Below the pieces are notes generated by a model. The model was given only the letters and a program-made list of their open reading frames with translations, did no database searches and was not told where the DNA came from. This document shows positions 1-64,000 of a DNA stretch of 64,000 bases, in pieces. Every line of letters starts with the position of its first letter. Positions within the stretch are counted from its first letter, which is position 1. A program made the position numbers and the translations under genes. The stretch spans positions 1 to 64,000 of the forward strand of contig NZ_MWQK01000005.1 of NCBI RefSeq assembly GCF_002210425.1. Reading direction: 5' to 3'. The DNA comes from Fibrobacter sp. UWB2 (GTDB lineage Bacteria; Fibrobacterota; Fibrobacteria; Fibrobacterales; Fibrobacteraceae).

Positions 1-22
1 CCAGGATCAAACTCTTCATTGA
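1..22 (-). rRNA. rrs: 16S rRNA, first ~22 nt only (partial)
   Basis: The reverse complement of bases 1-15 reads AGAGTTTGATCCTGG, the universal start of bacterial 16S rRNA (site of primer 27F, E. coli positions 8-22). Counting back seven bases puts the mature 5' end near position 22. The rest of the gene lies outside the window to the left. The strong promoter at 202-229 on the same strand supports the assignment. Confidence 0.93.
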
Positions 23-195
23 TTTTTAAAATAGTCTGTCCTGTTTTTCGTAAATTTGACTTCCAAGAAATTTTCTTGGGCCGTCACTAAGCACATCTCC
101 GATTCCTTCAATCTTCCCGAAAGTCTCGCGGGCTTTCGCTTTTTCCTTCGTTCTCGGCTTTCGTTTCTTCGTTTCGGCCTCGTCTCTCAGGAACG
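23..195 (-). other. rRNA operon leader
   Basis: About 170 nt between the inferred transcription start near 195 and the 16S 5' end. It contains no ORF of note. It includes a short inverted repeat (CCAAGAAA/TTTCTTGG, about 63-80) that could be part of the 16S processing stem. No convincing boxA antitermination element was recognised. Confidence 0.6.
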
Positions 196-201
196 GCGCC
201 A

Positions 202-229
202 ATTATAGAATTTTACGATGACTTTGCAA
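202..229 (-). promoter_or_regulatory. rrn promoter (-35 TTGCAA, -10 TATAAT)
   Basis: On the minus strand TTGCAA (224-229) and a perfect TATAAT (202-207) are separated by 16 bp. Downstream of the -10 is a GC-rich discriminator (TGGCGCCG), typical of stringently controlled rRNA promoters. Upstream of the -35 (about 234-275) lie A/T tracts and an AAAAGTGAAA/TTTCACTTTT inverted repeat, which could act as an UP element. The control role is inferred from known rRNA promoters. Confidence 0.75.
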
Positions 230-426
230 GGGGTAAAAGTGAAAAAATTTCACTTTTTTTCACTTTTTTCGGAAAAAACGGGATGTGCGCCGCGGCACGA
301 CAGATTATTCACATTCTGTAAACAGAAATCTTCGGGGCGCCACGGCCAGGGGATGGCGGACGGGGCCCGCCATGACGTTTTGCGTCAAAGCACCTGGCAA
401 TTTTCCAAAACACTACGGCGTTCCAC

Positions 427-455
427 AAAAAAACTCCTCGCGAAGTGCGAGGAGT
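427..455 (-). terminator. Rho-independent terminator of the GH45 gene
   Basis: A perfect 9-bp stem ACTCCTCGC/GCGAGGAGT (433-441 and 447-455) with a 5-nt loop is followed on the minus strand by a run of seven T (427-433). It lies about 20 bp after the GH45 stop codon. Confidence 0.85.
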
Positions 456-475
456 CTCAAATCTATTCGATTACT

Positions 476-1858
476 TTATTTAACATCGCAGCCGGCGCTC
501 GGATTTTGCCAGCCGTTTTCCGGAGGAGCCTCGCCCGCCTTCCAGCAATGGAGCGTGTCGAGTACATCGCCTTCCTTGAAAGTGGACCAGTCCGTCACCT
601 TCTTGATATTGGTTGTCGTAGTGGTGTTGAATCGGCTCATGTAATGATCGATCAAGTACTGCGGACATTCCACTTCTTCGATGTAGTAGGTCGGATTGTC
701 TGCAGCCTTGTACCAGTCGGCAAACCAGTGGCAACCGCGCAACAGGTTCGGAAGGCCGGCGTCGCCGAAGGCCGCGTCGCACATACCCTTGATACAAGTC
801 TGGTATTCAACGAGAGTAGCGTCGTAGCCGAGCTGATTCTGGCATTCAGTCAAGAATCCGCCAAAGCCTGCACCCCAGTTAAAGTCGCTGCCTTTTTTCA
901 CCTGAGTTGTAAGAGCGTCAAAGGCGCCCACGCCACCACCCGGCACCATCAAGTCGAACTGACCCGCCGGAAGATTAGGATTGCCGCCAGCCACATCCAT
1001 ACCGATGTTAGAGGCCATCACGATCATGTGCTTGCCCTTGAGAGCCTTGTGGGTTTCCCTTGGCGGGTTGTTTTCCATCTCGTTCGCGAAGTGGCCATCG
1101 TACTGCAAGTGATAGCACTTGCCGCACTTGCTATCGGCAGTGCCCGCAACGTATGCATAAGAAAGTGTATCGTTCACGGCAATCGGCGCCATGTCCGTGC
1201 AGGTGAACACGCCCTTTTCCTTTTCGTCGCCGCAAGCGCTTCGGGTTCCGTTGTAACCGAACCAGGCCTTCGATACGTCTCCCAAGGTAAAAGTAGGGAC
1301 TTCGACATCGTGAATGTTGCAGTTACGTGCAGTACCATAGTCGGCAATGTAGGCCTCATCGGAAGACGTGTCTGCACGAGTCACATCGTTAGCGCTTTCC
1401 CTAAGCCAGGAGCAGTGCGGCTTGCAAGCATCCCAGTAACGCGTATTCCAGCCACGCTTTGCCGTAGCGCTAATGTCCTTGGTGTACTCCGCCGGAGGTG
1501 CACCGTAAGATTCAAGAGTCGGGAAACCACTTGCATCGAGTTCCGGTTCCTTGCTACTAGAACTTTCTGCAGCAGATGAAACCGGATTTGCGCTAGATGT
1601 CGGATTGACAGAAGAGCTCGACTGAGACGGCACTCCATTGCTTGAACTGGTCGCCGAATTAGGCGGAACAACCACAGAAGAGCTTAATCCCAAATTGCTA
1701 TTTCCATCTACACTAGAGCAGCTTTCAACAAACCAATCAGCACTCGATGAAGAAGCCGCAACAGACGGAGTAAGCGGAGATGGAGAATCGTCAGAGCAGG
1801 CATTAAACATTGCACAAGTGCCCGCAGCCAATAAAGAACTCAATAAAACCTTTTTCAT
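476..1858 (-). CDS. GH45 endo-beta-1,4-glucanase, lipoprotein
   Basis: A 460-residue cellulase predicted to cut internal beta-1,4-glucan bonds by inversion at the outer cell surface. The start at 1858 follows an AAGGAAGG Shine-Dalgarno sequence. It gives an N-terminal lipoprotein signal with lipobox Cys21 (FNAC). Residues about 25-110 are a Ser-rich linker, as in many Fibrobacter exported enzymes. The GH45 signature TRYWDACKPHC places the catalytic base at Asp143, and QFDLMVPGGGVG places the catalytic acid at Asp302. Many Cys residues suggest disulfides. The gene is monocistronic, with its own terminator and the GlgE terminator just upstream. The substrate is inferred from the family. Confidence 0.92.
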   Translation of the reverse strand: MKKVLLSSLLAAGTCAMFNACSDDSPSPLTPSVAASSSSADWFVESCSSVDGNSNLGLSSSVVVPPNSATSSSNGVPSQSSSSVNPTSSANPVSSAAESSSSKEPELDASGFPTLESYGAPPAEYTKDISATAKRGWNTRYWDACKPHCSWLRESANDVTRADTSSDEAYIADYGTARNCNIHDVEVPTFTLGDVSKAWFGYNGTRSACGDEKEKGVFTCTDMAPIAVNDTLSYAYVAGTADSKCGKCYHLQYDGHFANEMENNPPRETHKALKGKHMIVMASNIGMDVAGGNPNLPAGQFDLMVPGGGVGAFDALTTQVKKGSDFNWGAGFGGFLTECQNQLGYDATLVEYQTCIKGMCDAAFGDAGLPNLLRGCHWFADWYKAADNPTYYIEEVECPQYLIDHYMSRFNTTTTTNIKKVTDWSTFKEGDVLDTLHCWKAGEAPPENGWQNPSAGCDVK

Positions 1859-1952
1859 AACCTTCCTTTTAATACCTCGTTTAAAACTAGATTTAATCAT
1901 TCCCAAAAGGCACAAAAAAAGGTTTTTAAAAGCGTTTTTGCGAATAGTCCAT

Positions 1953-1988
1953 AAAAAAACGTCCCGGAAATAGCACTTCCGAGGCGTT
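1953..1988 (-). terminator. Rho-independent terminator of glgE
   Basis: An imperfect stem AACGCCTCGGAA/TTCCGGGACGTT (1977-1988 and 1958-1969) is followed on the minus strand by a T run (1953-1959). It lies about 40 bp after the glgE stop codon and just before the GH45 gene. Confidence 0.75.
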
Positions 1989-2030
1989 TTCAATTGCAAT
2001 TAGGCGTTTCGCGCGCGTTTTGGCGATCGT

Positions 2031-3761
2031 TTAGATCTTCTTCACCACGAACATGTGGCCTGGAGCCTTTGCAGGGTCAAGTTTCACATAGTTCTTGTTA
2101 CCACGCCATACATAGCTTTCGCCAGTCACAATGTCCTTCAAGAAGAAGAACGAATCGTTCTGGAGGCCAAGCTTAGCCATGTCGAGTTCAACAATACCTT
2201 CTTGCACGTGGTCCATGTCCATATTGCACACGCAGAGAATCACGTCATCGCCAGACTTCTTGGAGTAAACCATAAGCTGGTCGTTCTGAGCGTAATGGAA
2301 ATCGAGGTTATCGTATTCCTGCAAGGCGACATGTTCCTGACGGGCAACATTCAGACGACGAACAAAGTCTTGAATGCCCGGACCAGACCAGTTGTGTACT
2401 TTGTACTGATACTTTTCGCTATCGGCGAGTTCTTCCTTGATCGGGCTCGGGATGTTTTCGCAGAGTTCGTATCCGTTGTACATACCCGTGAGGCTCGAAA
2501 GCGTCGCGGCCAAGAAGTAGCGCTGCTTAAAGGCGTTTGCACCTTTGTATGCAAGATACTTCGGGAAGATATCCGGAGTTGTCGGGAAGAAGATACCACG
2601 CATGTATTCCTTAGCGTCGGACTGCGTGAGTTCCTTCAAGTACTGTTCGAATTCCCACTTTGCAGAGCGCCATGCGAAATACGTATAGCTCATGTCAAAG
2701 CCAGACTTTGCAAGGCGATGCATCATCTTCGGGCGTGTGAAAGCTTCGGCGAGGAACACGAGTTCCGGGCGCTTTTCCTTCACGTCGGCGATGAGCCATT
2801 CCCAGAACGGGAACGGCTTGGTGTGCGGGTTATCGATACGGAAAATTTCAACACCCTTGTCGGCCCAGAACAAAATAATGTTCTCGATTTCTTGCCACAG
2901 AGCCTTGTAGTTCTTGTTGTAGTAGTCGAACGGATAAATGTCTTCGTACTTCTTGGGCGGGTTTTCGGCGAACTTGATGCTGCCATCCGGTTCGTGGTAG
3001 AACCATTCCGGGTGAGACTTCACATACGGATGGTCCGGGCTGCAGTTGAGCGCGATATCGAGCGCAAGGCGGAGTCCCTTGGCGCGAGCGGCTTTTGCAA
3101 AATGTTCGAAGTCCTTCATGGTCCCAAGTTCCGGGTCCACATCGTAATGACCACCGTTCTTGTTACCGACAGCGTACGGGCATCCCGGTTCAAGCGGATT
3201 GCCCTTCTTGTCGACCTTGGCGTGGAGCGCGTTGTTTGCGCCCTTGCGGTTCGTGACACCAATCGGGTGGATCGGAACAAGGTAAACCGTATCGAAGCCA
3301 AGCCCTGCAATGTAGTCGAGCTGCTTTTCGCAATCCTTCCACGTTGCGCTCTTGTTCGGGTCCGTGCCCTGGCTCTTCGGCCACATTTCGTACCACGTAC
3401 CCACGCGGCTGTAGACCGGGTCCACACGGAGCTTCATCACCGGACTTTCAGTCGGGACGTCCTTCGGTTCCTTGGTCCATGCGCAAATTTTGTATTCGTA
3501 ATAGCCGATATTACCAACCGTGAAGGAGCCTTCCCACAGGTCATTGTCGACAAAGTGCATCGGAGCCTGTTCCCACTTTTTCTTGGAAACGTGGCGGTAA
3601 AAAATCGCAGCATCGTACTTTTCGTGACTGTGGCGGAAGATGTCTGCCTGGAGGGTCACGGTATCACCGGGTTCACGCTTGAGCATGAAGCGGCCGCCCT
3701 CAATGCTCGGGCGGATATTTTCAATAACGAGATTTTCTTTTAGAGTTGGAATAGTTGCCAT
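2031..3761 (-). CDS. glgE: GlgE-type alpha-1,4-glucan:maltose-1-phosphate maltosyltransferase (GH13_3)
   Basis: This 576-residue cytoplasmic enzyme would transfer maltosyl units from alpha-maltose-1-phosphate to the end of alpha-1,4-glucan, building glycogen. It has an N-terminal beta-sandwich (about 10-110), then WYEMWPKS and the GH13 barrel. The nucleophile region EIFRIDNPHTKP puts the nucleophile at Asp310 and FLAEAFTRP puts the acid/base at Glu339. The 29-residue spacing equals that of Streptomyces coelicolor GlgE (D394/E423). The protein is shorter than the usual ~650-670 residues, mainly at the N-terminus. No glgB, treS or maltokinase gene is nearby. A general alpha-amylase is the alternative but fits less well. 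Confidence 0.85.
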   Translation of the reverse strand: MATIPTLKENLVIENIRPSIEGGRFMLKREPGDTVTLQADIFRHSHEKYDAAIFYRHVSKKKWEQAPMHFVDNDLWEGSFTVGNIGYYEYKICAWTKEPKDVPTESPVMKLRVDPVYSRVGTWYEMWPKSQGTDPNKSATWKDCEKQLDYIAGLGFDTVYLVPIHPIGVTNRKGANNALHAKVDKKGNPLEPGCPYAVGNKNGGHYDVDPELGTMKDFEHFAKAARAKGLRLALDIALNCSPDHPYVKSHPEWFYHEPDGSIKFAENPPKKYEDIYPFDYYNKNYKALWQEIENIILFWADKGVEIFRIDNPHTKPFPFWEWLIADVKEKRPELVFLAEAFTRPKMMHRLAKSGFDMSYTYFAWRSAKWEFEQYLKELTQSDAKEYMRGIFFPTTPDIFPKYLAYKGANAFKQRYFLAATLSSLTGMYNGYELCENIPSPIKEELADSEKYQYKVHNWSGPGIQDFVRRLNVARQEHVALQEYDNLDFHYAQNDQLMVYSKKSGDDVILCVCNMDMDHVQEGIVELDMAKLGLQNDSFFFLKDIVTGESYVWRGNKNYVKLDPAKAPGHMFVVKKI

Positions 3762-3781
3762 AATGACTAGAATTTAGCAAA

Positions 3782-5050
3782 CTACTTAATTCTAATCAAC
3801 TGCACATCCTTAATCCAAATCGTTCTTTCGGCCTTGCCCAAATTCAAGTCCAGACGGGCGTTCGGGTCCGTTTTTTCTGGGGTAAATTCAATTTCAAACG
3901 ACTTCCCGGAAGTCGACACCTTGACGTGTTCCTGGAACCCATTGGTCTCATTGTTGTAAATGGAATTCGCAAGGCGTGCGGTCACCTCTCCATCGACATC
4001 GGACCAGATGGTGAATATAAATTTGTACGTAGCGCCAGCCACCAAAGGAATATTTTCGTGCAACAGCTGAACGCTATACGAAAAGTCACCACCTCTAGTC
4101 ACATGGACGCGCATCACATTCGAATTCTTTTCCTTAACGATGGACGTATCGGCAACCCCGTTGAACTGCCTATGGAAAATCCATTCATTGCCACCATCAC
4201 TAAAGTCGCCGTTAGAAATAAAGTTCTTATTCAGAGGTTCGACAATTTCTTCCCAGATATCATCTACAAAGCCGTCGTATTCGGCACCATCTGCACCCGT
4301 GTACTTGAAGCGCAGACACTGGAAACTCGGCAAGAACCGATCGTTCAGCGATTTCCAGAGATCCGCATTTTCAGTCTTGCTGAAGCGGATTACACCATCA
4401 TCGTTAACATGCGCCGTAGAAAAATCTACCCCGCCAACAAAACGGTGCACACGGAATTCTACAGACAAATTCACCGCAGAATCCTGAATTCCAATCTGAG
4501 AATGATTGTACATCAATTCAAACAGCTGGAAATTGTTCATCTCGTAGACAAACGGGATTTCCTTGCCATTTTGACGGATGCGTCCGTAAATCGAGTTAAC
4601 GCCCTCTTTTTTGCCAACTTCAAAACGGACACCGATTTCCTTGAGGAACCCGCCATTTTTCAAGTTGATATTGTAGAAGGCTTCCTTGACATAGGCGCCA
4701 TCCGTAAATGAAATGGGGAGCACTGCCGCCGGGTCATCCTCGTACGGCCAAATCTGCTGGCCATTCTTCACATCAACGGACACGCCCGTATAGAAGCTGC
4801 AATACGAACGAACCTCGGAGAGCGTGAGCTGGAACGTATCGATTACAACCTTTTCGTCTTCTGCAGCCACCTTCGAAAGCGCCACCGGCTTTGCATCCGA
4901 ATAGTCCACCGAGAACTCCGCCGTGAGTCCCAAGTTCTGCGCAATTTCCGGATTTCCAATTTCAATACCGGCCGTAGTGTCGGATTCAGAACATCCGGCA
5001 AACCACAATGCCACAAGCACGCAACCGATTATTGAACACAAAGAACGCAT
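3782..5050 (-). CDS. Lipoprotein with C-terminal carbohydrate-binding-like domain
   Basis: A 422-residue lipoprotein of unknown function. The second of two adjacent Met codons is preferred because GAGGAG lies about 4 nt upstream. The signal peptide ends in the lipobox FAGC (Cys20). Residues about 285-422 look like a galactose-binding-type jelly roll of the CBM4/9 kind: they start with an 'ISNGDFSDGGNEW' motif and contain SYSVQL and YKFIFTIWSDV. The middle part is unassigned. The start overlaps the stop of the upstream TIGR02147 gene (TGATG), so the two are translationally coupled. Binding to plant polysaccharide is inferred from fold resemblance only. Confidence 0.7.
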   Translation of the reverse strand: MRSLCSIIGCVLVALWFAGCSESDTTAGIEIGNPEIAQNLGLTAEFSVDYSDAKPVALSKVAAEDEKVVIDTFQLTLSEVRSYCSFYTGVSVDVKNGQQIWPYEDDPAAVLPISFTDGAYVKEAFYNINLKNGGFLKEIGVRFEVGKKEGVNSIYGRIRQNGKEIPFVYEMNNFQLFELMYNHSQIGIQDSAVNLSVEFRVHRFVGGVDFSTAHVNDDGVIRFSKTENADLWKSLNDRFLPSFQCLRFKYTGADGAEYDGFVDDIWEEIVEPLNKNFISNGDFSDGGNEWIFHRQFNGVADTSIVKEKNSNVMRVHVTRGGDFSYSVQLLHENIPLVAGATYKFIFTIWSDVDGEVTARLANSIYNNETNGFQEHVKVSTSGKSFEIEFTPEKTDPNARLDLNLGKAERTIWIKDVQLIRIK

Positions 5051-5895
5051 CATACTCCTCGGGTTAGAGGGTACAGCTGGATATTGATTTGCACAACATC
5101 CTCACCTTCCCCAGCCTTTGCTGAGAAATCTAGTAGTTCTTTGCGCATCAGTTGCAAATGTTTTTTCAAATTGGGGAAATCTTCGCGTTTTATGCTAAAC
5201 GTAAGGGCAGAAACGTCCCTTTGCGAGCCCGGAAGCGCCGAAAGCATGTCCGCCGAAAGCTTGAGCATCTGGAGATGGTACATCTTGACCATCAAATCCT
5301 GGACTTCGTCGTCCGTAGTAATCAGGGGGTCGCGCTGGCGATAACCATTGGCCGTCTTTACCAAAAGCCCAAGTTCCACGAGAAGCTTGAGCGATTCCGT
5401 CACCTGTGCAGGCGTAATGAGGCCACCGAGGCGCTTGGAAATCCAGTCGGGAATCGGGCGAAAATCCTTGAGCGCCACCATCTCGAGAATTGCGGAATGG
5501 TGCCATTCACGGAAAATGCGGAACTGCGCCTTTTCCATCTTGTGCAGTTTGGAGCGCGGGCTAGCCTTCAAAAGTTGGGCGTAGTAAACCTGCTTATCCG
5601 CATCCGTCTGAGCCTGGTTGAAGAAAACGAGACTTTCGAAATATGCGGCACGCTGGCCATCCAAGCCGAGGCCGTGGATGAGCTTTACCACCGTGTTCTT
5701 TGTAATGTTTCGCTTTCCGTCAATCGTGAGCTTGAGATGGGCATGACTCGAAAGCCCCGCCTTCTCCGCGAAGAAACGGAGGCTGAATGCCGGAACCGTC
5801 TTCTTCTTGTACTCATAGTAGTCCCGCAAATACACACGGTAGTTTGTGTACTGCAGAACATCAGGTTCAACTATGCGATTTTCTCCTGTTTCCAT
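5050..5895 (-). CDS. TIGR02147 family protein (Fibrobacter paralogous family)
   Basis: This 281-residue cytoplasmic protein matches in pattern the TIGR02147 family, which is strongly expanded in Fibrobacter. It has an N-terminal helix-turn-helix-like stretch (about 15-75: YTNYRVYLRDYYEYKK, FSLRFFAEKAGLSSHAHLK). A central winged-helix-like part (about 120-185) follows, and the C-terminus resembles DUF4423. A role as transcriptional regulator is plausible but unproven. It is immediately followed by, and overlaps, a lipoprotein gene, an arrangement that suggests it controls or senses for that partner. The Shine-Dalgarno sequence is weak. Confidence 0.75.
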   Translation of the reverse strand: METGENRIVEPDVLQYTNYRVYLRDYYEYKKKTVPAFSLRFFAEKAGLSSHAHLKLTIDGKRNITKNTVVKLIHGLGLDGQRAAYFESLVFFNQAQTDADKQVYYAQLLKASPRSKLHKMEKAQFRIFREWHHSAILEMVALKDFRPIPDWISKRLGGLITPAQVTESLKLLVELGLLVKTANGYRQRDPLITTDDEVQDLMVKMYHLQMLKLSADMLSALPGSQRDVSALTFSIKREDFPNLKKHLQLMRKELLDFSAKAGEGEDVVQINIQLYPLTRGV

Positions 5896-5964
5896 ATTCT
5901 AAAAAATAGAAGTGTTCAGGCACAAAAGCAAAGGATAAAAAGCTTTTATCGTTTACTGAGGTAA

Positions 5965-6069
5965 CCATGTCAGACGAGAGGGGCAGGCTTTCCCCTGATT
6001 GCAGCCCCGGCTCGCCGGGTCTTCCATCACCCCTTCGAGCGGGGTTCCACCCCGCAACGCCCCGTAGCC
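5965..6069. other. GC-rich intergenic stretch with nested small hairpins
   Basis: It holds several short inverted repeats (for example CCCGGCTCGCCGGG near 6005-6022 and CCCCTTCGAGCGGGG near 6029-6045) and is framed by CAGACGAGAG motifs. It contains no ORF. It may be a dispersed intergenic element, but this cannot be settled from one window. Confidence 0.4.
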
Positions 6070-6097
6070 AGACGAGAGACGAAAGACGAGAGACGAG
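6070..6097. repeat. Heptanucleotide tandem repeat (AGACGAG x4)
   Basis: Four adjacent 7-mers, AGACGAG AGACGAA AGACGAG AGACGAG, lie between the GNAT gene and the TIGR02147 gene. A further CAGACGAGAGG copy occurs at about 5970, about 100 bp away, on the other side of a GC-rich stretch. Confidence 0.85.
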
Positions 6098-6127
6098 AGG
6101 AGCGATAGTCTTGGACTATAACAACGT

Positions 6128-6724
6128 TCAGCAAAAATCTTTAGCGAGAAGCGAAAAACGGACATGGTCCTCGAAATGCCCATGGAGGCATTCGTACTCG
6201 CGACAGACACCTTCTTCCAGAAATCCGGCACGGCGGGCGACAGCAGCACTCTTCGGATTGTTGACCGAGGCCGTAAGTTCAAGACGGTTCAGCCCCATCG
6301 CAAAAGATTCGCCCGCCACAAGCAAAAGCGCTTCGGTCGCGAGGCCACGGCCGCAAAATTTTTGGCCGAGCCAGTAACTTACCGTGGCCGAGCGATTCTT
6401 CCACTGCACCCAGCCAAGCATGATGCAGCCCGCAATTTTCAAGCCGTCACTTGAGCTCATGGACTTCTCGAAAATGCCCCAGCAGGCACCATTTGACATC
6501 TGCGCCTGCATGTCCCAAGCATCAATTTTCGCAGAAACATCTTCGGGAGAACGACATTCCTCGGCGGGCCACGGCAAGTGCTCCGACAAGAACTCGCGAG
6601 ATTCTTCGATCAGCGCAAACAGCGGTTGCACGTCTGCTTCGCCAAGCGGCCGCAATACGACACGTTCGCCTTCAACTTCTTGCCGCGAGAACTCGCTAAG
6701 ATCTTCGTCTAAAAAATCACTCAT
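6128..6724 (-). CDS. GNAT-family N-acetyltransferase (RimJ/RimL-like)
   Basis: This 198-residue cytoplasmic protein has the RimJ/RimL pattern. It shows an N-terminal VVLRPLGEADVQPLFALI strand-helix, a central TVSYWLGQKFCGRGLATEAL acetyl-CoA binding loop (Q/RxxGxG/A), and the C-terminal NRLELTASVNNPKSAAVARRAGF typical of the family. The likely reaction is acetyl transfer from acetyl-CoA to an N-terminal or other amine; the substrate is unknown. The start at 6724 is chosen over an ATG 15 nt upstream because AAAAGG lies 5 nt before it. The gene is monocistronic. Confidence 0.85.
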   Translation of the reverse strand: MSDFLDEDLSEFSRQEVEGERVVLRPLGEADVQPLFALIEESREFLSEHLPWPAEECRSPEDVSAKIDAWDMQAQMSNGACWGIFEKSMSSSDGLKIAGCIMLGWVQWKNRSATVSYWLGQKFCGRGLATEALLLVAGESFAMGLNRLELTASVNNPKSAAVARRAGFLEEGVCREYECLHGHFEDHVRFSLLAKDFC

Positions 6725-6772
6725 TATGACCTTTTGCAAAAAACAATCAACCCCAAGAGTACATAATTACAA

Positions 6773-6853
6773 CGTCATTCTGAGCCATCCATGGCGAAGA
6801 ATCCAGTTATATCAAGAAATTATGGATCCTCCTCCCGTTGGTCGAGGATGACA
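6773..6853. repeat. Dispersed palindromic repeat, family A
   Basis: The left arm begins CGTCATTCTGAG and continues to GAATCCAGTTAT. The right arm runs from ATGGATCC to GAGGATGACAT. The arms are imperfect inverted copies around a short centre. Related copies lie at 10919-11007, 53196-53235 (half) and 58803-58836 (half). Confidence 0.8.
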
Positions 6854-6859
6854 TTACTG

Positions 6860-6898
6860 AAAAAAAACGAAAAACCCGATAGCGAACTACCGGGTTTT
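6860..6898 (-). terminator. Terminator of tRNA-Leu(CAG)
   Basis: Stem AAAACCCG/CGGGTTTT (6871-6878 and 6891-6898) with a 12-nt loop, followed on the minus strand by a T run (6860-6867). It lies directly after the tRNA 3' end. Confidence 0.85.
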
Positions 6899-6902
6899 TC
6901 AG

Positions 6903-6986
6903 TGCGGATGAAAGGACTTGAACCTTCATGCCCTCGCGAGCACTAGAACCTGAATCTAGCGTGTCTACCAGTTCCACCACATCCGC
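6903..6986 (-). tRNA. tRNA-Leu, anticodon CAG
   Basis: An 84-nt tRNA with 7-bp acceptor stem GCGGATG/CATCCGC and discriminator A. The anticodon stem CTAGA/TCTAG encloses loop TTCAGGT, giving anticodon CAG. It has a long class II variable arm and T loop GTTCAAGTC. CCA is not encoded. A terminator follows directly. Confidence 0.95.
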
Positions 6987-6997
6987 GTGGTGCACCA

Positions 6998-7026
6998 AAT
7001 TTTGAAAAAAAACACCCATTTGTCAA
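6998..7026 (-). promoter_or_regulatory. Probable promoter of tRNA-Leu(CAG)
   Basis: On the minus strand a perfect -35 TTGACA (7021-7026) is followed 17 bp later by a poor -10 candidate (AAAATT, 6998-7003). The -35 and the position about 15 bp before the tRNA support it; the -10 is weak. Confidence 0.45.
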
Positions 7027-7320
7027 GGGGAGATGTTTATAAATAAGGCTATTTATAGAAGGCCGTTAAAGGGAAATGCCAAATGAACGTCATGCGGGCG
7101 GGGCCCCAGCTCGGAGTTTTTTACCCATCCTGGCGCAAGCGCCAACCTTACGGCTCAGCAATGGGGCTGCAAGCAGCCCCGCTGCGTTCGCCTTTTAAGG
7201 TTGTGGCCGACGCTCTATTCTCACACCGTTAAATTTCATTCCCTTTACTAAACAAAAAACTCGCTTTACACAAAAAAGCGATTGCATTTTCACAATTTTA
7301 AAGTGGCGGAAATTTGGCGA
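7027..7320. other. Intergenic region, no gene seen
   Basis: Nearly 300 bp between tRNA-Leu and the hydrolase gene. It holds a GC-rich hairpin (GGGGCTGC/GCAGCCCC, about 7162-7179) flanked by AACCTTA and TAAGGTT, plus a GGGGCCCC palindrome near 7100. No convincing ORF was found. An AACTCGCTTTACACAAAAAAGCG hairpin-like stretch near 7258-7282 may terminate the hydrolase operon. Confidence 0.4.
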
Positions 7321-8064
7321 TTATTTGCGGATGGCGTCGCGGATCCAGTCCATCCGTTTGCCCTTCCAATAGCTCCAGTCGTGCTCGCCTTCGGGGTCGA
7401 ACCGGAGTTCGCAGTCCACCTGAACTGCCTTGCAAAATTCCGTAATCCACGGCTCAGTCTGGTCCGACGGATACAGTCTGTCCTTACCTCCCTGCAAAAA
7501 GCGGAAGCGGCCCGTATGCATTTTCTTCGGCGACGCAAGCCCCGCTGGCTCACCCAAGAACGCCCCAAACGAGCTCATGAGCAAGCGGTCTTCAACCGCA
7601 CGACGCCCCTCGAGTGAATAGACAAGCACCCCCAGCGAGCCATCCGAAACGCCGACCAGCGAAACGCGCTCCACCGGAGATTTCCGGCGTGCTGCAATAG
7701 AATCGAGCGCCGCATCGACAGCGGTAATTGCAGCCGGCGTGACCCAGTGATTTTCACGGCAGGCCGATACACTCACCACAATTTTTTCAGGATAAAGTTC
7801 GGCAAAGTCAGTACCGGCAACAAGACCTTTCGCGCAGTTGGCACTCCCCATGCCGCCATGGAACCATACGACGACCGGCGCATTTGCGCGCTTCGCCGAA
7901 GATTTCCGGGCACTCTTGCCAACGGACTTTGGCCACCAGATTCCCGTCGGACTCTGGAAGCTCGCCTTGGCACTGTGCACATCTATCACAAGAGAATCTG
8001 GAGACGCAAAAGCAAGTGCGCTCGCAAGGAGCATTACCCAAGCCACCAAATTGCGATTCATCAT
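7321..8064 (-). CDS. Secreted alpha/beta-hydrolase (esterase-like)
   Basis: A 247-residue exported protein with signal peptide (about 1-21). It has an alpha/beta-hydrolase layout: oxyanion-hole motif FHGGMG (about 69-74), nucleophile elbow GVSDGS with Ser in the G-x-S-x-G/S position, acid Asp in GGKDRLYPSDQT and a C-terminal His in GEHDWSYW. The family includes carbohydrate esterases and feruloyl/acetyl esterases, but the substrate cannot be told. Its start overlaps the stop of the upstream membrane-protein gene by ATGA. It is the last gene of a three-gene operon. Confidence 0.7.
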   Translation of the reverse strand: MMNRNLVAWVMLLASALAFASPDSLVIDVHSAKASFQSPTGIWWPKSVGKSARKSSAKRANAPVVVWFHGGMGSANCAKGLVAGTDFAELYPEKIVVSVSACRENHWVTPAAITAVDAALDSIAARRKSPVERVSLVGVSDGSLGVLVYSLEGRRAVEDRLLMSSFGAFLGEPAGLASPKKMHTGRFRFLQGGKDRLYPSDQTEPWITEFCKAVQVDCELRFDPEGEHDWSYWKGKRMDWIRDAIRK

Positions 8065-8681
8065 TGCAAAATATCCGCAGGATTCTGTAGCCTTACCTGA
8101 CGCGGCTTATGCACAAGCGCTACAAAGATGAGGATAATCCCAAAGATTAACATTATGGCGACAAGGCTCACGCCCATGAAACACCAATAGAAATGGTAAC
8201 CGTCCATCAGGAATTCCCAGCTGAGCTCGCCCTCCGTCGATTCCATCGACTTCACGATATACTTGTCGCCCACCTTGACCGCACGGACTTCCATCGAGAC
8301 ATTGCTCGCGTTCGTTGCAGAAAAATCGTACCATTCCGAAAGCTCGTCCAGGATTTCATCGGTTACATAAAGGACAAACGTGCACTTGGAATCCCCGTTG
8401 AGTTGGAAATAGACTTTATCAAAGAACGGGATGTTCGAACCGCCGAACAGGCTCGGAACCGCGGCATAGCTCACCTTGCCGTAAAAGACATCTTCCGAAA
8501 GGAACCCGAGCTCTTTTGAAAATCCGTATTCAAACGAGCCGTCCGTCATTTCAACAGCGTTATATTCCTTTGTGATACTTCTCGCCAGCGGATAGATATA
8601 CCACGAAATCCAACTCGCCAAAAAAATCAGCAGCAGGCCAAAATTGATAAAAGCGATTTTACGAACACGAAAAGCAGGCAT
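8061..8681 (-). CDS. Membrane protein with two TM segments, unknown function
   Basis: A 206-residue protein not recognised as a known family. A transmembrane helix lies at about 10-32 (FINFGLLLIFLASWISWYIY) and a second at about 165-190 (FYWCFMGVSLVAIMLIFGII). Between them lies a roughly 135-residue, probably periplasmic, domain. The start is the ATG at 8681 with AAGGAA 6 nt upstream, rather than the GTG one codon before. It sits between a similar two-TM protein gene (9 bp upstream) and the hydrolase gene (ATGA overlap), so the three probably act together in the envelope. Confidence 0.6.
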   Translation of the reverse strand: MPAFRVRKIAFINFGLLLIFLASWISWYIYPLARSITKEYNAVEMTDGSFEYGFSKELGFLSEDVFYGKVSYAAVPSLFGGSNIPFFDKVYFQLNGDSKCTFVLYVTDEILDELSEWYDFSATNASNVSMEVRAVKVGDKYIVKSMESTEGELSWEFLMDGYHFYWCFMGVSLVAIMLIFGIILIFVALVHKPRQVRLQNPADILQ

Positions 8682-8690
8682 CACAATTCC

Positions 8691-9437
8691 TTACTGTTTA
8701 GACTTGAATATAAAGAAGAACGTGGCAAGCAAAAGCACAAGCGACAAGAAGTAGAACGCAAGCGGGACCTTCGCCGACAAAGAAATTTCCTTCACGTTTT
8801 CCATCTGGAAAAAATGGAGCAGTTCGTCACTCGCACTGAGAGTCTTGTCGTTATCAAACTGGTTCCACGCATTGTGCAAATCCCGATTTTTCTCGAGCAG
8901 CGACACGACTCGCTTGTTGACCGACTCCGGCAAATTCGACGGACTATCGACCACCACGTCATACCCCGCACGTGCAGAATCCAGCTTGCGCAACAGCGAC
9001 AAATCGGTGTCCGAAGCGTTCATCTCCATCAGGCGGTAAACGCGTTCCAAATCGTCATGCCATGCGGTGCGTTCCGAAAGGTAGCGCTGCAAGCACGAAA
9101 CCTTCGCCAAAACGCTCGACTTGAACTGCGAAACCGAGGCCGCCGGAGGCGCCGAAAAACCGGTCTGCTTGAGCTTTTGCACTCCGCCCTCAAACGAGAG
9201 AGCTACTTCGCGGAGCGTCATCATCTGCGCAATCACCACTGCAGAATCAACCTCGTAACCGTTACGGACGCGTTCCATCGAACGCATGAGGCTTGCATCG
9301 GCAAACTGGTAATCACAAAGCGACTTCACGTATTGGGAATAAACGGCAACCTGCGGTTTTTGCGAAACGTAAAACAGTGCCGTGAGGCAAATCGTAAGGA
9401 CGACGACAAGCCAAATCCAGGGCGTCTGGATTTTCAT
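8691..9437 (-). CDS. Membrane protein with helical periplasmic domain, unknown
   Basis: About 248 residues with TM helices at about 6-24 and about 225-245 enclosing a roughly 200-residue, mostly helical region. This topology recalls all-helical sensor domains set between two TM helices (such as DAHL), but there is no attached kinase or output domain. The ATG at 9437 was taken; a GTG 14 codons upstream is possible, and neither has a clear Shine-Dalgarno sequence. It is the first gene of the operon ending with the hydrolase at 7321. Confidence 0.55.
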   Translation of the reverse strand: MKIQTPWIWLVVVLTICLTALFYVSQKPQVAVYSQYVKSLCDYQFADASLMRSMERVRNGYEVDSAVVIAQMMTLREVALSFEGGVQKLKQTGFSAPPAASVSQFKSSVLAKVSCLQRYLSERTAWHDDLERVYRLMEMNASDTDLSLLRKLDSARAGYDVVVDSPSNLPESVNKRVVSLLEKNRDLHNAWNQFDNDKTLSASDELLHFFQMENVKEISLSAKVPLAFYFLSLVLLLATFFFIFKSKQ

Positions 9438-9513
9438 GTGCAAAGTTTCTGCAATTGATTTTTTCGTCTGTCCGTTCACATCTAGAAATTACTTTTTTTC
9501 TACTTTACGAACA

Positions 9514-10908
9514 ATGAGACTCCGTCATTTAATCGCCTTTTTTGCCATTTTATACTATTTCGCCGGCTGTACAGTCGAGCGGGCTGAAGAACATATCCTC
9601 GCAAGGCACGCAAATGGCGTCAAAAAGACCTCCATCTGGGTCTACCCTGACGGAACCATCCTCAAGCGTAACGAATGGTATAACGACGGCATCAAGGAAC
9701 TCGAAATTCCTTACGAAGACAGCCTCCCGCATGGTGAATTCAAACGTTGGACAGGCTTTGGCGATGTCGCGATGATCGGACGCTACAACAAAGGGAAAAA
9801 AGACGGCAAGTGGACGGTCTACTACCAGAACAAGAAAGTTGAAGCAGTCCAGTATTACAAGGATGACCACCCTGTTGGCGACTGGGAAGGATGGCACCAC
9901 AATGGGCAAAAGTCCTTTGAACAACATTACAACGATAGCGGAAATGCAGTAGGCGTGTGGAAAAAATGGCACGACAATGGAGTGCTTGCCGAAGAAAACA
10001 GCAACTGTCATGACATGGAGAGAAACGATTCTGCCGAGTACACGCCAATACCAGGGTACATCAAGCGTTACGGTCGAAACTGCAAAATTTTGGAATACTA
10101 CGAATGCGTCGAAGGCCAAAAGGAAGGCTCGTACAAACTCTATTACGAATCGTACGGAAATCCCGACACTACCGGCGAAAGTTGCAACACGGCACAAATC
10201 AAGGAAGAAGGATTTGCAGAAAGCGACATTCTCTTTGACCCGCATACAACCTACAGAGCCGATGGGACGTTTATCAAAAAAATCAAGTCAAGCTTTTTCA
10301 AGGGTCGTGAAAAAATACAGTGGTTTGACGAGAACAACAACGTTGTCCGAGAAAGCAATTTTATTACCGAAGAAACGGACGGCCCCGTTGAAAGTACGGG
10401 CATCACCTACGGAACTTGCGCCAATTCGTCCACGCTATTCTGCGCCGAGACTTCGTTTGTCCGTTCAGGGCTCCCAAGCGGAACGCTCGACAGTTGCACG
10501 TTGAGTTTCAAGGACGCCTATAAGAAAAATATCGGAAAGTACCCCGCATCGCTGCGCTACATCAAGGCAGGGCACGTTCTTTTGTATGAAGAATTTTGGG
10601 CATACGATGATCCGCCGTCAAGCTATGGCGATCCGACTCTTCGCGCAAGCCGCAGTTTCTACCCAGACAGCATGGGCGGCAGAATGGCAAGCGAAGGCTT
10701 TTGGCAAAGAACTCATGACGGCAAATCCAAACGTCACGGCATCTGGCGCAACTGGTACCCGAGTGGCATATTGAAAGATAGCCTCAACTACGTAAACGGC
10801 GAACGCGTCGGTGAACAGTTCAGTTACGACAGCACAGGCAAGCTCACAATACATAAAACAGAAGCCGGCAAGAACCGGCCCGTGATAATGCACATATTAG
10901 GAAATTAA
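9514..10908 (+). CDS. MORN-repeat-variant lipoprotein
   Basis: A 464-residue lipoprotein (lipobox FAGC, Cys19). It carries a tandem array of about 22-residue MORN-2-type units with the pattern G.W..Y..NG...: KDGKWTVYYQNKKVEAVQYY, VGDWEGWHHNGQKSFEQHY and VGVWKKWHDNGVLAEE at about 85-155, and HGIWRNWYPSGILKDSLNY near the C-terminus. Such repeats occur in bacterial proteins often labelled YwqK-like; their role is not established. It is transcribed divergently from the three-gene membrane operon. The weak Shine-Dalgarno sequence leaves the start slightly uncertain, but the signal peptide supports it. Confidence 0.7.
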   Translation: MRLRHLIAFFAILYYFAGCTVERAEEHILARHANGVKKTSIWVYPDGTILKRNEWYNDGIKELEIPYEDSLPHGEFKRWTGFGDVAMIGRYNKGKKDGKWTVYYQNKKVEAVQYYKDDHPVGDWEGWHHNGQKSFEQHYNDSGNAVGVWKKWHDNGVLAEENSNCHDMERNDSAEYTPIPGYIKRYGRNCKILEYYECVEGQKEGSYKLYYESYGNPDTTGESCNTAQIKEEGFAESDILFDPHTTYRADGTFIKKIKSSFFKGREKIQWFDENNNVVRESNFITEETDGPVESTGITYGTCANSSTLFCAETSFVRSGLPSGTLDSCTLSFKDAYKKNIGKYPASLRYIKAGHVLLYEEFWAYDDPPSSYGDPTLRASRSFYPDSMGGRMASEGFWQRTHDGKSKRHGIWRNWYPSGILKDSLNYVNGERVGEQFSYDSTGKLTIHKTEAGKNRPVIMHILGN

Positions 10909-10918
10909 CAGACAGAAC

Positions 10919-11007
10919 AACGTCATTCCGAGTCCGTTAGGACGAGGAATCCAGTTATTTCTAGCGAATATTTTTACTGGATCCTTCGACTTCGCTCAGG
11001 ATGACAT
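10919..11007. repeat. Dispersed palindromic repeat, family A (full copy)
   Basis: Left arm CGTCATTCCGAG to GAATCCAGTTAT and right arm ACTGGATCC TTCGACTTCGCTCAGG ATGACAT form a long imperfect inverted repeat with an AT-rich centre. It ends a few bases before the stop codon of the pseudopilin gene at 11009. Confidence 0.85.
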
Positions 11008-11008
11008 T

Positions 11009-11470
11009 TCATCTAATTACACTAGAGACTTCGATAGACTGCGTGGACCCTTTGAAGTTCCAGGAAACCTTGACTTTTACTTGTTTCGCATAAACGTGGT
11101 GAATTGTTTCGTACTGCGAGGCGTCAGTCGATGTGTAGTTCTGCGTTGCAGAAACAGTCACTTCTGGCGAGTACGTTACCGTAGCAGAATCGCCCAGACC
11201 ACGAGCCCACTTGCGATTGATATCATGCACTTCAAAAGTCGTATCCTCCGCAGATTTCGACGGAATCGAGGCAATCCCCACAGACTTGAGGGAATCCAAT
11301 ACCTGCTGGGCGACTTCGACAGCGCCATCACGACCACGAATGCGTAACAAGGCATCATGGTTTCCTCCTTGAAGATTCAAAATCGCCATGTACATAAAAC
11401 CGAGGACAGCTGCAGCGACCAGGATTTCAACTATACCAAAGCCTTTCTTGTTCTTCCAAAGTTTAACCAT
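11009..11470 (-). CDS. Type II/IV pseudopilin (PilV/GspI-like)
   Basis: A 153-residue protein with a class III prepilin signal, KKG^FGIVEILVAAAVLGF: cleavage before Phe, Glu at position 5 of the mature protein, then a hydrophobic helix. Such proteins are processed by prepilin peptidase and build minor pilus or pseudopilus tips. It starts 7 bp after the stop of another prepilin-like gene. No assembly ATPase, platform protein, secretin or peptidase gene is in the window, so this pair must use machinery encoded elsewhere. Confidence 0.8.
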   Translation of the reverse strand: MVKLWKNKKGFGIVEILVAAAVLGFMYMAILNLQGGNHDALLRIRGRDGAVEVAQQVLDSLKSVGIASIPSKSAEDTTFEVHDINRKWARGLGDSATVTYSPEVTVSATQNYTSTDASQYETIHHVYAKQVKVKVSWNFKGSTQSIEVSSVIR

Positions 11471-11477
11471 AATTCAC

Positions 11478-12029
11478 CTACAGTTTATCCCAATAACTCC
11501 CGGATCTCCACCAAGGAATAAGCATATTATTGTCTTTAGTCTTTTCAACTAAACCATAGACCGCGCTATTGCCATACTGCATGCAAACATAACCATTAGA
11601 GGGTGCGGCCGAAAGACCAATACGCGGAATAAAGACAGCCCCATTTTGAGCCCAATCTTCAGCACCGGTTCCACCAAAAACGCTCAAATCAACATCACTG
11701 CAACCAAATCTAGCCGGAGATTCTAAGTTATAAGTCGCAAAAAGCTCTACATTTTCAAGATTGTTGCAATTATCAGCAATGTACACCTGAAGTTCCTGCT
11801 CGGTATCAGGCGCTCTCTTGACACAAAGACGCTTGGACAATCTATTCGATTCATTCGCCATGCGTTCCAGGAACGCCGTCACATTTATAGCACAATCCTT
11901 CATTCGGCTATTGATTACAGCACCTCGAAGACTAGCTACTCCCATAGACGATAAAATGCCCATAATCGATACAACGACAAGGACTTCTACCAGGGTATAG
12001 CCGTTCTTTTTAGAACCATGATTCAACAT
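11478..12029 (-). CDS. Type II/IV pseudopilin (GspH/FimT-like)
   Basis: A 183-residue protein whose N-terminus MLNHGSKKNGYTLVEVLVVV carries a prepilin cleavage site (KKNG^YTLVE, Glu5) and a hydrophobic helix. The C-terminal part contains several Cys residues and AEDWAQNGAVFIPRIG, as in minor pseudopilins. The start at 12029 has GGAG 8-9 nt upstream. The reading frame stays open upstream through the tRNA-Leu region, but that part is not coding. It forms an operon with the prepilin gene at 11009. Confidence 0.8.
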   Translation of the reverse strand: MLNHGSKKNGYTLVEVLVVVSIMGILSSMGVASLRGAVINSRMKDCAINVTAFLERMANESNRLSKRLCVKRAPDTEQELQVYIADNCNNLENVELFATYNLESPARFGCSDVDLSVFGGTGAEDWAQNGAVFIPRIGLSAAPSNGYVCMQYGNSAVYGLVEKTKDNNMLIPWWRSGSYWDKL

Positions 12030-12221
12030 ACCGAAATCTCCAAGCTTGACCGGACAAAAATTAACAATAAAAGGAGCTAGCCAATCCGTTTTGATCCAAC
12101 TTATAATATATAATAACACTGTTCGAAAGTAAACATTTGTAAACGAAAAAGTTTTTTTAAGGAGAAATGTGATAAAAACCATGTTAAATTCCGTAATCAT
12201 GTAAACTATCCTACTCAAATT

Positions 12222-12230
12222 TGCTATATT
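12222..12230 (+). promoter_or_regulatory. Extended -10 element before tRNA-Leu(TAA)
   Basis: TGCTATATT (12222-12230) is an extended -10 placed about 15 bp before the tRNA 5' end. No good -35 is visible. Confidence 0.5.
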
Positions 12231-12245
12231 CTGCACGCACAACCT

Positions 12246-12328
<83 letters not shown>

Positions 12329-12366
12329 TTGTTTTTGTGCTTCACTTCGCAGAAGGGAGGTAGATC

Positions 12367-12792
12367 ATGATTGAATTCTATCCAAACAGCATATATTATC
12401 CGCGCGAAGCGGTCGACGAAAAGCTTGCCAAGGGTGAGCTCGAAAAGACCAAAAAGTACTTGTTCGGCTGGACAGAGCGCCACCGCGAAGAAATTTGGGA
12501 ATGTGCCCGTGAAGATGCTGAACAGCCTTCTGACGAAATCCTCCTCGACAACCTCCGTGCCCTCCTCCTCTGCAAGGGATCGCTCCAACCGGCCGCCGAA
12601 ATGGGTGCTATGATCCGCGAAATCACGAAGGAAGTCTGGTACCAGAACGAAAACGGCCCGAAGGACCCGGATTTGATTGCCGTGGACTGGCAGACGAAGT
12701 ACCTGACCAAGTGGCGCGAAGCCCGCATGTTCGAAGCATTCGTGCTTATCGAAAAGAACGCAAAGCAGCTCGTCGAAATCTTGAGAGCATAA
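12367..12792 (+). CDS. Conserved-looking hypothetical protein, 141 aa
   Basis: I do not recognise a family. The protein is soluble, acidic to neutral, rich in Glu, Lys and Trp and probably all helical (KLAKGELEKTKKYLFGW, WQTKYLTKWREARMFEAF). There is no signal peptide or TM segment. A strong Shine-Dalgarno sequence (GGGAGG, 5-6 nt before ATG) and a good terminator right after the gene show that it is real and probably well expressed. It stands alone after tRNA-Leu(TAA) and might be co-transcribed with it, as no terminator lies between them. Confidence 0.75.
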   Translation: MIEFYPNSIYYPREAVDEKLAKGELEKTKKYLFGWTERHREEIWECAREDAEQPSDEILLDNLRALLLCKGSLQPAAEMGAMIREITKEVWYQNENGPKDPDLIAVDWQTKYLTKWREARMFEAFVLIEKNAKQLVEILRA

Positions 12793-12817
12793 TCGCTCGC
12801 TCATAACAGCATTTGCC

Positions 12818-12846
12818 AAGCCCCACCCAGTGGGGCTTCTTTTTTG
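12818..12846 (+). terminator. Rho-independent terminator
   Basis: Stem AAGCCCCA/TGGGGCTT (12818-12825 and 12831-12838) with loop CCCAG, followed by TCTTTTTTG. Confidence 0.9.
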
Positions 12847-12872
12847 CCATTAACCAAATTATTAGCTAGCTA

Positions 12873-13388
12873 CTAGTTTGCGTGAAAGCGGATGGGAATC
12901 CAGATTTCGAGCTTGCCCTGTTTGCTGGGCGGAAGGCGCCAAAAATATTCGACGTGCTTTAGGAGCTTGACTTTGAACACTTCGTTATCGGAACTCGTAA
13001 ACATGATTTGCGGGTCCTTGAAGCGTCCAAGACTATCGAGCGTAAGGTGAAGTCCAAGGAAAACATCGTCATCGGACTTGATAAATCGGTTCCCTTTGCG
13101 GGTCACGCGAATTTTCTTGAAATACTCCGAAGAAAGGTAATGCAGACCTGCGGCGCGCCCTTCCAAAAACATCGCAAGCTTGTTCAAGTCACGACCTGCG
13201 GTATTTTCAATCACGTAGATTTCGTCAATCGAGGGCATTTCCACGCGGCCGGTAAACGCTTCTTCAGGAACTTCCTCTTCTTCCTCGACATCCACGATTG
13301 GTTCATACTGCGGGATGCTGTAGACAAAATACAGCACAGCCACAAAGACGAGAGCAAAGGCAAGCAATGGAGCGTTACGTTTTAGCAT
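12873..13388 (-). CDS. TonB-like C-terminal domain protein, membrane-anchored
   Basis: 171 residues: an N-terminal TM anchor (about 7-25), an acidic linker (DVEEEEEVPEE) and a C-terminal region (about 105-171). The latter has the TonB/TolA-C look: LHLTLDSLGRFKDPQIMFTSSDN, then FRRLPPS-like WRLPPSKQGK and a final beta strand. It lacks the Pro-rich spacer of classical TonB, so it may be a short transducer or division/envelope adaptor. It starts 4 bp after the recJ stop and is the last gene of the ftsX-envC-holB-recJ string. Confidence 0.6.
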   Translation of the reverse strand: MLKRNAPLLAFALVFVAVLYFVYSIPQYEPIVDVEEEEEVPEEAFTGRVEMPSIDEIYVIENTAGRDLNKLAMFLEGRAAGLHYLSSEYFKKIRVTRKGNRFIKSDDDVFLGLHLTLDSLGRFKDPQIMFTSSDNEVFKVKLLKHVEYFWRLPPSKQGKLEIWIPIRFHAN

Positions 13389-13392
13389 AGCA

Positions 13393-15105
13393 CTACTCGA
13401 TGGACTTGATGCAGAGCTGCACCGTCTTGGTGTTGTTATAGTAATTCCAAATCGGCTCGAATACGACCGTCACTGGGCGGGAGCGCCCGAGCAAAGCCTT
13501 ACTCTTGCGGAGTCCAAAGGCGATAGCCGGGAAAACGGCACTCCCCGCCTGCGATATTTCCATCTGCAAGTGTCCGCCACGAAGTTCACGCACGCGATGC
13601 ACGGTCACGTTTTCGGCACGGAAGGCGGGGTACGGGAAGTTTCCGCCAAACGGTTCGAGCAAGTCGATGAACTCGAGAATCGAGCGTTCACGAATCGGAT
13701 AACGCCCTGTCGGCACGCGCGTTTCTACGGTAAATTCGCGGAGCGCAATCTTGATGTCGTACGGGTACGATTCATCGGTGTTGATTACCTCGCCGGTATA
13801 GCCCTGGTCTTTTGCGGATTGCAAAAGGCGCCCGCGGAGTTCTTCAATCTTGCCCGCTTCGAGCGAGAATCCCGCCGCATTGGCATGGCCGCCCCAGCGG
13901 TCAAAAAGTTCACGGCTGTCAAAAAGGGCCTTGTGCCAGTTGAATCCAGGAACTGCACGGGCGCTCGCATGTGCCATGCCGTTGATAATCGACAGCACAG
14001 CCGAAGGTCTGTGGAATTCCTGGGCAAGCTTTGCCGCGACAATGCCAATCACGCCCACATGCCAGTTTTCGCCGGCAACGACAATCACGGTCGGGATGGT
14101 GTCGCCGTAAAGAGCCTTTACCTGTTCCATCGCCATTTCGGTGATTTCAGCTTCTTTCTGCTTGCGACGGGTGTTCCAGTCTTTCAGCTCTTCCAAAAGC
14201 TTGCCCGCTTCGACTTTATTTTCGCACAAAAGAAGTTTTAGTGCTGGGTCCGGGCGTTCCATGCGGCCAGGGGCGTTGAGGAGCGGAGCAAGCTTGTACA
14301 TCACGTCGATGCCGCCCACACAGCTATGGGGCTTCATAAGGGAGGTGTACATTTCTTGCACGCCAGGCCAGCGGCTGTTCTTGAGACTTTCAAGCCCGGT
14401 ACGTGTAAAATAGCGGTTCTCGGGCGTCATCTGCACAAGGTCCGCAAGCGTTCCGAGGGCGACCAAGTCCAGATATTCCACCGGAGCCTTTATGCCAAGT
14501 CGGCTAAACAAGGCGCAAATAAACTTGTACGAAACGCCGACACCACAAAGTTCAGGATTCGGGTAATTGTCGCCTTCCTGATGCGGGTCCAAAAGCACAT
14601 CGCTCACCGGAAGTCCATCGCCCGACGGCTGATGATGGTCCATGACCATGACCGCCATGCCGAGTTCCTTGGCATGCGCAATTTCCACATTCGCGGTAAT
14701 GCCCGTATCTACGGTAATCAAGTTGCGCGCCCCCGCCTCGTACATTTCGTCGACAGCAGAAACAGAAAGTCCGTAGCCATCGCCAAAGCGGTTCGGGAGT
14801 CGCCATTCAGATTCAATACCCACAGTCTTGAGGCAGCGGGTCAAAAGCGTCACAGACGTCATGCCGTCCAGATCGTAGTCGCCAAAAATGAACACACGCT
14901 CGCCACGTTCGCGAACCGCAAGTATCCATTCCACAGCCTTGTCCATCCCCATCATGAGGAAGGGGTCATGCACGTCGCTCTCGTTAGAGCACAGCATGTG
15001 GTACGCATCAGAAACAGTCTTGATGCCGCGCGAGACCAAGAACCTCGCGACCGCATGCGGAATCTTTAGCGTAGAGGACAAAGTTGAGGCGACAAGATCT
15101 TCCAT
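13393..15105 (-). CDS. recJ: Single-stranded-DNA-specific exonuclease RecJ
   Basis: A 570-residue DHH-family 5'-3' exonuclease acting in recombinational and mismatch repair. Motifs seen: DYDLDGMTSV (about 75-84), VDTGI, the DHH motif MDHHQPSGDG (about 133) and the DHHA1 motif GGHANAAGFSLE (about 405). The C-terminal OB-like domain is present, so the length is normal. Its ATG overlaps the holB stop codon (TAATG), implying translational coupling. Confidence 0.95.
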   Translation of the reverse strand: MEDLVASTLSSTLKIPHAVARFLVSRGIKTVSDAYHMLCSNESDVHDPFLMMGMDKAVEWILAVRERGERVFIFGDYDLDGMTSVTLLTRCLKTVGIESEWRLPNRFGDGYGLSVSAVDEMYEAGARNLITVDTGITANVEIAHAKELGMAVMVMDHHQPSGDGLPVSDVLLDPHQEGDNYPNPELCGVGVSYKFICALFSRLGIKAPVEYLDLVALGTLADLVQMTPENRYFTRTGLESLKNSRWPGVQEMYTSLMKPHSCVGGIDVMYKLAPLLNAPGRMERPDPALKLLLCENKVEAGKLLEELKDWNTRRKQKEAEITEMAMEQVKALYGDTIPTVIVVAGENWHVGVIGIVAAKLAQEFHRPSAVLSIINGMAHASARAVPGFNWHKALFDSRELFDRWGGHANAAGFSLEAGKIEELRGRLLQSAKDQGYTGEVINTDESYPYDIKIALREFTVETRVPTGRYPIRERSILEFIDLLEPFGGNFPYPAFRAENVTVHRVRELRGGHLQMEISQAGSAVFPAIAFGLRKSKALLGRSRPVTVVFEPIWNYYNNTKTVQLCIKSIE

Positions 15106-16229
15106 TACTTGTAGCCTTCAAAAAGTTTTAGCGAGAGGTTCTGGAGGCAGGTCACTGCCGCCATTCGCCTGGAGGCGATTCTCGACATAGTTTCTTGCAC
15201 GCTCACGAGAGCTGCTTCGAGGGCAGACGCCCCTACTTGCGGGTAGCGTTCGAGATTCACGCTGCCCGTTGCTTCCGGGATGCGAAGCGGAGCGCCCGAT
15301 TCACGGCGCAACAAGTCCGTAATCAAGAACGAGAGGACTTCGAGGAATCGGTTCACGATGGCCGGGTCTTCAAGTCCAGAATCTTCGAGCTTAAAGAACA
15401 GGTCGGTGTAGTCCTGCGAAAGTGACTTCTCGATAAAATCGACTGCAAGCGGGCACCAGTTTTTGGCGTGTTCAGCGTAGTAAAGCGCCATGCCAGGGGA
15501 ACCCACGGCAAGCCCGATCACATCGTCGGTCAGTGTCGATTCGTCAAATTCTTCGCCGCCAACGCGAATGGCCTCCTGACGCACTTCCTCATCCGTGAGG
15601 GGTGGCAGGTGGAGCGCAAGGCAGCGCGAACGGATCGTCTGCAAGAGCTTTTCGCGAGACGAAGTCGTCAAAATGAAGTACGTGTTCGGCGGAACTTCTT
15701 CAAGAGTCTTGAGGAACGCGTTTGCCGCAGAATCGTTCATGCGGTCGGCCTCGGCGATAATCACCACGCGCACGCGGTCGCCCTTCATCGCAAAGGAGGC
15801 GGTCATCGTACGGATGAGTTCCACCGAAATCACGGCGCCCGCACTGAAAATATCCACGCGGTACGGGTTCTTTGTGATTTCTTCGATATAGGCCTGTTTA
15901 AAATCCTGGATGGTCTTTGCAGAGCTCCCGGCAGAGACATCGGCCGCATTGCGAGCACTAGCCTCTTTTGCTTCCATCGGCACGACCCAGTTGTCGGTCA
16001 CGCCGGTATCGGTTGCCATTTTGCAGCCGAAGCAATTACCGCACGGGCGAACGCTCGGGTTTGTGCACTGGAGCGCCTGGGCAATTTCCATCGCAAGCGC
16101 TTTTTTGCCAATGCCCACAGGACCGTCGATAAGAATCGACTGCGGGAAGCGGTTCTCACGCAACGCCGCCATAAGACGAATGCGGATTCGTTCCTGGGAG
16201 GCGGGGCCATTTAAGCGATATTCTATCAT
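15105..16229 (-). CDS. holB: DNA polymerase III delta' subunit (clamp loader)
   Basis: A 374-residue AAA+ protein that helps load the beta clamp onto DNA. It shows Walker A GPVGIGKKALAMEIAQAL (about 35-50), the zinc-binding CGNCFGC cluster, and VVIIAEADRMNDSAANAFLKTLEEVPPNTYFIL containing the Walker B region and SRC-like motif (RSRCLALHLPPL). The start at 16229 gives an ATGA overlap with the envC stop; an ATG five codons upstream is possible. It lies between envC and recJ with both junctions overlapping. Confidence 0.9.
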   Translation of the reverse strand: MIEYRLNGPASQERIRIRLMAALRENRFPQSILIDGPVGIGKKALAMEIAQALQCTNPSVRPCGNCFGCKMATDTGVTDNWVVPMEAKEASARNAADVSAGSSAKTIQDFKQAYIEEITKNPYRVDIFSAGAVISVELIRTMTASFAMKGDRVRVVIIAEADRMNDSAANAFLKTLEEVPPNTYFILTTSSREKLLQTIRSRCLALHLPPLTDEEVRQEAIRVGGEEFDESTLTDDVIGLAVGSPGMALYYAEHAKNWCPLAVDFIEKSLSQDYTDLFFKLEDSGLEDPAIVNRFLEVLSFLITDLLRRESGAPLRIPEATGSVNLERYPQVGASALEAALVSVQETMSRIASRRMAAVTCLQNLSLKLFEGYK

Positions 16230-17539
16230 CTCTGTTTCAACCATTGCAACGGGTCCACGGTCTGTGTCCCTTCGCTTACTTGGAAATACAATTTAATACC
16301 ATTTAACGAAGCAATATCGCCTACTTCTCCAATTTCTTCGCATTTCTTGACACTTTTGCCCTCTTGGACGTGGATTGCCTTCATGTGACCGTACACCGTG
16401 TACGTTCCATCTTCGTGTTCAATGATCACGGAGGGGCCGCGGCCGTCAATTTCAGCGACCATAGCAACGGTTCCAGCGGCTGCGGCACGGATGCGGCCAC
16501 CGCGCTTTCCGCGGATTTCCACCCCGAGGTTACGCGTCATGATGTGGAGCACCGGGTGTTCCTGCAGGCCGTATTCGCTAATAATCGGGCCGTCGAGCGG
16601 CATGCACTTGGGACCTTTGAAATGCGGTACCGGAGTCTGCTTTTGGGCGGTTTCGGCCTCACGTTTCTTTTCTGATTCGCGCTTCTTGTCGGCAGCTTGG
16701 CGTTTCTTCTCGGCTTCGCGTTCCTTCTTCTTGAGGGCGGCGAGGCGGGCTGCCTCGGCGCGCTTCGCTTCTTCGATTTCTCGCTTGCGGCGCTGCTCAA
16801 GTTTCTTGAGGAGCGCAAGCATGGTCTTCTGGTTGCGTTCGAATTCCTTGAGCGCCATGCGCTGCACGGCTTTGTCGTGCTTGAGGGAATTCAGCATTCT
16901 CGCCTGACCATTCATCTGCGCTACAAGACCGCGTTCTTCGACCGCCTTGCGGGAACGGAGTCTCGAAAGCTCGGCCAAGTGTTTCTCTTGCGTCTGTTGT
17001 TTTTGCGAGCGTTCAGCAATGAGCTGGCGGAGCGTTTCAACGTCTTCGCGGTCGCGGTTCAGCAAGTGATGCACCCAGTAAACCTCGCGTTCCGGGTTCC
17101 CATTTTTGGTCAAAAGTTCAAAAAGGATTTCAGCATCGTTACTGCGGCCGTGTACATACAAATTACGGATACGCTTTCTCATGGCACGCTTACGGGCCTT
17201 GATTTTTGAGTCAAGAGAATCGATATCCATCACCAATTGCTTGACCGCCCCCTGCAACATATCCTCATTGCGGGTCAGTTCCGAAAGATAAGACCTGGTG
17301 CGGTTCAAGTTCTGGTCCAAAAGCGAAATCGTGTTCAAGACGCCCTTTTCTTCGGTTTCAAGGACGGCCAGTTCTTCGCGCTTTTTCGCAAGATCGACCT
17401 CTAGCTTTTTGAGGGCGTTCTTTTGTTCATCGATCTGCGCGTCGGTCTTTTTCGGGGCTGCATAAGACGAAACGGCTGAGCCCGCGACCACGGCAAAGAT
17501 GAAAACCAAAAGCGGAATGAACCGGCAAACAAGACGCAT
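16226..17539 (-). CDS. envC: EnvC-like murein hydrolase activator (degenerate LytM domain)
   Basis: A 437-residue secreted protein: signal peptide (about 1-28), long coiled coils (about 30-300, ending in a Lys/Glu/Arg/Ala-rich stretch) and a C-terminal LytM/M23 domain (about 315-437). The zinc ligands are lost. The HxGxD motif reads RNLGVEI (His to Asn, Asp to Glu) and the HxH motif reads KLYFQV. This is what is known for EnvC, which activates cell-division amidases under FtsEX control instead of cutting peptidoglycan. Direct TAATG coupling to ftsX upstream supports the role. Confidence 0.85.
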   Translation of the reverse strand: MRLVCRFIPLLVFIFAVVAGSAVSSYAAPKKTDAQIDEQKNALKKLEVDLAKKREELAVLETEEKGVLNTISLLDQNLNRTRSYLSELTRNEDMLQGAVKQLVMDIDSLDSKIKARKRAMRKRIRNLYVHGRSNDAEILFELLTKNGNPEREVYWVHHLLNRDREDVETLRQLIAERSQKQQTQEKHLAELSRLRSRKAVEERGLVAQMNGQARMLNSLKHDKAVQRMALKEFERNQKTMLALLKKLEQRRKREIEEAKRAEAARLAALKKKEREAEKKRQAADKKRESEKKREAETAQKQTPVPHFKGPKCMPLDGPIISEYGLQEHPVLHIMTRNLGVEIRGKRGGRIRAAAAGTVAMVAEIDGRGPSVIIEHEDGTYTVYGHMKAIHVQEGKSVKKCEEIGEVGDIASLNGIKLYFQVSEGTQTVDPLQWLKQR

Positions 17540-18426
17540 TATTCCTGCTCACCCTTCTTTTCGAACAAGAAACTGCGCACCGTGCGGAAACTAAAGTAGC
17601 CTGCAAGCATCGTTTCCAAGAGCACCGTAAATAGCGCTACGATTCCAAAGTAGGCAACGCCACTTGCCACAATCGGGAACATCTGCACGAGCGAACGGAT
17701 GACAAGCCCAAGCAACAAGATGGCAACGCCACTCCCTAAAAAACCCTGCATTGCCCCTTCGAGCACAAACGGGAATTCAATAAACAGATAACTGCCACCC
17801 GCGTACTTCATGTTCTCGACCAAAAGCTTGCGGGACATGAGCGAAAGCCTTACCGAGTTGCAAATAATGAGCGAGAGCGTAATGAGCAAAAGGATACTGA
17901 TGCAAATCGGCCAGAAAATCATCTTGAACTTCCACGACGCCACCCGAGACGCCCACTTCAACGGGGCCTGCACCTCTTCAAAATAAGCTTCTTCGGCAAT
18001 CGTGTTGCGCACTTCGGAAAGGTCTGCCGGGTTGCGAGCCTCCTCGCTCAAAGACACACGGAAAAACGCGGGGATCGGATTCCCTTCGACAAGTTCCAGC
18101 ATGTCCGATGAAAAATGGTTGCTAAAATCCACAAGCGCAGAATCCGCACTCACAAACGCAACGGACTCCACATGGCGCGTATGCTTTAGCCGCGTCTGGA
18201 TAACCGCAATGGAATCTTCGGGAACGTCTTCTTTCAAGAACGCCTCAATCACGTACAGCGATTTTTCGGCCGAGAGGAGCTTAAACGAGACGCCGAGCGC
18301 CGTAAAAGAGGCCGCAAGCAAAAGCGAGCACAGGAAAATCGTGAGCAAAGACGGGAGAATCACCGTGCGGTGCTGCTTCCATCCTCTAAAAGATTCCGAT
18401 ATTAAGTAACCTAATTGTCCGAACAC
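17539..18426 (-). CDS. ftsX: Cell division ABC-transporter-like permease FtsX
   Basis: A 295-residue inner-membrane protein with the FtsX topology: TM1 (about 24-46), a large extracytoplasmic loop (about 50-165) that would bind the EnvC coiled coil, and three more TM helices (about 172-195, 220-245, 258-280). The start is GTG at 18426. The ATPase partner ftsE is not adjacent, which is unusual. The gene is immediately upstream of envC with overlapping stop/start, and is divergent from ybbR. Confidence 0.88.
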   Translation of the reverse strand: MFGQLGYLISESFRGWKQHRTVILPSLLTIFLCSLLLAASFTALGVSFKLLSAEKSLYVIEAFLKEDVPEDSIAVIQTRLKHTRHVESVAFVSADSALVDFSNHFSSDMLELVEGNPIPAFFRVSLSEEARNPADLSEVRNTIAEEAYFEEVQAPLKWASRVASWKFKMIFWPICISILLLITLSLIICNSVRLSLMSRKLLVENMKYAGGSYLFIEFPFVLEGAMQGFLGSGVAILLLGLVIRSLVQMFPIVASGVAYFGIVALFTVLLETMLAGYFSFRTVRSFLFEKKGEQE

Positions 18427-18471
18427 GCCTCGAATATAATTAAATTTATAGAGGTTCTTTAAGGGGCTTTT

Positions 18472-19452
18472 ATGGGAAACATCATATTAAAGATTACCGC
18501 CTTGGTCTGCGCGATGGCCCTCTGGTTCTACGTCATCTCGCTGAAGGACTTCCAACTGACGATGGAAGTGCCGCTTACGTTCGTGAAGTTGCCCGAAGCG
18601 CTCGCGATTGCTTCAAAGCCACCTAGCACTGTTTCGGTGACCGTCGAAGGCAAGCCCCTGGACCTTATCCGCCTGCAGTCGCAAAAGCAGGCCGCGATGG
18701 TTGTCGACATGCACCTCGCCGAACTCGGCTCCAAGCGCATCCACCTCGACTCCAAGAACTTCGTGGCCCCGAACTTTGCAACCGTCCACTACGTGGAACC
18801 GGACAACCAGTACCTCTTTATCGATGTGGCGGTCGATACACGCATTGAACGCAGCATCCCCATCAAGAGCAACGTGACGTTTGGTGCAGCCCCTGGTTAC
18901 GTGCTCGTGCAGCAACCCAAGCTCCTCCAGGAAGACCTGAAGGTTTCGGGAGCCAGAAACGCCCTCACGCGCATTATCGACATCCCGACGGACTCCGCAT
19001 TTTTCGACAGCATCAAGGCAAGCCAGACATTTTCCGTCAAACTCGCCACCGAACAGCTCCCGCCGTTTGTAACGCCTAGCGACACCGTCGCCAAGGTCTT
19101 TGTCGACATCCAGAAAATCAAGTCCAAGGAATTCAAGAACATCCCCATCCAGCTGATCGGTTTTTATGACCGCGCCTTGAACACGCTCTCGCCGCAGCAG
19201 GCTACCGTCGAAATCACCGGCGGTGATAAAGTCATCGAAGCCATCAAGCACAACGATATTGAACTTTTTATTGAATACAACCGCTTCGCTATTGAAGATG
19301 CGGACAGCCTCGCTCCCACAGTCAAGTTGAACTTGCCGCCCGATATTGACCGCAGCATGTCCATCAAGGCCATCCTTGTCAAGCCCGACAAGATCAAGCT
19401 CATCAAGACAAAGACCGAGGACGATAATAAAGACGAGGAATACGGAATATGA
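18472..19452 (+). CDS. YbbR/CdaR-like domain protein
   Basis: A 326-residue protein with an N-terminal TM helix (about 7-23, ALVCAMALWFYVIS) followed by YbbR-type beta repeats (for example LPEALAIASKPPSTVSVTVEG and YVLVQQPKLLQEDLKVSGA). YbbR-domain proteins are membrane-anchored; in Firmicutes CdaR controls the diadenylate cyclase. Here no cyclase gene is adjacent, so the role is open. Shine-Dalgarno AAGGGGC precedes the ATG. The stop overlaps the tsaD start (ATGA). Confidence 0.8.
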   Translation: MGNIILKITALVCAMALWFYVISLKDFQLTMEVPLTFVKLPEALAIASKPPSTVSVTVEGKPLDLIRLQSQKQAAMVVDMHLAELGSKRIHLDSKNFVAPNFATVHYVEPDNQYLFIDVAVDTRIERSIPIKSNVTFGAAPGYVLVQQPKLLQEDLKVSGARNALTRIIDIPTDSAFFDSIKASQTFSVKLATEQLPPFVTPSDTVAKVFVDIQKIKSKEFKNIPIQLIGFYDRALNTLSPQQATVEITGGDKVIEAIKHNDIELFIEYNRFAIEDADSLAPTVKLNLPPDIDRSMSIKAILVKPDKIKLIKTKTEDDNKDEEYGI

Positions 19453-20456
19453 TTTGGCTTGGAATTGAATCCAGCTGCGATGAAACCGCCTGCGCCGTTT
19501 TGCAGGACGAACCCTTAAAAGTTCTTTCGAACCCGCTTTATAGCCAAATTGACGAACACGCCCTCTATGGTGGCGTTGTCCCCGAAATTGCAGCCCGTGC
19601 GCACTTGCAAAAGATTGCCCCCATCGCCGAAGCCGCCGTCAAGGAAGCAGGCATCGAGCTCAAGGACATTGACGCCATCGCCTACACCACAGGCCCGGGC
19701 CTCATGGGACCGCTTCTCGTCGGTGCTAGTTTTGCTAAAGGCCTCGCCCGCGATTTGAACATCCCGGCCTACGGCATGAACCATCTCGAAGGCCACCTCG
19801 CCGCCGCATGGCTCAGCAATCCGGACATCGAACCGCCGTTTTTGACGCTCACCGTCTCGGGCGGGCACACGGAACTCGTGATGGAAGAACCGGGATTCAA
19901 GTACACAAGCATCGGCCGCACCCGCGATGACGCTGCCGGCGAAGCATTCGACAAGTGCGGTAAGCTCATCGGCCTCAAGTACCCCGCAGGTGCAACGATT
20001 AGCCGACTCGGCAAGGACCACAACCGCAAATTCGTGGAATTCCCGCGCGCACTCCACACGCACGACAACTGCGAATTCTCGTTCAGCGGCTTAAAGACCG
20101 CCGTGCTCCGTTACACCGAAACGCACGACCCGGAATTTATCCAGCAGAACCTCGGCGACATCTGCGCCTCGCTCGAAGACGCGATTGTCGATAGCCTTGT
20201 CACAAAGACCATCAACGCCCTCAAGAAGACGAAGATGAAGACGCTCGTGATGGGCGGTGGCGTGAGCGCCAACAGCTGGTTGCGCACACGCTTGCAGGAC
20301 TACTGTGACAAAAAGGGTATCCGCTTCTGCGTGCCGGACCGTAGCCTGAGTACAGACAACGGAGCGATGATTGCCGCAGCCGCCATCCGCCGCAAGTTGC
20401 AGGGCAAGCTCGAATCCATCGACGTCGTGAAACCGTGGATGCCGCTCGCTCTCTAG
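19449..20456 (+). CDS. tsaD: tRNA N6-adenosine threonylcarbamoyltransferase TsaD
   Basis: A 335-residue enzyme that transfers the threonylcarbamoyl group to A37 of ANN-decoding tRNAs, working with TsaB and TsaE. Motifs: GIESSCDETACAV (N-term), the metal-binding HLEGH (about 110-114), VSGGHTELV, and MGGGVSANSWLR and STDNGAMIAAAA near the C-terminus. Length is normal. Translationally coupled to the ybbR-like gene by ATGA. Confidence 0.96.
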   Translation: MIWLGIESSCDETACAVLQDEPLKVLSNPLYSQIDEHALYGGVVPEIAARAHLQKIAPIAEAAVKEAGIELKDIDAIAYTTGPGLMGPLLVGASFAKGLARDLNIPAYGMNHLEGHLAAAWLSNPDIEPPFLTLTVSGGHTELVMEEPGFKYTSIGRTRDDAAGEAFDKCGKLIGLKYPAGATISRLGKDHNRKFVEFPRALHTHDNCEFSFSGLKTAVLRYTETHDPEFIQQNLGDICASLEDAIVDSLVTKTINALKKTKMKTLVMGGGVSANSWLRTRLQDYCDKKGIRFCVPDRSLSTDNGAMIAAAAIRRKLQGKLESIDVVKPWMPLAL

Positions 20457-20597
20457 ACGCAAGAATCCGCGCATATAATACACTCCGCAGAATATCGGGA
20501 CGTCATAGACCATCTTGACGCTTTTTTGGTGTGTTTTCAGCCAGGCTTTTTTACATTCTCCGTTTTTTTTCGGCATTTTTCATTGTATATTGTTAAT

Positions 20598-21023
20598 ATG
20601 ATTTTGTCGTTCAAACATAAGGTAATGCTAGTCCTCTGCGCCACATCGATTTCTTTTGCGCAGGACATCAGCAAACCCATCAACGACGTTGATGTTTTCC
20701 GTCCCGAAAAGCGCGAGACCAAAGTCCAGATGGTGGACTCGACTCAGGGCAATTCCGTGAAGCTGAACGTCGACATTTTTGCCGACGGATTTATCGGGTC
20801 GTACTACATTCTTTGGGACAACATAGACCTGTCCGAAGATATCAAAAAGATGATTACGAGCCGCAACTTCGCCCGCGATGAATTCTTTATGCAGAACATC
20901 GACCGCGAACAGTTCGAACAGGAACGCATGTTGCAGCTTTTCGAAGACAAGAAGGAAGAATTCTTCAAAATCTTCCCCGACGAGGCCCTCAAGGAACTGC
21001 AAGAAAAGCAAGCAGACGAATAG
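20598..21023 (+). CDS. Small secreted protein, unknown
   Basis: A 141-residue protein with a signal peptide (about 1-20, ending SFAQ) and no lipobox. The mature part has an Asn/Asp-rich, probably beta segment (VKLNVDIFADGFIGSYYILWDN) followed by a long charged helix rich in Glu and Phe (residues about 85-141). No family is recognised. A TATATT -10-like element lies just 7 bp before the ATG, so the message may have a very short leader or start elsewhere. The birA start follows 2 bp after the stop, so the two are probably co-transcribed. Confidence 0.6.
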   Translation: MILSFKHKVMLVLCATSISFAQDISKPINDVDVFRPEKRETKVQMVDSTQGNSVKLNVDIFADGFIGSYYILWDNIDLSEDIKKMITSRNFARDEFFMQNIDREQFEQERMLQLFEDKKEEFFKIFPDEALKELQEKQADE

Positions 21024-21025
21024 GG

Positions 21026-21967
21026 ATGTTTTCACAAGAACGTAATTTTACAGACTGGCAGCTCACGGGTTTTGGCGACGCCCCCGCATTCCTTTTCGAA
21101 ACCATCGGCAGCACGCACAAGCTCATGAAGTCCATGGCAGCCTCCGGCGAAATTGCTCCCGGCACGCTCTTTGTCGCAGACTCTCAAAGCGATGGGCACG
21201 GACGCCACGAACGCACTTGGGACTCCCCCGCCGGCAAGAATCTCTACTTCAATATTTTAATTCCGCTCGAAGGGATTCCCGCCAACCATTTTGCACAAAT
21301 CACGCAAATTGCAGCGCTCACTTTTGCAGAGACGTTCAACAGCATCCAAGATAGCGCAACAATTGTGGATTGCGCGCAGTCTACGATTGAAAGCTCCGCT
21401 CAGTCCGCAAATCGGGATTGCGCAAGCGACCCGAAAATCACGGTCAAATGGCCGAACGACATTCTCTACGGCAAAAGCAAGTTCTGCGGGATTCTCGCCG
21501 AAATTGTTTATGTGCGTCCGCAGCAGTCCGGACAACAGCTTGCACCGCAACAAAGAATGCCACGCCCCGCCCTTTCGATGGGAGTCGGCATCAACGTCAA
21601 TAGCGACCCCGCCGATTACGCCCATTTGAATCGTGAAGTCACCACGCTCAAGGCAATTTTCGGACACGCCATCAATCGCGAAAAACTCTTGCGTGCACTG
21701 ATTGGGAATCTCGAACGCGCCATCGGGCAATTTCGCGCCTTCGGCATTCGCCCATGGGTCGAAGCCTGGAAACGCATGGACCAGTTTATCGGCGCCCGCG
21801 GCACCATCATCGTAAACAACCACTGCACCGATCAAAATCGCGATAGCGGAGAAGGCGCCATCAAAAAAACAGGCCGCATCATCGACATGAACGATGACGG
21901 AAGTCTCCTCTTTGAATGCGATGACGGAACCGTCGAGACAGTCATCTCAGCTGATTTAGAAATTTAA
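21026..21967 (+). CDS. birA: Biotin--[acetyl-CoA carboxylase] ligase
   Basis: A 313-residue enzyme that makes biotinyl-AMP and attaches biotin to carboxylase carrier proteins. Motifs: ETIGSTHKLMK, GHGRHERTWDSPAGKNLYF (the GRGRxGRxW adenylate loop), VKWPNDILYGKSKFCGILAE and the C-terminal barrel (GRIIDMNDDGSLLFECDDG). It lacks the N-terminal DNA-binding domain, so it is a monofunctional ligase. An apparent insertion of about 28 residues (about 108-136, Ser/Ala/Asp/Cys-rich) precedes the KWPND motif. It follows a small secreted protein gene by 2 bp. Confidence 0.9.
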   Translation: MFSQERNFTDWQLTGFGDAPAFLFETIGSTHKLMKSMAASGEIAPGTLFVADSQSDGHGRHERTWDSPAGKNLYFNILIPLEGIPANHFAQITQIAALTFAETFNSIQDSATIVDCAQSTIESSAQSANRDCASDPKITVKWPNDILYGKSKFCGILAEIVYVRPQQSGQQLAPQQRMPRPALSMGVGINVNSDPADYAHLNREVTTLKAIFGHAINREKLLRALIGNLERAIGQFRAFGIRPWVEAWKRMDQFIGARGTIIVNNHCTDQNRDSGEGAIKKTGRIIDMNDDGSLLFECDDGTVETVISADLEI

Positions 21968-22060
21968 ACAACATTTGCAACGCTTCTTTTACTCTAAAAA
22001 TCACATCCATAGTCTTACAATTAAAATATTTGTATATTGCGTTCAAATTAAGGAGGCAAT

Positions 22061-25000
22061 ATGCACTTTTCGCGATTTACGTTCCGAAAGGCATTTTTAT
22101 CATCGTGTTTGGTTTTGCCATTATATCTAATGGCCTGTGGTGACGATAGCAGCAGTAACGCAGAGGAACCTTCAATCGAAGACGGGGAAGAAGACAACCT
22201 CGGTGGTGATGAATTCAGAGACACCACCATTACAGGCACCAATTACAATTCCAAGACGGGTTCCGCAAGCATTATCAAAAGCGAAATTCTCGACGCAAAA
22301 AGCGGCAACTCCTACAAGACCATCCAATTCGGGCCTTACACATGGATGGCCGAAAACGCAAATTACAAGGTTTCAAAAAGCTCCTGTTACGACGGGGATT
22401 ACGAAAACTGCGAATCCAATGGTCGTCTGTACCAGAGCATGAATGCCGACCAGGCATGTCCTAGCGGGTTCAAGATTCCGTCCGAAGCCGATTACGAATA
22501 CATGCTCAAATTCGCTAAAAGCGTCACCGACCCGGCCTTCGGTTTCAACCCGCAAATGTCCGGTTCCTGCGAAACCGTCAACGGGGAGCTACAATGCAAG
22601 GGCCAAGGCAAAGAATCCTACCTCATGACATCCGATTTCGATGTCTTTAAGGTGACCTCCAAAGGCAAGGCGTATTTTGAAGAAGCCAATTTCAGCGCCT
22701 ATTACGCCGTGCGTTGCATGAAGATGTCGCACTTTGTCGAAACGGAAAGCCAACTCCCCACTTGCGATTCTTCTACATACAAATACCTCGATGATTTCTT
22801 TGTCGCAAGCAAGGGCAAAAACTACTACTGCAACAAAAAGAAATGGGTCAAGGACGACGAAAACTCCTGCCTTTCTTCTGAGCGCGGCGAAAAGCATTAC
22901 TACAAGGACACGTTGTTCATTTGCAAAAACAACACTTGGGAATACGCGACCATGAATGACGTCGACGCAAGCTGCACCAAGAAAAATCAGTGGGAAGTAC
23001 AAAAGCTGAACGGACAAAGTTACATTTGCGATGATTCCACCTGGCGCATGCCCACGAACATCGAATCCTCCATCGGCCTCTGCAATAACGACAGTTTAAA
23101 GAAAATGGCCGTATTCGAAAACAAGAAGGAATCCATCGACTACATCTGCGATTCTATCGGCTGGCGTAAGGCTGTACTCACAGACTCCATCGGCAAATGC
23201 ACCCAAAAGAGGCAATGGGAACAAGAAACAAACTACGGCAAGGACTACGTGTGCGACGATACCACCTGGCGTGAACCCACCAAGCTTGAAATGGCTATCG
23301 GCATTTGCTCTCCAGACAGTTTAAAGAAACAAGCAACTTTTAAGGATGAAAAAGACACCATAGATTACGCCTGCGACTCCACTGGCTGGCGCAAAGCCGA
23401 AATCTGGGACAAGTACGGAGCATGCGACAAGAGCAAATATTACAAGATTTACAAACTCGGAAAAGATTCCTACACCTGCCGCAAAAACAACAAATGGGAA
23501 CAACTTTCAAGCGTCGAAGACAGCCTCGGTTTTTGCACTCCAGATATGAAAGGCAAACTGGACACGATTGGAACAAGTTCATATTACTACTGCGATGATT
23601 CTGGTTGGCGTCAAGCCGTTGCCGACGATTACCTTGGCATATGCGATTCCACGTTCAAGTACAAAATGAAGTATCTGTGGGGCGACGATTACGGTTGCAA
23701 GGACGGTCCTAATTGGGAATACCTCGAATACCCCGAAAGCGACCTTGGCTATTGCGTTCCCGAATTTAAAGGCGTAGTCAAAATTGACCGATACGCGACA
23801 AGCTACATTTGCGATACCAAGTGGCGCACTGCAACAAAGGCAGAAGCCCTTGGCACATGCTCGGACGAAAACGAAGGCAAAAAGAGCTTTTTCAAAGAAA
23901 ACAAGAAAATGATCGATTATGTCTGTGCATTCGGCTCTTGGAGAGAAGAAACAAGACAAGACGACTCCCTTGGCGTTTGTACAACATCAAAATTGAAGAA
24001 AATCGGTAAAGTTGGCTCCACGGAATACATTTGTACAAGCGAAGGATGGGTTGTTCCAACTCTTATTGCGATCCACGATTCATGTACCGCAGATCGTGAA
24101 AATGAACTCGTACAGTTCCAGAACAAAACCTACGTATGTAGAAACAATCGTTGGACGGGAATTACAGGCATCGAGTCCATTAACGGCTTATGCACCACCG
24201 AACGCGAGAACGAACTTGTAAAGTATCAAGACAATACCTACGTATGCAAAAGCAAACGTTGGACTGAAGTTACGGGAGTCGAGTCCATAAGCGGCATATG
24301 CACCGCAGATCGCGAAAATGAACCCACAAAGTACCAAGAAGCCATCTACGTCTGTCGCAACAAAAAATGGCAACAAGCCACAGGCCTTGAGGCTGAAGAC
24401 GGAATATGCACCACCCAAAGAGAAGACGAAGTTGTCGTTTATTCCACAAAGGGAGACATATATCAATGCAAATCCCAAAAGTGGACATCAGTCTCGGCAG
24501 CAAGCGTTTTTGGCAGCTGCACTGAAACAAACAAGGGAGCAACCAAGACTCTTGACGGAGTCGATTTCTTCTGCTCTCAAAATAAGACATGGAAAGTTGC
24601 TACAGATCTTTATGAGCAATTCGGAGAATGTTCCTGCGACATCCGCGGGAAAGTCATTACATTCAAAGAAAAAAAATACGGGTGTATCGGAACTGCCAAT
24701 TGCAAAAATCCAACCTGGGTTGAATACACCCCGATAATTGAAGCCTTAGGATTATGCGACAACTATAACTCAAAATTGCAATGGAATGAATACAACGGAA
24801 AGGACTATACCTGCAAAAACAACAAATGGGAAGAAGTGTCGACCACATGGGAAGCATACGGTTCTTGCAACAAAAACGATTCCTTGAAATACGGTATTTT
24901 AGTCGGGTATAAAGGACAACATTACTATTGTGAAAAAGATTTAGACGACAAGGACTACCTTCCTGGCTGGCACCCGCTTACCGCAATTGACTCCGTCAAT

Positions 25001-25828
25001 GGGGTTTGTACAAGGCATAATCAAGGAGATACCATAACTTACAATGGTAATCCATACTACTGCAAAACAAAAAAGGACTCATACGGCGAAGATCACTTAT
25101 ACGACTGGATCCCGGCACCAACACCCGACGTTTTCTTTGGTCGATGCGACATTGCCAAAGAAGGTCAAAAAGGAAAAATGAAAGGCAGGAACTACGTATG
25201 CTTTGATAACAAATGGGAAATAGATCCAGCCGATTATGGTTCCGTTACAGACGCAAGAGATGGCCGCCGATACAAGACCATCAAAATTGGCAAGCAGGAA
25301 TGGATTGCCGAAAACCTGCAATACAATGTGGAAGGTAGCTGGTGTGGCGGAAATCATGATGGATGTGCGACATACGGCCGTCTGTACAGCTGGGACATGG
25401 TCATTGGACAACCGAAGACCAAACAACCGACCTTGGCAAACATTGAAGATCCAGAATCGCTCCAAGGCATTTGCCCAAACGGTTGGAGAGTCCCCTCAAC
25501 TACAGACTGGGCAACACTTCTTCAAGAATGCAGTGCGTCCGAACTCCGCAAAAATCTTGCCGGACGCGATTCCATTCACACGGACGTCTGCGGTTTTTCA
25601 GCATTGGAAACAGGCTTTATAGACATCTTTTACAGAAATGGAATTGACTACACCGAAGAACTCACTATAAGAACCTATGCCGATGTCAACACGTTCTTCT
25701 GGAGTTCAGAACAAGTAAACGATACGTCCGCAACAAGATTGTCGTTTGAAAATATTCGCTATTCTATAAAAAACACGTCCCCAGAAAGTAAGATAAACGG
25801 TTACCCTCTCCGTTGCATCAAGAAGTAA
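22061..25828 (+). CDS. Giant FISUMP-domain lipoprotein with ~22 Cys/Trp repeats
   Basis: A 1255-residue lipoprotein (lipobox LMAC, Cys26), preceded by a strong AAGGAGG Shine-Dalgarno sequence. Two FISUMP domains frame it: an N-terminal one (about 75-230: TIQFGPYTWMAENANYK, GRLYQSM, CPSGFKIPSEADY) and a C-terminal one (about 1062-1255: TIKIGKQEWIAENLQY, GRLYSWD, CPNGWRVPSTTDW, GYPLRCIKK). Between them are about 22 units of 33-47 residues with the pattern C-x(n)-G-x(n)-Y-x-C-x(n)-W. Each unit's two Cys could form a disulfide, giving a long stalk. The function is unknown; surface adhesion is an inference. It has its own terminator. Confidence 0.88.
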   Translation: MHFSRFTFRKAFLSSCLVLPLYLMACGDDSSSNAEEPSIEDGEEDNLGGDEFRDTTITGTNYNSKTGSASIIKSEILDAKSGNSYKTIQFGPYTWMAENANYKVSKSSCYDGDYENCESNGRLYQSMNADQACPSGFKIPSEADYEYMLKFAKSVTDPAFGFNPQMSGSCETVNGELQCKGQGKESYLMTSDFDVFKVTSKGKAYFEEANFSAYYAVRCMKMSHFVETESQLPTCDSSTYKYLDDFFVASKGKNYYCNKKKWVKDDENSCLSSERGEKHYYKDTLFICKNNTWEYATMNDVDASCTKKNQWEVQKLNGQSYICDDSTWRMPTNIESSIGLCNNDSLKKMAVFENKKESIDYICDSIGWRKAVLTDSIGKCTQKRQWEQETNYGKDYVCDDTTWREPTKLEMAIGICSPDSLKKQATFKDEKDTIDYACDSTGWRKAEIWDKYGACDKSKYYKIYKLGKDSYTCRKNNKWEQLSSVEDSLGFCTPDMKGKLDTIGTSSYYYCDDSGWRQAVADDYLGICDSTFKYKMKYLWGDDYGCKDGPNWEYLEYPESDLGYCVPEFKGVVKIDRYATSYICDTKWRTATKAEALGTCSDENEGKKSFFKENKKMIDYVCAFGSWREETRQDDSLGVCTTSKLKKIGKVGSTEYICTSEGWVVPTLIAIHDSCTADRENELVQFQNKTYVCRNNRWTGITGIESINGLCTTERENELVKYQDNTYVCKSKRWTEVTGVESISGICTADRENEPTKYQEAIYVCRNKKWQQATGLEAEDGICTTQREDEVVVYSTKGDIYQCKSQKWTSVSAASVFGSCTETNKGATKTLDGVDFFCSQNKTWKVATDLYEQFGECSCDIRGKVITFKEKKYGCIGTANCKNPTWVEYTPIIEALGLCDNYNSKLQWNEYNGKDYTCKNNKWEEVSTTWEAYGSCNKNDSLKYGILVGYKGQHYYCEKDLDDKDYLPGWHPLTAIDSVNGVCTRHNQGDTITYNGNPYYCKTKKDSYGEDHLYDWIPAPTPDVFFGRCDIAKEGQKGKMKGRNYVCFDNKWEIDPADYGSVTDARDGRRYKTIKIGKQEWIAENLQYNVEGSWCGGNHDGCATYGRLYSWDMVIGQPKTKQPTLANIEDPESLQGICPNGWRVPSTTDWATLLQECSASELRKNLAGRDSIHTDVCGFSALETGFIDIFYRNGIDYTEELTIRTYADVNTFFWSSEQVNDTSATRLSFENIRYSIKNTSPESKINGYPLRCIKK

Positions 25829-25863
25829 CACACCAACCTTAACGGACGTTTCCTTTATACGAG

Positions 25864-25894
25864 AATGTCGCCCGCGGGCGGCATTTCTTCTTTT
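25864..25894 (+). terminator. Terminator after the FISUMP gene
   Basis: Stem AATGTCGCC/GGCGGCATT (25864-25872 and 25877-25885, one T-G pair) with loop CGCG, then TTCTTCTTTT. Confidence 0.85.
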
Positions 25895-25926
25895 GTCATG
25901 CCTGCCACCGAGCAGGCATCTCCTTT
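25893..25926. repeat. Dispersed hairpin repeat, family B
   Basis: On the minus strand it reads GGAGATGCCTGCTCGG..GGCAGGCATGACAAAA: a TGCCTGC/GCAGGCA stem. Copies of the same layout occur at 57168-57194 and 58768-58800. Confidence 0.8.
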
Positions 25927-25937
25927 CAATAAAGTTC

Positions 25938-26159
25938 CTACTTCTTGAAGTACATGCTTCCGATAAGCGAAACGGCAAGCATCACAATCATCGCGGTAAG
26001 GCCCATATCAGCCAATTCACGACGTTCGCCTTCAATACCGGATTCAATAAGAATGACGAGCACAAGCGCAATGACGGAGGCGACGCCTCCCATCGTATGG
26101 AACATTTTCACTTTTTCTTCGTTCGTAAATTTTCCATTCGGGCGATTAATAAAGTTCAT
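25938..26159 (-). CDS. Small membrane protein, two TM helices
   Basis: A 73-residue protein of unknown family. After a charged N-terminus (NRPNGKFTNEEKVKMF) come two hydrophobic helices, about 28-43 (GVASVIALVLVILIES) and about 55-70 (MIVMLAVSLIGSMYF). The ATG at 26159 is preferred because GGAGG lies 8 nt upstream; upstream GTG and ATG codons are too close to it. It overlaps the 3' end of mqnP by 14 bp, so it is translated from the menaquinone operon mRNA. A link to that pathway or to respiration is only suggested by position. Confidence 0.65.
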   Translation of the reverse strand: MNFINRPNGKFTNEEKVKMFHTMGGVASVIALVLVILIESGIEGERRELADMGLTAMIVMLAVSLIGSMYFKK

Positions 26160-27036
26160 TGACATCACCTCCCATGCAAATCCAGACGATGAGGCCTATC
26201 ATCACGAGCGCGCTAATCGCCACATTCGCAAGGAAAAAGTCGCGGTTCATCGCATCTAGGTCATTCGATTTTCTGAACAAGTGAATATAAACGATAGCAG
26301 CGGTCATGAGTCCCGTTATCGCCCACCAAATCCAGCCCATATTCCAGAAAAGCCCGAACACGACGCAAAGCACGAGCATTGCCAAATGGCTTGCAAGCGC
26401 AATGCGCAAGGACTTTTCAAGGCCAAAGCGGGCGGGCACGGAATGCAAGCCCTGTTTGCGGTCAATTTCAATATCCTGCGTGGCGTAAATGATATCAAAA
26501 CCGCCCATCCAGAGCATCAAAATGAACAGGAGGAAAATCGGGAACACGGCAAATTCGCCACGAACGGCAATCCAGGCGCCAAGCGGGCTCATGCCAATCG
26601 CAAAGCCGAGAAACCAGTGGCAAAGCCAGCTAAAACGCTTCCAGTACGAATACGAGAGCAACAAAAGCCATACCGGGAACGCAAGCGCCCCTGCAAGCGG
26701 CTGGAGCATCCACGCAAACACCACAAACAAGATTCCGTTCAACGCCAAGAACGCCATCACCGATTTACGGCTTAGGCGTCCTGCCGGCAAATGGCGCTTT
26801 GCCGTCCGCGGATTCTCCGCATCGAACTTAGCGTCTGCAATGCGGTTAAAGCTCATGGCACTGTTACGAGCGGTCACCATGCAAAGCACGATGAGCACGA
26901 TAATGCGGGCCGTTTCAAAAGCGCTCATGTCTCGGAAACCGTTTGCAGCAACCCACATGGAACCAATGGCAAAAGGCATCGCAAACAGCGAATGGCTCAA
27001 ACGGACAAGATGTGTAAATTCAAGGATTTTATTCAT
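26146..27036 (-). CDS. mqnP: UbiA-family prenyltransferase (MqnP, menaquinone)
   Basis: A 296-residue integral membrane protein with about 8-9 TM helices. It carries both Asp-rich motifs of the UbiA superfamily: NRIADAKFDAENPRT (about 63-77) and DIIYATQDIEIDRKQG (about 178-193). It would attach the polyprenyl chain to the aromatic ring; with mqnD and mqnB elsewhere in this window the substrate is most likely 1,4-dihydroxy-6-naphthoate (futalosine route). It lies 21 bp after the ubiX-type gene and overlaps the small membrane protein gene. Confidence 0.85.
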   Translation of the reverse strand: MNKILEFTHLVRLSHSLFAMPFAIGSMWVAANGFRDMSAFETARIIVLIVLCMVTARNSAMSFNRIADAKFDAENPRTAKRHLPAGRLSRKSVMAFLALNGILFVVFAWMLQPLAGALAFPVWLLLLSYSYWKRFSWLCHWFLGFAIGMSPLGAWIAVRGEFAVFPIFLLFILMLWMGGFDIIYATQDIEIDRKQGLHSVPARFGLEKSLRIALASHLAMLVLCVVFGLFWNMGWIWWAITGLMTAAIVYIHLFRKSNDLDAMNRDFFLANVAISALVMIGLIVWICMGGDVNELY

Positions 27037-27038
27037 GG

Positions 27039-27065
27039 TTTAGTCATTGGTCTATGGTCATTGGT
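27039..27065. repeat. Heptanucleotide repeat between mqnP and ubiX
   Basis: Degenerate 7-mers TTAGTCA, TTGGTCT, ATGGTCA and TTGGTTG run without gaps. The ubiX stop codon (27058-27060) and its last two sense codons lie inside the repeat. Confidence 0.65.
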
Positions 27066-27630
27066 TGTCGTTCCCGCTCCACACTTTAGCAACACTCGCG
27101 ACAAGCGATTGTTCTACGCCCAAGTGCTTCAAGATTTTCGCGACGACGGTATCCACGAGTTCTTCAATGCTTTGAGGCTTACTGTAGAACTGCGGCGAAG
27201 CCGGAATCACGACCGCCCCCGCCAAGGTCACACGCTTCATATTTTCGATGTGGATCAAGTTGTACGGCATCTCGCGAGGCACAATCACAAGCGGCCTACG
27301 TTCCTTAAGGCACACATCAGCCGCGCGCACAAGCAAGTTGTCCGAAGTCCCCGCCGCAATACGTCCAAGAGTCCCCATGGAACACGGCACCACAGCCATG
27401 CCCGCAATATCGCTAGAACCGCTCGCGCATTCTGCAAAAAAATCATCCACGTTGCACACGTCCTTGCAATAATCAAAAAGCGCACTTTGGTCTTCGTATT
27501 CGAGGACCTGTTTGCCCGGGTGCGTCACGATGAGCGTCACCTCATGACCAAAACGCTGCAAGTACATCGCCGTACGGGTCGCATAAATGCTGCCGCTAGC
27601 ACCCGTCACTCCAAGCACAAAGTGGCTCAT
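27058..27630 (-). CDS. ubiX: UbiX-type flavin prenyltransferase
   Basis: A 190-residue flavoprotein that makes prenylated FMN, the cofactor of UbiD-type decarboxylases. Motifs: VTGASGSIYATRT (N-term FMN site), VPCSMGTLGRIAAGTSDNLLVRAADVCLKERRPLVIVPREMPYN, the UbiX hallmark around 80-120. In the futalosine pathway a UbiX/UbiD-like pair (MqnM/MqnL) removes the carboxyl group after prenylation, which fits the neighbours menG (ATGA overlap upstream) and mqnP. No ubiD-like gene is in the window. Confidence 0.92.
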   Translation of the reverse strand: MSHFVLGVTGASGSIYATRTAMYLQRFGHEVTLIVTHPGKQVLEYEDQSALFDYCKDVCNVDDFFAECASGSSDIAGMAVVPCSMGTLGRIAAGTSDNLLVRAADVCLKERRPLVIVPREMPYNLIHIENMKRVTLAGAVVIPASPQFYSKPQSIEELVDTVVAKILKHLGVEQSLVASVAKVWSGNDNQ

Positions 27631-28394
27631 GCTTTACCCGGCTTGTGCAAGAACACGCCAAACGAAATCCCGCCATCGAACATCTTAACCTGTTTGACTT
27701 CAAAGCCGCATTCTTCAGCCATCTTGCAGAACTGATCGACTGGCAAAAAGCGGATAATCGAGTTCACCAGGTATTCGTAAGCATCGCGCTTGCCACTAAA
27801 GAAGGCGCCCATTACCGGGATGAACAACGGTGCAAGTACTTTATAGAAGAACTTGTTGAACAAGTTTCTCGGCGAGAAAAATTCCAGAACGCAGAGATAG
27901 CCACCTTCGTCGAGCACGCGGTAAGATTCCATCAAGGCGCCACGGGCTTCGGGCACGTTACGCATGCCAAAGCCATTCAGAATCACATCAAACTGGCGTT
28001 CGGCAAACGGCATTTTCATCGCGTCGAGTTGTACTGCATGCGCATCAATTTTCTTCGGTTTGACTTCGGCAAGCATCCCGTACGAAAAATCACCGATTAC
28101 AGCCGGGTCTACAACAAAGTCGCGCGCACACACGCAACCAGATTCGAAAATCTTGCGGAACGTGTTGGCAAAATCGCCCGTGCCACCGCACAAGTCCAGC
28201 AAGCGAACTTTATTCAAATCGCGCGGAGTCTCGCCAATAGACTTTTCCGCGAGCATGCCCGCAGCCATCATCTTTTTCAAGCGCTTGCAGCAATACCTGC
28301 GCCACAGCACATCCTGATAACAACTCAGAAAGTGATTCAGAAAATCGTAACGGCTCGCAATGCCATCGAACATCTTACGCACGGGACTTTTCAT
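27627..28394 (-). CDS. menG: Demethylmenaquinone methyltransferase MenG/UbiE
   Basis: A 255-residue SAM-dependent methyltransferase for the last menaquinone step. It shows RKMFDGIASRYDFLNHFLS at the N-terminus (the UbiE signature), the SAM-binding LLDLCGGTGDFANTF (about 64-78) and LNGFGMRNVPEARGALMESYRVLDEGGYLCVLEFF (the second UbiE signature). It has about 20-25 extra residues near position 45-60 compared with typical UbiE. It is the first gene of the menG-ubiX-mqnP-small protein operon. Confidence 0.93.
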   Translation of the reverse strand: MKSPVRKMFDGIASRYDFLNHFLSCYQDVLWRRYCCKRLKKMMAAGMLAEKSIGETPRDLNKVRLLDLCGGTGDFANTFRKIFESGCVCARDFVVDPAVIGDFSYGMLAEVKPKKIDAHAVQLDAMKMPFAERQFDVILNGFGMRNVPEARGALMESYRVLDEGGYLCVLEFFSPRNLFNKFFYKVLAPLFIPVMGAFFSGKRDAYEYLVNSIIRFLPVDQFCKMAEECGFEVKQVKMFDGGISFGVFLHKPGKA

Positions 28395-28410
28395 ATAGCA
28401 AAATGTAGAA

Positions 28411-28443
28411 ATAAAAAGCGACCTGGATTTTCATCCAGGCCGC
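28411..28443 (-). terminator. Terminator of the CotH lipoprotein gene
   Basis: Minus-strand stem CGGCCTGGAT/ATCCAGGTCGC (about 28433-28443 and 28419-28428), followed by TTTTTATTTC (28409-28418). It lies 70-100 bp after the stop codon and just before menG. Confidence 0.8.
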
Positions 28444-28453
28444 GAATTTCATC

Positions 28454-28503
28454 ACGAGCGGCGACGCATCTCGATAACGAGCATCTCGCCGCAGCGTACT
28501 CGT
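28454..28503. other. Long structured inverted repeat after the CotH gene
   Basis: Nested pairings ACGAG/CTCGT (28454-28458 and 28499-28503), GGCGA/TCGCC and TCTCG/CGAG form an extended hairpin between the stop codon and the terminator. It may stabilise the 3' end of the mRNA. Confidence 0.5.
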
Positions 28504-28512
28504 CGTTTTAAA

Positions 28513-31008
28513 TTACTGGAACTGAGCCGTGAAGGTAGCACCTTCCGTCGGTTCCACCAAGCGCGGGTTGTCAGCAACGCCATCGCTCCAGCCGGTAAAC
28601 GAAGCACCTGCACTCGGAACAGCCGTCAAGAGGATCGGGTTACCCACAAAGAACTTGCCCTTGTAAGACGTAGCACCACCCGGAAGAGCGGCACCTTCCA
28701 TAAGCACCGTACCACTGCCAGAAGCAGCAATCGTCACGGTAGCCGTACCGCTCAAGCCAAATTCTTCCTCGTATTCCTGAATAACCTTAGGATCACGCTT
28801 TTCGGCCCATTCCTTCATGCAAGAACCAGTCTTGTCAAATCCCTTATGGCAAGCGTTCTCATACCACTTTTCATTCTGCTTGAACTTGGCAAGGTCACGT
28901 TCCATTTCCTGAGCATCAATCTTAGACGTCATCGCATCGACAATCTTTTCAACATTCTTGCCGTTCGTATAGCTATTGAACATCACAGCAGAGCGGTTGA
29001 TGAACATACGCTTGAATTCCGGGTTCTTGATAAGCTGAATGTAGAGGTTAGCAAAGCAACCTTCTTCCTTGCACGGCTTATTTCCACCGCCCTTCTTGAT
29101 CCAGGAGAACATATTAGTTTCCTGTACAAATTCTTTATCGTTTACACCCCACATCCAGTCAAAACCGTGGTCAAGGTCATAAACCATGAACTTCCACGGG
29201 TGTTCCGGAGCCATCCAGGCGCGAACGTTGTTGTTCGGCCAGTCACCGTTGTGCATATAAATTTCAGCAGCCATGTAATCGGCAAGATTACCCACATCGA
29301 GCAAGAGCTTTGCCGAAGCGTAGTTCGCATTGTTTTCGCCAGAGAAATCGTTTGTAGCCACAAAGTGGAGCATGTTCATGTAGGCATCAGTCGTACCGTT
29401 GCTGGCTTCAACTTCCTGGCCCAAGTGCTTGATGAAGTTCACCGTATTCGCTTCGATCTTGTAGTTCGTTTCTACGTAATGCTTGTTGAAGCGTTCGCGC
29501 ATATCGTGAATGCCGTAGTATCTGCCATTGTAGAACACCACCACCTGGCGGCTTCTCTGGTAATCCACGCTCGTACCTTCAAGGAGGGCACCGCCCATAG
29601 CATCTTCGATGTAGTCGCTCACATAGCGGTTACCGTTGTTGCGGAGGTTGAAGGACTTGTACTTGTCATTCACGCCCTTGCGGGTTTCGAACAACGGATA
29701 GTTGATGCTACCGTCTTCATATTCTTCACGGAGGCGGATAGAGACAGACTTCTTGTCGTTCAAGCGGCTATAGCCACCCATGAGGGAGATACCCGCATCC
29801 TTTTCCCAAGTAGAGCCATCCTTCGTAGAAGAGCCATTTTCGAAGTATTCCACATGGATCGGATATTCCACATCGGCGTAGAGGCCGGCGCTGTCCTTGC
29901 AGTTCTTCGGAGCATTGCAGCTAGTCTTGATATAGTGTTCACGGAAGAAGCTGGAGTCCACGCTGATAGCGACAATCGGCATCTTCACCTGATCTTCATC
30001 AACAAAGAATGTACGGGTCGTCACCGTGTTCGAAATAGCGCCCTTCTTGAACGTTGCGCAACGGAAAGACACACTATGTTCAATGCGCTTCGGGGAGTTG
30101 AATTCCGGAGAGCTTTCGGTCGGCACAGAACCGTTGGTCGTGCAGCGGAGCGTGACACCTTCCGGGAGTGCAGGCGGATTCAAGGTAAACGGTTCGTTAT
30201 AGAAACCGGACTTAAGGCCGCTCATATCGGCAGCCGGGACAATTTCGTCATAAGCCTTAGATGTCGTATTCGGCTGTTCCGGAGTCGGCTTTTCAAAATA
30301 CTTCCAGTAACCGCCATCGACAATGCCCCAGCTGAGGCCACCCGTCAATTCCGGATAAGCGACCGAGTCACGGATTCCGTTGAACTTGTCGAGCAAGTAA
30401 AGCGTGCCGCCGTTTTTGTCAAGCTTCCAGTTCGTATGCGGGCGCGTATGGCGATCGCCGTTATCGGCAATAGCAACCGCAGAAATATTATTCTTGTCGC
30501 AGAAAACAACTCTAAAGGACTTTGCCTTGAGAATGTCGTGGCCAAACACCCACTTGCGCAAGTTCTTCAAATTTTCGACAAGCGTATAGCCCGCCAAATC
30601 TACATCCTGGTCGCTAGAGTTGTAGATTTCCACCCAGGACGGATCGTTGCCATTTTCGTCCAGGAAATCCAAGTTAAGCGGGGTAATTTCCGTTATACGC
30701 AATGCAGACTGACCCACCCAATGAACAGTGGTATCGGGCGGCAATTGAACCCAGGTCGTCTCCGCAATGGTATCGTTACTGCTAGTTACGATTTGGATGA
30801 TTTCCATACTTGAAGAGTACGGAACGCTGGTGCCAGCAGAAGAACCCGGAACAGAGGCACCACAATTATTAAGTGCAGTACAATCCGGAGAACTCGGCCC
30901 GCCGAACGAGCCATTTCCATTATCATCAGCACAGCCTACAACAAACGCTGTACCTAAAACCGTAGCCAGAGAAAGAATCTCTTTAATCCATTTTTTTGAG
31001 CGAATCAC
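28513..31008 (-). CDS. CotH-family lipoprotein with lamin-tail and InlB-like domains
   Basis: About 831 residues, exported lipoprotein (VVGC lipobox, Cys26) with a Ser-rich linker. Domains in order: a lamin-tail-like domain (about 95-220: ITEITPLNLDF, WVEIYNSS, VDLAGYTL), a chitobiase-C-like segment (TLRCTTNGSVPTESSPEF), and a CotH-type region (about 330-700) with YYGIHDMRERFNKHY and FMVYDLDHGFDWMWG. A C-terminal repeat of the divergent InlB B type (ILLTAVPSAGASFTGWSDG) follows. CotH of Bacillus is a protein kinase of the spore coat; the role here is unknown. The GTG at 31008 has AGGTGG 5 nt upstream and was taken as the start. Confidence 0.82.
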   Translation of the reverse strand: MIRSKKWIKEILSLATVLGTAFVVGCADDNGNGSFGGPSSPDCTALNNCGASVPGSSAGTSVPYSSSMEIIQIVTSSNDTIAETTWVQLPPDTTVHWVGQSALRITEITPLNLDFLDENGNDPSWVEIYNSSDQDVDLAGYTLVENLKNLRKWVFGHDILKAKSFRVVFCDKNNISAVAIADNGDRHTRPHTNWKLDKNGGTLYLLDKFNGIRDSVAYPELTGGLSWGIVDGGYWKYFEKPTPEQPNTTSKAYDEIVPAADMSGLKSGFYNEPFTLNPPALPEGVTLRCTTNGSVPTESSPEFNSPKRIEHSVSFRCATFKKGAISNTVTTRTFFVDEDQVKMPIVAISVDSSFFREHYIKTSCNAPKNCKDSAGLYADVEYPIHVEYFENGSSTKDGSTWEKDAGISLMGGYSRLNDKKSVSIRLREEYEDGSINYPLFETRKGVNDKYKSFNLRNNGNRYVSDYIEDAMGGALLEGTSVDYQRSRQVVVFYNGRYYGIHDMRERFNKHYVETNYKIEANTVNFIKHLGQEVEASNGTTDAYMNMLHFVATNDFSGENNANYASAKLLLDVGNLADYMAAEIYMHNGDWPNNNVRAWMAPEHPWKFMVYDLDHGFDWMWGVNDKEFVQETNMFSWIKKGGGNKPCKEEGCFANLYIQLIKNPEFKRMFINRSAVMFNSYTNGKNVEKIVDAMTSKIDAQEMERDLAKFKQNEKWYENACHKGFDKTGSCMKEWAEKRDPKVIQEYEEEFGLSGTATVTIAASGSGTVLMEGAALPGGATSYKGKFFVGNPILLTAVPSAGASFTGWSDGVADNPRLVEPTEGATFTAQFQ

Positions 31009-31132
31009 GGCGACCACCTAAAATAAAGAACACGTTTCCCAAGGTTTTTCCATGGGACACCTAAATAATCCATCCAACAACACTAAATTTAGTAGTTTTT
31101 TCAAAAAAATAACAGTAATATTCTCTTTACCC

Positions 31133-31161
31133 TTGACAAGCCGAAAATAAATATCTATAAT
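31133..31161 (+). promoter_or_regulatory. Consensus sigma-70-type promoter of tRNA-Phe
   Basis: Perfect TTGACA (31133-31138) and TATAAT (31156-31161) with a 17-bp spacer, ending 14 bp before the tRNA. Confidence 0.92.
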
Positions 31162-31175
31162 TGGGTCACCAAAAT

Positions 31176-31248
31176 GGTTCTGTAGCTCAGTTGGTAGAGC
31201 AGTGGACTGAAAATCCGCGTGTCGTTGGTTCAATTCCAATCGGAACCA
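31176..31248 (+). tRNA. tRNA-Phe, anticodon GAA
   Basis: A 73-nt tRNA: acceptor GGTTCTG/CGGAACC, discriminator A, D arm GCTCAGTTGGTAGAGC, anticodon stem GTGGA/TCCGC around CTGAAAA (anticodon GAA), T arm TTGGTTCAATTCCAA. CCA is not encoded. It has its own consensus promoter and terminator. Confidence 0.96.
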
Positions 31249-31253
31249 CGAAG

Positions 31254-31280
31254 AAACCTCGGTGAAAACCGAGGTTTTTT
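31254..31280 (+). terminator. Terminator of tRNA-Phe
   Basis: Perfect 10-bp stem AAACCTCGGT/ACCGAGGTTT (31254-31263 and 31268-31277) with GAAA loop, then a T run. Confidence 0.93.
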
Positions 31281-31339
31281 CTTTATTTTCGGCAATTTTA
31301 AGCGGTCACCCCGGATTTATTCTCAGCCCCCCCTTCTGC

Positions 31340-31371
31340 AAATAAAAAATAACGCCCGCGCAACGGCGGGC
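31340..31371 (-). terminator. Terminator of the HD-GYP gene
   Basis: Stem GCCCGC/GCGGGC (31366-31371 and 31354-31359), followed on the minus strand by TTATTTTTTATT. It lies about 23 bp after the stop codon. Confidence 0.8.
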
Positions 31372-31393
31372 ATAGCAAAAAAGACGATGTGAT

Positions 31394-32587
31394 TTATTTC
31401 ACAGGTGGCAGGAGGTTCTTCTTGACGAATTCGCCATCCGGCTTATAGCAAGAGTAAAATTCGTCCCAGTGAGCCATCAAAATATCAATGAGTTCCGGCT
31501 GGAAGTGCGAGCCGCTGGACTTTTTCATTTCTTCCTTGACGCGGTCCTCCGGCCAGGCGGGTTTGTAGCAGCGCGGGCTCGAAAGCGCATCCAGCACGTC
31601 GGCCACAGCACAAATGCGTGCCGCGAGCGGAATTTCCTCGCCCTTGAGCTTGTCCGGGTAGCCCGTACCATCCCAGCGTTCATGGTGAGCGCTAGCAATG
31701 TCCGACGCCATGCAGAGCAAGTCCGTCTTGGAATCGCGCAACAAAGTACGCCCGATAATGGAATGTCTCTTCATAATGTCAAACTCTTCCGGAGTGAGCT
31801 TGCCCGCCTTGTTCAAAATCATGTCCGCAATGCCGACCTTTCCAAGGTCATGGAGCGGAGCCGCATAGTAAATCAGCTCCTGCTGGTCTGCCGGGAGACC
31901 AAGGTACTTGGCGAGCTTCAAAGAAATCTCAGCAACGCGATGGATATGGTCGCCCACTTCCTGGCTGCGGAATTCAGAGACTTCGCCCAGAATGCGGATA
32001 AGTTCCATGTGCGCCGACTTGAGTTCCTCGGCCTTGCGCTCCAGCTGCTTTGCATAACATTCAAGCTTCTGCGCACGAATCGCCGACTCAATCGTCTTTG
32101 CGGAATAAACAGAGATGAGCTTCAGGCGTTCCAGGTCTTTTTCAGAGAAGAACACGTTCTCCCCGACCTTGTTGATTGCCTGGAACACGCCCATCACGCG
32201 GCCATCGCTTTCAAGCGGCATCGTCATGACAGACGTCGTATGGTAGCCATTCTTGATATCGCTACGGCGGTCAAACCTAGCGTCCCGGTAAGCATCATCG
32301 ACGAGAACCGGTTCACCCGTCTTTAGGGAATACCCGACAAAGCCAGCCGAAAGCGGAATACGTAGTTCGCTTACACCATGGGCCACCTTGGTCCACAGCT
32401 CGTTCTTTTCTTCGTCAATAAGCCAGAGGGAACAGCGGTCGGCCTGCACAATCTGCCGACCCAAATCAGCCATAAGCACCAAGAGGCTGTCCGTCTCGTG
32501 TTCGGCAGCAATTTTGGGCATGTACTCGAACAAGAGAGCAGCGACTTCGCCGTCTCCAAGATCGGTAGACTTTCCTTGGTAGCTCAT
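31394..32587 (-). CDS. GAF + HD-GYP domain phosphodiesterase
   Basis: A 397-residue cytoplasmic signalling protein. An N-terminal GAF domain (about 20-165) is followed by a helical linker (about 165-205) and a C-terminal HD-GYP domain (about 205-390). The catalytic motifs are present: HIHRVAEISL, the HD pair in LHDLGKVGI, KRHSIIG, HHERWDGTGYPD and the DVLDAL segment. HD-GYP enzymes hydrolyse cyclic di-GMP or related dinucleotides to mononucleotides. The GAF ligand is unknown. It is a single gene with its own terminator, between tRNA-Phe and tRNA-Ser, and no diguanylate cyclase is nearby. Confidence 0.92.
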   Translation of the reverse strand: MSYQGKSTDLGDGEVAALLFEYMPKIAAEHETDSLLVLMADLGRQIVQADRCSLWLIDEEKNELWTKVAHGVSELRIPLSAGFVGYSLKTGEPVLVDDAYRDARFDRRSDIKNGYHTTSVMTMPLESDGRVMGVFQAINKVGENVFFSEKDLERLKLISVYSAKTIESAIRAQKLECYAKQLERKAEELKSAHMELIRILGEVSEFRSQEVGDHIHRVAEISLKLAKYLGLPADQQELIYYAAPLHDLGKVGIADMILNKAGKLTPEEFDIMKRHSIIGRTLLRDSKTDLLCMASDIASAHHERWDGTGYPDKLKGEEIPLAARICAVADVLDALSSPRCYKPAWPEDRVKEEMKKSSGSHFQPELIDILMAHWDEFYSCYKPDGEFVKKNLLPPVK

Positions 32588-32632
32588 AACTTGTAAAAAA
32601 ATAATTAATCTTCAACAAAAAGCAAAGTATCG

Positions 32633-32662
32633 TTGACGATATCCTGCATTTTTTTCTATTCT
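32633..32662 (+). promoter_or_regulatory. Promoter of tRNA-Ser
   Basis: TTGACG (32633-32638) and TATTCT (32657-32662) with an 18-bp spacer, 13 bp before the tRNA. Confidence 0.7.
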
Positions 32663-32675
32663 TTGCGCACCAATT

Positions 32676-32756
32676 GGAGGAATAGGCTAATTGGTAAGTC
32701 AGCGGTCTTGAAAACCGCCGCCGTAAGGCTTGGGGGTTCGAGTCCCTCTTCCTCCG
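32676..32756 (+). tRNA. tRNA-Ser, anticodon TGA
   Basis: An 81-nt tRNA with acceptor GGAGGAA/TTCCTCC and discriminator G (as in serine tRNAs). The anticodon stem GCGGT/ACCGC encloses CTTGAAA (anticodon TGA). It has a class II variable arm (GCC GTAA GGC) and T arm GGGGG/CCCTC. Anticodon TCA, expected for selenocysteine tRNA, is not present. Confidence 0.93.
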
Positions 32757-32757
32757 T

Positions 32758-32792
32758 AAAAAGCGTTTCCGAGCACCGGGAACGCTTTTTTA
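32758..32792 (+). terminator. Terminator of tRNA-Ser
   Basis: Stem AAAAGCGTTTCC/GGGAACGCTTTT with a loop of about 7 nt, then TTTATTT. The symmetric A/T flanks could also end the comF transcript from the other side. Confidence 0.85.
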
Positions 32793-32802
32793 TTTGTACT
32801 TG

Positions 32803-33513
32803 TTATTTGTAAAAGGCGCGGCAATCGGCGGCAAAGTCCGCCACAGCCGTCGCGGGCTCGTCGTAAATCAGAGTGCACACCTTCAAGGGGAGCGGAAAAT
32901 TCGGCCCGAAAGCCGCCATGCACGCCGAAGTCGTCGCCCCCGTCGTAAAGACGTCATCCACCACGACCACGCTCCCCCGCGTAGGCATCTCCCGCGGGAA
33001 ATCCGCCACAAATGCTCCCGCCACATTCAGCTCGCGCTCCTCCTTCGAGAGTTTCGTCTGCGAAACCACGAACGTCTTGCGCTTGAGAAAGCGGCAAACC
33101 TTGCCTCCAGTTGCAGTCGCAAGCGCCGCCGCCAAGAGTTCCGCCTGATTGTACCCACGTTCGCGATACCTCGCCCGATGGAGCGGCACCGGCACAAAGT
33201 AAAGCGGCTGCGCAAGCATCGAAAGTTCCTGCGCCACCACTCCATGCTTCACCGCCGAAGAATGTCGCACAAGGTAAGAAGCAAGCCCCGGAATGTTCCT
33301 ATACTTGAGCGCATGCACAAGCTTGCGCGTCAATGGCCGCATCGGGAACAAACAAAAAGTATCGTCATTTGGGAATTTCGAAGAACAGGATTCCCGCAAA
33401 AGTTCCGCCGCACACGCAGGGCAAAGCCACGGGTCAAGCCTCTCCGACGAGTTTCCGCACGCAAGGCACTCCATCCCGAACACAAAATTTGCAACCGTCC
33501 TCAAAACACCCAT
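32803..33513 (-). CDS. comF: ComF-family phosphoribosyltransferase-like protein
   Basis: A 236-residue protein of the ComFC group, linked in other bacteria to DNA uptake by natural transformation. It has an N-terminal zinc finger (CLACGNSSERLDPWLCPAC, about 15-35) and a C-terminal phosphoribosyltransferase fold with VPVPLHRARYRERGYNQAELLA and the PRPP motif VVVVDDVFTTGATT. The start at 33513 has a strong GGAGGC 5 nt upstream; an ATG five codons earlier has none. It lies about 90 bp after rodA on the same strand. No other competence gene is nearby. Confidence 0.92.
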   Translation of the reverse strand: MGVLRTVANFVFGMECLACGNSSERLDPWLCPACAAELLRESCSSKFPNDDTFCLFPMRPLTRKLVHALKYRNIPGLASYLVRHSSAVKHGVVAQELSMLAQPLYFVPVPLHRARYRERGYNQAELLAAALATATGGKVCRFLKRKTFVVSQTKLSKEERELNVAGAFVADFPREMPTRGSVVVVDDVFTTGATTSACMAAFGPNFPLPLKVCTLIYDEPATAVADFAADCRAFYK

Positions 33514-33604
33514 AAAGCCTCCAGTCATAAAGAGAGCGCAAAATCACGCCCTATCTCTATAACACGCTTTTTTCAGGCAATTGGCACGGTAAAATTTTAT
33601 TTAA

Positions 33605-34852
33605 TTACTTATTTCCCTGATACCGTAGGCACATCAAGAGCCCCACGAGGAACATACATACAAGCGCAAACGATCCGCCATAAGAGAGGAACGGCAGCGG
33701 GAGCCCCGTCACCGGCATAAGTCCAATCGTCATCGCGATATTCACCGTGATGTGGAACAAAAAGATTGTCGCAGCGCCCATCGTCACAAGCGTCACAAAC
33801 GGGTCATCGTTCGTCTTGCAAATCGAGGTAGCACGCCACAAAAACAAAGTAAACAGGACCAAGACCGCCGCGCATCCGACAAAGCCAAACTGTTCCCCGA
33901 GCACGCTAAAGATAAAGTCCGTATGTTCTTCCGGCAAAAACGAGAGGTTCGTCTGCGAGCCGTTTCCAAAGCCCTTGCCCCCAACGCCGCCGCTACCGAT
34001 TGCCGTGAGTGACTGCAGCACCTGATACCCATCGCCTAGCGGGTCACTCATCGGATCCAAGAAGGTGTTCACGCGCTTCTGCTGGTGCGGTTCCAGCATG
34101 TTCCACACCATCGTACTGGCGTAACCCGCCAAGATGTTCGTCGCAATAATCACGCCCGAGAACTTTTTGGACAAGTGCCTGCGCAAAACGGAGAACACGA
34201 CAAGGCAAATCAGCACGCCCCACAAGACCTGCATCACCATCGACTGCGAATGCGAAAACAGCACCGACAATACCGGGCTCACAATCAAGAACAAATCCGT
34301 AAATGTAAGCCCCGCAAAAAAGAACCCGACAAGCGTCACCGCCGTAAACACAAGCGCCGTGCTCAAGTCCGGCTGCTTTAGCACAAGCAAGAACGGCACA
34401 ATAAAAAGCCCAAGCGGCACCAAGAAAGACTTGAGCTTGTGCAAACTCACGGGATGTTTCGAGAGCCAGTACGAAATCGTAATCAGGTACGCAATCTTTG
34501 CAAATTCCGAAGGTTGCAGTTTTATGATTTTCAAGTCAATCCAACGCCCCGCCCCTTTCACGTCACCCGCAAAAATGAGCACAAACACAAGCATCAATAG
34601 CGCAATCACGTAAGACGGCACCGCCGCACGCTTAAGCCAGTCAATCTTCACAAACACAAGGCCCACGGCAATCGCAATACCCGTCAAGAAGTAAATAATT
34701 TGTTTAAACCAATGGGTATTGTAAAGAGCAAACTCCTCGCCCATTGTTGCCGAATACACGAGAAGCACGCCAAACGACATGAGCGTAAACGTCACACCGA
34801 TAAAGAGCCAATCGAACTTTAGCGACTTGTTCTGAATACGGTCGGTACTCAT
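33605..34852 (-). CDS. rodA: Rod-shape SEDS glycosyltransferase RodA
   Basis: A 415-residue, about ten-TM SEDS-family peptidoglycan polymerase that works with PBP2 in the elongasome. It shows the family patterns AGRWIDLKIIKLQPSEFAKI, DLSTALVF, GSGGVGGKGFGNGSQTNLSFLPEEHTDFIFSVLGEQFGF and GLPLPFLSYGGSF. Length is normal. The start overlaps the mrdA stop (ATGA), so it is the last gene of the mreB-mreC-mreD-mrdA-rodA operon. Confidence 0.96.
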   Translation of the reverse strand: MSTDRIQNKSLKFDWLFIGVTFTLMSFGVLLVYSATMGEEFALYNTHWFKQIIYFLTGIAIAVGLVFVKIDWLKRAAVPSYVIALLMLVFVLIFAGDVKGAGRWIDLKIIKLQPSEFAKIAYLITISYWLSKHPVSLHKLKSFLVPLGLFIVPFLLVLKQPDLSTALVFTAVTLVGFFFAGLTFTDLFLIVSPVLSVLFSHSQSMVMQVLWGVLICLVVFSVLRRHLSKKFSGVIIATNILAGYASTMVWNMLEPHQQKRVNTFLDPMSDPLGDGYQVLQSLTAIGSGGVGGKGFGNGSQTNLSFLPEEHTDFIFSVLGEQFGFVGCAAVLVLFTLFLWRATSICKTNDDPFVTLVTMGAATIFLFHITVNIAMTIGLMPVTGLPLPFLSYGGSFALVCMFLVGLLMCLRYQGNK

Positions 34853-36699
34853 TGTTCCTCTTCCTCCTTCCCAAAGAAGGCCATCAGCACTTTATGCGCA
34901 ATCGGGGCTGCCACAGAGCCACCACCGCCTGCCGCTTCCATAATCACGGCCACAGCAATTTGCGGGTCATCCAAGGGAGCTACCGCAGCAAACCAGGCAT
35001 GCGTCTTCTGCCCTTTTTTCCATTCGCCAGAACCCGTCTTTCCGCCCACGCGGATTCCAGGCACAGCGCCCTTCTTTCCGGTGCCACCCGGATGGTTCAC
35101 CACGGAATCCATCGCGTTCAAAAGCACACGGTGCGTCTCGGGTTTCATCGTCCCCGGACGGATAATTTCAGGCTCATAACGGCGTACAACGTTTCCCTCC
35201 GCATCTTGCAATTCCTTCATAAAATGCGGTCTATACACGCCCTTGTTCGTCGCTAGGGAGCCTATAAAAACAGCCTGCTGCAGAGGCGTCACCATCTGCC
35301 CCTGCCCAATCGAGAGGTTCAGAATAAGTCCACGAGCCCAGCGCCAGCCAAGGCGTTTGTTCCGCTGGTTAAACGAAGCCGAATCCGGGAGCCATCCCGC
35401 ACGCTCGCCCGGGATATCCACGCCAAGCAACTGTTCACCATAACCAAAGCGGCGAGCAAATTCATTGATACGCGCCATATCGATTTCAAGGCCCGCCTGA
35501 TAGAAATACACGTCGCACGAAAGGCGCAGCGCATGCACCACGTTCAGGTTCCCGTGCACGCCCCAGCACCTCTGGTAACGCGCCCCGTACTGGTAGCCGC
35601 CCGTACAAGCTTTCGGGTAATACTTTGTCTCCGAAATAATCCCGCTTTCAAGCCCCGCCCCAGACGTCACAAGCTTAAAAATCGATGCCGGCGGGTAAAC
35701 GCCCGAAATCGCACGGTTCGTGAGTGGGCGCATCGAATCGAGCGCCACATGAGCCCAACCCTTGTTGCGTTCACGGCGCTTCAACGAAAAGATGTTCGGA
35801 TCGAGTCGCGGCGAAGAGACCATTGCCAAAATTTCGCCATTGCGCGGGTCGATTGCCACCAAGGCGCCTTTCGCCGAATCAGGGATCGCCGCTTCTGCCG
35901 CCTTTTGCAACTTCAAGTCAATCGTCGAAATCATGTGGAGTCCCGGTTCCGGTGCAATAAAGCCGCCCACATCCGTAAGCGTACGCACTTCACGCCCCGA
36001 AGCATTCACCTCCACAAGTTTGAGCCCGTTCTTGCCGCGGAACTCCTTGTCGTATTCCTGCTCCAAGCCCTTTTGCCCCACGCGGTCACCCTGCGAGTAC
36101 GATGCATATTCCGGTAGTTTCAGCTGCTCTTCCGAAATCTCACTCGTGTAGCCGAGCACATGCGAGGCTAGCGTCCCGTACGGGTATTCACGTCGCGACT
36201 CGATAATCACCGAGACGCCCGGCAATTCCGTAGAATGTTCTTCAATCACCGCGACCTGTTCCATCGTCGCATCTTCCAAAATGCGGACTGGGCGCGTACG
36301 CACCCAGCGGATTCTCTGGAACGCGGTATCAAGCGAAAGCGAATCAAAAAGCCGCACACCCGCCGCATCGCGGATATTCAGAAGCTTCTTGAAAATGGAG
36401 TCCCTGTCCGCCTTCTTGCGCGGCATTTCAAGCGCCTGGAGCGCAATCTGGTAAGAGGGACGGTTACGCACCAGCACATTCCCGTTCCTATCGTAAATGT
36501 AGCCTCGGTCGGCAATAAGCTCGATTCGGCGCAAGCGGTTATTTTCGGAACGCTGGAAGTTTTCTTCGTAATGGATGTACTGCAGCGAAAAAAGCTTGAA
36601 CAAAATCACCGCAAAAAGGATAACCGTCCCTGCCAAAAATATCAGGACGTTCCAATTTCGACGGACTCGAGCCTCGTTCTCCGAAGTATCGTTATACAT
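34849..36699 (-). CDS. mrdA: Penicillin-binding protein 2 (elongation transpeptidase)
   Basis: A 616-residue class B PBP anchored by one N-terminal TM helix (about 16-38) that cross-links peptidoglycan during cell elongation. It has a dimerisation domain containing LIADRGYIYDRNGNVL (about 60-75), then the transpeptidase domain with SxxK in YPPASIFKLV, SxN-type SCDVYFYQ and KTG in GGKTGSGEWKKGQKTHAWF. The ATG at 36699 overlaps the mreD stop by 8 bp; an upstream in-frame extension is unlikely. RodA, its partner, follows directly. Confidence 0.95.
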   Translation of the reverse strand: MYNDTSENEARVRRNWNVLIFLAGTVILFAVILFKLFSLQYIHYEENFQRSENNRLRRIELIADRGYIYDRNGNVLVRNRPSYQIALQALEMPRKKADRDSIFKKLLNIRDAAGVRLFDSLSLDTAFQRIRWVRTRPVRILEDATMEQVAVIEEHSTELPGVSVIIESRREYPYGTLASHVLGYTSEISEEQLKLPEYASYSQGDRVGQKGLEQEYDKEFRGKNGLKLVEVNASGREVRTLTDVGGFIAPEPGLHMISTIDLKLQKAAEAAIPDSAKGALVAIDPRNGEILAMVSSPRLDPNIFSLKRRERNKGWAHVALDSMRPLTNRAISGVYPPASIFKLVTSGAGLESGIISETKYYPKACTGGYQYGARYQRCWGVHGNLNVVHALRLSCDVYFYQAGLEIDMARINEFARRFGYGEQLLGVDIPGERAGWLPDSASFNQRNKRLGWRWARGLILNLSIGQGQMVTPLQQAVFIGSLATNKGVYRPHFMKELQDAEGNVVRRYEPEIIRPGTMKPETHRVLLNAMDSVVNHPGGTGKKGAVPGIRVGGKTGSGEWKKGQKTHAWFAAVAPLDDPQIAVAVIMEAAGGGGSVAAPIAHKVLMAFFGKEEEEQ

Positions 36700-37177
36700 C
36701 CGACTTTTTCCCCGAAGTGAGGTAGAACAAAATACCGCCAATAATCACCGTATAAATGCTCTCCGGCACCGTTTTCGTCAAGAACAAAGTCGTTACGACA
36801 TCTTTTTCAAGCCCCGTAATGAGGAAATAGAACATATCGTTCACATAGAACGCAAGTCCAAGCACGCCCACTTTCGGCGGCAAGTTGAGCGTGAGGAAAT
36901 ATTCCTCGAGCTGTCCCACGGCAAAGCCCACAATCGTCATTGCAATCGTATTGGCGCCCAGCCATTCTACCGGAGCATAGACATCCAACGTGAACCCCGC
37001 CAAAAATCCCCAGAAACAACCCGTCCCTGCCCCAAAACGCAAAGCCACAGACACAATAAAGATGAGGATAAAGTCAGGCCCTACACCCAAAATCTTAAGC
37101 CAGTCGCCAATCGTCGACTGTACCGCAAAAGCGATGACAAACATCAGGAGCGTCTTTAACCATCCGTAATTACTCAT
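36692..37177 (-). CDS. mreD: Rod shape-determining protein MreD
   Basis: A 161-residue inner-membrane protein with about five TM helices, as usual for MreD. Typical features are the N-terminal membrane helix (LLMFVIAFAVQSTIGDWL), GVGPDFILIFIVSVALRFGAGTG and FLAGFTLDVYAPVEWLGANTI. The ATG at 37177 has AGGAG 8 nt upstream and overlaps the end of mreC by 8 bp; mrdA overlaps its own end. Confidence 0.92.
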   Translation of the reverse strand: MSNYGWLKTLLMFVIAFAVQSTIGDWLKILGVGPDFILIFIVSVALRFGAGTGCFWGFLAGFTLDVYAPVEWLGANTIAMTIVGFAVGQLEEYFLTLNLPPKVGVLGLAFYVNDMFYFLITGLEKDVVTTLFLTKTVPESIYTVIIGGILFYLTSGKKSDV

Positions 37178-37997
37178 CAAGCAACTCCTGGATAATCCAA
37201 TCCGGATCCTTCTGCATCACAAACACTTCTTCCAAGGTCGAAAATTCCTGGAACGGCTTCACATCCATGAGGCTCATCACGTCCAAATCCGCCTTGCGGA
37301 CCTTGTGCACCGTGCCCACCGGGATTCCCTTTGGGAAAATGCCGCCAAGTCCAGAGGTAATGAGCGTATCGCCCTCGGCAACGCCTGCATGCGACGGAAT
37401 CATCGCCGAAAGCAAATGGCCGTCTACAGACTCCAAGAAGCCCACCACGCGCGTACGGCGCTCGAGCACGGAAAGTTTCAAGTTCGGGTCCACCAGGAGC
37501 TGCACGCGGGAATGCGTCAGCGAAGCCTTCGAAATCTTTCCGACAAGGCCATTCATCGACATCACCGGCATGTTCTCTTTCACGCCGTGATGCGTCCCGC
37601 GATTGATTACGAGAGTCGTCAGAAAACGCCCGGGGTTATGCCCCACCACGCGAGACGTCACAATCGGGAAATCCCACTTGTCGTCAAAGCGCACCAAGGT
37701 ATGCAAACGCGCCAATTCCTGCAAGCCCTCGCTCGCGTGGTAAGTCTCCTGACGGAGCCTTGCGTTTTCCGCCTTCAGGTGCTCATTTTCCGCCTGCAGT
37801 GACTTGAAGTCATTCACAGAAGCAAGCAAGAGCTGCACCGGGTAAAATACCGTCGAAAGCGCCTTATCGACAATGCTCTCGCGCACTGCCGTCGAAGACG
37901 CATGCATCAGTATCCCTAAAACGAGAAAAAAGGCAAAAGCGACAACGCCATGCCTTTGGGTAAACAAATCGACAATAAAGCGAAAAGCTCTAAGCAT
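37170..37997 (-). CDS. mreC: Rod shape-determining protein MreC
   Basis: A 275-residue periplasmic scaffold of the elongasome. It has a TM helix at about 18-35, a coiled coil at about 62-95 (FKSLQAENEHLKAENARLRQE region), and the two-lobed beta domain with VVGHNPGRFLTTLVINRGTHHGVKENMPVMSMNGLVGKI and AGVAEGDTLITSGLGGIFPKGIPVGTV. Length is normal. It lies 19 bp after mreB and overlaps mreD. Confidence 0.95.
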   Translation of the reverse strand: MLRAFRFIVDLFTQRHGVVAFAFFLVLGILMHASSTAVRESIVDKALSTVFYPVQLLLASVNDFKSLQAENEHLKAENARLRQETYHASEGLQELARLHTLVRFDDKWDFPIVTSRVVGHNPGRFLTTLVINRGTHHGVKENMPVMSMNGLVGKISKASLTHSRVQLLVDPNLKLSVLERRTRVVGFLESVDGHLLSAMIPSHAGVAEGDTLITSGLGGIFPKGIPVGTVHKVRKADLDVMSLMDVKPFQEFSTLEEVFVMQKDPDWIIQELLDE

Positions 37998-38016
37998 CGA
38001 AGTGCAATTTCAGAAT

Positions 38017-39039
38017 TTAGGTAGAAGAAGCCACCAAAACAGGACGGTACTTGTCCAGGTCTTCGAGAATGCGAGCCGCACCCTTGCAAACGCAAGTCAT
38101 CGGATCGTCAATCACGTTCACGGAGAGGCCCGTTTCCTTGCGGATACGTTCATCGAGACCGCGCAACTGGGAACCGCCACCCGTGAGGATGATGCCCTTG
38201 TCATAAATATCGGCAGAAAGTTCCGGGAGCGTAATGCTCAAGGCCTGCTTCACGGCTTCAATAATGGATGTCACCGGTTCGTTGATGGCTTCGCGGATTT
38301 CGGCACTTCCAATAGGAATCGTGCGCGGCATACCGGCAATAAAGTCAAGGCCCTTGACTTCCATCGTCAATTCTTCTTCGAGCGGGCTTGCAGAACCAAT
38401 CTGGATCTTGATCTGTTCAGCAGTGCTTTCACCCACGCAGAGGTTATACATCGTACGCAAGTAACGCACAATGGCCTCGTCCATTTCGTCACCGCCCACG
38501 CGCACAGAGCCGTTGCAGTCGGACTTGTTCAAGGCAATCACGGCGATGTCGGACGTACCGCCGCCAATATCCACAATCATGTTACCGACCGGTTCTTCGA
38601 CCGGGATGCCCATGCCGATAGCGGCAGCCATCGGTTCGTGGACCAGGTGGACTTCCTTAGCGCCCGTCATCTTGATAGCATCGATCACGGCACGCGTTTC
38701 CACTTCGGTAATTCCGTTCGGAACGCCAACCACCACACGCGGTTTCACCATCCACAGCGGATAGCGCTGCACGCGCGTAATAAAGGTGCGCAAAAGCGTT
38801 TCGACAAGTTCAAAATCGGCAATCACGCCATCGCGCATCGGGCGGATGGCACGGCTTTCGCCAGACGTACGGCCAAGCATCTTCTTAGCTTCGCCGCCAA
38901 TAGCAGTCACGCGGTTGCTCTTGCGGTCAACAGCAATCACAGTCGGTTCGTTAATGACAATGCCCTGTCCAGCCACATGGACAAGCGTATTTGCGGTACC
39001 CAAATCAATACCGATATCACAAGAGAAAAGTCCGAACAA
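38017..39039 (-). CDS. mreB: Rod shape-determining actin MreB
   Basis: A 340-residue bacterial actin that guides side-wall synthesis. Motifs: DIGIDLGTANTLVH (phosphate 1), NEPTVIAVD, VVVGVPNGITEVETRAV, VHEPMAAAIGMGIPVEEPVGNMIVDIGGGTSDIAVI (phosphate 2) and GIILTGGGSQLRGLDERI (adenosine). The only start that gives the full N-terminus is TTG at 39039, supported by GAGGG 8 nt upstream; the next Met codon is inside the phosphate-1 domain. It is the first gene of the mre-mrd operon. Confidence 0.96.
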   Translation of the reverse strand: MFGLFSCDIGIDLGTANTLVHVAGQGIVINEPTVIAVDRKSNRVTAIGGEAKKMLGRTSGESRAIRPMRDGVIADFELVETLLRTFITRVQRYPLWMVKPRVVVGVPNGITEVETRAVIDAIKMTGAKEVHLVHEPMAAAIGMGIPVEEPVGNMIVDIGGGTSDIAVIALNKSDCNGSVRVGGDEMDEAIVRYLRTMYNLCVGESTAEQIKIQIGSASPLEEELTMEVKGLDFIAGMPRTIPIGSAEIREAINEPVTSIIEAVKQALSITLPELSADIYDKGIILTGGGSQLRGLDERIRKETGLSVNVIDDPMTCVCKGAARILEDLDKYRPVLVASST

Positions 39040-39103
39040 AATTTAGCCCTCTATAATAAAAATCCCACAGTCCAAATATAACTAAATCAGGTCCTCTTAT
39101 AAC

Positions 39104-39472
39104 CTAGGGATTTTTATCCTTGCCAAATTTTAGCACCTTGGAATAACGGTCCCAATGCCTGCCATGAACCTCGTAACGGTACTTGCGCTTTTCGTACATG
39201 GCGAGGTCACGATAGATGTAAAAATCGACTTCGGCGTACGCCGCATAGATTTCCGCTTCGGCGCCTTCGAACAACCTAAAATCACGAATCTTGTAATACG
39301 GTTCTTCGAGCAAATCCGCCTTTGTCGCATTCGCGTTCAAGGTTTCTGCGACCATGAACTTCAAGTCCTCTTGCAAGTACGTGAGGAGCTTCTTTTCAAT
39401 GCGTTCCGTCGGTTCAGAACAAGACGAAAGCAACACAAGGAATATGAGGGACAAAATCTTTTTCATATCCAT
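39104..39472 (-). CDS. Small lipoprotein, unknown
   Basis: 122 residues: a lipoprotein signal (LLSSC, Cys18) and a small mature domain of mixed alpha/beta character with many Tyr, Arg and Glu (IYAAYAEVDFYIYRDL, KRKYRYEVHGRHWDRY). No family is recognised. Two Met codons two residues apart (39472 and 39466) are equally possible starts; neither has a Shine-Dalgarno sequence. The gene begins right at the T run of the terminator after the outer-membrane barrel gene, so it either has a promoter inside that region or relies on read-through. Confidence 0.55.
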   Translation of the reverse strand: MDMKKILSLIFLVLLSSCSEPTERIEKKLLTYLQEDLKFMVAETLNANATKADLLEEPYYKIRDFRLFEGAEAEIYAAYAEVDFYIYRDLAMYEKRKYRYEVHGRHWDRYSKVLKFGKDKNP

Positions 39473-39511
39473 AAAATAAAAAAAGAAACGCACTCAGATG
39501 GAATGCGTTTC
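39473..39511 (-). terminator. Terminator of the outer-membrane barrel gene
   Basis: Stem GAAACGCA/TGCGTTTC (39504-39511 and 39485-39492), with an 11-nt loop, followed on the minus strand by CTTTTTTTATTTT. It lies about 22 bp after the stop codon. Confidence 0.8.
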
Positions 39512-39533
39512 GAAATAGTTGCTAGTTACCTAA

Positions 39534-40838
39534 CTAGAACGAGTACGTTGCAGAGATTCTGGAGAAGAGTCTGCCTTCGCCCTGGAACGGGTTACGGAAC
39601 AAGAGGTCTTCAGCAACGGTCACGTCGATTTTCAGCTTTTCTTCGATGTTGATACCGAAACCGAAGCCGACATGGTCCTTGGAGGTGCCGTCAGCGAGCG
39701 GATTCGTGCTGAAGAAGTTGCCGTCATCCTTGCAGATGCCGTACTGTTTGTCGTTGTACTTGTCTGCATTTCTGCTGTTGACATCGCACTTTGTATAAAG
39801 GATAGACTTCTGGCCGCCAACGCGGATCACGAACCAATCCCACCAGATGTTACGTTCGATACCGAAGCTGATCATGCCACCCACATCGGTACGTTCGTCC
39901 CAGCGTCTGTTGTCTTCGTTACGGGAATCATAAGTCCAGGTCTTGGTGATGGCGTCAAAGATCCAGTCGTGAGCCTTCTTCTTGTTATAGATGAAGTCCA
40001 AGCCCATCCAGAAGAAGCCACGGTCAAGGGCAACGTTAATACCGACACCCACCTGGGCATGCTTTTCATCCAAGCCCGGAGCATCGATGAACTTGAGGTT
40101 CAAAGCCGGAACAAGTTCGCCGTTGATAGCATCCAAAGTAAAGAATGCACGGGACTTGATCAACCAGGAGAAGTTACCATCGTCAAAGAAGCTGTGGTGT
40201 TCCGGTCCATACTGGATACGGGCCAAGGCCAAGGAGAATTCCAAGTCAAAGTAGTTCGTGAACTGGAAGTTCATACCACCGTCTGCCTGCACGATAGAGG
40301 CAAAGGCGTCCTTCTTCACCTGGTAGTTGCCATCTTCGCCCTTGTCACCGCCGTCCTGCGTTGCGATATACACATGCAAGCCCCAAGCGTTGCCGTTCGT
40401 GAGCGTACCGCCCAAGAAACCGTCGAAGTTCGTCACCGTTTCAGGAACGTTCGTCTTGGAACCGTTGTCGCCAATGACGACATCCGGCAAATACTGAATA
40501 AGGTCAGCATTGATACGGCCAAAGAGACCACCGATAGAAATACGCGGGTCCGGATTGTTGTCACCGCCGATAGCGATGGAGAAAATACCACCGAAGTTCG
40601 GGTGCTGCGGATCGCGGTTTGCGCCCACTTCAACACGGTCCGTGTACGGGCCAAATTCACCGATCAAGTAGTTGGAGTAGAGGTTGATGTTTGCCGGGTT
40701 ATCGAAGATGCTCACATCATCCATGATGTAAGTCGTATTCTTACCCATAGATTCGATACGGGCAAATGTTGCAAATGCAGAACCGACACCAAAAATTCCG
40801 ATTGCGGTGCCAACTGCAGCTACGGTTTTTAAGTTCAT
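39534..40838 (-). CDS. Outer-membrane beta-barrel protein, unknown
   Basis: A 434-residue exported protein: signal peptide (about 1-23) and then alternating amphipathic strands rich in Gly, Asp and aromatic residues. It ends in Phe (SRISATYSF), the usual C-terminal signal for barrel insertion. No porin family is recognised. The start is supported by AGGAG 8 nt upstream. It has its own promoter region and terminator and lies just downstream of the motor cluster, separated from agmX by a terminator. A structural or porin-like role in the outer membrane is inferred. Confidence 0.75.
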   Translation of the reverse strand: MNLKTVAAVGTAIGIFGVGSAFATFARIESMGKNTTYIMDDVSIFDNPANINLYSNYLIGEFGPYTDRVEVGANRDPQHPNFGGIFSIAIGGDNNPDPRISIGGLFGRINADLIQYLPDVVIGDNGSKTNVPETVTNFDGFLGGTLTNGNAWGLHVYIATQDGGDKGEDGNYQVKKDAFASIVQADGGMNFQFTNYFDLEFSLALARIQYGPEHHSFFDDGNFSWLIKSRAFFTLDAINGELVPALNLKFIDAPGLDEKHAQVGVGINVALDRGFFWMGLDFIYNKKKAHDWIFDAITKTWTYDSRNEDNRRWDERTDVGGMISFGIERNIWWDWFVIRVGGQKSILYTKCDVNSRNADKYNDKQYGICKDDGNFFSTNPLADGTSKDHVGFGFGINIEEKLKIDVTVAEDLLFRNPFQGEGRLFSRISATYSF

Positions 40839-40922
40839 GGAATAACTCCTATTGAAAATTCAATTATAAAGTTAGTTTTATAAAATAAAAAACGCAACAA
40901 TATTTTAATAAAATGCAAAAAA

Positions 40923-40979
40923 TTTTGGGGCGTTTTAACCCCAAAACAAAAAAGGCCAGACTTTCGTCTGGTCTTTTTT
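40923..40979 (-). terminator. Tandem terminators after the AgmX-type gene
   Basis: Two hairpins lie side by side: GGCCAGAC/GTCTGGTC (40954-40961 and 40966-40973), flanked by A and T runs, and TTTTGGGG/CCCCAAAA (40923-40930 and 40939-40946). On the minus strand the first ends in TTTTTTGTTTT. They mark the end of the motor cluster. Confidence 0.85.
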
Positions 40980-40996
40980 CAAGCTTTCCAAGTGAA

Positions 40997-41923
40997 TTAT
41001 TCGGTGAACGTGAACGGAATCGTAACCGTCGTGTTACCGGACTTCACCTTGCTGAAGGTCCAGCGGCTAACTGCATTCTTGACTTCGGAGTCGAATTCTG
41101 CGAAACCGGTCGTGGAAGACACAGTGGAAATGCTGATGATTTCGCCACCCGGAGCGATCGTGAACTTCAAGGTAACCTTACCCTGGAATCCCGGCTTCTT
41201 CTTCAGGCACTTGTTATAGATGTGGCGAAGACCCGGAGTACGCTGGCGGACAACCTTCATGATGTCTGCTGCGGAACGAGAGCCACCACCGGCACCCATG
41301 TCGATATCACGCATGGACGGAGTCTTGATGGAACCCTTAGCCTTAGTAGCGATACCACCGCCACCACCGCCAAGGAGACCTGCAAGGCCGTCACCGATAC
41401 CACCGGAACCACCTTCTGCGTAACCTTCGTTGAAGCCACCGTTAGCCTTACCGCGACGGCCACCGAGAACGGTCTTACCCGTAGTCTGGAGACCAGCGAC
41501 GTCCTTGAGCACCTTATCGATGTCCTTGGTGAACTTCTGGTTCTTCATCAAGTCATAAGCAGCAGCAGAGGCATTCTTGGTCTGAGCAGTGAGGAGCTTG
41601 AGCACGCCGCGAGTCTGCGGAGCGTTCGGCTGACCCTTACCGCGCGGCTTACCACCGCCACCAGCTTTCTTACGAGGCTTCTTCGGTTCGGGCTTCTTCT
41701 TTTCTTCCTTCTTTTCTTCCTTCTGCTCAATCTGCATGGAAGTAGTAAGGTCCACGGAATCAGCGTTGTCGAAGACGACTTCAGCAACGACCTGTTCGTA
41801 CATGGAAGCCCAGATACACATAGCCAAAGCGATCACAAGAGAGACACCGGCGATTGCGCCCATCTTCTTGTCGGATTCCGGCATGAGCGACGCAATAAAC
41901 GGATCTATGTTCTTCTTAGCCAT
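40997..41923 (-). CDS. AgmX/PglI-type TonB-like energy transducer
   Basis: A 308-residue protein built like TonB/TolA: one TM helix (about 20-42), a Lys/Glu/Pro-rich stretch (about 65-90), a middle region with long Gly runs (about 165-225) and a C-terminal domain (about 225-308). That domain shows the AgmX/PglI pattern RQRTPGLRHIYNKCLKKKP, FQGKVTLKFTIAPGGEI, FDSEVKNAVSRWTF. Such domains occur in Myxococcus gliding proteins and TonB-like carriers. It follows two ExbD genes and an ExbB/TolQ gene. Its Shine-Dalgarno sequence GGGGAGG is encoded by the last codons of the upstream exbD gene. Confidence 0.85.
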   Translation of the reverse strand: MAKKNIDPFIASLMPESDKKMGAIAGVSLVIALAMCIWASMYEQVVAEVVFDNADSVDLTTSMQIEQKEEKKEEKKKPEPKKPRKKAGGGGKPRGKGQPNAPQTRGVLKLLTAQTKNASAAAYDLMKNQKFTKDIDKVLKDVAGLQTTGKTVLGGRRGKANGGFNEGYAEGGSGGIGDGLAGLLGGGGGGIATKAKGSIKTPSMRDIDMGAGGGSRSAADIMKVVRQRTPGLRHIYNKCLKKKPGFQGKVTLKFTIAPGGEIISISTVSSTTGFAEFDSEVKNAVSRWTFSKVKSGNTTVTIPFTFTE

Positions 41924-41926
41924 TGA

Positions 41927-42421
41927 TTATTCCTCCCCGCCGTTCTTTTCCATCACGGCGAATGCGATGTTCGTGTAACCGGAGAAGCCACAGGTGGCCA
42001 TCACCTTGTACATCGCATCATACGGGATGTTCTTGTCAATCTGGACAATGATGTGACCGGCTTCTTCTGCAGGAAGGCCCATCTTGAGAGCGTGTTCCTG
42101 TTCGATTGCGCGACGGTCCTTCAGGATTTCGTCCACCTTCGTAACGAGGAGGTCTTCCTGAGCAAGAACGTCAGCGGTCGGCACGACCTTTTCATTGTCA
42201 ACGATAACGTAGTTAGCATCGACCACGACAGTCAAAGAAACTTCCTTCGGCTGGACCTTGGAGGTCGAGATCGGAAGAATCAAGTTTTCTGCCTGGGTCA
42301 AGAGCTGACCTTCAGCGTCCATGTTCTTGATCATGAACACCAAGATGATGGTCATCATGTCCATCATGGACGTGAGGGAGAATGGTACGTCTTCGCTATA
42401 CTTACGAGATTTTCTAGCCAT
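41927..42421 (-). CDS. ExbD/TolR-family protein (with conserved TM Asp)
   Basis: A 164-residue inner-membrane protein: short cytoplasmic N-terminus, one TM helix (about 15-33) and a periplasmic domain. The helix reads LTSMMDMMTIILVFMI and keeps the Asp which in ExbD, TolR and MotB is needed for proton flow. The C-terminal HIIVQIDKNIPYDAMYKVMATCGFSGYTNIAFAVM matches the ExbD fold. The Shine-Dalgarno GGGAGG overlaps the last codons of the other exbD gene 3 bp upstream. Confidence 0.9.
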   Translation of the reverse strand: MARKSRKYSEDVPFSLTSMMDMMTIILVFMIKNMDAEGQLLTQAENLILPISTSKVQPKEVSLTVVVDANYVIVDNEKVVPTADVLAQEDLLVTKVDEILKDRRAIEQEHALKMGLPAEEAGHIIVQIDKNIPYDAMYKVMATCGFSGYTNIAFAVMEKNGGEE

Positions 42422-42423
42422 GA

Positions 42424-43314
42424 TTAACCTCCCAACTTTGCAAGGTTGATCTTGCTGAAACCAGCTTCCTTAGCACGGTCCATGAGCTGGATGATCTTGT
42501 CGAACTGAGTGTCGTCGTTTGCAACGATGATGATGTTATCAACGTCGTCCAAGTCGATGAACTGAGTATGGATTGCGATCAAGTCCTTAGCGATGAGATC
42601 GTATGCGGAGAGCGGATAAACCATAGTCTTGTCGCCCGGCTTGAGAGTGCGGGCAGAGTTCGGCTGAAGCGTTGCAACAGCCATACCCGGAGTCGGAGCC
42701 TTGAGAGCAGCCGGCTTCTGGAGGCCACCTACGCCTTCACCCGGAAGGGACAAGAAGTTGTTAGCGCCATCTACATAAGCACTGTCGGCATGAGCTTCTT
42801 CAGCACTACCGTCGTTCTTGTAGGCGGCCCAAATGACCTTACCCGGGTCTTCTTCAGATTCCTTCTGAATAGCCCAGAGTTCGATGGTTTCGATTTCATA
42901 GAGATACTTCTCTTTGTCCATTTCGGAACCATCTTTGCACTTCGGTCCATGTCCACTTTCAACAGCCGTCTTGACGTCTTCCATCGCATAAGTAACGAGC
43001 TGAGCATCAGACTTGCAACGGAACGTCCACATTTCCTTGAAATAGACGTTCGGCTGGAAACCACCGCGTGCACCGATAACAAGGTAATTGTTAGCGATAG
43101 CGAGGGACAAGTTCAATGCCTGCTCATCAGGTGGAGGCGGCTGGTCATTGTCGATAAGCATCTGGCTGCGTTCCGGCAGGTTGACTTCGACAATGGCGAG
43201 TTTGGAGAAAGCAGTCATGGTCAGAAGCATAGGAATCAAGATGGTGAACAAGCCCATCGCCGGAAGCAAATCCGGTTCTTCGACCTTTCCTGGTTTCTTG
43301 ATTTGTTTTGCCAT
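42424..43314 (-). CDS. ExbD/TolR-like protein, enlarged, without TM Asp
   Basis: A 296-residue protein, twice the usual ExbD length (~140). It has one TM helix (about 20-40), which reads PAMGLFTILIPMLLTMTAF and has no Asp, unlike its neighbour. VEVNLPE follows the helix, as in ExbD. The periplasmic part has an insertion of roughly 120 residues with two or more Cys (about 85-215). It ends with an ExbD-like IIIVANDDTQFDKIIQLMDRAKEAGFSKINLAKLG. It may serve as a structural partner of the Asp-bearing ExbD. GGAG lies 9 nt before the start. Confidence 0.8.
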   Translation of the reverse strand: MAKQIKKPGKVEEPDLLPAMGLFTILIPMLLTMTAFSKLAIVEVNLPERSQMLIDNDQPPPPDEQALNLSLAIANNYLVIGARGGFQPNVYFKEMWTFRCKSDAQLVTYAMEDVKTAVESGHGPKCKDGSEMDKEKYLYEIETIELWAIQKESEEDPGKVIWAAYKNDGSAEEAHADSAYVDGANNFLSLPGEGVGGLQKPAALKAPTPGMAVATLQPNSARTLKPGDKTMVYPLSAYDLIAKDLIAIHTQFIDLDDVDNIIIVANDDTQFDKIIQLMDRAKEAGFSKINLAKLGG

Positions 43315-43352
43315 GTTTTTAAACTCCAGTTAAAATTAAACTCTCTGAATGA

Positions 43353-43991
43353 TTATGCGAGGGAGTTGATAATCTTGAGGCCCTTTTCTTCCATTTCCTG
43401 GATGAGGCGTTCGGAGTTCATGTTGAGAAGACCGACGATGACGAGGAGCGGAACTGCAGAGAGAAGTCCGAGGAGCGTAGTACCCATAGCGATAGCAATA
43501 CCATCAGCAAGAGCCTTAGCACGTTCAGAAGCCGGCTTGTTAGCAACAGCGTCGAATGTGTAGATCAGACCGTAAATCGTACCCATAAGTCCGAGCAACG
43601 TGGAGATGGAAGCCATAACGGAGATGATGGAGATGTAGCGAGTGAGGCGCGGAGCTTCAGTGAGGAACACAGCGTCAGAAGCAGCAGTCATCAAGTCACG
43701 AGCCTTGTCAGCATCCTTGCAGTTGAGCTTGGCAGCGACGATAGCGTCCATAACCTTAGCGATCGGGAGCTTGGAGCTCTTAGCGAACTGGAGAGCCTGT
43801 TCGAGCTGGTTCTGCATGACGAGCTTACCGAAATCGGCCATGAACTTACCGCGGCCCTTGGAGCTCTTAATCATAATGTAGGTCATACGTTCGAGGGAGA
43901 AGCCAAGGCCGATGATGAACACGACCAAGATGATCCACATGAACTGGTAACCATCAGATTCAGGGCTGAAGGATTGAAGCAATTTAGACAT
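43353..43991 (-). CDS. MotA/TolQ/ExbB proton channel family protein
   Basis: A 212-residue inner-membrane protein with three TM helices (about 16-36, 115-140, 165-190). It shows the family pattern ISTLLGLMGTIYGLIYTFDAV...ALADGIAIAMGTTLLGLLSAVPLLV, with the Thr residues that line the channel. These proteins form pentamers around ExbD/TolR/MotB-type partners and use the proton motive force. Start 43991 with AAAGGAG upstream; earlier in-frame codons lie in a T-rich leader and are unlikely. It begins the TolQ-ExbD-ExbD-AgmX set. Confidence 0.92.
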   Translation of the reverse strand: MSKLLQSFSPESDGYQFMWIILVVFIIGLGFSLERMTYIMIKSSKGRGKFMADFGKLVMQNQLEQALQFAKSSKLPIAKVMDAIVAAKLNCKDADKARDLMTAASDAVFLTEAPRLTRYISIISVMASISTLLGLMGTIYGLIYTFDAVANKPASERAKALADGIAIAMGTTLLGLLSAVPLLVIVGLLNMNSERLIQEMEEKGLKIINSLA

Positions 43992-44124
43992 TAGAGACTC
44001 CTTTAATTGAGTTATTGTTTTTGTTGTTTTTGATAATCTTCGTTCATATTTATTTTTTTTTGGAGCGTTGTGGGAGATTTTAGTAGTAAAACTTTCTTTA
44101 CCGCTAGGCAATCGCCCTCAAGCC

Positions 44125-44161
44125 CAATAAAATAGGGGAATCCCACGAAGCAGGATTCCCC
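44125..44161 (-). terminator. Terminator after the 1292-aa TPR gene
   Basis: Perfect 9-bp stem GGGGAATCC/GGATTCCCC (44153-44161 and 44135-44143) with a 9-nt loop, followed on the minus strand by TATTTTATT. It separates the TPR gene from the TolQ-type gene, so the latter is probably reached by partial read-through or its own promoter. Confidence 0.8.
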
Positions 44162-44179
44162 GTAAAATAGTTTTTACCG

Positions 44180-47100
44180 CTATTTCTTCTTGCCTTTTTT
44201 AGCCTTTTTCTTGGACTTCTTGGCTTCAGACTTAGCCTTCTTGCCCTTCTTAGACTTCTTGGAGGTCTGTTCAACGGCTTCTTCATCGCTAGAAGATTCA
44301 GAAGCTGCTTCCACACCTCTTTCAGAAGCCGGGATCAGGCTCGGGTTAGCGGTCCATTCCTTGAGCTTGGCGAGTTCTTCTTCAAGCTTAGCGCGATCGT
44401 CCTTAGTTTCCTTGACGATGTTGCGGAATGTAGAGACCTTTTCCTCGAGAGTCATAGCGTCAGACTGTTCGATCTGTTCGATACGAGCCTTCAACTTGAA
44501 GTACGTCGGGTCAGCGAACAGCGTAGACGGGTCAAACTTTTCGATCTTCACGTTGAGATCTTCGTTGGCTTCGTCGAGCTTTCTCAAGGTTTCGTAGAGC
44601 TTAGCAGTCCATTCGTTATCGATACCGTAGTGAGCAGAGGCCTTGATACCGGTAGCGCACTGCGGGATAGCGAGCTGCTTAGCGGCGTCAGAACGGCTGT
44701 TCAATTCTTCACGGTAGGCTTCCAAGTCTTCGTGGGCAGCCATGATAGCGTCATCCTTCACCATGCCCTGGCCAACGTATTCACGTACGATCAAAGCACT
44801 ATCCGGAAGCGGGGAGTTAGCGAATGCGTCAGCAACTTCGACGAACACAGCGCAGCCCTGGTAGTACATTTCGATGTAGCCCATTTCTGCAGCGATCACG
44901 TCCTTGTTGTAGAAGCCCTGGTCACGAGCGAGGTCGATGTTCTTCTGGAAGATCGGACGAGCCTGTTCGTAGTAAGTCGGGAGCTGCTGCACAATGCCGA
45001 TGCGTTCTGCAAACTTTTCTTCTTCCTTCTTACCGTTGAGCTGCTGTTCACGAATCTTTGCAGCCATCGTCACGAAGAGCATACCCATCTTGTTCGTGGC
45101 GCGGAATGTCCACTTTTCAGATGCGTAAGCAGCAGACTTGGAGTAGTGACCCATAGCCTTCTGGAGGATTTCAACCAAGCTCTTGATGATCTTGGCCTTT
45201 TCCTTTTCCTTACCCTTCAAGACAACCGGAACCATCTTGTTGTATTCGTATTCACCCATGTAGAAAGCAGCTTCGGCCGGGATTGCGGCATCTGCGTTCT
45301 TGATCTGCAAGCCGTACTTGTCGTAGGCTTCGAGAGTCTTCTTGTAGGCGTCAACAGAGCTTTCCATGTCCTTTACGTTGCGGTAGGCGCGAGCGATACC
45401 GATGTAAGCGGCAATGAGCTTTTCCTTGTCTTCCTGGTACATCTTGATGAAGTTGCGATATTCCTGGATGGCGAGGTCCCACTTCTTAGCGTTAGCGTAT
45501 GCCATCGGGATAGAGAAGGCAGCGTCAACAGCGTAAGAGCTCTTCGGATAGTCACGGACGAGGTCCTTGGAGCAGCGGATTGCTTCGTTGGTCATCTTGG
45601 CTTCGTCGTAGCTCAAGCATGCGCTATAGAGGAAGGACGGAGTTTCTTCGTTCTGCGGGTAGCGCTTGTAAGCAAGTTCGAAGGTAATAGCGGCCTGCTT
45701 CTTGTCCGGGATGGAGTCATAGGTCTGAGCGGCAAAGCCAATTGCCGGGAAGGCCATGGAATCCTGCGGGAAGTTGTCGGTAATGAACAAGAACGTCTTG
45801 GCAGCGACAACCGGCTGCTTGTCCTTCTTGTAGTTACTTGCAGCACGCAAGATACCCTTAACCGTGAGCGGTGACTTGGCATAGCTCTTCGGGAGGAGCA
45901 TGAACGTTTCTGCAGCCTTCTTGTACTGGTTCGTAGCTTCGTAGGCAGCTGCAGCTTCGAAGATAGCCTTGTCAGCAATGTCGATGTTCGGATAGCGCTT
46001 CACGAGGTCCAAGTAAGCCTTGGCACCAGCTTCATTCTTGCCTGCCTTGACAGAGGATTCAGCCTTCTGGAAGAGAACGTAAGCGATAGCCTTTTCGATT
46101 TCAGCAGCCATGGAGTCGTTGCGAGTTTCCTTGGCCTTGTACTGCTTGAGGAGCCATTCGAATTCCGTGAGGGATTCGTCAAGCTGGTTGGATTCCAGCA
46201 AGGACTGAGCAAGCATACGGCTGATGAGCAAAATGTACTGGTGTTTCGGGAAGTCCTTCTTGAGCTTGCGGAGGACGTTCACGGCAACACTGAACTGCTT
46301 GGCATCGTAATGAACGATAGCGGCGTTGTATGCAAGTTCTGCAGCTTCCTTGTTCTTGCCGAACTTAGCCATGTACTTGTCGACCTGGTCGAAGTAGGCC
46401 TTGGTTTCGGGCAAGTTGTATGCCTGGACGGCATCATCGTTAGCCTTGGTCTTTCTTGCAGTTTCGCGAGCCTGGTCCATCATGAGAACGGCGTTATAAC
46501 CAGCTTCATCCTTGGAGAGGAGGTTGCCAGAACCCATTTCGCGACGGCCATAGCGGGTCGTATCGGTTTCGACGATCCAGTTGAACATCTTGGCAGCGTT
46601 AGCATGCTGGCCCATTTCCTGATAGACGAGAGCGAGGTTGATGTGAACCTTGTATTCATCCCAGGTCGGTTCCTTGGCATAGCGCTTCAAGAAAGCTTCA
46701 TAAGCTTCGATAGCCTTAGAATACTGTCTCTTGCCACCTTCGATATCACCTTCCTTGGTGAGCTTAGCAGCCTGAGCGTGGTGGTACTGCGGAATGTCGA
46801 GCATAGCGCCACGGATAGCCTTTTCAGCATTCTTCACAGATTCCGGATACTTCTGGTTCTTCTTGTACCAAGAGGAGTTGCGGTCATAACGCTTCACAAC
46901 CTGGTAACGGTGAGCCTGAGCATCTTCGAACTTCTGCTGCACGATCAAGATTTCGATCATGGCAATATCGGCGAGCGGAGCGTCGATGTAGTCCGGGTTG
47001 ATGTTCATCAAGCGCTTGAAGGACTGGACAGCTTCTTCGTTACGGTCATGGTCCTTGTTCTTCATACCGATACGGTAGTAGACAGAGTCCTTGAACGCAA

Positions 47101-48058
47101 CCTTCTTGTCCTTCAAGAAAGCTTCAGCTTCCTGGACACCACCACCTTCCAAGTCAGAGAAGGAGGCTGCCATGAAGTCCATAGCTTCAGGACGCAAGTC
47201 CTTCGGATACTTACCGGCGTCAGCACCGACGATGTAATCGTAGTACTGCTTAGCGGCAATTTCGTATTCGGCAGTGTTATAGTAAGATTCTGCCAAGTGG
47301 TACATGGCGAGAGCCGCTTCCTTACCCGTGAGGTTTTCGAAACCAGTCACCTTCTTATAGGCACTGATAGCGTCCTTGAACTTACGGTTCATGAAGTGGT
47401 ATTCAGCAATACGGAGCCAAGCCTTCGGCACAAGACCGTTGTCCGGGAAGTCTCTAACAAGCTGCATACGGAGCTTGTAAGCCTTGTCGTCTTCACCACT
47501 GGCTTCCTGCACTGCAGCAGCCTGGTAAATCACGGTCGGAGCCTTGGATTCCTTCGGATACTTGTCGATGTATTCAAGGAAGTAGCCCAAGGACTTCTGG
47601 TGATCGGCCTTCGGGAACTGGTTGATGTTAGCGCACTTTGCCGGCTTGTTATCACGGTCAGCGCACCATGCGACATCTTCTTCGTACTGGGCATTCTTGT
47701 CGAGGAACTGCTTTTCTTCGAGCAAGAACTGGTAGTGACCAAGCTGCTGCAAGGAGCTTGCGCAACGGTTACTGACTTTGCCCTTGCAACGTTCTACCTG
47801 ACGTTCCCATTCGGCAATAGCGTCACGCATGCCCTTTTCGTCAAGACCGCCAGAGCGGCAAGCCTGTTCGGCCTGGTTCTTTGCAACTTTATAGGAGCTG
47901 GCGCACTGTTCATAGCCAGAGTTGCCCTTTCCAATGGACTTGCACTTTGCAAGCAATTTCTTAGCTTCGTCCGTTTTTTCTTTACACGGATCCGATGCAG
48001 CAAAAGATGTTCCAATCATGGAGCAAACGATTGCTGAGACGAGCAAAAGATTTTTCAT
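44180..48058 (-). CDS. Very large secreted TPR protein with Cys-rich head and Lys-rich tail
   Basis: A 1292-residue protein with signal peptide (about 1-20) and no lipobox. Residues 24-145 contain about ten Cys; few occur elsewhere. Then come about 20 TPR-like helix pairs (about 150-1080), many with motifs such as YPKSSYAVDAAF or FPDNGLVPKAWLRIAEYHF, in the style of YbgF/BamD/GltE-type periplasmic proteins. A coiled coil follows (about 1190-1260), and the last 30 residues are mostly Lys, Ser and Ala, which could bind peptidoglycan or other acidic polymers. It lies between the barrel-TPR gene and the TolQ-type gene, so a periplasmic scaffold role is inferred. Confidence 0.85.
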   Translation of the reverse strand: MKNLLLVSAIVCSMIGTSFAASDPCKEKTDEAKKLLAKCKSIGKGNSGYEQCASSYKVAKNQAEQACRSGGLDEKGMRDAIAEWERQVERCKGKVSNRCASSLQQLGHYQFLLEEKQFLDKNAQYEEDVAWCADRDNKPAKCANINQFPKADHQKSLGYFLEYIDKYPKESKAPTVIYQAAAVQEASGEDDKAYKLRMQLVRDFPDNGLVPKAWLRIAEYHFMNRKFKDAISAYKKVTGFENLTGKEAALAMYHLAESYYNTAEYEIAAKQYYDYIVGADAGKYPKDLRPEAMDFMAASFSDLEGGGVQEAEAFLKDKKVAFKDSVYYRIGMKNKDHDRNEEAVQSFKRLMNINPDYIDAPLADIAMIEILIVQQKFEDAQAHRYQVVKRYDRNSSWYKKNQKYPESVKNAEKAIRGAMLDIPQYHHAQAAKLTKEGDIEGGKRQYSKAIEAYEAFLKRYAKEPTWDEYKVHINLALVYQEMGQHANAAKMFNWIVETDTTRYGRREMGSGNLLSKDEAGYNAVLMMDQARETARKTKANDDAVQAYNLPETKAYFDQVDKYMAKFGKNKEAAELAYNAAIVHYDAKQFSVAVNVLRKLKKDFPKHQYILLISRMLAQSLLESNQLDESLTEFEWLLKQYKAKETRNDSMAAEIEKAIAYVLFQKAESSVKAGKNEAGAKAYLDLVKRYPNIDIADKAIFEAAAAYEATNQYKKAAETFMLLPKSYAKSPLTVKGILRAASNYKKDKQPVVAAKTFLFITDNFPQDSMAFPAIGFAAQTYDSIPDKKQAAITFELAYKRYPQNEETPSFLYSACLSYDEAKMTNEAIRCSKDLVRDYPKSSYAVDAAFSIPMAYANAKKWDLAIQEYRNFIKMYQEDKEKLIAAYIGIARAYRNVKDMESSVDAYKKTLEAYDKYGLQIKNADAAIPAEAAFYMGEYEYNKMVPVVLKGKEKEKAKIIKSLVEILQKAMGHYSKSAAYASEKWTFRATNKMGMLFVTMAAKIREQQLNGKKEEEKFAERIGIVQQLPTYYEQARPIFQKNIDLARDQGFYNKDVIAAEMGYIEMYYQGCAVFVEVADAFANSPLPDSALIVREYVGQGMVKDDAIMAAHEDLEAYREELNSRSDAAKQLAIPQCATGIKASAHYGIDNEWTAKLYETLRKLDEANEDLNVKIEKFDPSTLFADPTYFKLKARIEQIEQSDAMTLEEKVSTFRNIVKETKDDRAKLEEELAKLKEWTANPSLIPASERGVEAASESSSDEEAVEQTSKKSKKGKKAKSEAKKSKKKAKKGKKK

Positions 48059-48104
48059 CGTTCTCTATCCACCTATTATATCAAAATAAAGGGACGGGCC
48101 CGGA

Positions 48105-50324
48105 TTACTCCAGGTCCTCCAAGCCAGTATCTGCAGCGCTGCCACCAGGACCGGCAACCTTGGTTCTTGCAGTAGCCAATGTAAAGCCTGCGTCTTCCAA
48201 AATGCGCTTGCGGTTAGATTCAAAGCGGTCACTCTGGATAGATCTCTGCATGAACGATGCGTAATCTTCAATAGACTGATTAGCCTTATTGAACGTCGGG
48301 CGCAAAGCTTCACGCTTGCTTTCCACACGCGGAGTCGGCAACTGACGAGCGAGATCCAAGGCAATCACCTGGACTGAGTCGAACTGGCTCTGCATGGAAT
48401 CATAAGCCTGACGGGCGCTGTCACGTGCGGCGACAGAGACAATCGGCTGTTCCGTGCGCTTCACGGCTTCTTCCAAAGCGGTGATTGCACCCTGGTAGTC
48501 CTTCTTCATGAAGTGGCAGTAACCAATCACGAGGTAGGCTTCAGAAACGAGGAAGGATTCCGGAAGGTTAGAGATAATCCACTTGGCATGCTTCATAGCT
48601 TCATCCGGCTTGTTGACCTTGAGGAAGGACCATGCAATACCGAGGCGAGCTTCGTCGAGCACCGGAGAGCCTTCCTTGACCTGGCCGTACAGCTGAGCGG
48701 CAGCTGCGATGTCCGGCTTTTCACCAGAGAAGAAGAGGTGGCCGAGCTTAACTCTTGCAGCGTCCTGCAAGTCAAGTTCGGACTTGTTGGACACCGGCTG
48801 TTCCGTAATATCGCGGAAGCAGTTTTCAGCTTCGTCAAACTTGCTCATACGGCTGTTAGCAATACCCATGGTATAGCGAGCGTAGAAGTAGTTTGCGTTA
48901 CCCGGAAGGATGGAGGCGAGCAGGTCGACAGATTCCTGATAGAGGCCCTGTTCGAACTTGATCTGGCCGGCAACGTAGTCAGCGTCAGCCTTCACGTCAC
49001 TTTCACCGAACTTCTGAGCAATGTTCTGATACTTGTTCATAGCTTCCGTGTACTTGCCTTCCTTATAGTCGATGTTCATCAACTGGAAGTGGTACTTGGC
49101 GCGCTGGTCACTCTGCGGATAACGCTTGATAGCATCTTCGTAGACGGACTTAGCAGCCTTGTGCATACGGAGGTTTTCGAAAGACTTTGCCTTGTAGAAT
49201 GCAGCCTGGTCCACCAAGTGGAATGCCGGGTACTTGGTCTGAACCTTACCGAATGCGTAAGCAGCAGCAAGGAATTCACGGTTCAAGTACAGACGCATAG
49301 CAGCGCGGTAGTCGTTTTCAGGTTCAATCTTCAAGCGGCGATAACGTTCTTCACCGATCTTCTCTTCACGGGTATCACCGAAGCGAGAAGTCAGCTTGAC
49401 AGCCCACACAAAGCCACGGTTCTTCTTGGCCCAGAGGTCGTCGTGAGACATTTCGAGGTCGAGAGCGAGGTAACGGAAGATGCTGACATCCTTGACGTTA
49501 ACCGTAGCACCGATGACCGGGTAGCCTTCCTTAGTGAAGCGGCCACGGACACCGAGGTGAGAAGAAAGATAATAGGTCAAGGAGAAGCTCATTTCCAGAT
49601 TGCTACCCTTACCACCTTCGTCAGAATCGTGGATGATATCAATGATGGAGAGTTCGGCCTTGAATTCGAGGAGACGGTTGAATCCGCGATAGAACAAGGA
49701 AAGGTTCAGGTTCGTCGGAATCTTGTAAGCATCGGCAGCGCCCATGAGCACGAACTTGAAGCTACCGTCGCCATCAGCTTCGCTGACAGCCGGAGCAAGG
49801 AGGTTCTGCACGCTTGCGCCAATGAGCAAGTAACCGTACTTCGAAGAAGCGAGCGGGTTCCAGCTGATACCCACGTCAGCACCGACGGTGAGCTGCTTGA
49901 GTTCATCAAACTGGTTGATGTACAAGACAGAGAGGTCGACACCGAGAGAGAGGAGGTGGAAGAGCCTGTAGGAATAGCCGAACATTGCGGCAATTTCGCT
50001 ATAGGATTCGCCACCTTCAATGGAGGCACCGTTTTCGAAAAGGGAGAAGCCCAACGTGTGCTTGTAGTCAATCGGGTATGTCAAGCTGACATATTCCTGG
50101 CTAGCTTCGCCACTGATGGTGCTGAAGAATGCAGCGCTGAATTCGAGCTGATCGGTTTCAGAGATTCCAGCCGGGTTCACATACATCGAGGTGTTACCAC
50201 CAAATTCGGCAAACCAGTCATTCTGCTGATACTTATTCGGCGTGTAGGTTGCCTCTGCAAACAAAGAAGTGCTGGCTACGGCAAGTCCAAAAGCGGACGT
50301 CTTGATGAAACTAGTACGCAACAT
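48105..50324 (-). CDS. Outer-membrane barrel (PorV-like) fused to TPR domain
   Basis: A 739-residue exported protein: signal peptide (about 1-24), then a beta-barrel half (about 25-335). The barrel half contains the NPAGISETDQLEFSAAF motif seen in PorV/UPF0164-type barrels and paired strands such as KYGYLLIGASVQNLL. A second half (about 340-640) is made of TPR units (YRAAMRLYLNREFLAAAYAFGKV, YPQSDQRAKYHFQLM). ATG 50324 has AAAGGAG, which overlaps the OmpA-gene stop codon 9 bp upstream, so the two are coupled. The fusion would tie an outer-membrane barrel to a periplasmic scaffold. Confidence 0.8.
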   Translation of the reverse strand: MLRTSFIKTSAFGLAVASTSLFAEATYTPNKYQQNDWFAEFGGNTSMYVNPAGISETDQLEFSAAFFSTISGEASQEYVSLTYPIDYKHTLGFSLFENGASIEGGESYSEIAAMFGYSYRLFHLLSLGVDLSVLYINQFDELKQLTVGADVGISWNPLASSKYGYLLIGASVQNLLAPAVSEADGDGSFKFVLMGAADAYKIPTNLNLSLFYRGFNRLLEFKAELSIIDIIHDSDEGGKGSNLEMSFSLTYYLSSHLGVRGRFTKEGYPVIGATVNVKDVSIFRYLALDLEMSHDDLWAKKNRGFVWAVKLTSRFGDTREEKIGEERYRRLKIEPENDYRAAMRLYLNREFLAAAYAFGKVQTKYPAFHLVDQAAFYKAKSFENLRMHKAAKSVYEDAIKRYPQSDQRAKYHFQLMNIDYKEGKYTEAMNKYQNIAQKFGESDVKADADYVAGQIKFEQGLYQESVDLLASILPGNANYFYARYTMGIANSRMSKFDEAENCFRDITEQPVSNKSELDLQDAARVKLGHLFFSGEKPDIAAAAQLYGQVKEGSPVLDEARLGIAWSFLKVNKPDEAMKHAKWIISNLPESFLVSEAYLVIGYCHFMKKDYQGAITALEEAVKRTEQPIVSVAARDSARQAYDSMQSQFDSVQVIALDLARQLPTPRVESKREALRPTFNKANQSIEDYASFMQRSIQSDRFESNRKRILEDAGFTLATARTKVAGPGGSAADTGLEDLE

Positions 50325-50335
50325 CACCTACTCCT

Positions 50336-51853
50336 TTACTTAATATCCGTGCGGATGAACTCGATACGACGGTTCTGAGCACGACCTTCAGGTGTTTTGT
50401 TGGATGCAACAGGCTTAGTATCGCCCAAGCCCTTTGTAGTCATACGGCTTTCGACAATGCCCTTTTCGACAAGGAAGTTCTTCACAGCGTTTGCACGGTC
50501 TGCGGAGAGAATCATGTTCTTATCCTTGTTACCGATGTTGTCGGTATGACCAACGATTTCAAATGTAGCTTCGGGGAAGGTTTCCATGATGTCGACAACC
50601 TTCATCAAGGAGATGTAGGAGTCCTGAGTAATGGTAGCCTTACCGGATTCGAAGTTCACACCTTCAAGAACGAAGACCTTCTTCGGCGGCTGCGGAACTT
50701 CATCCGGGCAACCATCGTCGTCCTTGTAGTTGTTGATAGATTCAGCCTGTTCCGGGCAGAGGTCCACACCCTTACAGATGTGAGCGTACTGGGAAAGCAT
50801 ACCCTTAGCTTCAACCCACGGGTCGCAGAGACCGTCGCGGTCGTTGTCGGCATCCGGGCAGCCATCGTCGTCCTGGAAACCATCGAAGTCTTCGGCTTCT
50901 TCAGGGCAGTTGTCAAAGCCGGAGCAGACGCCAGCGTACTTTTCGGAGAGACCTTCTTCAGAAACCCACGGATCGCAAAGGCCATCGCCATCGGTATCCG
51001 GATTACGCGTTTCTTCGACAGCTTCTTCTTCCTTAACGACGTCAGTTGCAGTAAGACCAATATCCAGCTTGCCCTTGCCGCGCTTGATCATCGGCGAGGT
51101 GGACTGGCAGAAGAAGTTCGGGTTGCCGAGAGACGAGCTGATGAACTTCGGGTCCAAGGACACGTTCGTGCGGTTCACCTTGATGAACTGGTTGAACGGG
51201 TAGTAGTTCTTGTAGATGTTGTTGTATTCCACCTTCGTCTGACCGGCAGCCGGGTCAGCAAACACACCGTAGTAGTGGTTTTCCATGAAGATGTTGTTAC
51301 GGGCGACCAGGTTGGTCGGTCCCTTGAGGGTCAAGCCAGAGTAGCCATTGCGGAGCACGACGTTCTGTTCGATGTAGGCATCGAGAGACTTAGCACCCCA
51401 GGCAAGAATGCCGGACCAGCGGTTGCCGTACACCACGTTGTTGCGGAGCCACGGCAGAGAAATGAAAGCACCGATACCCGTTGCATGGTTATCGATCACA
51501 TAGCAATGATGAATGTAGGGGGCAGCGTTTTCGCAAAGGATACCTTCGAGACCGTTCCTCACAGTGAAGTGCGACATTTCGGCGCCCGAAGTACCCATGA
51601 CGGTCGGGCCTCGGCGGCCACCATCGATGATGGTAGACAAGGGGTCCTCGCCCTTGAGAACAACACCCATGATCAAGGTGATGTTTTCGTTATAAACACC
51701 GCGTTTGACAAGGATTGTATCCCCGGCATCCGCATTTCCGAGAGCATCTGCAATCTTTGCGAAATCGCCAGGCACGTTGATATTCTTTGCCATGGCGGTT
51801 CCTGAAAGAAGCATCGCCCCGGCCGTAATTAAGACCAGTTTCTTTAGGGTCAT
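50336..51853 (-). CDS. Beta-helix + thrombospondin-3 + OmpA peptidoglycan-binding protein
   Basis: A 505-residue exported protein. After a signal peptide (about 1-22) comes a right-handed beta-helix of the NosD/pectate-lyase kind (about 23-250: TIIDGGRRGPTV, HHCYVIDNHATGIG, YIEQNVVLRNGYSGLTL). Thrombospondin type 3-like Ca-binding repeats (about 290-380: DTDGDGLCDPW, DGFQDDDGCPDADNDRDG) follow, then a C-terminal OmpA domain (about 395-505: VNFESGKATI, IVGHTDNIGNKDKNMILSADRANAV, RRIEF). The OmpA part should hold peptidoglycan. It starts the cluster and takes the Pal-like position. The start could also be a TTG six codons upstream. Confidence 0.88.
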   Translation of the reverse strand: MTLKKLVLITAGAMLLSGTAMAKNINVPGDFAKIADALGNADAGDTILVKRGVYNENITLIMGVVLKGEDPLSTIIDGGRRGPTVMGTSGAEMSHFTVRNGLEGILCENAAPYIHHCYVIDNHATGIGAFISLPWLRNNVVYGNRWSGILAWGAKSLDAYIEQNVVLRNGYSGLTLKGPTNLVARNNIFMENHYYGVFADPAAGQTKVEYNNIYKNYYPFNQFIKVNRTNVSLDPKFISSSLGNPNFFCQSTSPMIKRGKGKLDIGLTATDVVKEEEAVEETRNPDTDGDGLCDPWVSEEGLSEKYAGVCSGFDNCPEEAEDFDGFQDDDGCPDADNDRDGLCDPWVEAKGMLSQYAHICKGVDLCPEQAESINNYKDDDGCPDEVPQPPKKVFVLEGVNFESGKATITQDSYISLMKVVDIMETFPEATFEIVGHTDNIGNKDKNMILSADRANAVKNFLVEKGIVESRMTTKGLGDTKPVASNKTPEGRAQNRRIEFIRTDIK

Positions 51854-52038
51854 ACTGCTACGTTTCTCCAATCATAGAACACTTAAATTCGTTAAACATA
51901 CGCTTGCCTGTTTGGCAAACACAAAACCCATGTGGGAATATACCTTCAAAAATGACTTTAGTCAAATACTTTTCGTCAAAAACGCCATTTTTCGTGTAAA
52001 AATTACACAGGTATAACCTTTTGGGGATAACTTATCTG

Positions 52039-52239
52039 TCAATCCTCGCTCGGAAGATCGTCCTTCTCCTCCTCCTTCTTTGCACCTTGAATTGAAACGC
52101 GGATCTCTTGGCAGGTCTTCTTGATGTTCTGCAAGACCTTGCGAGCGCGCGTGCCAGCCGACTTGTTGCCGCGTTCGAATTTCTCGTATTCGCGTTTGAA
52201 ATTTTCAATTTCTAGTTCGAGATCGTTTACTAAACTCAT
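52039..52239 (-). CDS. Histone H1-like (Hc1-type) small protein
   Basis: A 66-residue cytoplasmic protein with the Hc1 hallmark RGNKSAGTRARKVLQNIKKTCQEIR (middle), preceded by an acidic helix and followed by a charged Lys/Glu/Asp tail. Hc1-type proteins were described in Chlamydia, where they condense DNA; related short proteins are common in Bacteroidetes. This one lacks the long basic tail, so strong DNA condensation is unlikely. ATG 52239 has GGAG 8 nt upstream. It stands alone downstream of mqnD. Confidence 0.8.
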   Translation of the reverse strand: MSLVNDLELEIENFKREYEKFERGNKSAGTRARKVLQNIKKTCQEIRVSIQGAKKEEEKDDLPSED

Positions 52240-52365
52240 AAGCAAACTCCAAAAAAAGATGCTTTTTGGAAAATAAATAAAGTTTTTGCTAAAAATTCGC
52301 CGTTTTGCAAAATTATGGTTACGTTTATAAACTATTACATAGAATAGGGCTTATTCAACAAGTTA

Positions 52366-53157
52366 TCAACAGTGTGATAACCGCCACAGATTCTCAAGAG
52401 CCCTCCAACCCGCCTCGCCGACATTTTCGGAGAAGTCATTCACGAACATCGCGATGTGGGATTTGATGACTTCGTCATCATCGATCTGGGCTTTTTCGAC
52501 GATAAAGGGGGTCACTGGATTTTGCCTCTGGCGGGCAATTCGGAGACTTGCACGAATCTCTTTTTCGATGGATTCGATTTCGGCAAAGCCAAGGTCCTTT
52601 TTGACTACAGCGATTCCGAGCGGGATCGGAGAACCCGTTTCCTGTTCCCAGTAGGCGCCCAAATCCTGCAAAAGGTGAAGACCGTCACGTTTCCACGTAA
52701 AACGGTGCTCATGGATTGTCACGCCTTGGGGGATACTTTTGTGGAGGAGTCCCTGGTAAACCTCGTTAAAGAGGGCATATTCGAGTTTTGGGGCATTTTT
52801 GAACTGATGGGCGTACCAAAACTTGAAAAGGAGCGCAGCGGTCGTATTTGCGCCTGGAAGGGTCGTCGGGAGGTCCGGATTGAAGGAACCAGACTCCGAA
52901 GAGAGCAAAAGGGGGCCACAGCCGTACCCGATAGCGCCCCCGCAACCAAGGCAACGGTACGTTTCGGCAATTTGAGGATAGACCTGGGCGCTAATCTTTG
53001 CGACATCAAGTTCACCACGCAGGACCATTTCGTTGAGCGTCTGCACGTCGGCAAACGTGACTTTCCATTCAAATGGGGAATTTTCGAGCCCCTGGAGCAA
53101 GGCTTCGTAAATGAAGGTGTCGTTTGGGCAAGTGGAAATACCGAGAGAGAGTTGCAT
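52366..53157 (-). CDS. mqnD: 1,4-dihydroxy-6-naphthoate synthase MqnD
   Basis: A 263-residue enzyme of the futalosine menaquinone pathway; it turns cyclic dehypoxanthine futalosine into 1,4-dihydroxy-6-naphthoate. It has the family start LSLGISTCPNDTFIYEAL, then VTFADVQTLNEMV, VAKISAQVYP, GGAIGYGCGPLLLS and the helix IPLGIAVVKKDLGF. The fold is of the periplasmic-binding-protein type but there is no signal peptide. It follows mqnB by 65 bp, with a family A repeat copy between them, and is the last gene of the tyrS-pfkB-mqnB-mqnD run. Confidence 0.93.
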   Translation of the reverse strand: MQLSLGISTCPNDTFIYEALLQGLENSPFEWKVTFADVQTLNEMVLRGELDVAKISAQVYPQIAETYRCLGCGGAIGYGCGPLLLSSESGSFNPDLPTTLPGANTTAALLFKFWYAHQFKNAPKLEYALFNEVYQGLLHKSIPQGVTIHEHRFTWKRDGLHLLQDLGAYWEQETGSPIPLGIAVVKKDLGFAEIESIEKEIRASLRIARQRQNPVTPFIVEKAQIDDDEVIKSHIAMFVNDFSENVGEAGWRALENLWRLSHC

Positions 53158-53195
53158 ATGCTGTAAGGAGTAAGAAATTTGATGCAGGAAGTAAA

Positions 53196-53235
53196 TTTAA
53201 CTGGATTCTTCGGGCTTCGCCCTCAGAATGACGTA
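53196..53235. repeat. Dispersed repeat, family A, half copy overlapping mqnB end
   Basis: Reads AACTGGATTCTTCGGGC..GCCCTCAGAATGACGT, a compact hairpin version of the family A arm. The mqnB stop codon (53223-53225) and its last three sense codons lie in the repeat. Confidence 0.75.
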
Positions 53236-53900
53236 AAAGCAGCACGAAGAGCTGCGAGAGCTTCGGGGATGCGCCAAGTAGACTTGTCGCGGGTGGTGGC
53301 AAAGTTGCTTACGGCACGGATTTCGTAACAGGGAATGCCAAAGGCATGGCAAATCGAGAAGCAGGCGGCCCCTTCCATCGATTCGACATCGACATTGAAG
53401 TTTTCGCTACGTTCTTTTGCCATAGAGGCGGTCCCCGTACAGCAATTGACACTAAGCCCAGCAATAGGCTTCAAATTCGAAAGCCAGGCAGGAACGCCCC
53501 GTAACGACGAAGATTCGTAGACAGAGGTCGCGCCAACTTTGTGCCACGGCGTAAAGGAACCATCGCATTCTACAACGCCAAGGTCCCCGACAATTTCGGA
53601 ATCGACGCGGACAACATCACCTACGTTCACACCGCGACCTGGATAGGCGCCACAGATGCCCGCAAGTACCACATGCGTAAAAGGCCCCTCGGCGGCAAAC
53701 CGAGAGAGCAGAACGGATAAATTTGTTGCAAATTCAAGCAAGCCCACGCCAAGGACAACGGCAAAACCACGCCCTTCGGGGAGTTCTACAATTTCACCTA
53801 AACGAATGTTATTTTGGACAAAAGACTTGCATTCTGGAAAGACGCCAAAGAATTCCAAGTTTGACGCAAAGGCAAACAAAGGAACAAAGTTGTCTTCCAT
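53223..53900 (-). CDS. mqnB: Futalosine hydrolase MqnB
   Basis: A 225-residue nucleosidase that removes hypoxanthine from futalosine. It belongs to the MTA/SAH-nucleosidase fold: VVLAGICGAYPGRGVNVGDVV, the substrate motif VDVESMEGAACFSICHAFGIPCYEIRAVSNFA (VESMEGAA with catalytic Glu, RxVSN near the end). ATG 53900 has AAGGAC 5-6 nt upstream; the upstream in-frame extension would overlap the pfkB-type gene. It lies 10 bp after that gene and 65 bp before mqnD, which supports futalosine over MTA/SAH as substrate. Confidence 0.88.
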   Translation of the reverse strand: MEDNFVPLFAFASNLEFFGVFPECKSFVQNNIRLGEIVELPEGRGFAVVLGVGLLEFATNLSVLLSRFAAEGPFTHVVLAGICGAYPGRGVNVGDVVRVDSEIVGDLGVVECDGSFTPWHKVGATSVYESSSLRGVPAWLSNLKPIAGLSVNCCTGTASMAKERSENFNVDVESMEGAACFSICHAFGIPCYEIRAVSNFATTRDKSTWRIPEALAALRAAFTSF

Positions 53901-53910
53901 CGCAAAGTCC

Positions 53911-54867
53911 TTATTCGAGGCGTTCGACCTTTGTCGAGAGATCGCTTTCGAGCTCGGCAACACGGTCGAGGCTCAAGTTCCACGGGCGTTCGACTTCACA
54001 ACGGGCACTTGCCACAGCAGTCGCCTTCGCCAAGCAGCTTTCGAAGCTCAGATTTTGTTCAAAAGCATAGAGCCAGCCCGCAAAGAACGAGTCTCCGGCG
54101 CCGATATCGTTTTTCACGTTGATGGTCGGCGGTTGCAGCTGGATTCCCTGGAATTTCTTTTCCATGAGACGGAAGGCACGTACAGGGGCGTCTTCTTCGG
54201 TCACGATGAGGTTCTTGATCGGAAGGCGTTCAAGCACTGCAGTTGCCGTCATCTTCCAGAACTGCGGGCTCGATTTGACCTGCGGAATGCCCATGCGTTC
54301 CAGGAGCTTGCAGTATTCCAGCATATTGATTTTCAGAAGGTCCACGCCCTTGGCAAGGAGTTCATCAATGCCGTCGATGGCATCGACAAAGATGTGCTTG
54401 TCGCTGAAATCAAGCTCATTGAACATCTTTGCGTTAAAGCCTTGCGGGAACGTTCCGCACAAGGCGATGTACTGCGTAGAATCCCAGTATTCGTTCAGCG
54501 TTTGTGCGAAATCATCGTTCTCGGAATCAGCAAGCATCGGGGACGGTTCCACGAGTTCCGTCGTGTCGCCGTTGCAGGCAATCGTCGTACAGATACGCGT
54601 GTTTTCGCGAATCCAGATTGGCACCTGCGGGATGCCGCAAGCAGAAAGCTCGTCAAAGATTTTTTCTCCGTTCCCAGCACCGAGGAAATGCATCAAGCGA
54701 GGAGAGCCGCCCAAAAGCTGCAACACACGGCAGCAGTTGATGCCCTTGCCCGACGCATATTCCTTGACCTTGGAGATGCGGTGGACTTCGCCTGGAGTAA
54801 ACTTGTCCAGAAAGAACACCCTCTGCCAAGCAGGATTCAAACCGAGAACTAAGATTTCCCTTGACAT
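53911..54867 (-). CDS. PfkB-family sugar (phosphate) kinase, 1-phosphofructokinase-like
   Basis: A 318-residue cytoplasmic kinase of the ribokinase/PfkB group. The N-terminal LVLGLNPAWQRVFFL and VKEYASGKGINCCRVLQLLGG resemble 1-phosphofructokinase/tagatose-6-phosphate kinase (FruK/LacC). The C-terminal catalytic motif NDIGAGDSFFAGWLYAF contains the base Asp and the anion hole. The phosphorylated sugar cannot be told. The start has AAGG 6 nt upstream. It lies 8 bp after tyrS and 10 bp before mqnB, an apparently functional mix of unrelated housekeeping genes. Confidence 0.85.
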   Translation of the reverse strand: MSREILVLGLNPAWQRVFFLDKFTPGEVHRISKVKEYASGKGINCCRVLQLLGGSPRLMHFLGAGNGEKIFDELSACGIPQVPIWIRENTRICTTIACNGDTTELVEPSPMLADSENDDFAQTLNEYWDSTQYIALCGTFPQGFNAKMFNELDFSDKHIFVDAIDGIDELLAKGVDLLKINMLEYCKLLERMGIPQVKSSPQFWKMTATAVLERLPIKNLIVTEEDAPVRAFRLMEKKFQGIQLQPPTINVKNDIGAGDSFFAGWLYAFEQNLSFESCLAKATAVASARCEVERPWNLSLDRVAELESDLSTKVERLE

Positions 54868-54875
54868 CGCGTACC

Positions 54876-56093
54876 TTAGAAGTTCACCTTGAAGAACTTG
54901 CGCTTGCCCACCTGGACGACGAGATTATCGCCACCCTTGATTTCGATCTGGGCCTGCGGATCGGCGAGCTTTTCGCCACCAATCTTCACGCCACCGTTCT
55001 GCACCATGCGGCGAGCTTCGCCCTTAGAGGCAAAAGCCTTGATGTTCACGAGCAAGTCGAGAGCGCCATAAGTACCGGCATCGACAGAGCATTCGAGAGC
55101 ATCGCTCGGGATAGCGTTACCGCTGTGAATTTCGCGTTCCTTAGCGGCTGCAGCTTCGGCAGCTTCGGCACCGTAGTACTGCGTCACGATGTCGATAGCG
55201 AGGCGGTGCTTGGCTTCGTTCGGATTCATCTTGCCTGCGGCAATGTCAGCCATCATCTGCTTGACTTCGTCGAGCGGGATGTTCGTGAGAAGTTCGTACC
55301 AGTTTTCGACAATGTTGTCGGAGAGGCTGTAAATCTTGTGGTACATCACGTCAGCCGGTTCGTTAAGGCCAACGTAGTTGCCGATGGACTTGGACATCTT
55401 GACCTTGCCATCAGTACCGAGCAAAATCGGCATGAAGAGACCGATCTGCGGTTCCATACCTTCGAAGAGTTGCAAGTCGCGGCCACGGAGCACGTTGAAC
55501 TTCTGGTCAGTGCCGCCGAGTTCCACGTCACTCTTGATGGCGACGGAATCGTAGCCCTGCATCATCGGGTACATGAATTCGTGCAGGCTGATCGGCGTGT
55601 TTGCCGTATAGCGGTTGTGGAAATCTTCGCGTTCAAGCATTTGGGCGACAGTGAACTGGCCCATGAGTTCGGTGACCTTGCTGAACGGGAGCTTGGAGAA
55701 CCATTCACCGTTGTAGTGGATTTCGACCTGATCGCGGCGAACGACCTTGAAGAACTGTTCCTGATATTCCTTGGCGTTTTCGAGAACCTGTTCGTGCGTA
55801 AGGCGCGGACGGGCCTTGTTGCGGCCGCTCGGGTCACCAATCTGCGCGGTGTAGTCACCCACGATGAGGACAACCGTATGACCGAGGTCCTGGAACTGGC
55901 GGAGCTTGCGCATCACGACCGTATGACCGAAGTGAACGTCCGGAGCCGTCGGGTCCACACCCATCTTGATACGGAGGGGGACACCGGTGTCGTAGGACTT
56001 CTGGAGTTTCTTTTCGAGTTCATCTTGCGGCACGATGTCGGTAACGCCGCGCATCAAAATTTCAAGCTGTTCTTTTACAGGACGGAATTGCAT
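54876..56093 (-). CDS. tyrS: Tyrosyl-tRNA synthetase
   Basis: A 405-residue class I synthetase that charges tRNA-Tyr. It shows HIGH-like HFGH in PTAPDVHFGHTVV (about 49-61), GDYTAQIGDPSGRN, the KMSKS motif VKMSKSIGNYVGL (about 228-240) and a C-terminal S4 RNA-binding domain (ASKGEARRMVQNGGVKIGG). The length and the early HFGH position fit the shorter TyrS type (TyrZ-like) found in many bacteria. It starts the tyrS-pfkB-mqnB-mqnD run. No T-box or other leader element was seen; the upstream region carries heptanucleotide repeats. Confidence 0.95.
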   Translation of the reverse strand: MQFRPVKEQLEILMRGVTDIVPQDELEKKLQKSYDTGVPLRIKMGVDPTAPDVHFGHTVVMRKLRQFQDLGHTVVLIVGDYTAQIGDPSGRNKARPRLTHEQVLENAKEYQEQFFKVVRRDQVEIHYNGEWFSKLPFSKVTELMGQFTVAQMLEREDFHNRYTANTPISLHEFMYPMMQGYDSVAIKSDVELGGTDQKFNVLRGRDLQLFEGMEPQIGLFMPILLGTDGKVKMSKSIGNYVGLNEPADVMYHKIYSLSDNIVENWYELLTNIPLDEVKQMMADIAAGKMNPNEAKHRLAIDIVTQYYGAEAAEAAAAKEREIHSGNAIPSDALECSVDAGTYGALDLLVNIKAFASKGEARRMVQNGGVKIGGEKLADPQAQIEIKGGDNLVVQVGKRKFFKVNF

Positions 56094-56104
56094 TTTAGTT
56101 ACGA

Positions 56105-56188
56105 GTTAATAGTTGATAGTTAGTAGTTAATTTACGAGGTAAAGATAGCAATTAGTCGTTATTGGTTATTGGTCATTAGTCATTAGAG
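56105..56188. repeat. Two heptanucleotide repeat arrays upstream of tyrS
   Basis: First array (56105-56132): GTTAATA GTTGATA GTTAGTA GTTAATT. Second array (56154-56188): AGTCGTT ATTGGTT ATTGGTC ATTAGTC ATTAGAG. Period seven is exact in both, and the units differ between arrays. They fill the gap between the LysR gene end and the tyrS start. Confidence 0.85.
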
Positions 56189-56247
56189 ATGTCGCATAAC
56201 GCAAGACTATGCTTCAAAATCATCATTTTCAGCAATAAGCAGCTATA

Positions 56248-57138
56248 TTATTTTCGCTTTTTAGATTGGCGCTGGAGAATGTACTTCGTCAAAAAGTTGT
56301 AGAACTGTTCTGTTTTAGAATTGTCCTGCTTGTTGCGACGGAGCGAAATCACGATATCACGCTTAAAATCCGTGTCGGTAATTTCAAGGAGCCTAACGCG
56401 TTTGTGGTCCATCTTGCCCCATGAAAGTTCCGGCCAGAAGCCCACGCCAATACCTGCGGCAACAGCTTCCTTGACAACGGCAGCGTTGTCACTTTCGAAT
56501 GTAACATTTGTATGGAATCCAATGCTATCGCAAAGTTCGTTACATATCTGGCGGTACTGTTTGGAACCGTAAAGACGGATGAACTTTTCGTCTTTCAGAT
56601 CAAATAGCGAAATGGAATCGAGCTTTTTGTACTGTGCCGTATTCGGGACCGCGAGATAAATCTTTTCGGAATGAACAAACGTTTCGTCACTTTCGGTGTT
56701 GTCAAGTTCCGGCCTGTAATTTGCATAAGTGCGAACACAAATGTCAAAGACACTCGTCTCTTCGTTCTGCACTATGTCCACATCAATGTCGGAGTTACTT
56801 CGTCTGTACTCAATCACAGCACTTGTGATAAGCGTGGAAGCCGCAAGAACGTTCAGCTTGACGTTGTTATTCTGCTTATCCGCCGTTTCCTTGAGGAGCG
56901 CCGGAAGCGCCATCATATTCTCGTAAAGCGGCTGAAGCTTTTCGTAAAAGAACTTTCCGCTGTCCGTGAGCTTGATGTTTCGCCCAGAATTTTTGAACAG
57001 CGACACGCCCAGTTCATCTTCAAGCTTGTGGATAGCTTGTGTGAGTGCGGGTTGGACGATGCAGAGGTTCTTTGCACTTTGTGTGACATGCTCCGTGCGA
57101 GCCACCTCTAGGAAATATTTAAGCTGAGTCAGTTCCAT
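56248..57138 (-). CDS. LysR-family transcriptional regulator
   Basis: A 296-residue DNA-binding regulator. The N-terminal winged helix (about 1-65) has ELTQLKYFLEVARTEHVTQSAKNLCIVQPALTQAIHKLEDELGVSLF, the typical LysR pattern, followed by a linker helix and an effector-binding domain (about 90-290). The effector is unknown. No divergent partner gene exists, so targets cannot be guessed. ATG 57138 was taken; a TTG three codons earlier also fits. Confidence 0.92.
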   Translation of the reverse strand: MELTQLKYFLEVARTEHVTQSAKNLCIVQPALTQAIHKLEDELGVSLFKNSGRNIKLTDSGKFFYEKLQPLYENMMALPALLKETADKQNNNVKLNVLAASTLITSAVIEYRRSNSDIDVDIVQNEETSVFDICVRTYANYRPELDNTESDETFVHSEKIYLAVPNTAQYKKLDSISLFDLKDEKFIRLYGSKQYRQICNELCDSIGFHTNVTFESDNAAVVKEAVAAGIGVGFWPELSWGKMDHKRVRLLEITDTDFKRDIVISLRRNKQDNSKTEQFYNFLTKYILQRQSKKRK

Positions 57139-57167
57139 GTGTAGCAATATAGGTTTTTAGACGAGAT

Positions 57168-57194
57168 GGAGGTGCCCGATCAAGTCGGGCATGA
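57168..57194. repeat. Dispersed hairpin repeat, family B
   Basis: GGAGGTGCCCGATCAAGTCGGGCATGAC with stem TGCCCGA/TCGGGCA (57173-57179 and 57185-57191). It lies between the NifA-type regulator stop and the LysR start. Confidence 0.8.
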
Positions 57195-57205
57195 CAACAT
57201 AACTG

Positions 57206-58735
57206 CTACTTGATAAAGGCAGCGAGGTCGATGCCGAGCTGTTTGATTTTGTAAGTGAGGATGCGCGGGGTGGTCGAAAGACTGCGGGCGGCAGCAGCCA
57301 TTTTGCCCTTGCTACTCTTGAGCGCATCACAAATGATGTCGCGTTCGTACGCCTCGACCATAAGCTTGAGGTTTCCACTCACTGGCGTTCCGCTCGTTTC
57401 GTCGGTCTGAATCGTCGGCGGAAAGTGATGCGGGTAAATGACGTCTTCTTCGGTCAAGAGCACAGCACGTTCAATCGCATTCTCGAGTTCGCGCACATTG
57501 CCCGGCCACGGGTAGCTCATGAGCATCTCGATTGTACCGCGGGCAAGGCGGCGCACGTTTTTACCGACCAAGCGGCAGTAATGATCCACAAAGTAATCCG
57601 CCAAGAGCACAATGTCAGTACGGCGCTTGCGAAGAGGCGGCACGTAAATCGGAACAATGTGAAGCTGGTAGTACAAGTCTTCGCGGAAAGTCCCATCCGA
57701 GACCATCTGCTGCAAGTTCTTGGTCGTTGCGCAAATCACGCGCACGTTCACTTTTTTCGGGAAGCGAGCGCCTACGCGTTCCATTTCGCCCTGCTGCAAA
57801 AGGCGAAGTAACTTTATCTGTAAATTCGGTGTGAGTTCCGCAACTTCATCGAGGAATAACGTACCGCCTTCGGCCTGCTCGACGCGGCCCGGCGCCTCGT
57901 TGACGACGCCAACCAAGGCGCCCTTTTCGCTACCGAAAAGTTCCCGGTCCAGAACGGACTCCGGGAGGGCCGCGCAATGCACTCGCACGAACGGCCCTAA
58001 ATTGCGATCAGAACGGAAATGGATAGCTTCGGCAACAAGACCTTTGCCAGTCCCGACCTCCCCCACGATGAGCGCCGGGAGCGGGCTTTTAGCGACCTGG
58101 TCGATTTGCGTATAGACCTGTTGCATCTCAGGCGTTTTACCGATGATGTTATCCGGTTGGAAACGCGCCTTGAGCTCCATCGCCATACGTTCGTTTTCGG
58201 CCTTGAGGATTTCGTTTTCTTCTCGGGCCTGGCGGCGGAGTTTCACAGCAGTCGCAAGCATCTGCGCGATGATTTCGAGCAAATGAATCTGGTCGTTGAG
58301 GTTTGCTTCATCAGGATTATGTTCGTCAGCACTCAAGGCGCCAACGACTTCCTGTTCCATGATAATCGGGACGCAAAGGAACGCCTTGTCTTCGGTCTTG
58401 CCGCGACCCGTGCGGTCCAAGAAATCCGGATCTTTCGCAACGGACGGGATGATAATCGGTTTACCCGTTTCGACGACGCGGCCCGTAATGCCTTCGCCCA
58501 CTTTATAGCGGCCCTTGCTCGCTTGGCGACTGCTCAGGCCTTCTGCAATTTCAATGGAAATTTCGCCAGTATGGCGATTGTACAAAGTGAGGGTGGCGTG
58601 TTCAACACCCATCACAGATTCAACGGTCTGCAATACAGGATGCGCAACAGTCTCAAAATCAAGACTCTGGTTCAAAATGGAGCTGATCTTGTAGAGCAGT
58701 TCTAGTTCTTGAATCTTGGCGTGAGTTGTTGACAT
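57206..58735 (-). CDS. NifA-type GAF/AAA+/Fis regulator with altered GAFTGA loop
   Basis: A 509-residue protein in the shape of a sigma-54 activator: GAF domain (about 20-165), coiled linker, AAA+ domain (about 195-420) and a C-terminal Fis-type helix-turn-helix (about 460-505). Walker A is GEVGTGKG (about 224) and Walker B is GGTLFLDEVAEL. The sigma-54 contact loop, normally GAFTGA, reads GALVGV (about 270), so three of six residues differ. This makes sigma-54 activation doubtful; it may act with sigma-70 polymerase instead. R-finger region PWPGNVRELENAIERAV is intact. Confidence 0.9.
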   Translation of the reverse strand: MSTTHAKIQELELLYKISSILNQSLDFETVAHPVLQTVESVMGVEHATLTLYNRHTGEISIEIAEGLSSRQASKGRYKVGEGITGRVVETGKPIIIPSVAKDPDFLDRTGRGKTEDKAFLCVPIIMEQEVVGALSADEHNPDEANLNDQIHLLEIIAQMLATAVKLRRQAREENEILKAENERMAMELKARFQPDNIIGKTPEMQQVYTQIDQVAKSPLPALIVGEVGTGKGLVAEAIHFRSDRNLGPFVRVHCAALPESVLDRELFGSEKGALVGVVNEAPGRVEQAEGGTLFLDEVAELTPNLQIKLLRLLQQGEMERVGARFPKKVNVRVICATTKNLQQMVSDGTFREDLYYQLHIVPIYVPPLRKRRTDIVLLADYFVDHYCRLVGKNVRRLARGTIEMLMSYPWPGNVRELENAIERAVLLTEEDVIYPHHFPPTIQTDETSGTPVSGNLKLMVEAYERDIICDALKSSKGKMAAAARSLSTTPRILTYKIKQLGIDLAAFIK

Positions 58736-58767
58736 GGACTAACAATATAAATTTTTTGAACTGTATA

Positions 58768-58836
58768 AAAAGGAGATGCCCGCTCGGAGGCGGGCATGAC
58801 AAAGCGGAGATCCTTCGACTTCGCTCAGGATGACAC
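58768..58836. repeat. Family B hairpin followed by family A arm
   Basis: AAGGAGATGCCCGCTCGGAGGCGGGCATGACAA (58768-58800) is directly followed by GGAGATCCTTCGACTTCGCTCAGGATGACAC (about 58805-58836). The two repeat families sit side by side after yqeY. Confidence 0.8.
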
Positions 58837-58844
58837 GTTTCGCT

Positions 58845-59315
58845 TTACTTCAACGCTTCCTGTACGAGGGCGGATGCGCGCTTGGAATCAAAGCGGCCCT
58901 TGACCTTCGGAGAAAGCTCCTTCATGATCTTGCCCATGTCCTTCGGAGAAGAGGCGCCCGTTGCAGCCTTGATTTCGGCAATGAGAGCCTTGACTTCGTC
59001 TTCGGTCATCTCGGCCGGCATGTACTTGCGGTAGATGGCAATGACCGCTTCTTCAGCCGGAATCTTGTCCAGGAATCCGCCCTTCTTGAGAATTTCGATG
59101 GATTCCTGTTTCTGCTTCACGCTCTTGGCGAGAACGTCGATGCACATGGCATCGGTAATGCTTTCGGTAATCTGTGCCGGAGTGGCACCAGACTTCATAG
59201 CTTCGTTCTTGATGTCAGAATGGAGCGTACGAAGAGTTCCGAGAGTTTCGGCATCGTGAGCCTTCATGGCGGTCTTGATGTCGTCGAGAATCTGGGTAAG
59301 CAAAGCACAACTCAT
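58845..59315 (-). CDS. yqeY: GatB/YqeY domain protein
   Basis: A 156-residue cytoplasmic helical protein. It matches YqeY: LLTQILDDIKTAMKAHDAETLGTLRTLHSDIKNEA at the N-terminus, a helical middle with IEILKKGGF, and PKDMGKIMKELSPKVKGRFDSKRASALVQEAL at the C-terminus. The domain resembles the tail of GatB, but its role as a stand-alone protein is not settled. GAGGT lies 5 nt before the start. It lies downstream of rpsU, a pairing seen in several bacteria. Confidence 0.9.
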   Translation of the reverse strand: MSCALLTQILDDIKTAMKAHDAETLGTLRTLHSDIKNEAMKSGATPAQITESITDAMCIDVLAKSVKQKQESIEILKKGGFLDKIPAEEAVIAIYRKYMPAEMTEDEVKALIAEIKAATGASSPKDMGKIMKELSPKVKGRFDSKRASALVQEALK

Positions 59316-59375
59316 ATTGACCTCGAGCGATTATAACGCTTCGCTCCAAGCGATGAAGATTTGTTATAAAACACC

Positions 59376-59409
59376 TAATGAGTCATCAGCGCAAGCTGAC
59401 AACTCATTA
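59376..59409 (-). other. Hairpin between rpsU and yqeY
   Basis: Arms TAATGAGT...TCAGC and GCTGA...ACTCATTA with loop GCAA and a small internal loop. No T run follows on the minus strand, so it may be a processing or attenuating structure rather than a terminator. Confidence 0.5.
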
Positions 59410-59440
59410 AAGCTTAACAAAGTCCGATTAAGGAATCGAA

Positions 59441-59650
59441 TTAGTAGAGACGCTTGCGGTTCTGGTCAGCAATCTCTTTGAGACGCTTGCGACGAGCAGC
59501 CGTTTCAATACGCTTCTTTTCTTCGGAGGGCTTTTCGAAACGCTGACGCTTCTTGACGTCGGAAATGATACCATTCTTTTCGCAAGACTTGGTGAAACGC
59601 TTGAGTGCGCGTTCGAAAGGTTCGTTGGACTTAACAATAACGCCGATCAC
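59441..59650 (-). CDS. rpsU: 30S ribosomal protein bS21
   Basis: A 69-residue basic protein of the small ribosomal subunit that helps initiation. The sequence has the family pattern SNEPFERALKRFTKSCEKNGIISDVKKRQRFEKPSEEKKR followed by a Arg/Lys-rich C-terminal helix. The only start is GTG at 59650, with AAGGA 5 nt upstream. It is the first gene before yqeY. Confidence 0.95.
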   Translation of the reverse strand: MIGVIVKSNEPFERALKRFTKSCEKNGIISDVKKRQRFEKPSEEKKRIETAARRKRLKEIADQNRKRLY

Positions 59651-59745
59651 GATAATCCTTTGGTTAAAAATTCAGTTTTTGGATAGCCAAATATACCTAA
59701 ATATTCTAAATCCGTCAAGGGTAACATTTTGCAAGCGTTTTCCGC

Positions 59746-61680
59746 TTACCGGTCATTACCCCCTTTATATTCCATTGCAAGCATGGTAATGTCGTCAAAC
59801 TGCGATGCCTTTCTCGTAAACGCATCGATCTGGCGTTTGACAAAGCGGCACATTTCCTTGGTGCCTTTTCCGCCGCCATGCGTAAGCGCGTCTAGCAGCC
59901 TGTCGTTGCCGAACAGTTCATTATGTTCGTTGGTCGCTTCAGTCACGCCATCGGTATAGAGGAACAACGTATCGCCCGGAGCAAGTTCGAGCGTCTGCAT
60001 CTTGTAGTGCGAGTTCTCCATTGCCGCCATGACGACTCCAGCCTTGCTCTTTGCAAATTCGGCAGAGCCATCCTTATGGCGGATGACCGGCGGGTTATGT
60101 CCGGCTGACGCAAATTCAACATGCCCGGTTTTCAAATCGACAATGCCCATCCAGACCGTCACGAACATGTTCGCGCGGTTGCGCTTGGCAAGCTCGTAGT
60201 TCGCCCTTTCAAAGGTCTCAACAACGGACTTCAAGTTCTGCGCCATGGTACGCAGCACGATTCGAGAAACCATCATGAACAGTGCGGCAGGCACGCCCTT
60301 GCCCGAGACATCACCGACAACCACGCATAGACGTCCGTCGTCCAGTTTGAAGAAATCGTAGAAATCACCGCCGACTTCCTTCGCCGGCAAGAGGAACGGA
60401 GTCAGCTCGTGGTGCGGATCTTCGGAGCCTTCTTCCTTCTCATCCATCGACAAGAACCCAATCTGGATATCCTTTGCAAAGTCAAGTTCGCTTTCAATGC
60501 GGTCCAGATCCTTCTGCTTTTCCATGTGTTCCTTGAGCGAGGTGCGCATATTCAGGAACGCCCATGCAAACTGGGCAATTTCATCGCGACCAGAGAGGTG
60601 CGGAATCTCCACATCGAAGTCGCCCTGCCCCATTTTGTTCGCCGCCACAGCAAGCTCCTTGAGCGGACGGGACACCCTGGTCGAAATCACAAATATCAAA
60701 AGCAGCATCACGACATAGCCGGCAAAGCACATCCACGCAAACATTTTTTCCAGGGAGCGCTGGCTTTCCATGAATTCACTCGCGGGCCACACAATCATAA
60801 ACGTCCAGCCGTTCGATTCCATCGCCTTGAAGTAAATGACCGCATCCTTGCCATCAGCAGTAGTCCCCATAAAGAGGCCCTTCCTCATGCTCTGCACGGT
60901 CTTTTCGAATTCCGTAACCGTCTGTGTGCCCATTCCACCGGAAAGGTCAGACAAGCTTTCCTTGAAAACAATCTCGTTCTTGGGGTGCGCGATAATGGTA
61001 TTGTTCGCGGACAGCACAACGACGTAGCCCGAGTTCGACACAGGAATCGACGCCACGGTTTCCTTGAGGAACGCAATCGACATATCGACGCAAAGAACAC
61101 CCGCAAAAACGGTGTTCCCATAGGCATCCTTTTGGTAAATAGGGGCGGTGTAAATCGCAATCGGTTCCTTGATAAAGTCACCGACGAACGGTTCTTGCCA
61201 AAGTCCCTTCTGCAAGTTCTTGGTGCTCTTGTACCAGGTTTTTTCGAAGTAGTCCTTGCCCTTCAGGAGCTTGATTTCGTTACCCGAATACTGGGCAAGG
61301 CGCATGACCTCCTGATGCCATTTAGCCTTGGGAGCCATTCCCGGCTCGTAAGCGACAACCACGGCAAGCACTTGCGGAAGCGTCTGGCGGGCATCAAAGA
61401 CAGCCTGCGTCAAGAAGTCGTCGAGATCCTTCCCCGAAAGCATCTCCTTGCCAAGCACTTCGGCGTATTCATCGCCGAGCTTTTTGCCTTTTTCGAAAAG
61501 CTTTTCGATTATGGCGACATTGGCGAGACTGATCTCTTCGCCTTTTTCCGTGAGCAACGTCGAAAGCTCGCTTTGCACCTTAAAACTGAGAACCCCAAAC
61601 AGCGTCGCGAAAACGATGCTGAAACCGACCAGGGTCATCATGGACTGTTTAAACGCCAGCCCGTGCATATTGAAGCCCAT
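59746..61680 (-). CDS. Cache-HAMP-PP2C (SpoIIE/RsbU-type) phosphatase
   Basis: A 644-residue membrane sensor. TM1 (about 15-34), a periplasmic double-Cache-type sensing domain (about 40-300), TM2 (about 318-338), HAMP (about 340-390), a short coiled coil (about 390-410) and a PP2C/SpoIIE phosphatase domain (about 430-640). The last has the metal-binding motifs LLPAKEVGGDFYDFF, VVGDVSGKGVPAAL and DTLFLYTDGVTEATN, DDITMLAM. Such proteins dephosphorylate anti-sigma-factor antagonists in partner-switching systems. No STAS or RsbW-like gene is adjacent, so its target is elsewhere. Confidence 0.92.
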   Translation of the reverse strand: MGFNMHGLAFKQSMMTLVGFSIVFATLFGVLSFKVQSELSTLLTEKGEEISLANVAIIEKLFEKGKKLGDEYAEVLGKEMLSGKDLDDFLTQAVFDARQTLPQVLAVVVAYEPGMAPKAKWHQEVMRLAQYSGNEIKLLKGKDYFEKTWYKSTKNLQKGLWQEPFVGDFIKEPIAIYTAPIYQKDAYGNTVFAGVLCVDMSIAFLKETVASIPVSNSGYVVVLSANNTIIAHPKNEIVFKESLSDLSGGMGTQTVTEFEKTVQSMRKGLFMGTTADGKDAVIYFKAMESNGWTFMIVWPASEFMESQRSLEKMFAWMCFAGYVVMLLLIFVISTRVSRPLKELAVAANKMGQGDFDVEIPHLSGRDEIAQFAWAFLNMRTSLKEHMEKQKDLDRIESELDFAKDIQIGFLSMDEKEEGSEDPHHELTPFLLPAKEVGGDFYDFFKLDDGRLCVVVGDVSGKGVPAALFMMVSRIVLRTMAQNLKSVVETFERANYELAKRNRANMFVTVWMGIVDLKTGHVEFASAGHNPPVIRHKDGSAEFAKSKAGVVMAAMENSHYKMQTLELAPGDTLFLYTDGVTEATNEHNELFGNDRLLDALTHGGGKGTKEMCRFVKRQIDAFTRKASQFDDITMLAMEYKGGNDR

Positions 61681-62014
61681 AAGGAAAACCTTTTCTTTTT
61701 GCTATAACAAAAATCGTTTTTTATTACATGCGAAAATATATGTAACTTAATCGACCTTGTGTAGGAGCTCTAAAAAAAATTTTGTCGAATAAAAAGCTCC
61801 ATTTTCGGAAACGGCTCTGAGCACCGCAATTAAATAAACATTTGAGCACCAAATATAGGTAAAAACTTGCTTTTTTCGCGTAATTTTTTGTAAAATTTCA
61901 ACTTTTTTCACAAAAATAAATCTTCATAACTTGCGAAGTATCAAAGACTTATGTATATTCTTTGTAAGATTATTCCAATATGCCGGAGAAAGTTTTTCAA
62001 CGCGGAGCTCAATC
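61681..62014. other. Divergent intergenic region, AT-rich
   Basis: A 334-bp gap between the divergent phosphatase and SPOR-lipoprotein genes. Apart from the plus-strand promoter at 61931-61959 it is AT-rich with A and T tracts. No ORF or RNA gene was recognised. Confidence 0.6.
61931..61959 (+). promoter_or_regulatory. Promoter of the SPOR lipoprotein gene
   Basis: TTGCGA (61931-61936) and TATATT (61954-61959), 17-bp spacer, about 55 bp before the start codon. Confidence 0.65.
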
Positions 62015-62563
62015 ATGAAAATGCAATCGGTATCCATACTCGGGGCCATCACCCTTTCCCTCGCTCTCCTTTCTGCTTGCGGAAGCAAGGAAGAAAAAAC
62101 GGAACCTAAAGCAGCCGAAGTAAAGCCCGCTACCGAACAACCGGCTCCTGTACAGGAAGCCGCTCCGGAACCGGCTCAGGAAGAACCGGCATTGGTCCCT
62201 ATCCAGTCTCTTAGCGAAGAAAAGGCAGCTCCGGCAGAAGCTCCCGCCGCTCCGGTCTCCGCCGTCGAACAGGAATCCTCCGGCCCGTTCGTCATCCAAG
62301 TGAGCATCCAGGCCTCCAGAAGAGCCGCAAATAACGTTGTAAGCAAGCTTTCTGACCAGGGCATCAAGGCATACGTCGCCGAAGTTGAAAATCCAGGCGA
62401 ACTCGAAGGCACGTTCTACCGCGTACGTGTCGGATACTTCTCCACAATCGCAAACGCCCAGCAATTTGGCAAGGAAGTCCTCGCTCCGCAGGGTTACGCC
62501 GGTTGGGTGGACAACCGCAAGAACGACCGCATTGGCCAGCCTGGCGCAAGCGAAGACATGTAA
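62015..62563 (+). CDS. SPOR-domain lipoprotein
   Basis: A 182-residue lipoprotein (LLSAC, Cys22). A Pro/Ala/Glu-rich linker (about 25-90) is followed by a C-terminal SPOR domain (about 95-165: FVIQVSIQASRRAANNVVSKLSDQGIKAYV, TFYRVRVGYFSTIANAQQF). SPOR domains bind glycan strands without stem peptides, which are found at the division septum, so a role in division or septal wall is likely. ATG 62015 has GGAG 8 nt upstream. It has its own promoter and terminator. Confidence 0.9.
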   Translation: MKMQSVSILGAITLSLALLSACGSKEEKTEPKAAEVKPATEQPAPVQEAAPEPAQEEPALVPIQSLSEEKAAPAEAPAAPVSAVEQESSGPFVIQVSIQASRRAANNVVSKLSDQGIKAYVAEVENPGELEGTFYRVRVGYFSTIANAQQFGKEVLAPQGYAGWVDNRKNDRIGQPGASEDM

Positions 62564-62586
62564 TTTTACAAAAGCAACGAACTGTT

Positions 62587-62618
62587 AAAGGCCCCGCACT
62601 TGCGGAGCCTTTTTAATT
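62587..62618 (+). terminator. Terminator of the SPOR lipoprotein gene
   Basis: Stem AAAGGCCCCGCA/TGCGGAGCCTTT (one mismatch) with a short loop, then TTAATTT. Confidence 0.85.
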
Positions 62619-62639
62619 TGAAAGCTTTAAACTAAACGA

Positions 62640-63089
62640 TTAGTCTTCAAATTCACCAGATTCAACAGCCCTACGAGCAACTTCGCAGATACCATTGTAA
62701 TCGTCTTCAATTTCTTCCAAATCGGCATCATCGCTATAATCGTACACCGTAACGGTCTTGCCTTCGCAAACGACGCGATGGGAACCATCATGCCAGTGAG
62801 AGGCTTCTTCACGCCAATCTTCGCAAGCGTCATCGGCAGCGTAAGCAGTCGGATACGATTCCTTGGTTACAATTTCCGTGTAGTAGTAACCATCATCGCC
62901 CAGCTTGACGGTAGACGTTTCATCATAAACCATACCCATCAACGTTTCATAGACATTGACCGAGTTATCCGTGCGGGTAACTTTGCAGCTGAAGCCGTAA
63001 TCGACCTTGCCACTAGAACTAGAGCTCGTGCTCGTTTCGCAAGCAGTCATAGCAAGCATAATTGCCGAAGCAAGAATAAGCTTTTTCAT
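62640..63089 (-). CDS. Small lipoprotein, unknown
   Basis: A 149-residue lipoprotein (AMTAC, Cys17), then a run of Ser and a small acidic domain with several Cys (FSCKVTRTDNSVNVYETL, DDACEDWREEA, RVVCEGKTVTVYDYSDD, NGICEVARRAVESG). It resembles other short Fibrobacter lipoproteins but no family is recognised. ATG 63089 has GAGG 9 nt upstream; an ATG five codons earlier has none. It is divergent from rimO and convergent with the SPOR gene. Confidence 0.7.
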   Translation of the reverse strand: MKKLILASAIMLAMTACETSTSSSSSGKVDYGFSCKVTRTDNSVNVYETLMGMVYDETSTVKLGDDGYYYTEIVTKESYPTAYAADDACEDWREEASHWHDGSHRVVCEGKTVTVYDYSDDADLEEIEDDYNGICEVARRAVESGEFED

Positions 63090-63221
63090 AATGGTAATCC
63101 TCATGTTAAAGAACTTAAGAATAATGTAGCAAAGTTTTTAACAAATTCAACTATCATTATGAGCAGATTTCGCGGCCAACAGGTTAGCACCCCTCTTGCC
63201 CCAAATTCTATATTTGTGGGC

Positions 63222-64000
63222 ATGCCTACAAAAAAGCCAAAAGTCTTTGTCGTGCATCTCGGATGCGCAAAAAACCAGGTCGACGCAGAAAACCTCGTCG
63301 GCGAAATGCTCCATGCGGGTTTTGTGACCTGTGATACCGCCGGGAAGGCGGACTACATCCTCGTGAACACGTGCGGGTTCATCGAAGCCGCCAAGGAAGA
63401 ATCCATCAACGCGATTCTCGCACAGGCGAAAGCAAAGAAGGCCAAGCAGAAACTGATTGTTTCGGGCTGCCTGAGTGGCCGCTATGGCGAAGAGCTGATG
63501 AAGGAACTGCCCGAGGTGGACTACTGGGTCGGCACGTACAAGCCGGGCGAACTTTTGAAGAAGATGGGCATCGTCGCTCCGCAGAGCTGTGACGCCGAGA
63601 ACCTCCCCCGCATGAACCTGGGTGGATTCAGCCATCACGCTTATCTGAAAATTGCAGAAGGCTGTAACCGCCGTTGCGCCTACTGCGCCATCCCGCTGAT
63701 TCGCGGCAAGCAGGATTCCCGTTCCATCGATGACATCGTCGCTGAAGCAAAGGACCTCGAAGCCCAGGGCGTCAAGGAAATTACTTTGATTGCACAGGAC
63801 ACGACTTACTTTGGACGTGAAAAGGGCAAAAAAGGCGGCACGCTTGTTGATCTTTTGCGAGCCCTTTTGGACAACACGAACATTCCGTGGATCCGCATGC
63901 TTTATTGGTACCCAATGTTTGTGGACGATGAACTTCTGGACTTGATGGCCAAGGAACCGCGCCTCGTGAAGTACGTGGACATGCCTATCCAGCATGCAAG
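63222..64000 (+). CDS. rimO: Ribosomal protein uS12 methylthiotransferase RimO (partial)
   Basis: The first 259 codons of a radical-SAM enzyme that adds a methylthio group to an Asp of ribosomal protein S12; the C-terminus lies beyond the window. Motifs: VFVVHLGCAKNQVDAENLVGEM (UPF0004 domain, first Cys), LVNTCGFIEAAKEESI (second Cys), VSGCLSGRYGEEL (third Cys), and the radical-SAM CxxxCxxC in IAEGCNRRCAYCAIPLIRG (about 147-165). The GCAKN..D and TCGFI patterns favour RimO over MiaB. ATG 63222 was taken; ATG 63159, 21 codons upstream and in frame, is also open. Neither has a clear Shine-Dalgarno sequence. Confidence 0.95.
   Translation, partial: MPTKKPKVFVVHLGCAKNQVDAENLVGEMLHAGFVTCDTAGKADYILVNTCGFIEAAKEESINAILAQAKAKKAKQKLIVSGCLSGRYGEELMKELPEVDYWVGTYKPGELLKKMGIVAPQSCDAENLPRMNLGGFSHHAYLKIAEGCNRRCAYCAIPLIRGKQDSRSIDDIVAEAKDLEAQGVKEITLIAQDTTYFGREKGKKGGTLVDLLRALLDNTNIPWIRMLYWYPMFVDDELLDLMAKEPRLVKYVDMPIQHA

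Follow-up and report, generated by a model that had tools for sequence, protein, structure and literature searches.

A genus-wide family of two-cysteine, one-tryptophan repeats between FISUMP domains in predicted lipoproteins of Fibrobacter

Choline-binding and CROP-type repeats of surface or secreted proteins form solenoids of about 20 residues and are not known to carry a Cys pair. The FISUMP domain of the Fibrobacteres has been regarded both as putatively cellulose-binding and as a cohesin analogue; all genomes of the group but one carry 17-119 copies, and neither cohesin nor dockerin has been reported from this group (PMC4704652). The cohesin analogy was proposed by Warnecke 2007, as cited in PMC4704652, and also appears in PMC3625147. 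FISUMP is further reported to resemble DUF1566, a lectin-type variable-protein domain of retroelement targets (PMC4159848). The domain is relevant to the means by which Fibrobacter, lacking cellulosomes, holds on to cellulose and breaks it down, and it belongs to a large paralogous family whose function has so far only been guessed to be that of an adhesion or cohesin-like module.

The window analyzed here is a 64,000-nucleotide stretch of DNA from Fibrobacter, a gut bacterium that degrades cellulose. It contains, in a single open frame, a gene for a CW-repeat FISUMP lipoprotein (CW protein) whose domains follow the order lipobox, acidic and Ser-rich linker, FISUMP, 22 repeat units, and second FISUMP (Table 1). 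The sequence L-M-A-C at residues 23-26 agrees with the lipobox pattern [LVI]-x-[AGS]-C, and the same lipobox type (..AC-G-[DGS]) was found in most of 66 complete arrays. The 1255-residue product is thus predicted to be a lipoprotein and a substrate of signal peptidase II. An earlier note on this DNA had described a Cys-rich repeat chain between two FISUMP domains. We confirmed this layout, to which a lipoprotein anchor typical for the array family can be added. A Pfam scan of the whole protein returned neither an enzyme nor a carbohydrate-binding module (CBM) family above threshold.

Table 1. Features of the CW-repeat FISUMP lipoprotein gene, in window coordinates
Feature	Position	Strand	Basis or remark
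Shine-Dalgarno AAGGAGG	22050..22056	+	read from sequence; 4 bases before ATG at 22061
CW-repeat FISUMP lipoprotein gene	22061..25828	+	1255 aa ORF
Signal peptide, lipobox LMAC, lipidated Cys26 (predicted)	22061..22138	+	sequence
Acidic/Ser-rich linker (GDDSSSNAEEPSIEDGEED...)	22139..22270	+	sequence
N-terminal FISUMP domain, divergent, aa ~75-219	22283..22717	+	two TIGR02145 stretches
22 tandem CW units u1-u22, aa 235-1060	22763..25240	+	sequence
u3-u4 / u5-u6 duplicated A/B pair, 225 nt each	22973..23422	+	aa and nt identity
u13-u15 close copies	24083..24406	+	aa and nt identity; modelled together with u16
u18, extra Cys pair C859 and C881	24629..24754	+	sequence, orthologue alignment
u21, unit closest to CBM5/12 (GDTITYNGNPYYC)	25007..25144	+	PF02839 E=0.0038, 17.6 bits, cut-off 26.2
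C-terminal FISUMP domain, aa 1062-1254	25244..25822	+	TIGR02145 and PF09603, nearly entire profile
Terminator-like hairpin with T tract	25863..25886	+	such sites in the region no commoner than in shuffles

The repeat unit is approximated by C-x(16-22)-[Y/F]-x-C-x(3-12)-W, usually with Gly-x before the opening Cys of the next unit, and the spacing Cys-x-Cys-Trp given in the title of the earlier note was wrong. Its count of about 22 tandem units was accurate, with exactly 22 found. The first Cys (C1), the second Cys (C2), and the Trp were invariant in 22/22 units, as the note had it, but the Tyr two residues ahead of C2 was only nearly so, being replaced by Phe in u2 and u17. A simple regular expression matched 21 times in the real region, passing over u18 with its two extra Cys; in 1000 shuffles it averaged 0.38 matches and never exceeded 3. 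Units were 32-47 residues long and differed as greatly in sequence as had been stated, the mean pairwise identity over all units being 25%.

Duplication within the array was apparent at two places. Units u13-u15 were close copies, with mutual identities of 53-61% in protein and 62-75% in DNA, and aligned orthologues have 3-4 units of this type. The earlier note had taken them as a sign of recent duplication; at these identities the copies are close, but the event was not a very recent one. A second duplication was two units long, u3 and u5 sharing 53% and u4 and u6 56% of their residues, with 61.8% nucleotide identity between the pairs. Most of the family's long arrays had units more similar to the next but one (i versus i+2) than to the adjacent one (i versus i+1), for example 53-54% versus 31-34% in two orthologous first genes, and order-shuffling gave p of about 0.02 or less for this excess in 9/10 arrays. 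This alternation suggests that the first half probably goes back to an ancestral A/B repeat some 72-75 residues long.

The fold of the unit was modelled with AlphaFold2 from 20 four-unit rows taken from the window protein and related loci. The four-unit model (u13-u16) reached pLDDT 92.7 and pTM 0.65. In the model each unit has a short helix at C1, a three-stranded antiparallel sheet, and a linker helix. The strands span about 4, 6, and 4 residues, the second containing C2 and the third the Trp; the helix-sheet pattern was already visible in a single-sequence model of u13-u19 (pLDDT 69). Each unit is therefore confidently predicted to be a mini-domain of a short helix and a three-stranded sheet. 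Folding of the repeat as a unit, on which the earlier note depended, agrees with this model, while independence of a single unit is a prediction.

The units had no family in Pfam, NCBIfam, or PDB sequences, and the best match was CBM5/12 (PF02839), which several units hit below the curated cut-off, u21 being the best in the window; PF02839 was absent from whole-protein scans. A Foldseek comparison with the PDB gave no match at E 0.001 or better. Its top matches were clostridial and pneumococcal beta-hairpin repeats and glucan-binding enzymes (E 0.018-0.03, probability <0.5, TM about 0.2). VIA returned five rows with a best Z of 2.8 and no superposition reaching Z 3. Among these rows, the sole one bearing on a CBM5/12 fold was 4nz1, a chain of a chitin de-N-acetylase (Z 2.0, with rmsd 4.4 across 57 residues), and 4tvc, a chain of a glucan-binding enzyme, superposed at Z 2.1 (rmsd 6.4 across 52 residues). 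The CW repeat is a distinct family described by none of the libraries searched.

These matches bear on whether the repeats themselves bind, that is, whether the units are small CBM5/12-like or choline/glucan-binding modules, the array a multivalent lectin, and the FISUMP domains its caps. Both the sub-threshold CBM5/12 matches and the sugar- or choline-binding nature of the top Foldseek repeats speak for such an arrangement, as does the conservation of Tyr and Trp in each unit. However, every CBM5/12 score fell under the cut-off, the structural matches stayed at the low significance given above, and the units diverge beyond their Cys, Tyr, Trp, and Gly so far that no common sugar site is evident; the invariant Trp may instead belong to the core. 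We regard binding by the repeats as rather unlikely, and favor the units as a spacer in an outer-membrane stalk that presents the FISUMP domains.

That stalk would be stapled by disulfides, and the pattern of Cys gain and loss points to pairing within the unit. In five paralogues (L056, L076, L078, L081, and L110) the array alternates between two-Cys units and units of the form YGW..G..GEVKKG....YYVYENGAW that miss both Cys. In the latter, Trp or Phe-Gly stands in place of C1 and mostly Tyr or Phe in place of C2; the neighboring units retain both Cys. Since C1 and C2 are missing jointly within one unit, intra-unit C1-C2 pairing is supported; only this clear alternating subfamily was counted as evidence, as co-loss scored by masked HMM was noisy from indels. 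The extra Cys of u18 behaved likewise, both being present in the second genes of L091 and L092 and in L096 and both missing in the second gene of L097, and gain or loss as a pair favors a disulfide within the unit. The unit Cys were conserved in aligned orthologous arrays, as the earlier note required. One internal C1-C2 disulfide per unit is thus probable. The window protein has 58 Cys beyond the lipidated one. Across the family the number of Cys after the lipid Cys was even in 49/66 arrays and odd in 17/66, counts that come from related sequences and are not independent. In one case, the first array gene of L094, a 15-residue deletion not shared by the array gene of L095 removes one C1 and makes the count odd; both a true change and an assembly error are possible. 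A DsbA homologue is encoded in the bacterium's own genome, in which Pfam models found neither DsbB nor VKOR. With possibly up to about 29 disulfides in one protein, one may ask by what route a strict anaerobe would form them.

The two terminal domains were identified by curated models. TIGR02145 (FISUMP) matched the CW protein in two stretches with 214.4 bits (cut-off 41.65), and PF09603 (Fib_succ_major) in two stretches with 79.2 bits (cut-off 33.9). The C-terminal domain spans TIGR02145 profile positions 2-175 of 176. For the divergent N-terminal domain, residues 59-172 matched other FISUMP loci in the same genome, which gave 45 protein matches, and the orthologue L096, which has no C-terminal FISUMP, matched TIGR02145 at its N terminus only (1e-23, profile 2-86 of 176). 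A FISUMP domain at each end had been called unusual, but by sequence signature both ends carry one in 29/47 complete arrays of at least 9 units, with an N-terminal domain only in 17/47. CW proteins also matched Lcl_C at E 0.0013-0.12. Diversification of FISUMP by a retroelement was considered and rejected, as the own genome has no PF00078 reverse transcriptase and the C-terminal 329 bases had no other DNA match.

The repeat family is spread through the genus. The repeat region was matched in 52/101 genomes searched, all of them Fibrobacter, and a unit profile had matches in 90/168 genomes of the phylum. Fibrobacter supplied most of these, and the majority of Fibrobacter genomes had a match; in the remaining genera of the family, and in a single genus from a different family of the order, matches were fewer and mostly weaker. 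The profile matched 0/296 sampled Bacteroidota genomes at E 1e-4, which, with no positive control there, is weak proof of absence. Named relatives were Fibrobacter succinogenes and further metagenome-assembled genomes of Fibrobacter, many of which came from ruminants. Arrays ranged from 4 to 24 tandem units, each about 36 residues long. A phage origin was dismissed, there being no match in phage records and no significant PHROG.

Gene number varied as well. The window CW gene sits between birA and a ubiA-like gene. In three other genomes this slot holds two tandem paralogues (24 and about 20 units), in two genomes the first paralogue type only, and in the window the second type only. From u7 onward the window protein was 55-95% identical to the second paralogue, whereas u1-u6 were about equally distant from both, u5 being nearer the first. 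This pattern would fit a lost first gene as well as a crossover close to u6/u7. Elsewhere in the genus, arrays were often adjacent same-strand pairs (14/20 regions fetched). The A/B two-unit super-repeat, the frequent tandem gene pairs, and the variable copy number at the birA-ubiA slot are new here.

The gene neighborhood was rejected as a functional clue because neighbors were housekeeping genes, as at the window locus, or differed between loci, and no polysaccharide-breakdown enzyme was seen adjoining arrays in the regions compared. A lipoprotein with CotH kinase, lamin-tail, and Fn3-associated domains is encoded near the CW gene (28513-31017, minus strand), and its gene is kept beside the CW gene in L092 and other syntenic loci. 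Large ORFs with Listeria-Bacteroides repeat and beta-helix repeat matches lie beside CW genes in L133 (11251-16971, 1907 aa) and L135 (15385-18999, cut by the edge) and are absent from the window. Farther away, at 3782-5053 on the minus strand, the window encodes a predicted lipoprotein (AGCSES) with a CBM4/9 carbohydrate-binding domain.

The CW protein could also be a structural or protective envelope lipoprotein free of any specific adhesive role: a disulfide-rich coat, brush, or matrix, or else a spacer in the periplasm. The numerous paralogues, the genes in tandem pairs, the housekeeping neighbors, and a protein with neither enzyme nor above-threshold CBM family would all suit this account, but it leaves two FISUMP domains without a clear role, and paralogues have been lost differently from genome to genome, which suggests a function that varies and faces outward; we consider this account improbable. 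A non-cellulosomal scaffold, in which the array docks enzymes or surface proteins by way of FISUMP rather than binding substrate, draws on the cohesin-analogue proposal and on the lack of reported cohesins and dockerins, but that idea stands as a proposal with no partner domain known and no polysaccharide-breakdown enzyme was seen next to arrays, which makes it very unlikely.

The reading that we prefer, at about even probability, is an outer-membrane, disulfide-stapled, bead-on-a-string stalk that presents FISUMP binding domains. Lipid-modified Cys26 would anchor the CW protein in the outer membrane, and the 22 mini-domains, each with its internal disulfide, would form a long, protease-resistant, possibly rod-like spacer. 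The FISUMP domains, which are kin to binding domains of the lectin fold, would bind a ligand, most likely a plant cell-wall polysaccharide or a partner surface protein. Adding or dropping entire units, and losing or recombining tandem paralogues, could alter reach and binding face. The common lipobox, the invariant Cys, Cys, and Trp, the confident fold, the Cys-pair evidence, the mostly even Cys counts, the DsbA homologue, the FISUMP literature, and the spread of the family across a cellulolytic genus favor this stalk. Against it are the lack of DsbB and VKOR by Pfam, the 17/66 odd Cys counts, the pTM of 0.65 for four units as regards a rod shape, and the housekeeping neighbors. The literature on FISUMP (PMC4704652) makes adhesion plausible, and a role in plant cell-wall adhesion is probable; biologically the CW protein is most likely a surface repeat adhesin. 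In strain S85, 40/49 quantified putative lipoproteins were lower on cellulose (PMC6851124), which argues against the idea that lipoproteins generally take part in adhesion to cellulose. More broadly, Fibrobacter arrays might be length-tunable surface scaffolds whose FISUMP domains recruit enzymes or grip the plant cell wall, with tandem paralogues and gain or loss of units and genes tuning reach and specificity between strains, an extension that we hold as quite doubtful.

A genus-wide repeat that links FISUMP domains supplies concrete constructs with which to probe what FISUMP does, and its likeness to known systems is partial in each case. With CBM5/12 the units share a similar Gly...Tyr.Gly..Tyr stretch, a small three-stranded sheet in their predicted fold, and sub-threshold matches, but they score below the cut-off and differ in two conserved Cys and 4-24 tandem copies. 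Like choline-binding, clostridial glucan, or CROP-type repeats, they are short, aromatic-rich beta repeats in long arrays, but a CW unit has two Cys and a predicted helix, and the Foldseek E-values were not significant. The lectin-fold Lcl_C/DUF1566 domains of the Legionella collagen-like adhesin and of diversity-generating retroelement targets are reported to be similar to FISUMP (PMC4159848), in line with the Lcl_C matches; unlike those targets, the CW gene lies in a genome with neither reverse transcriptase nor a second copy of the C-terminal DNA. With the other FISUMP (TIGR02145/PF09603) proteins of Fibrobacter the CW protein shares curated-model end domains, the lipoprotein type, and many paralogues per genome; it differs from them in that some 830 residues of repeat, for which Pfam and NCBIfam have no model, connect its two domains.
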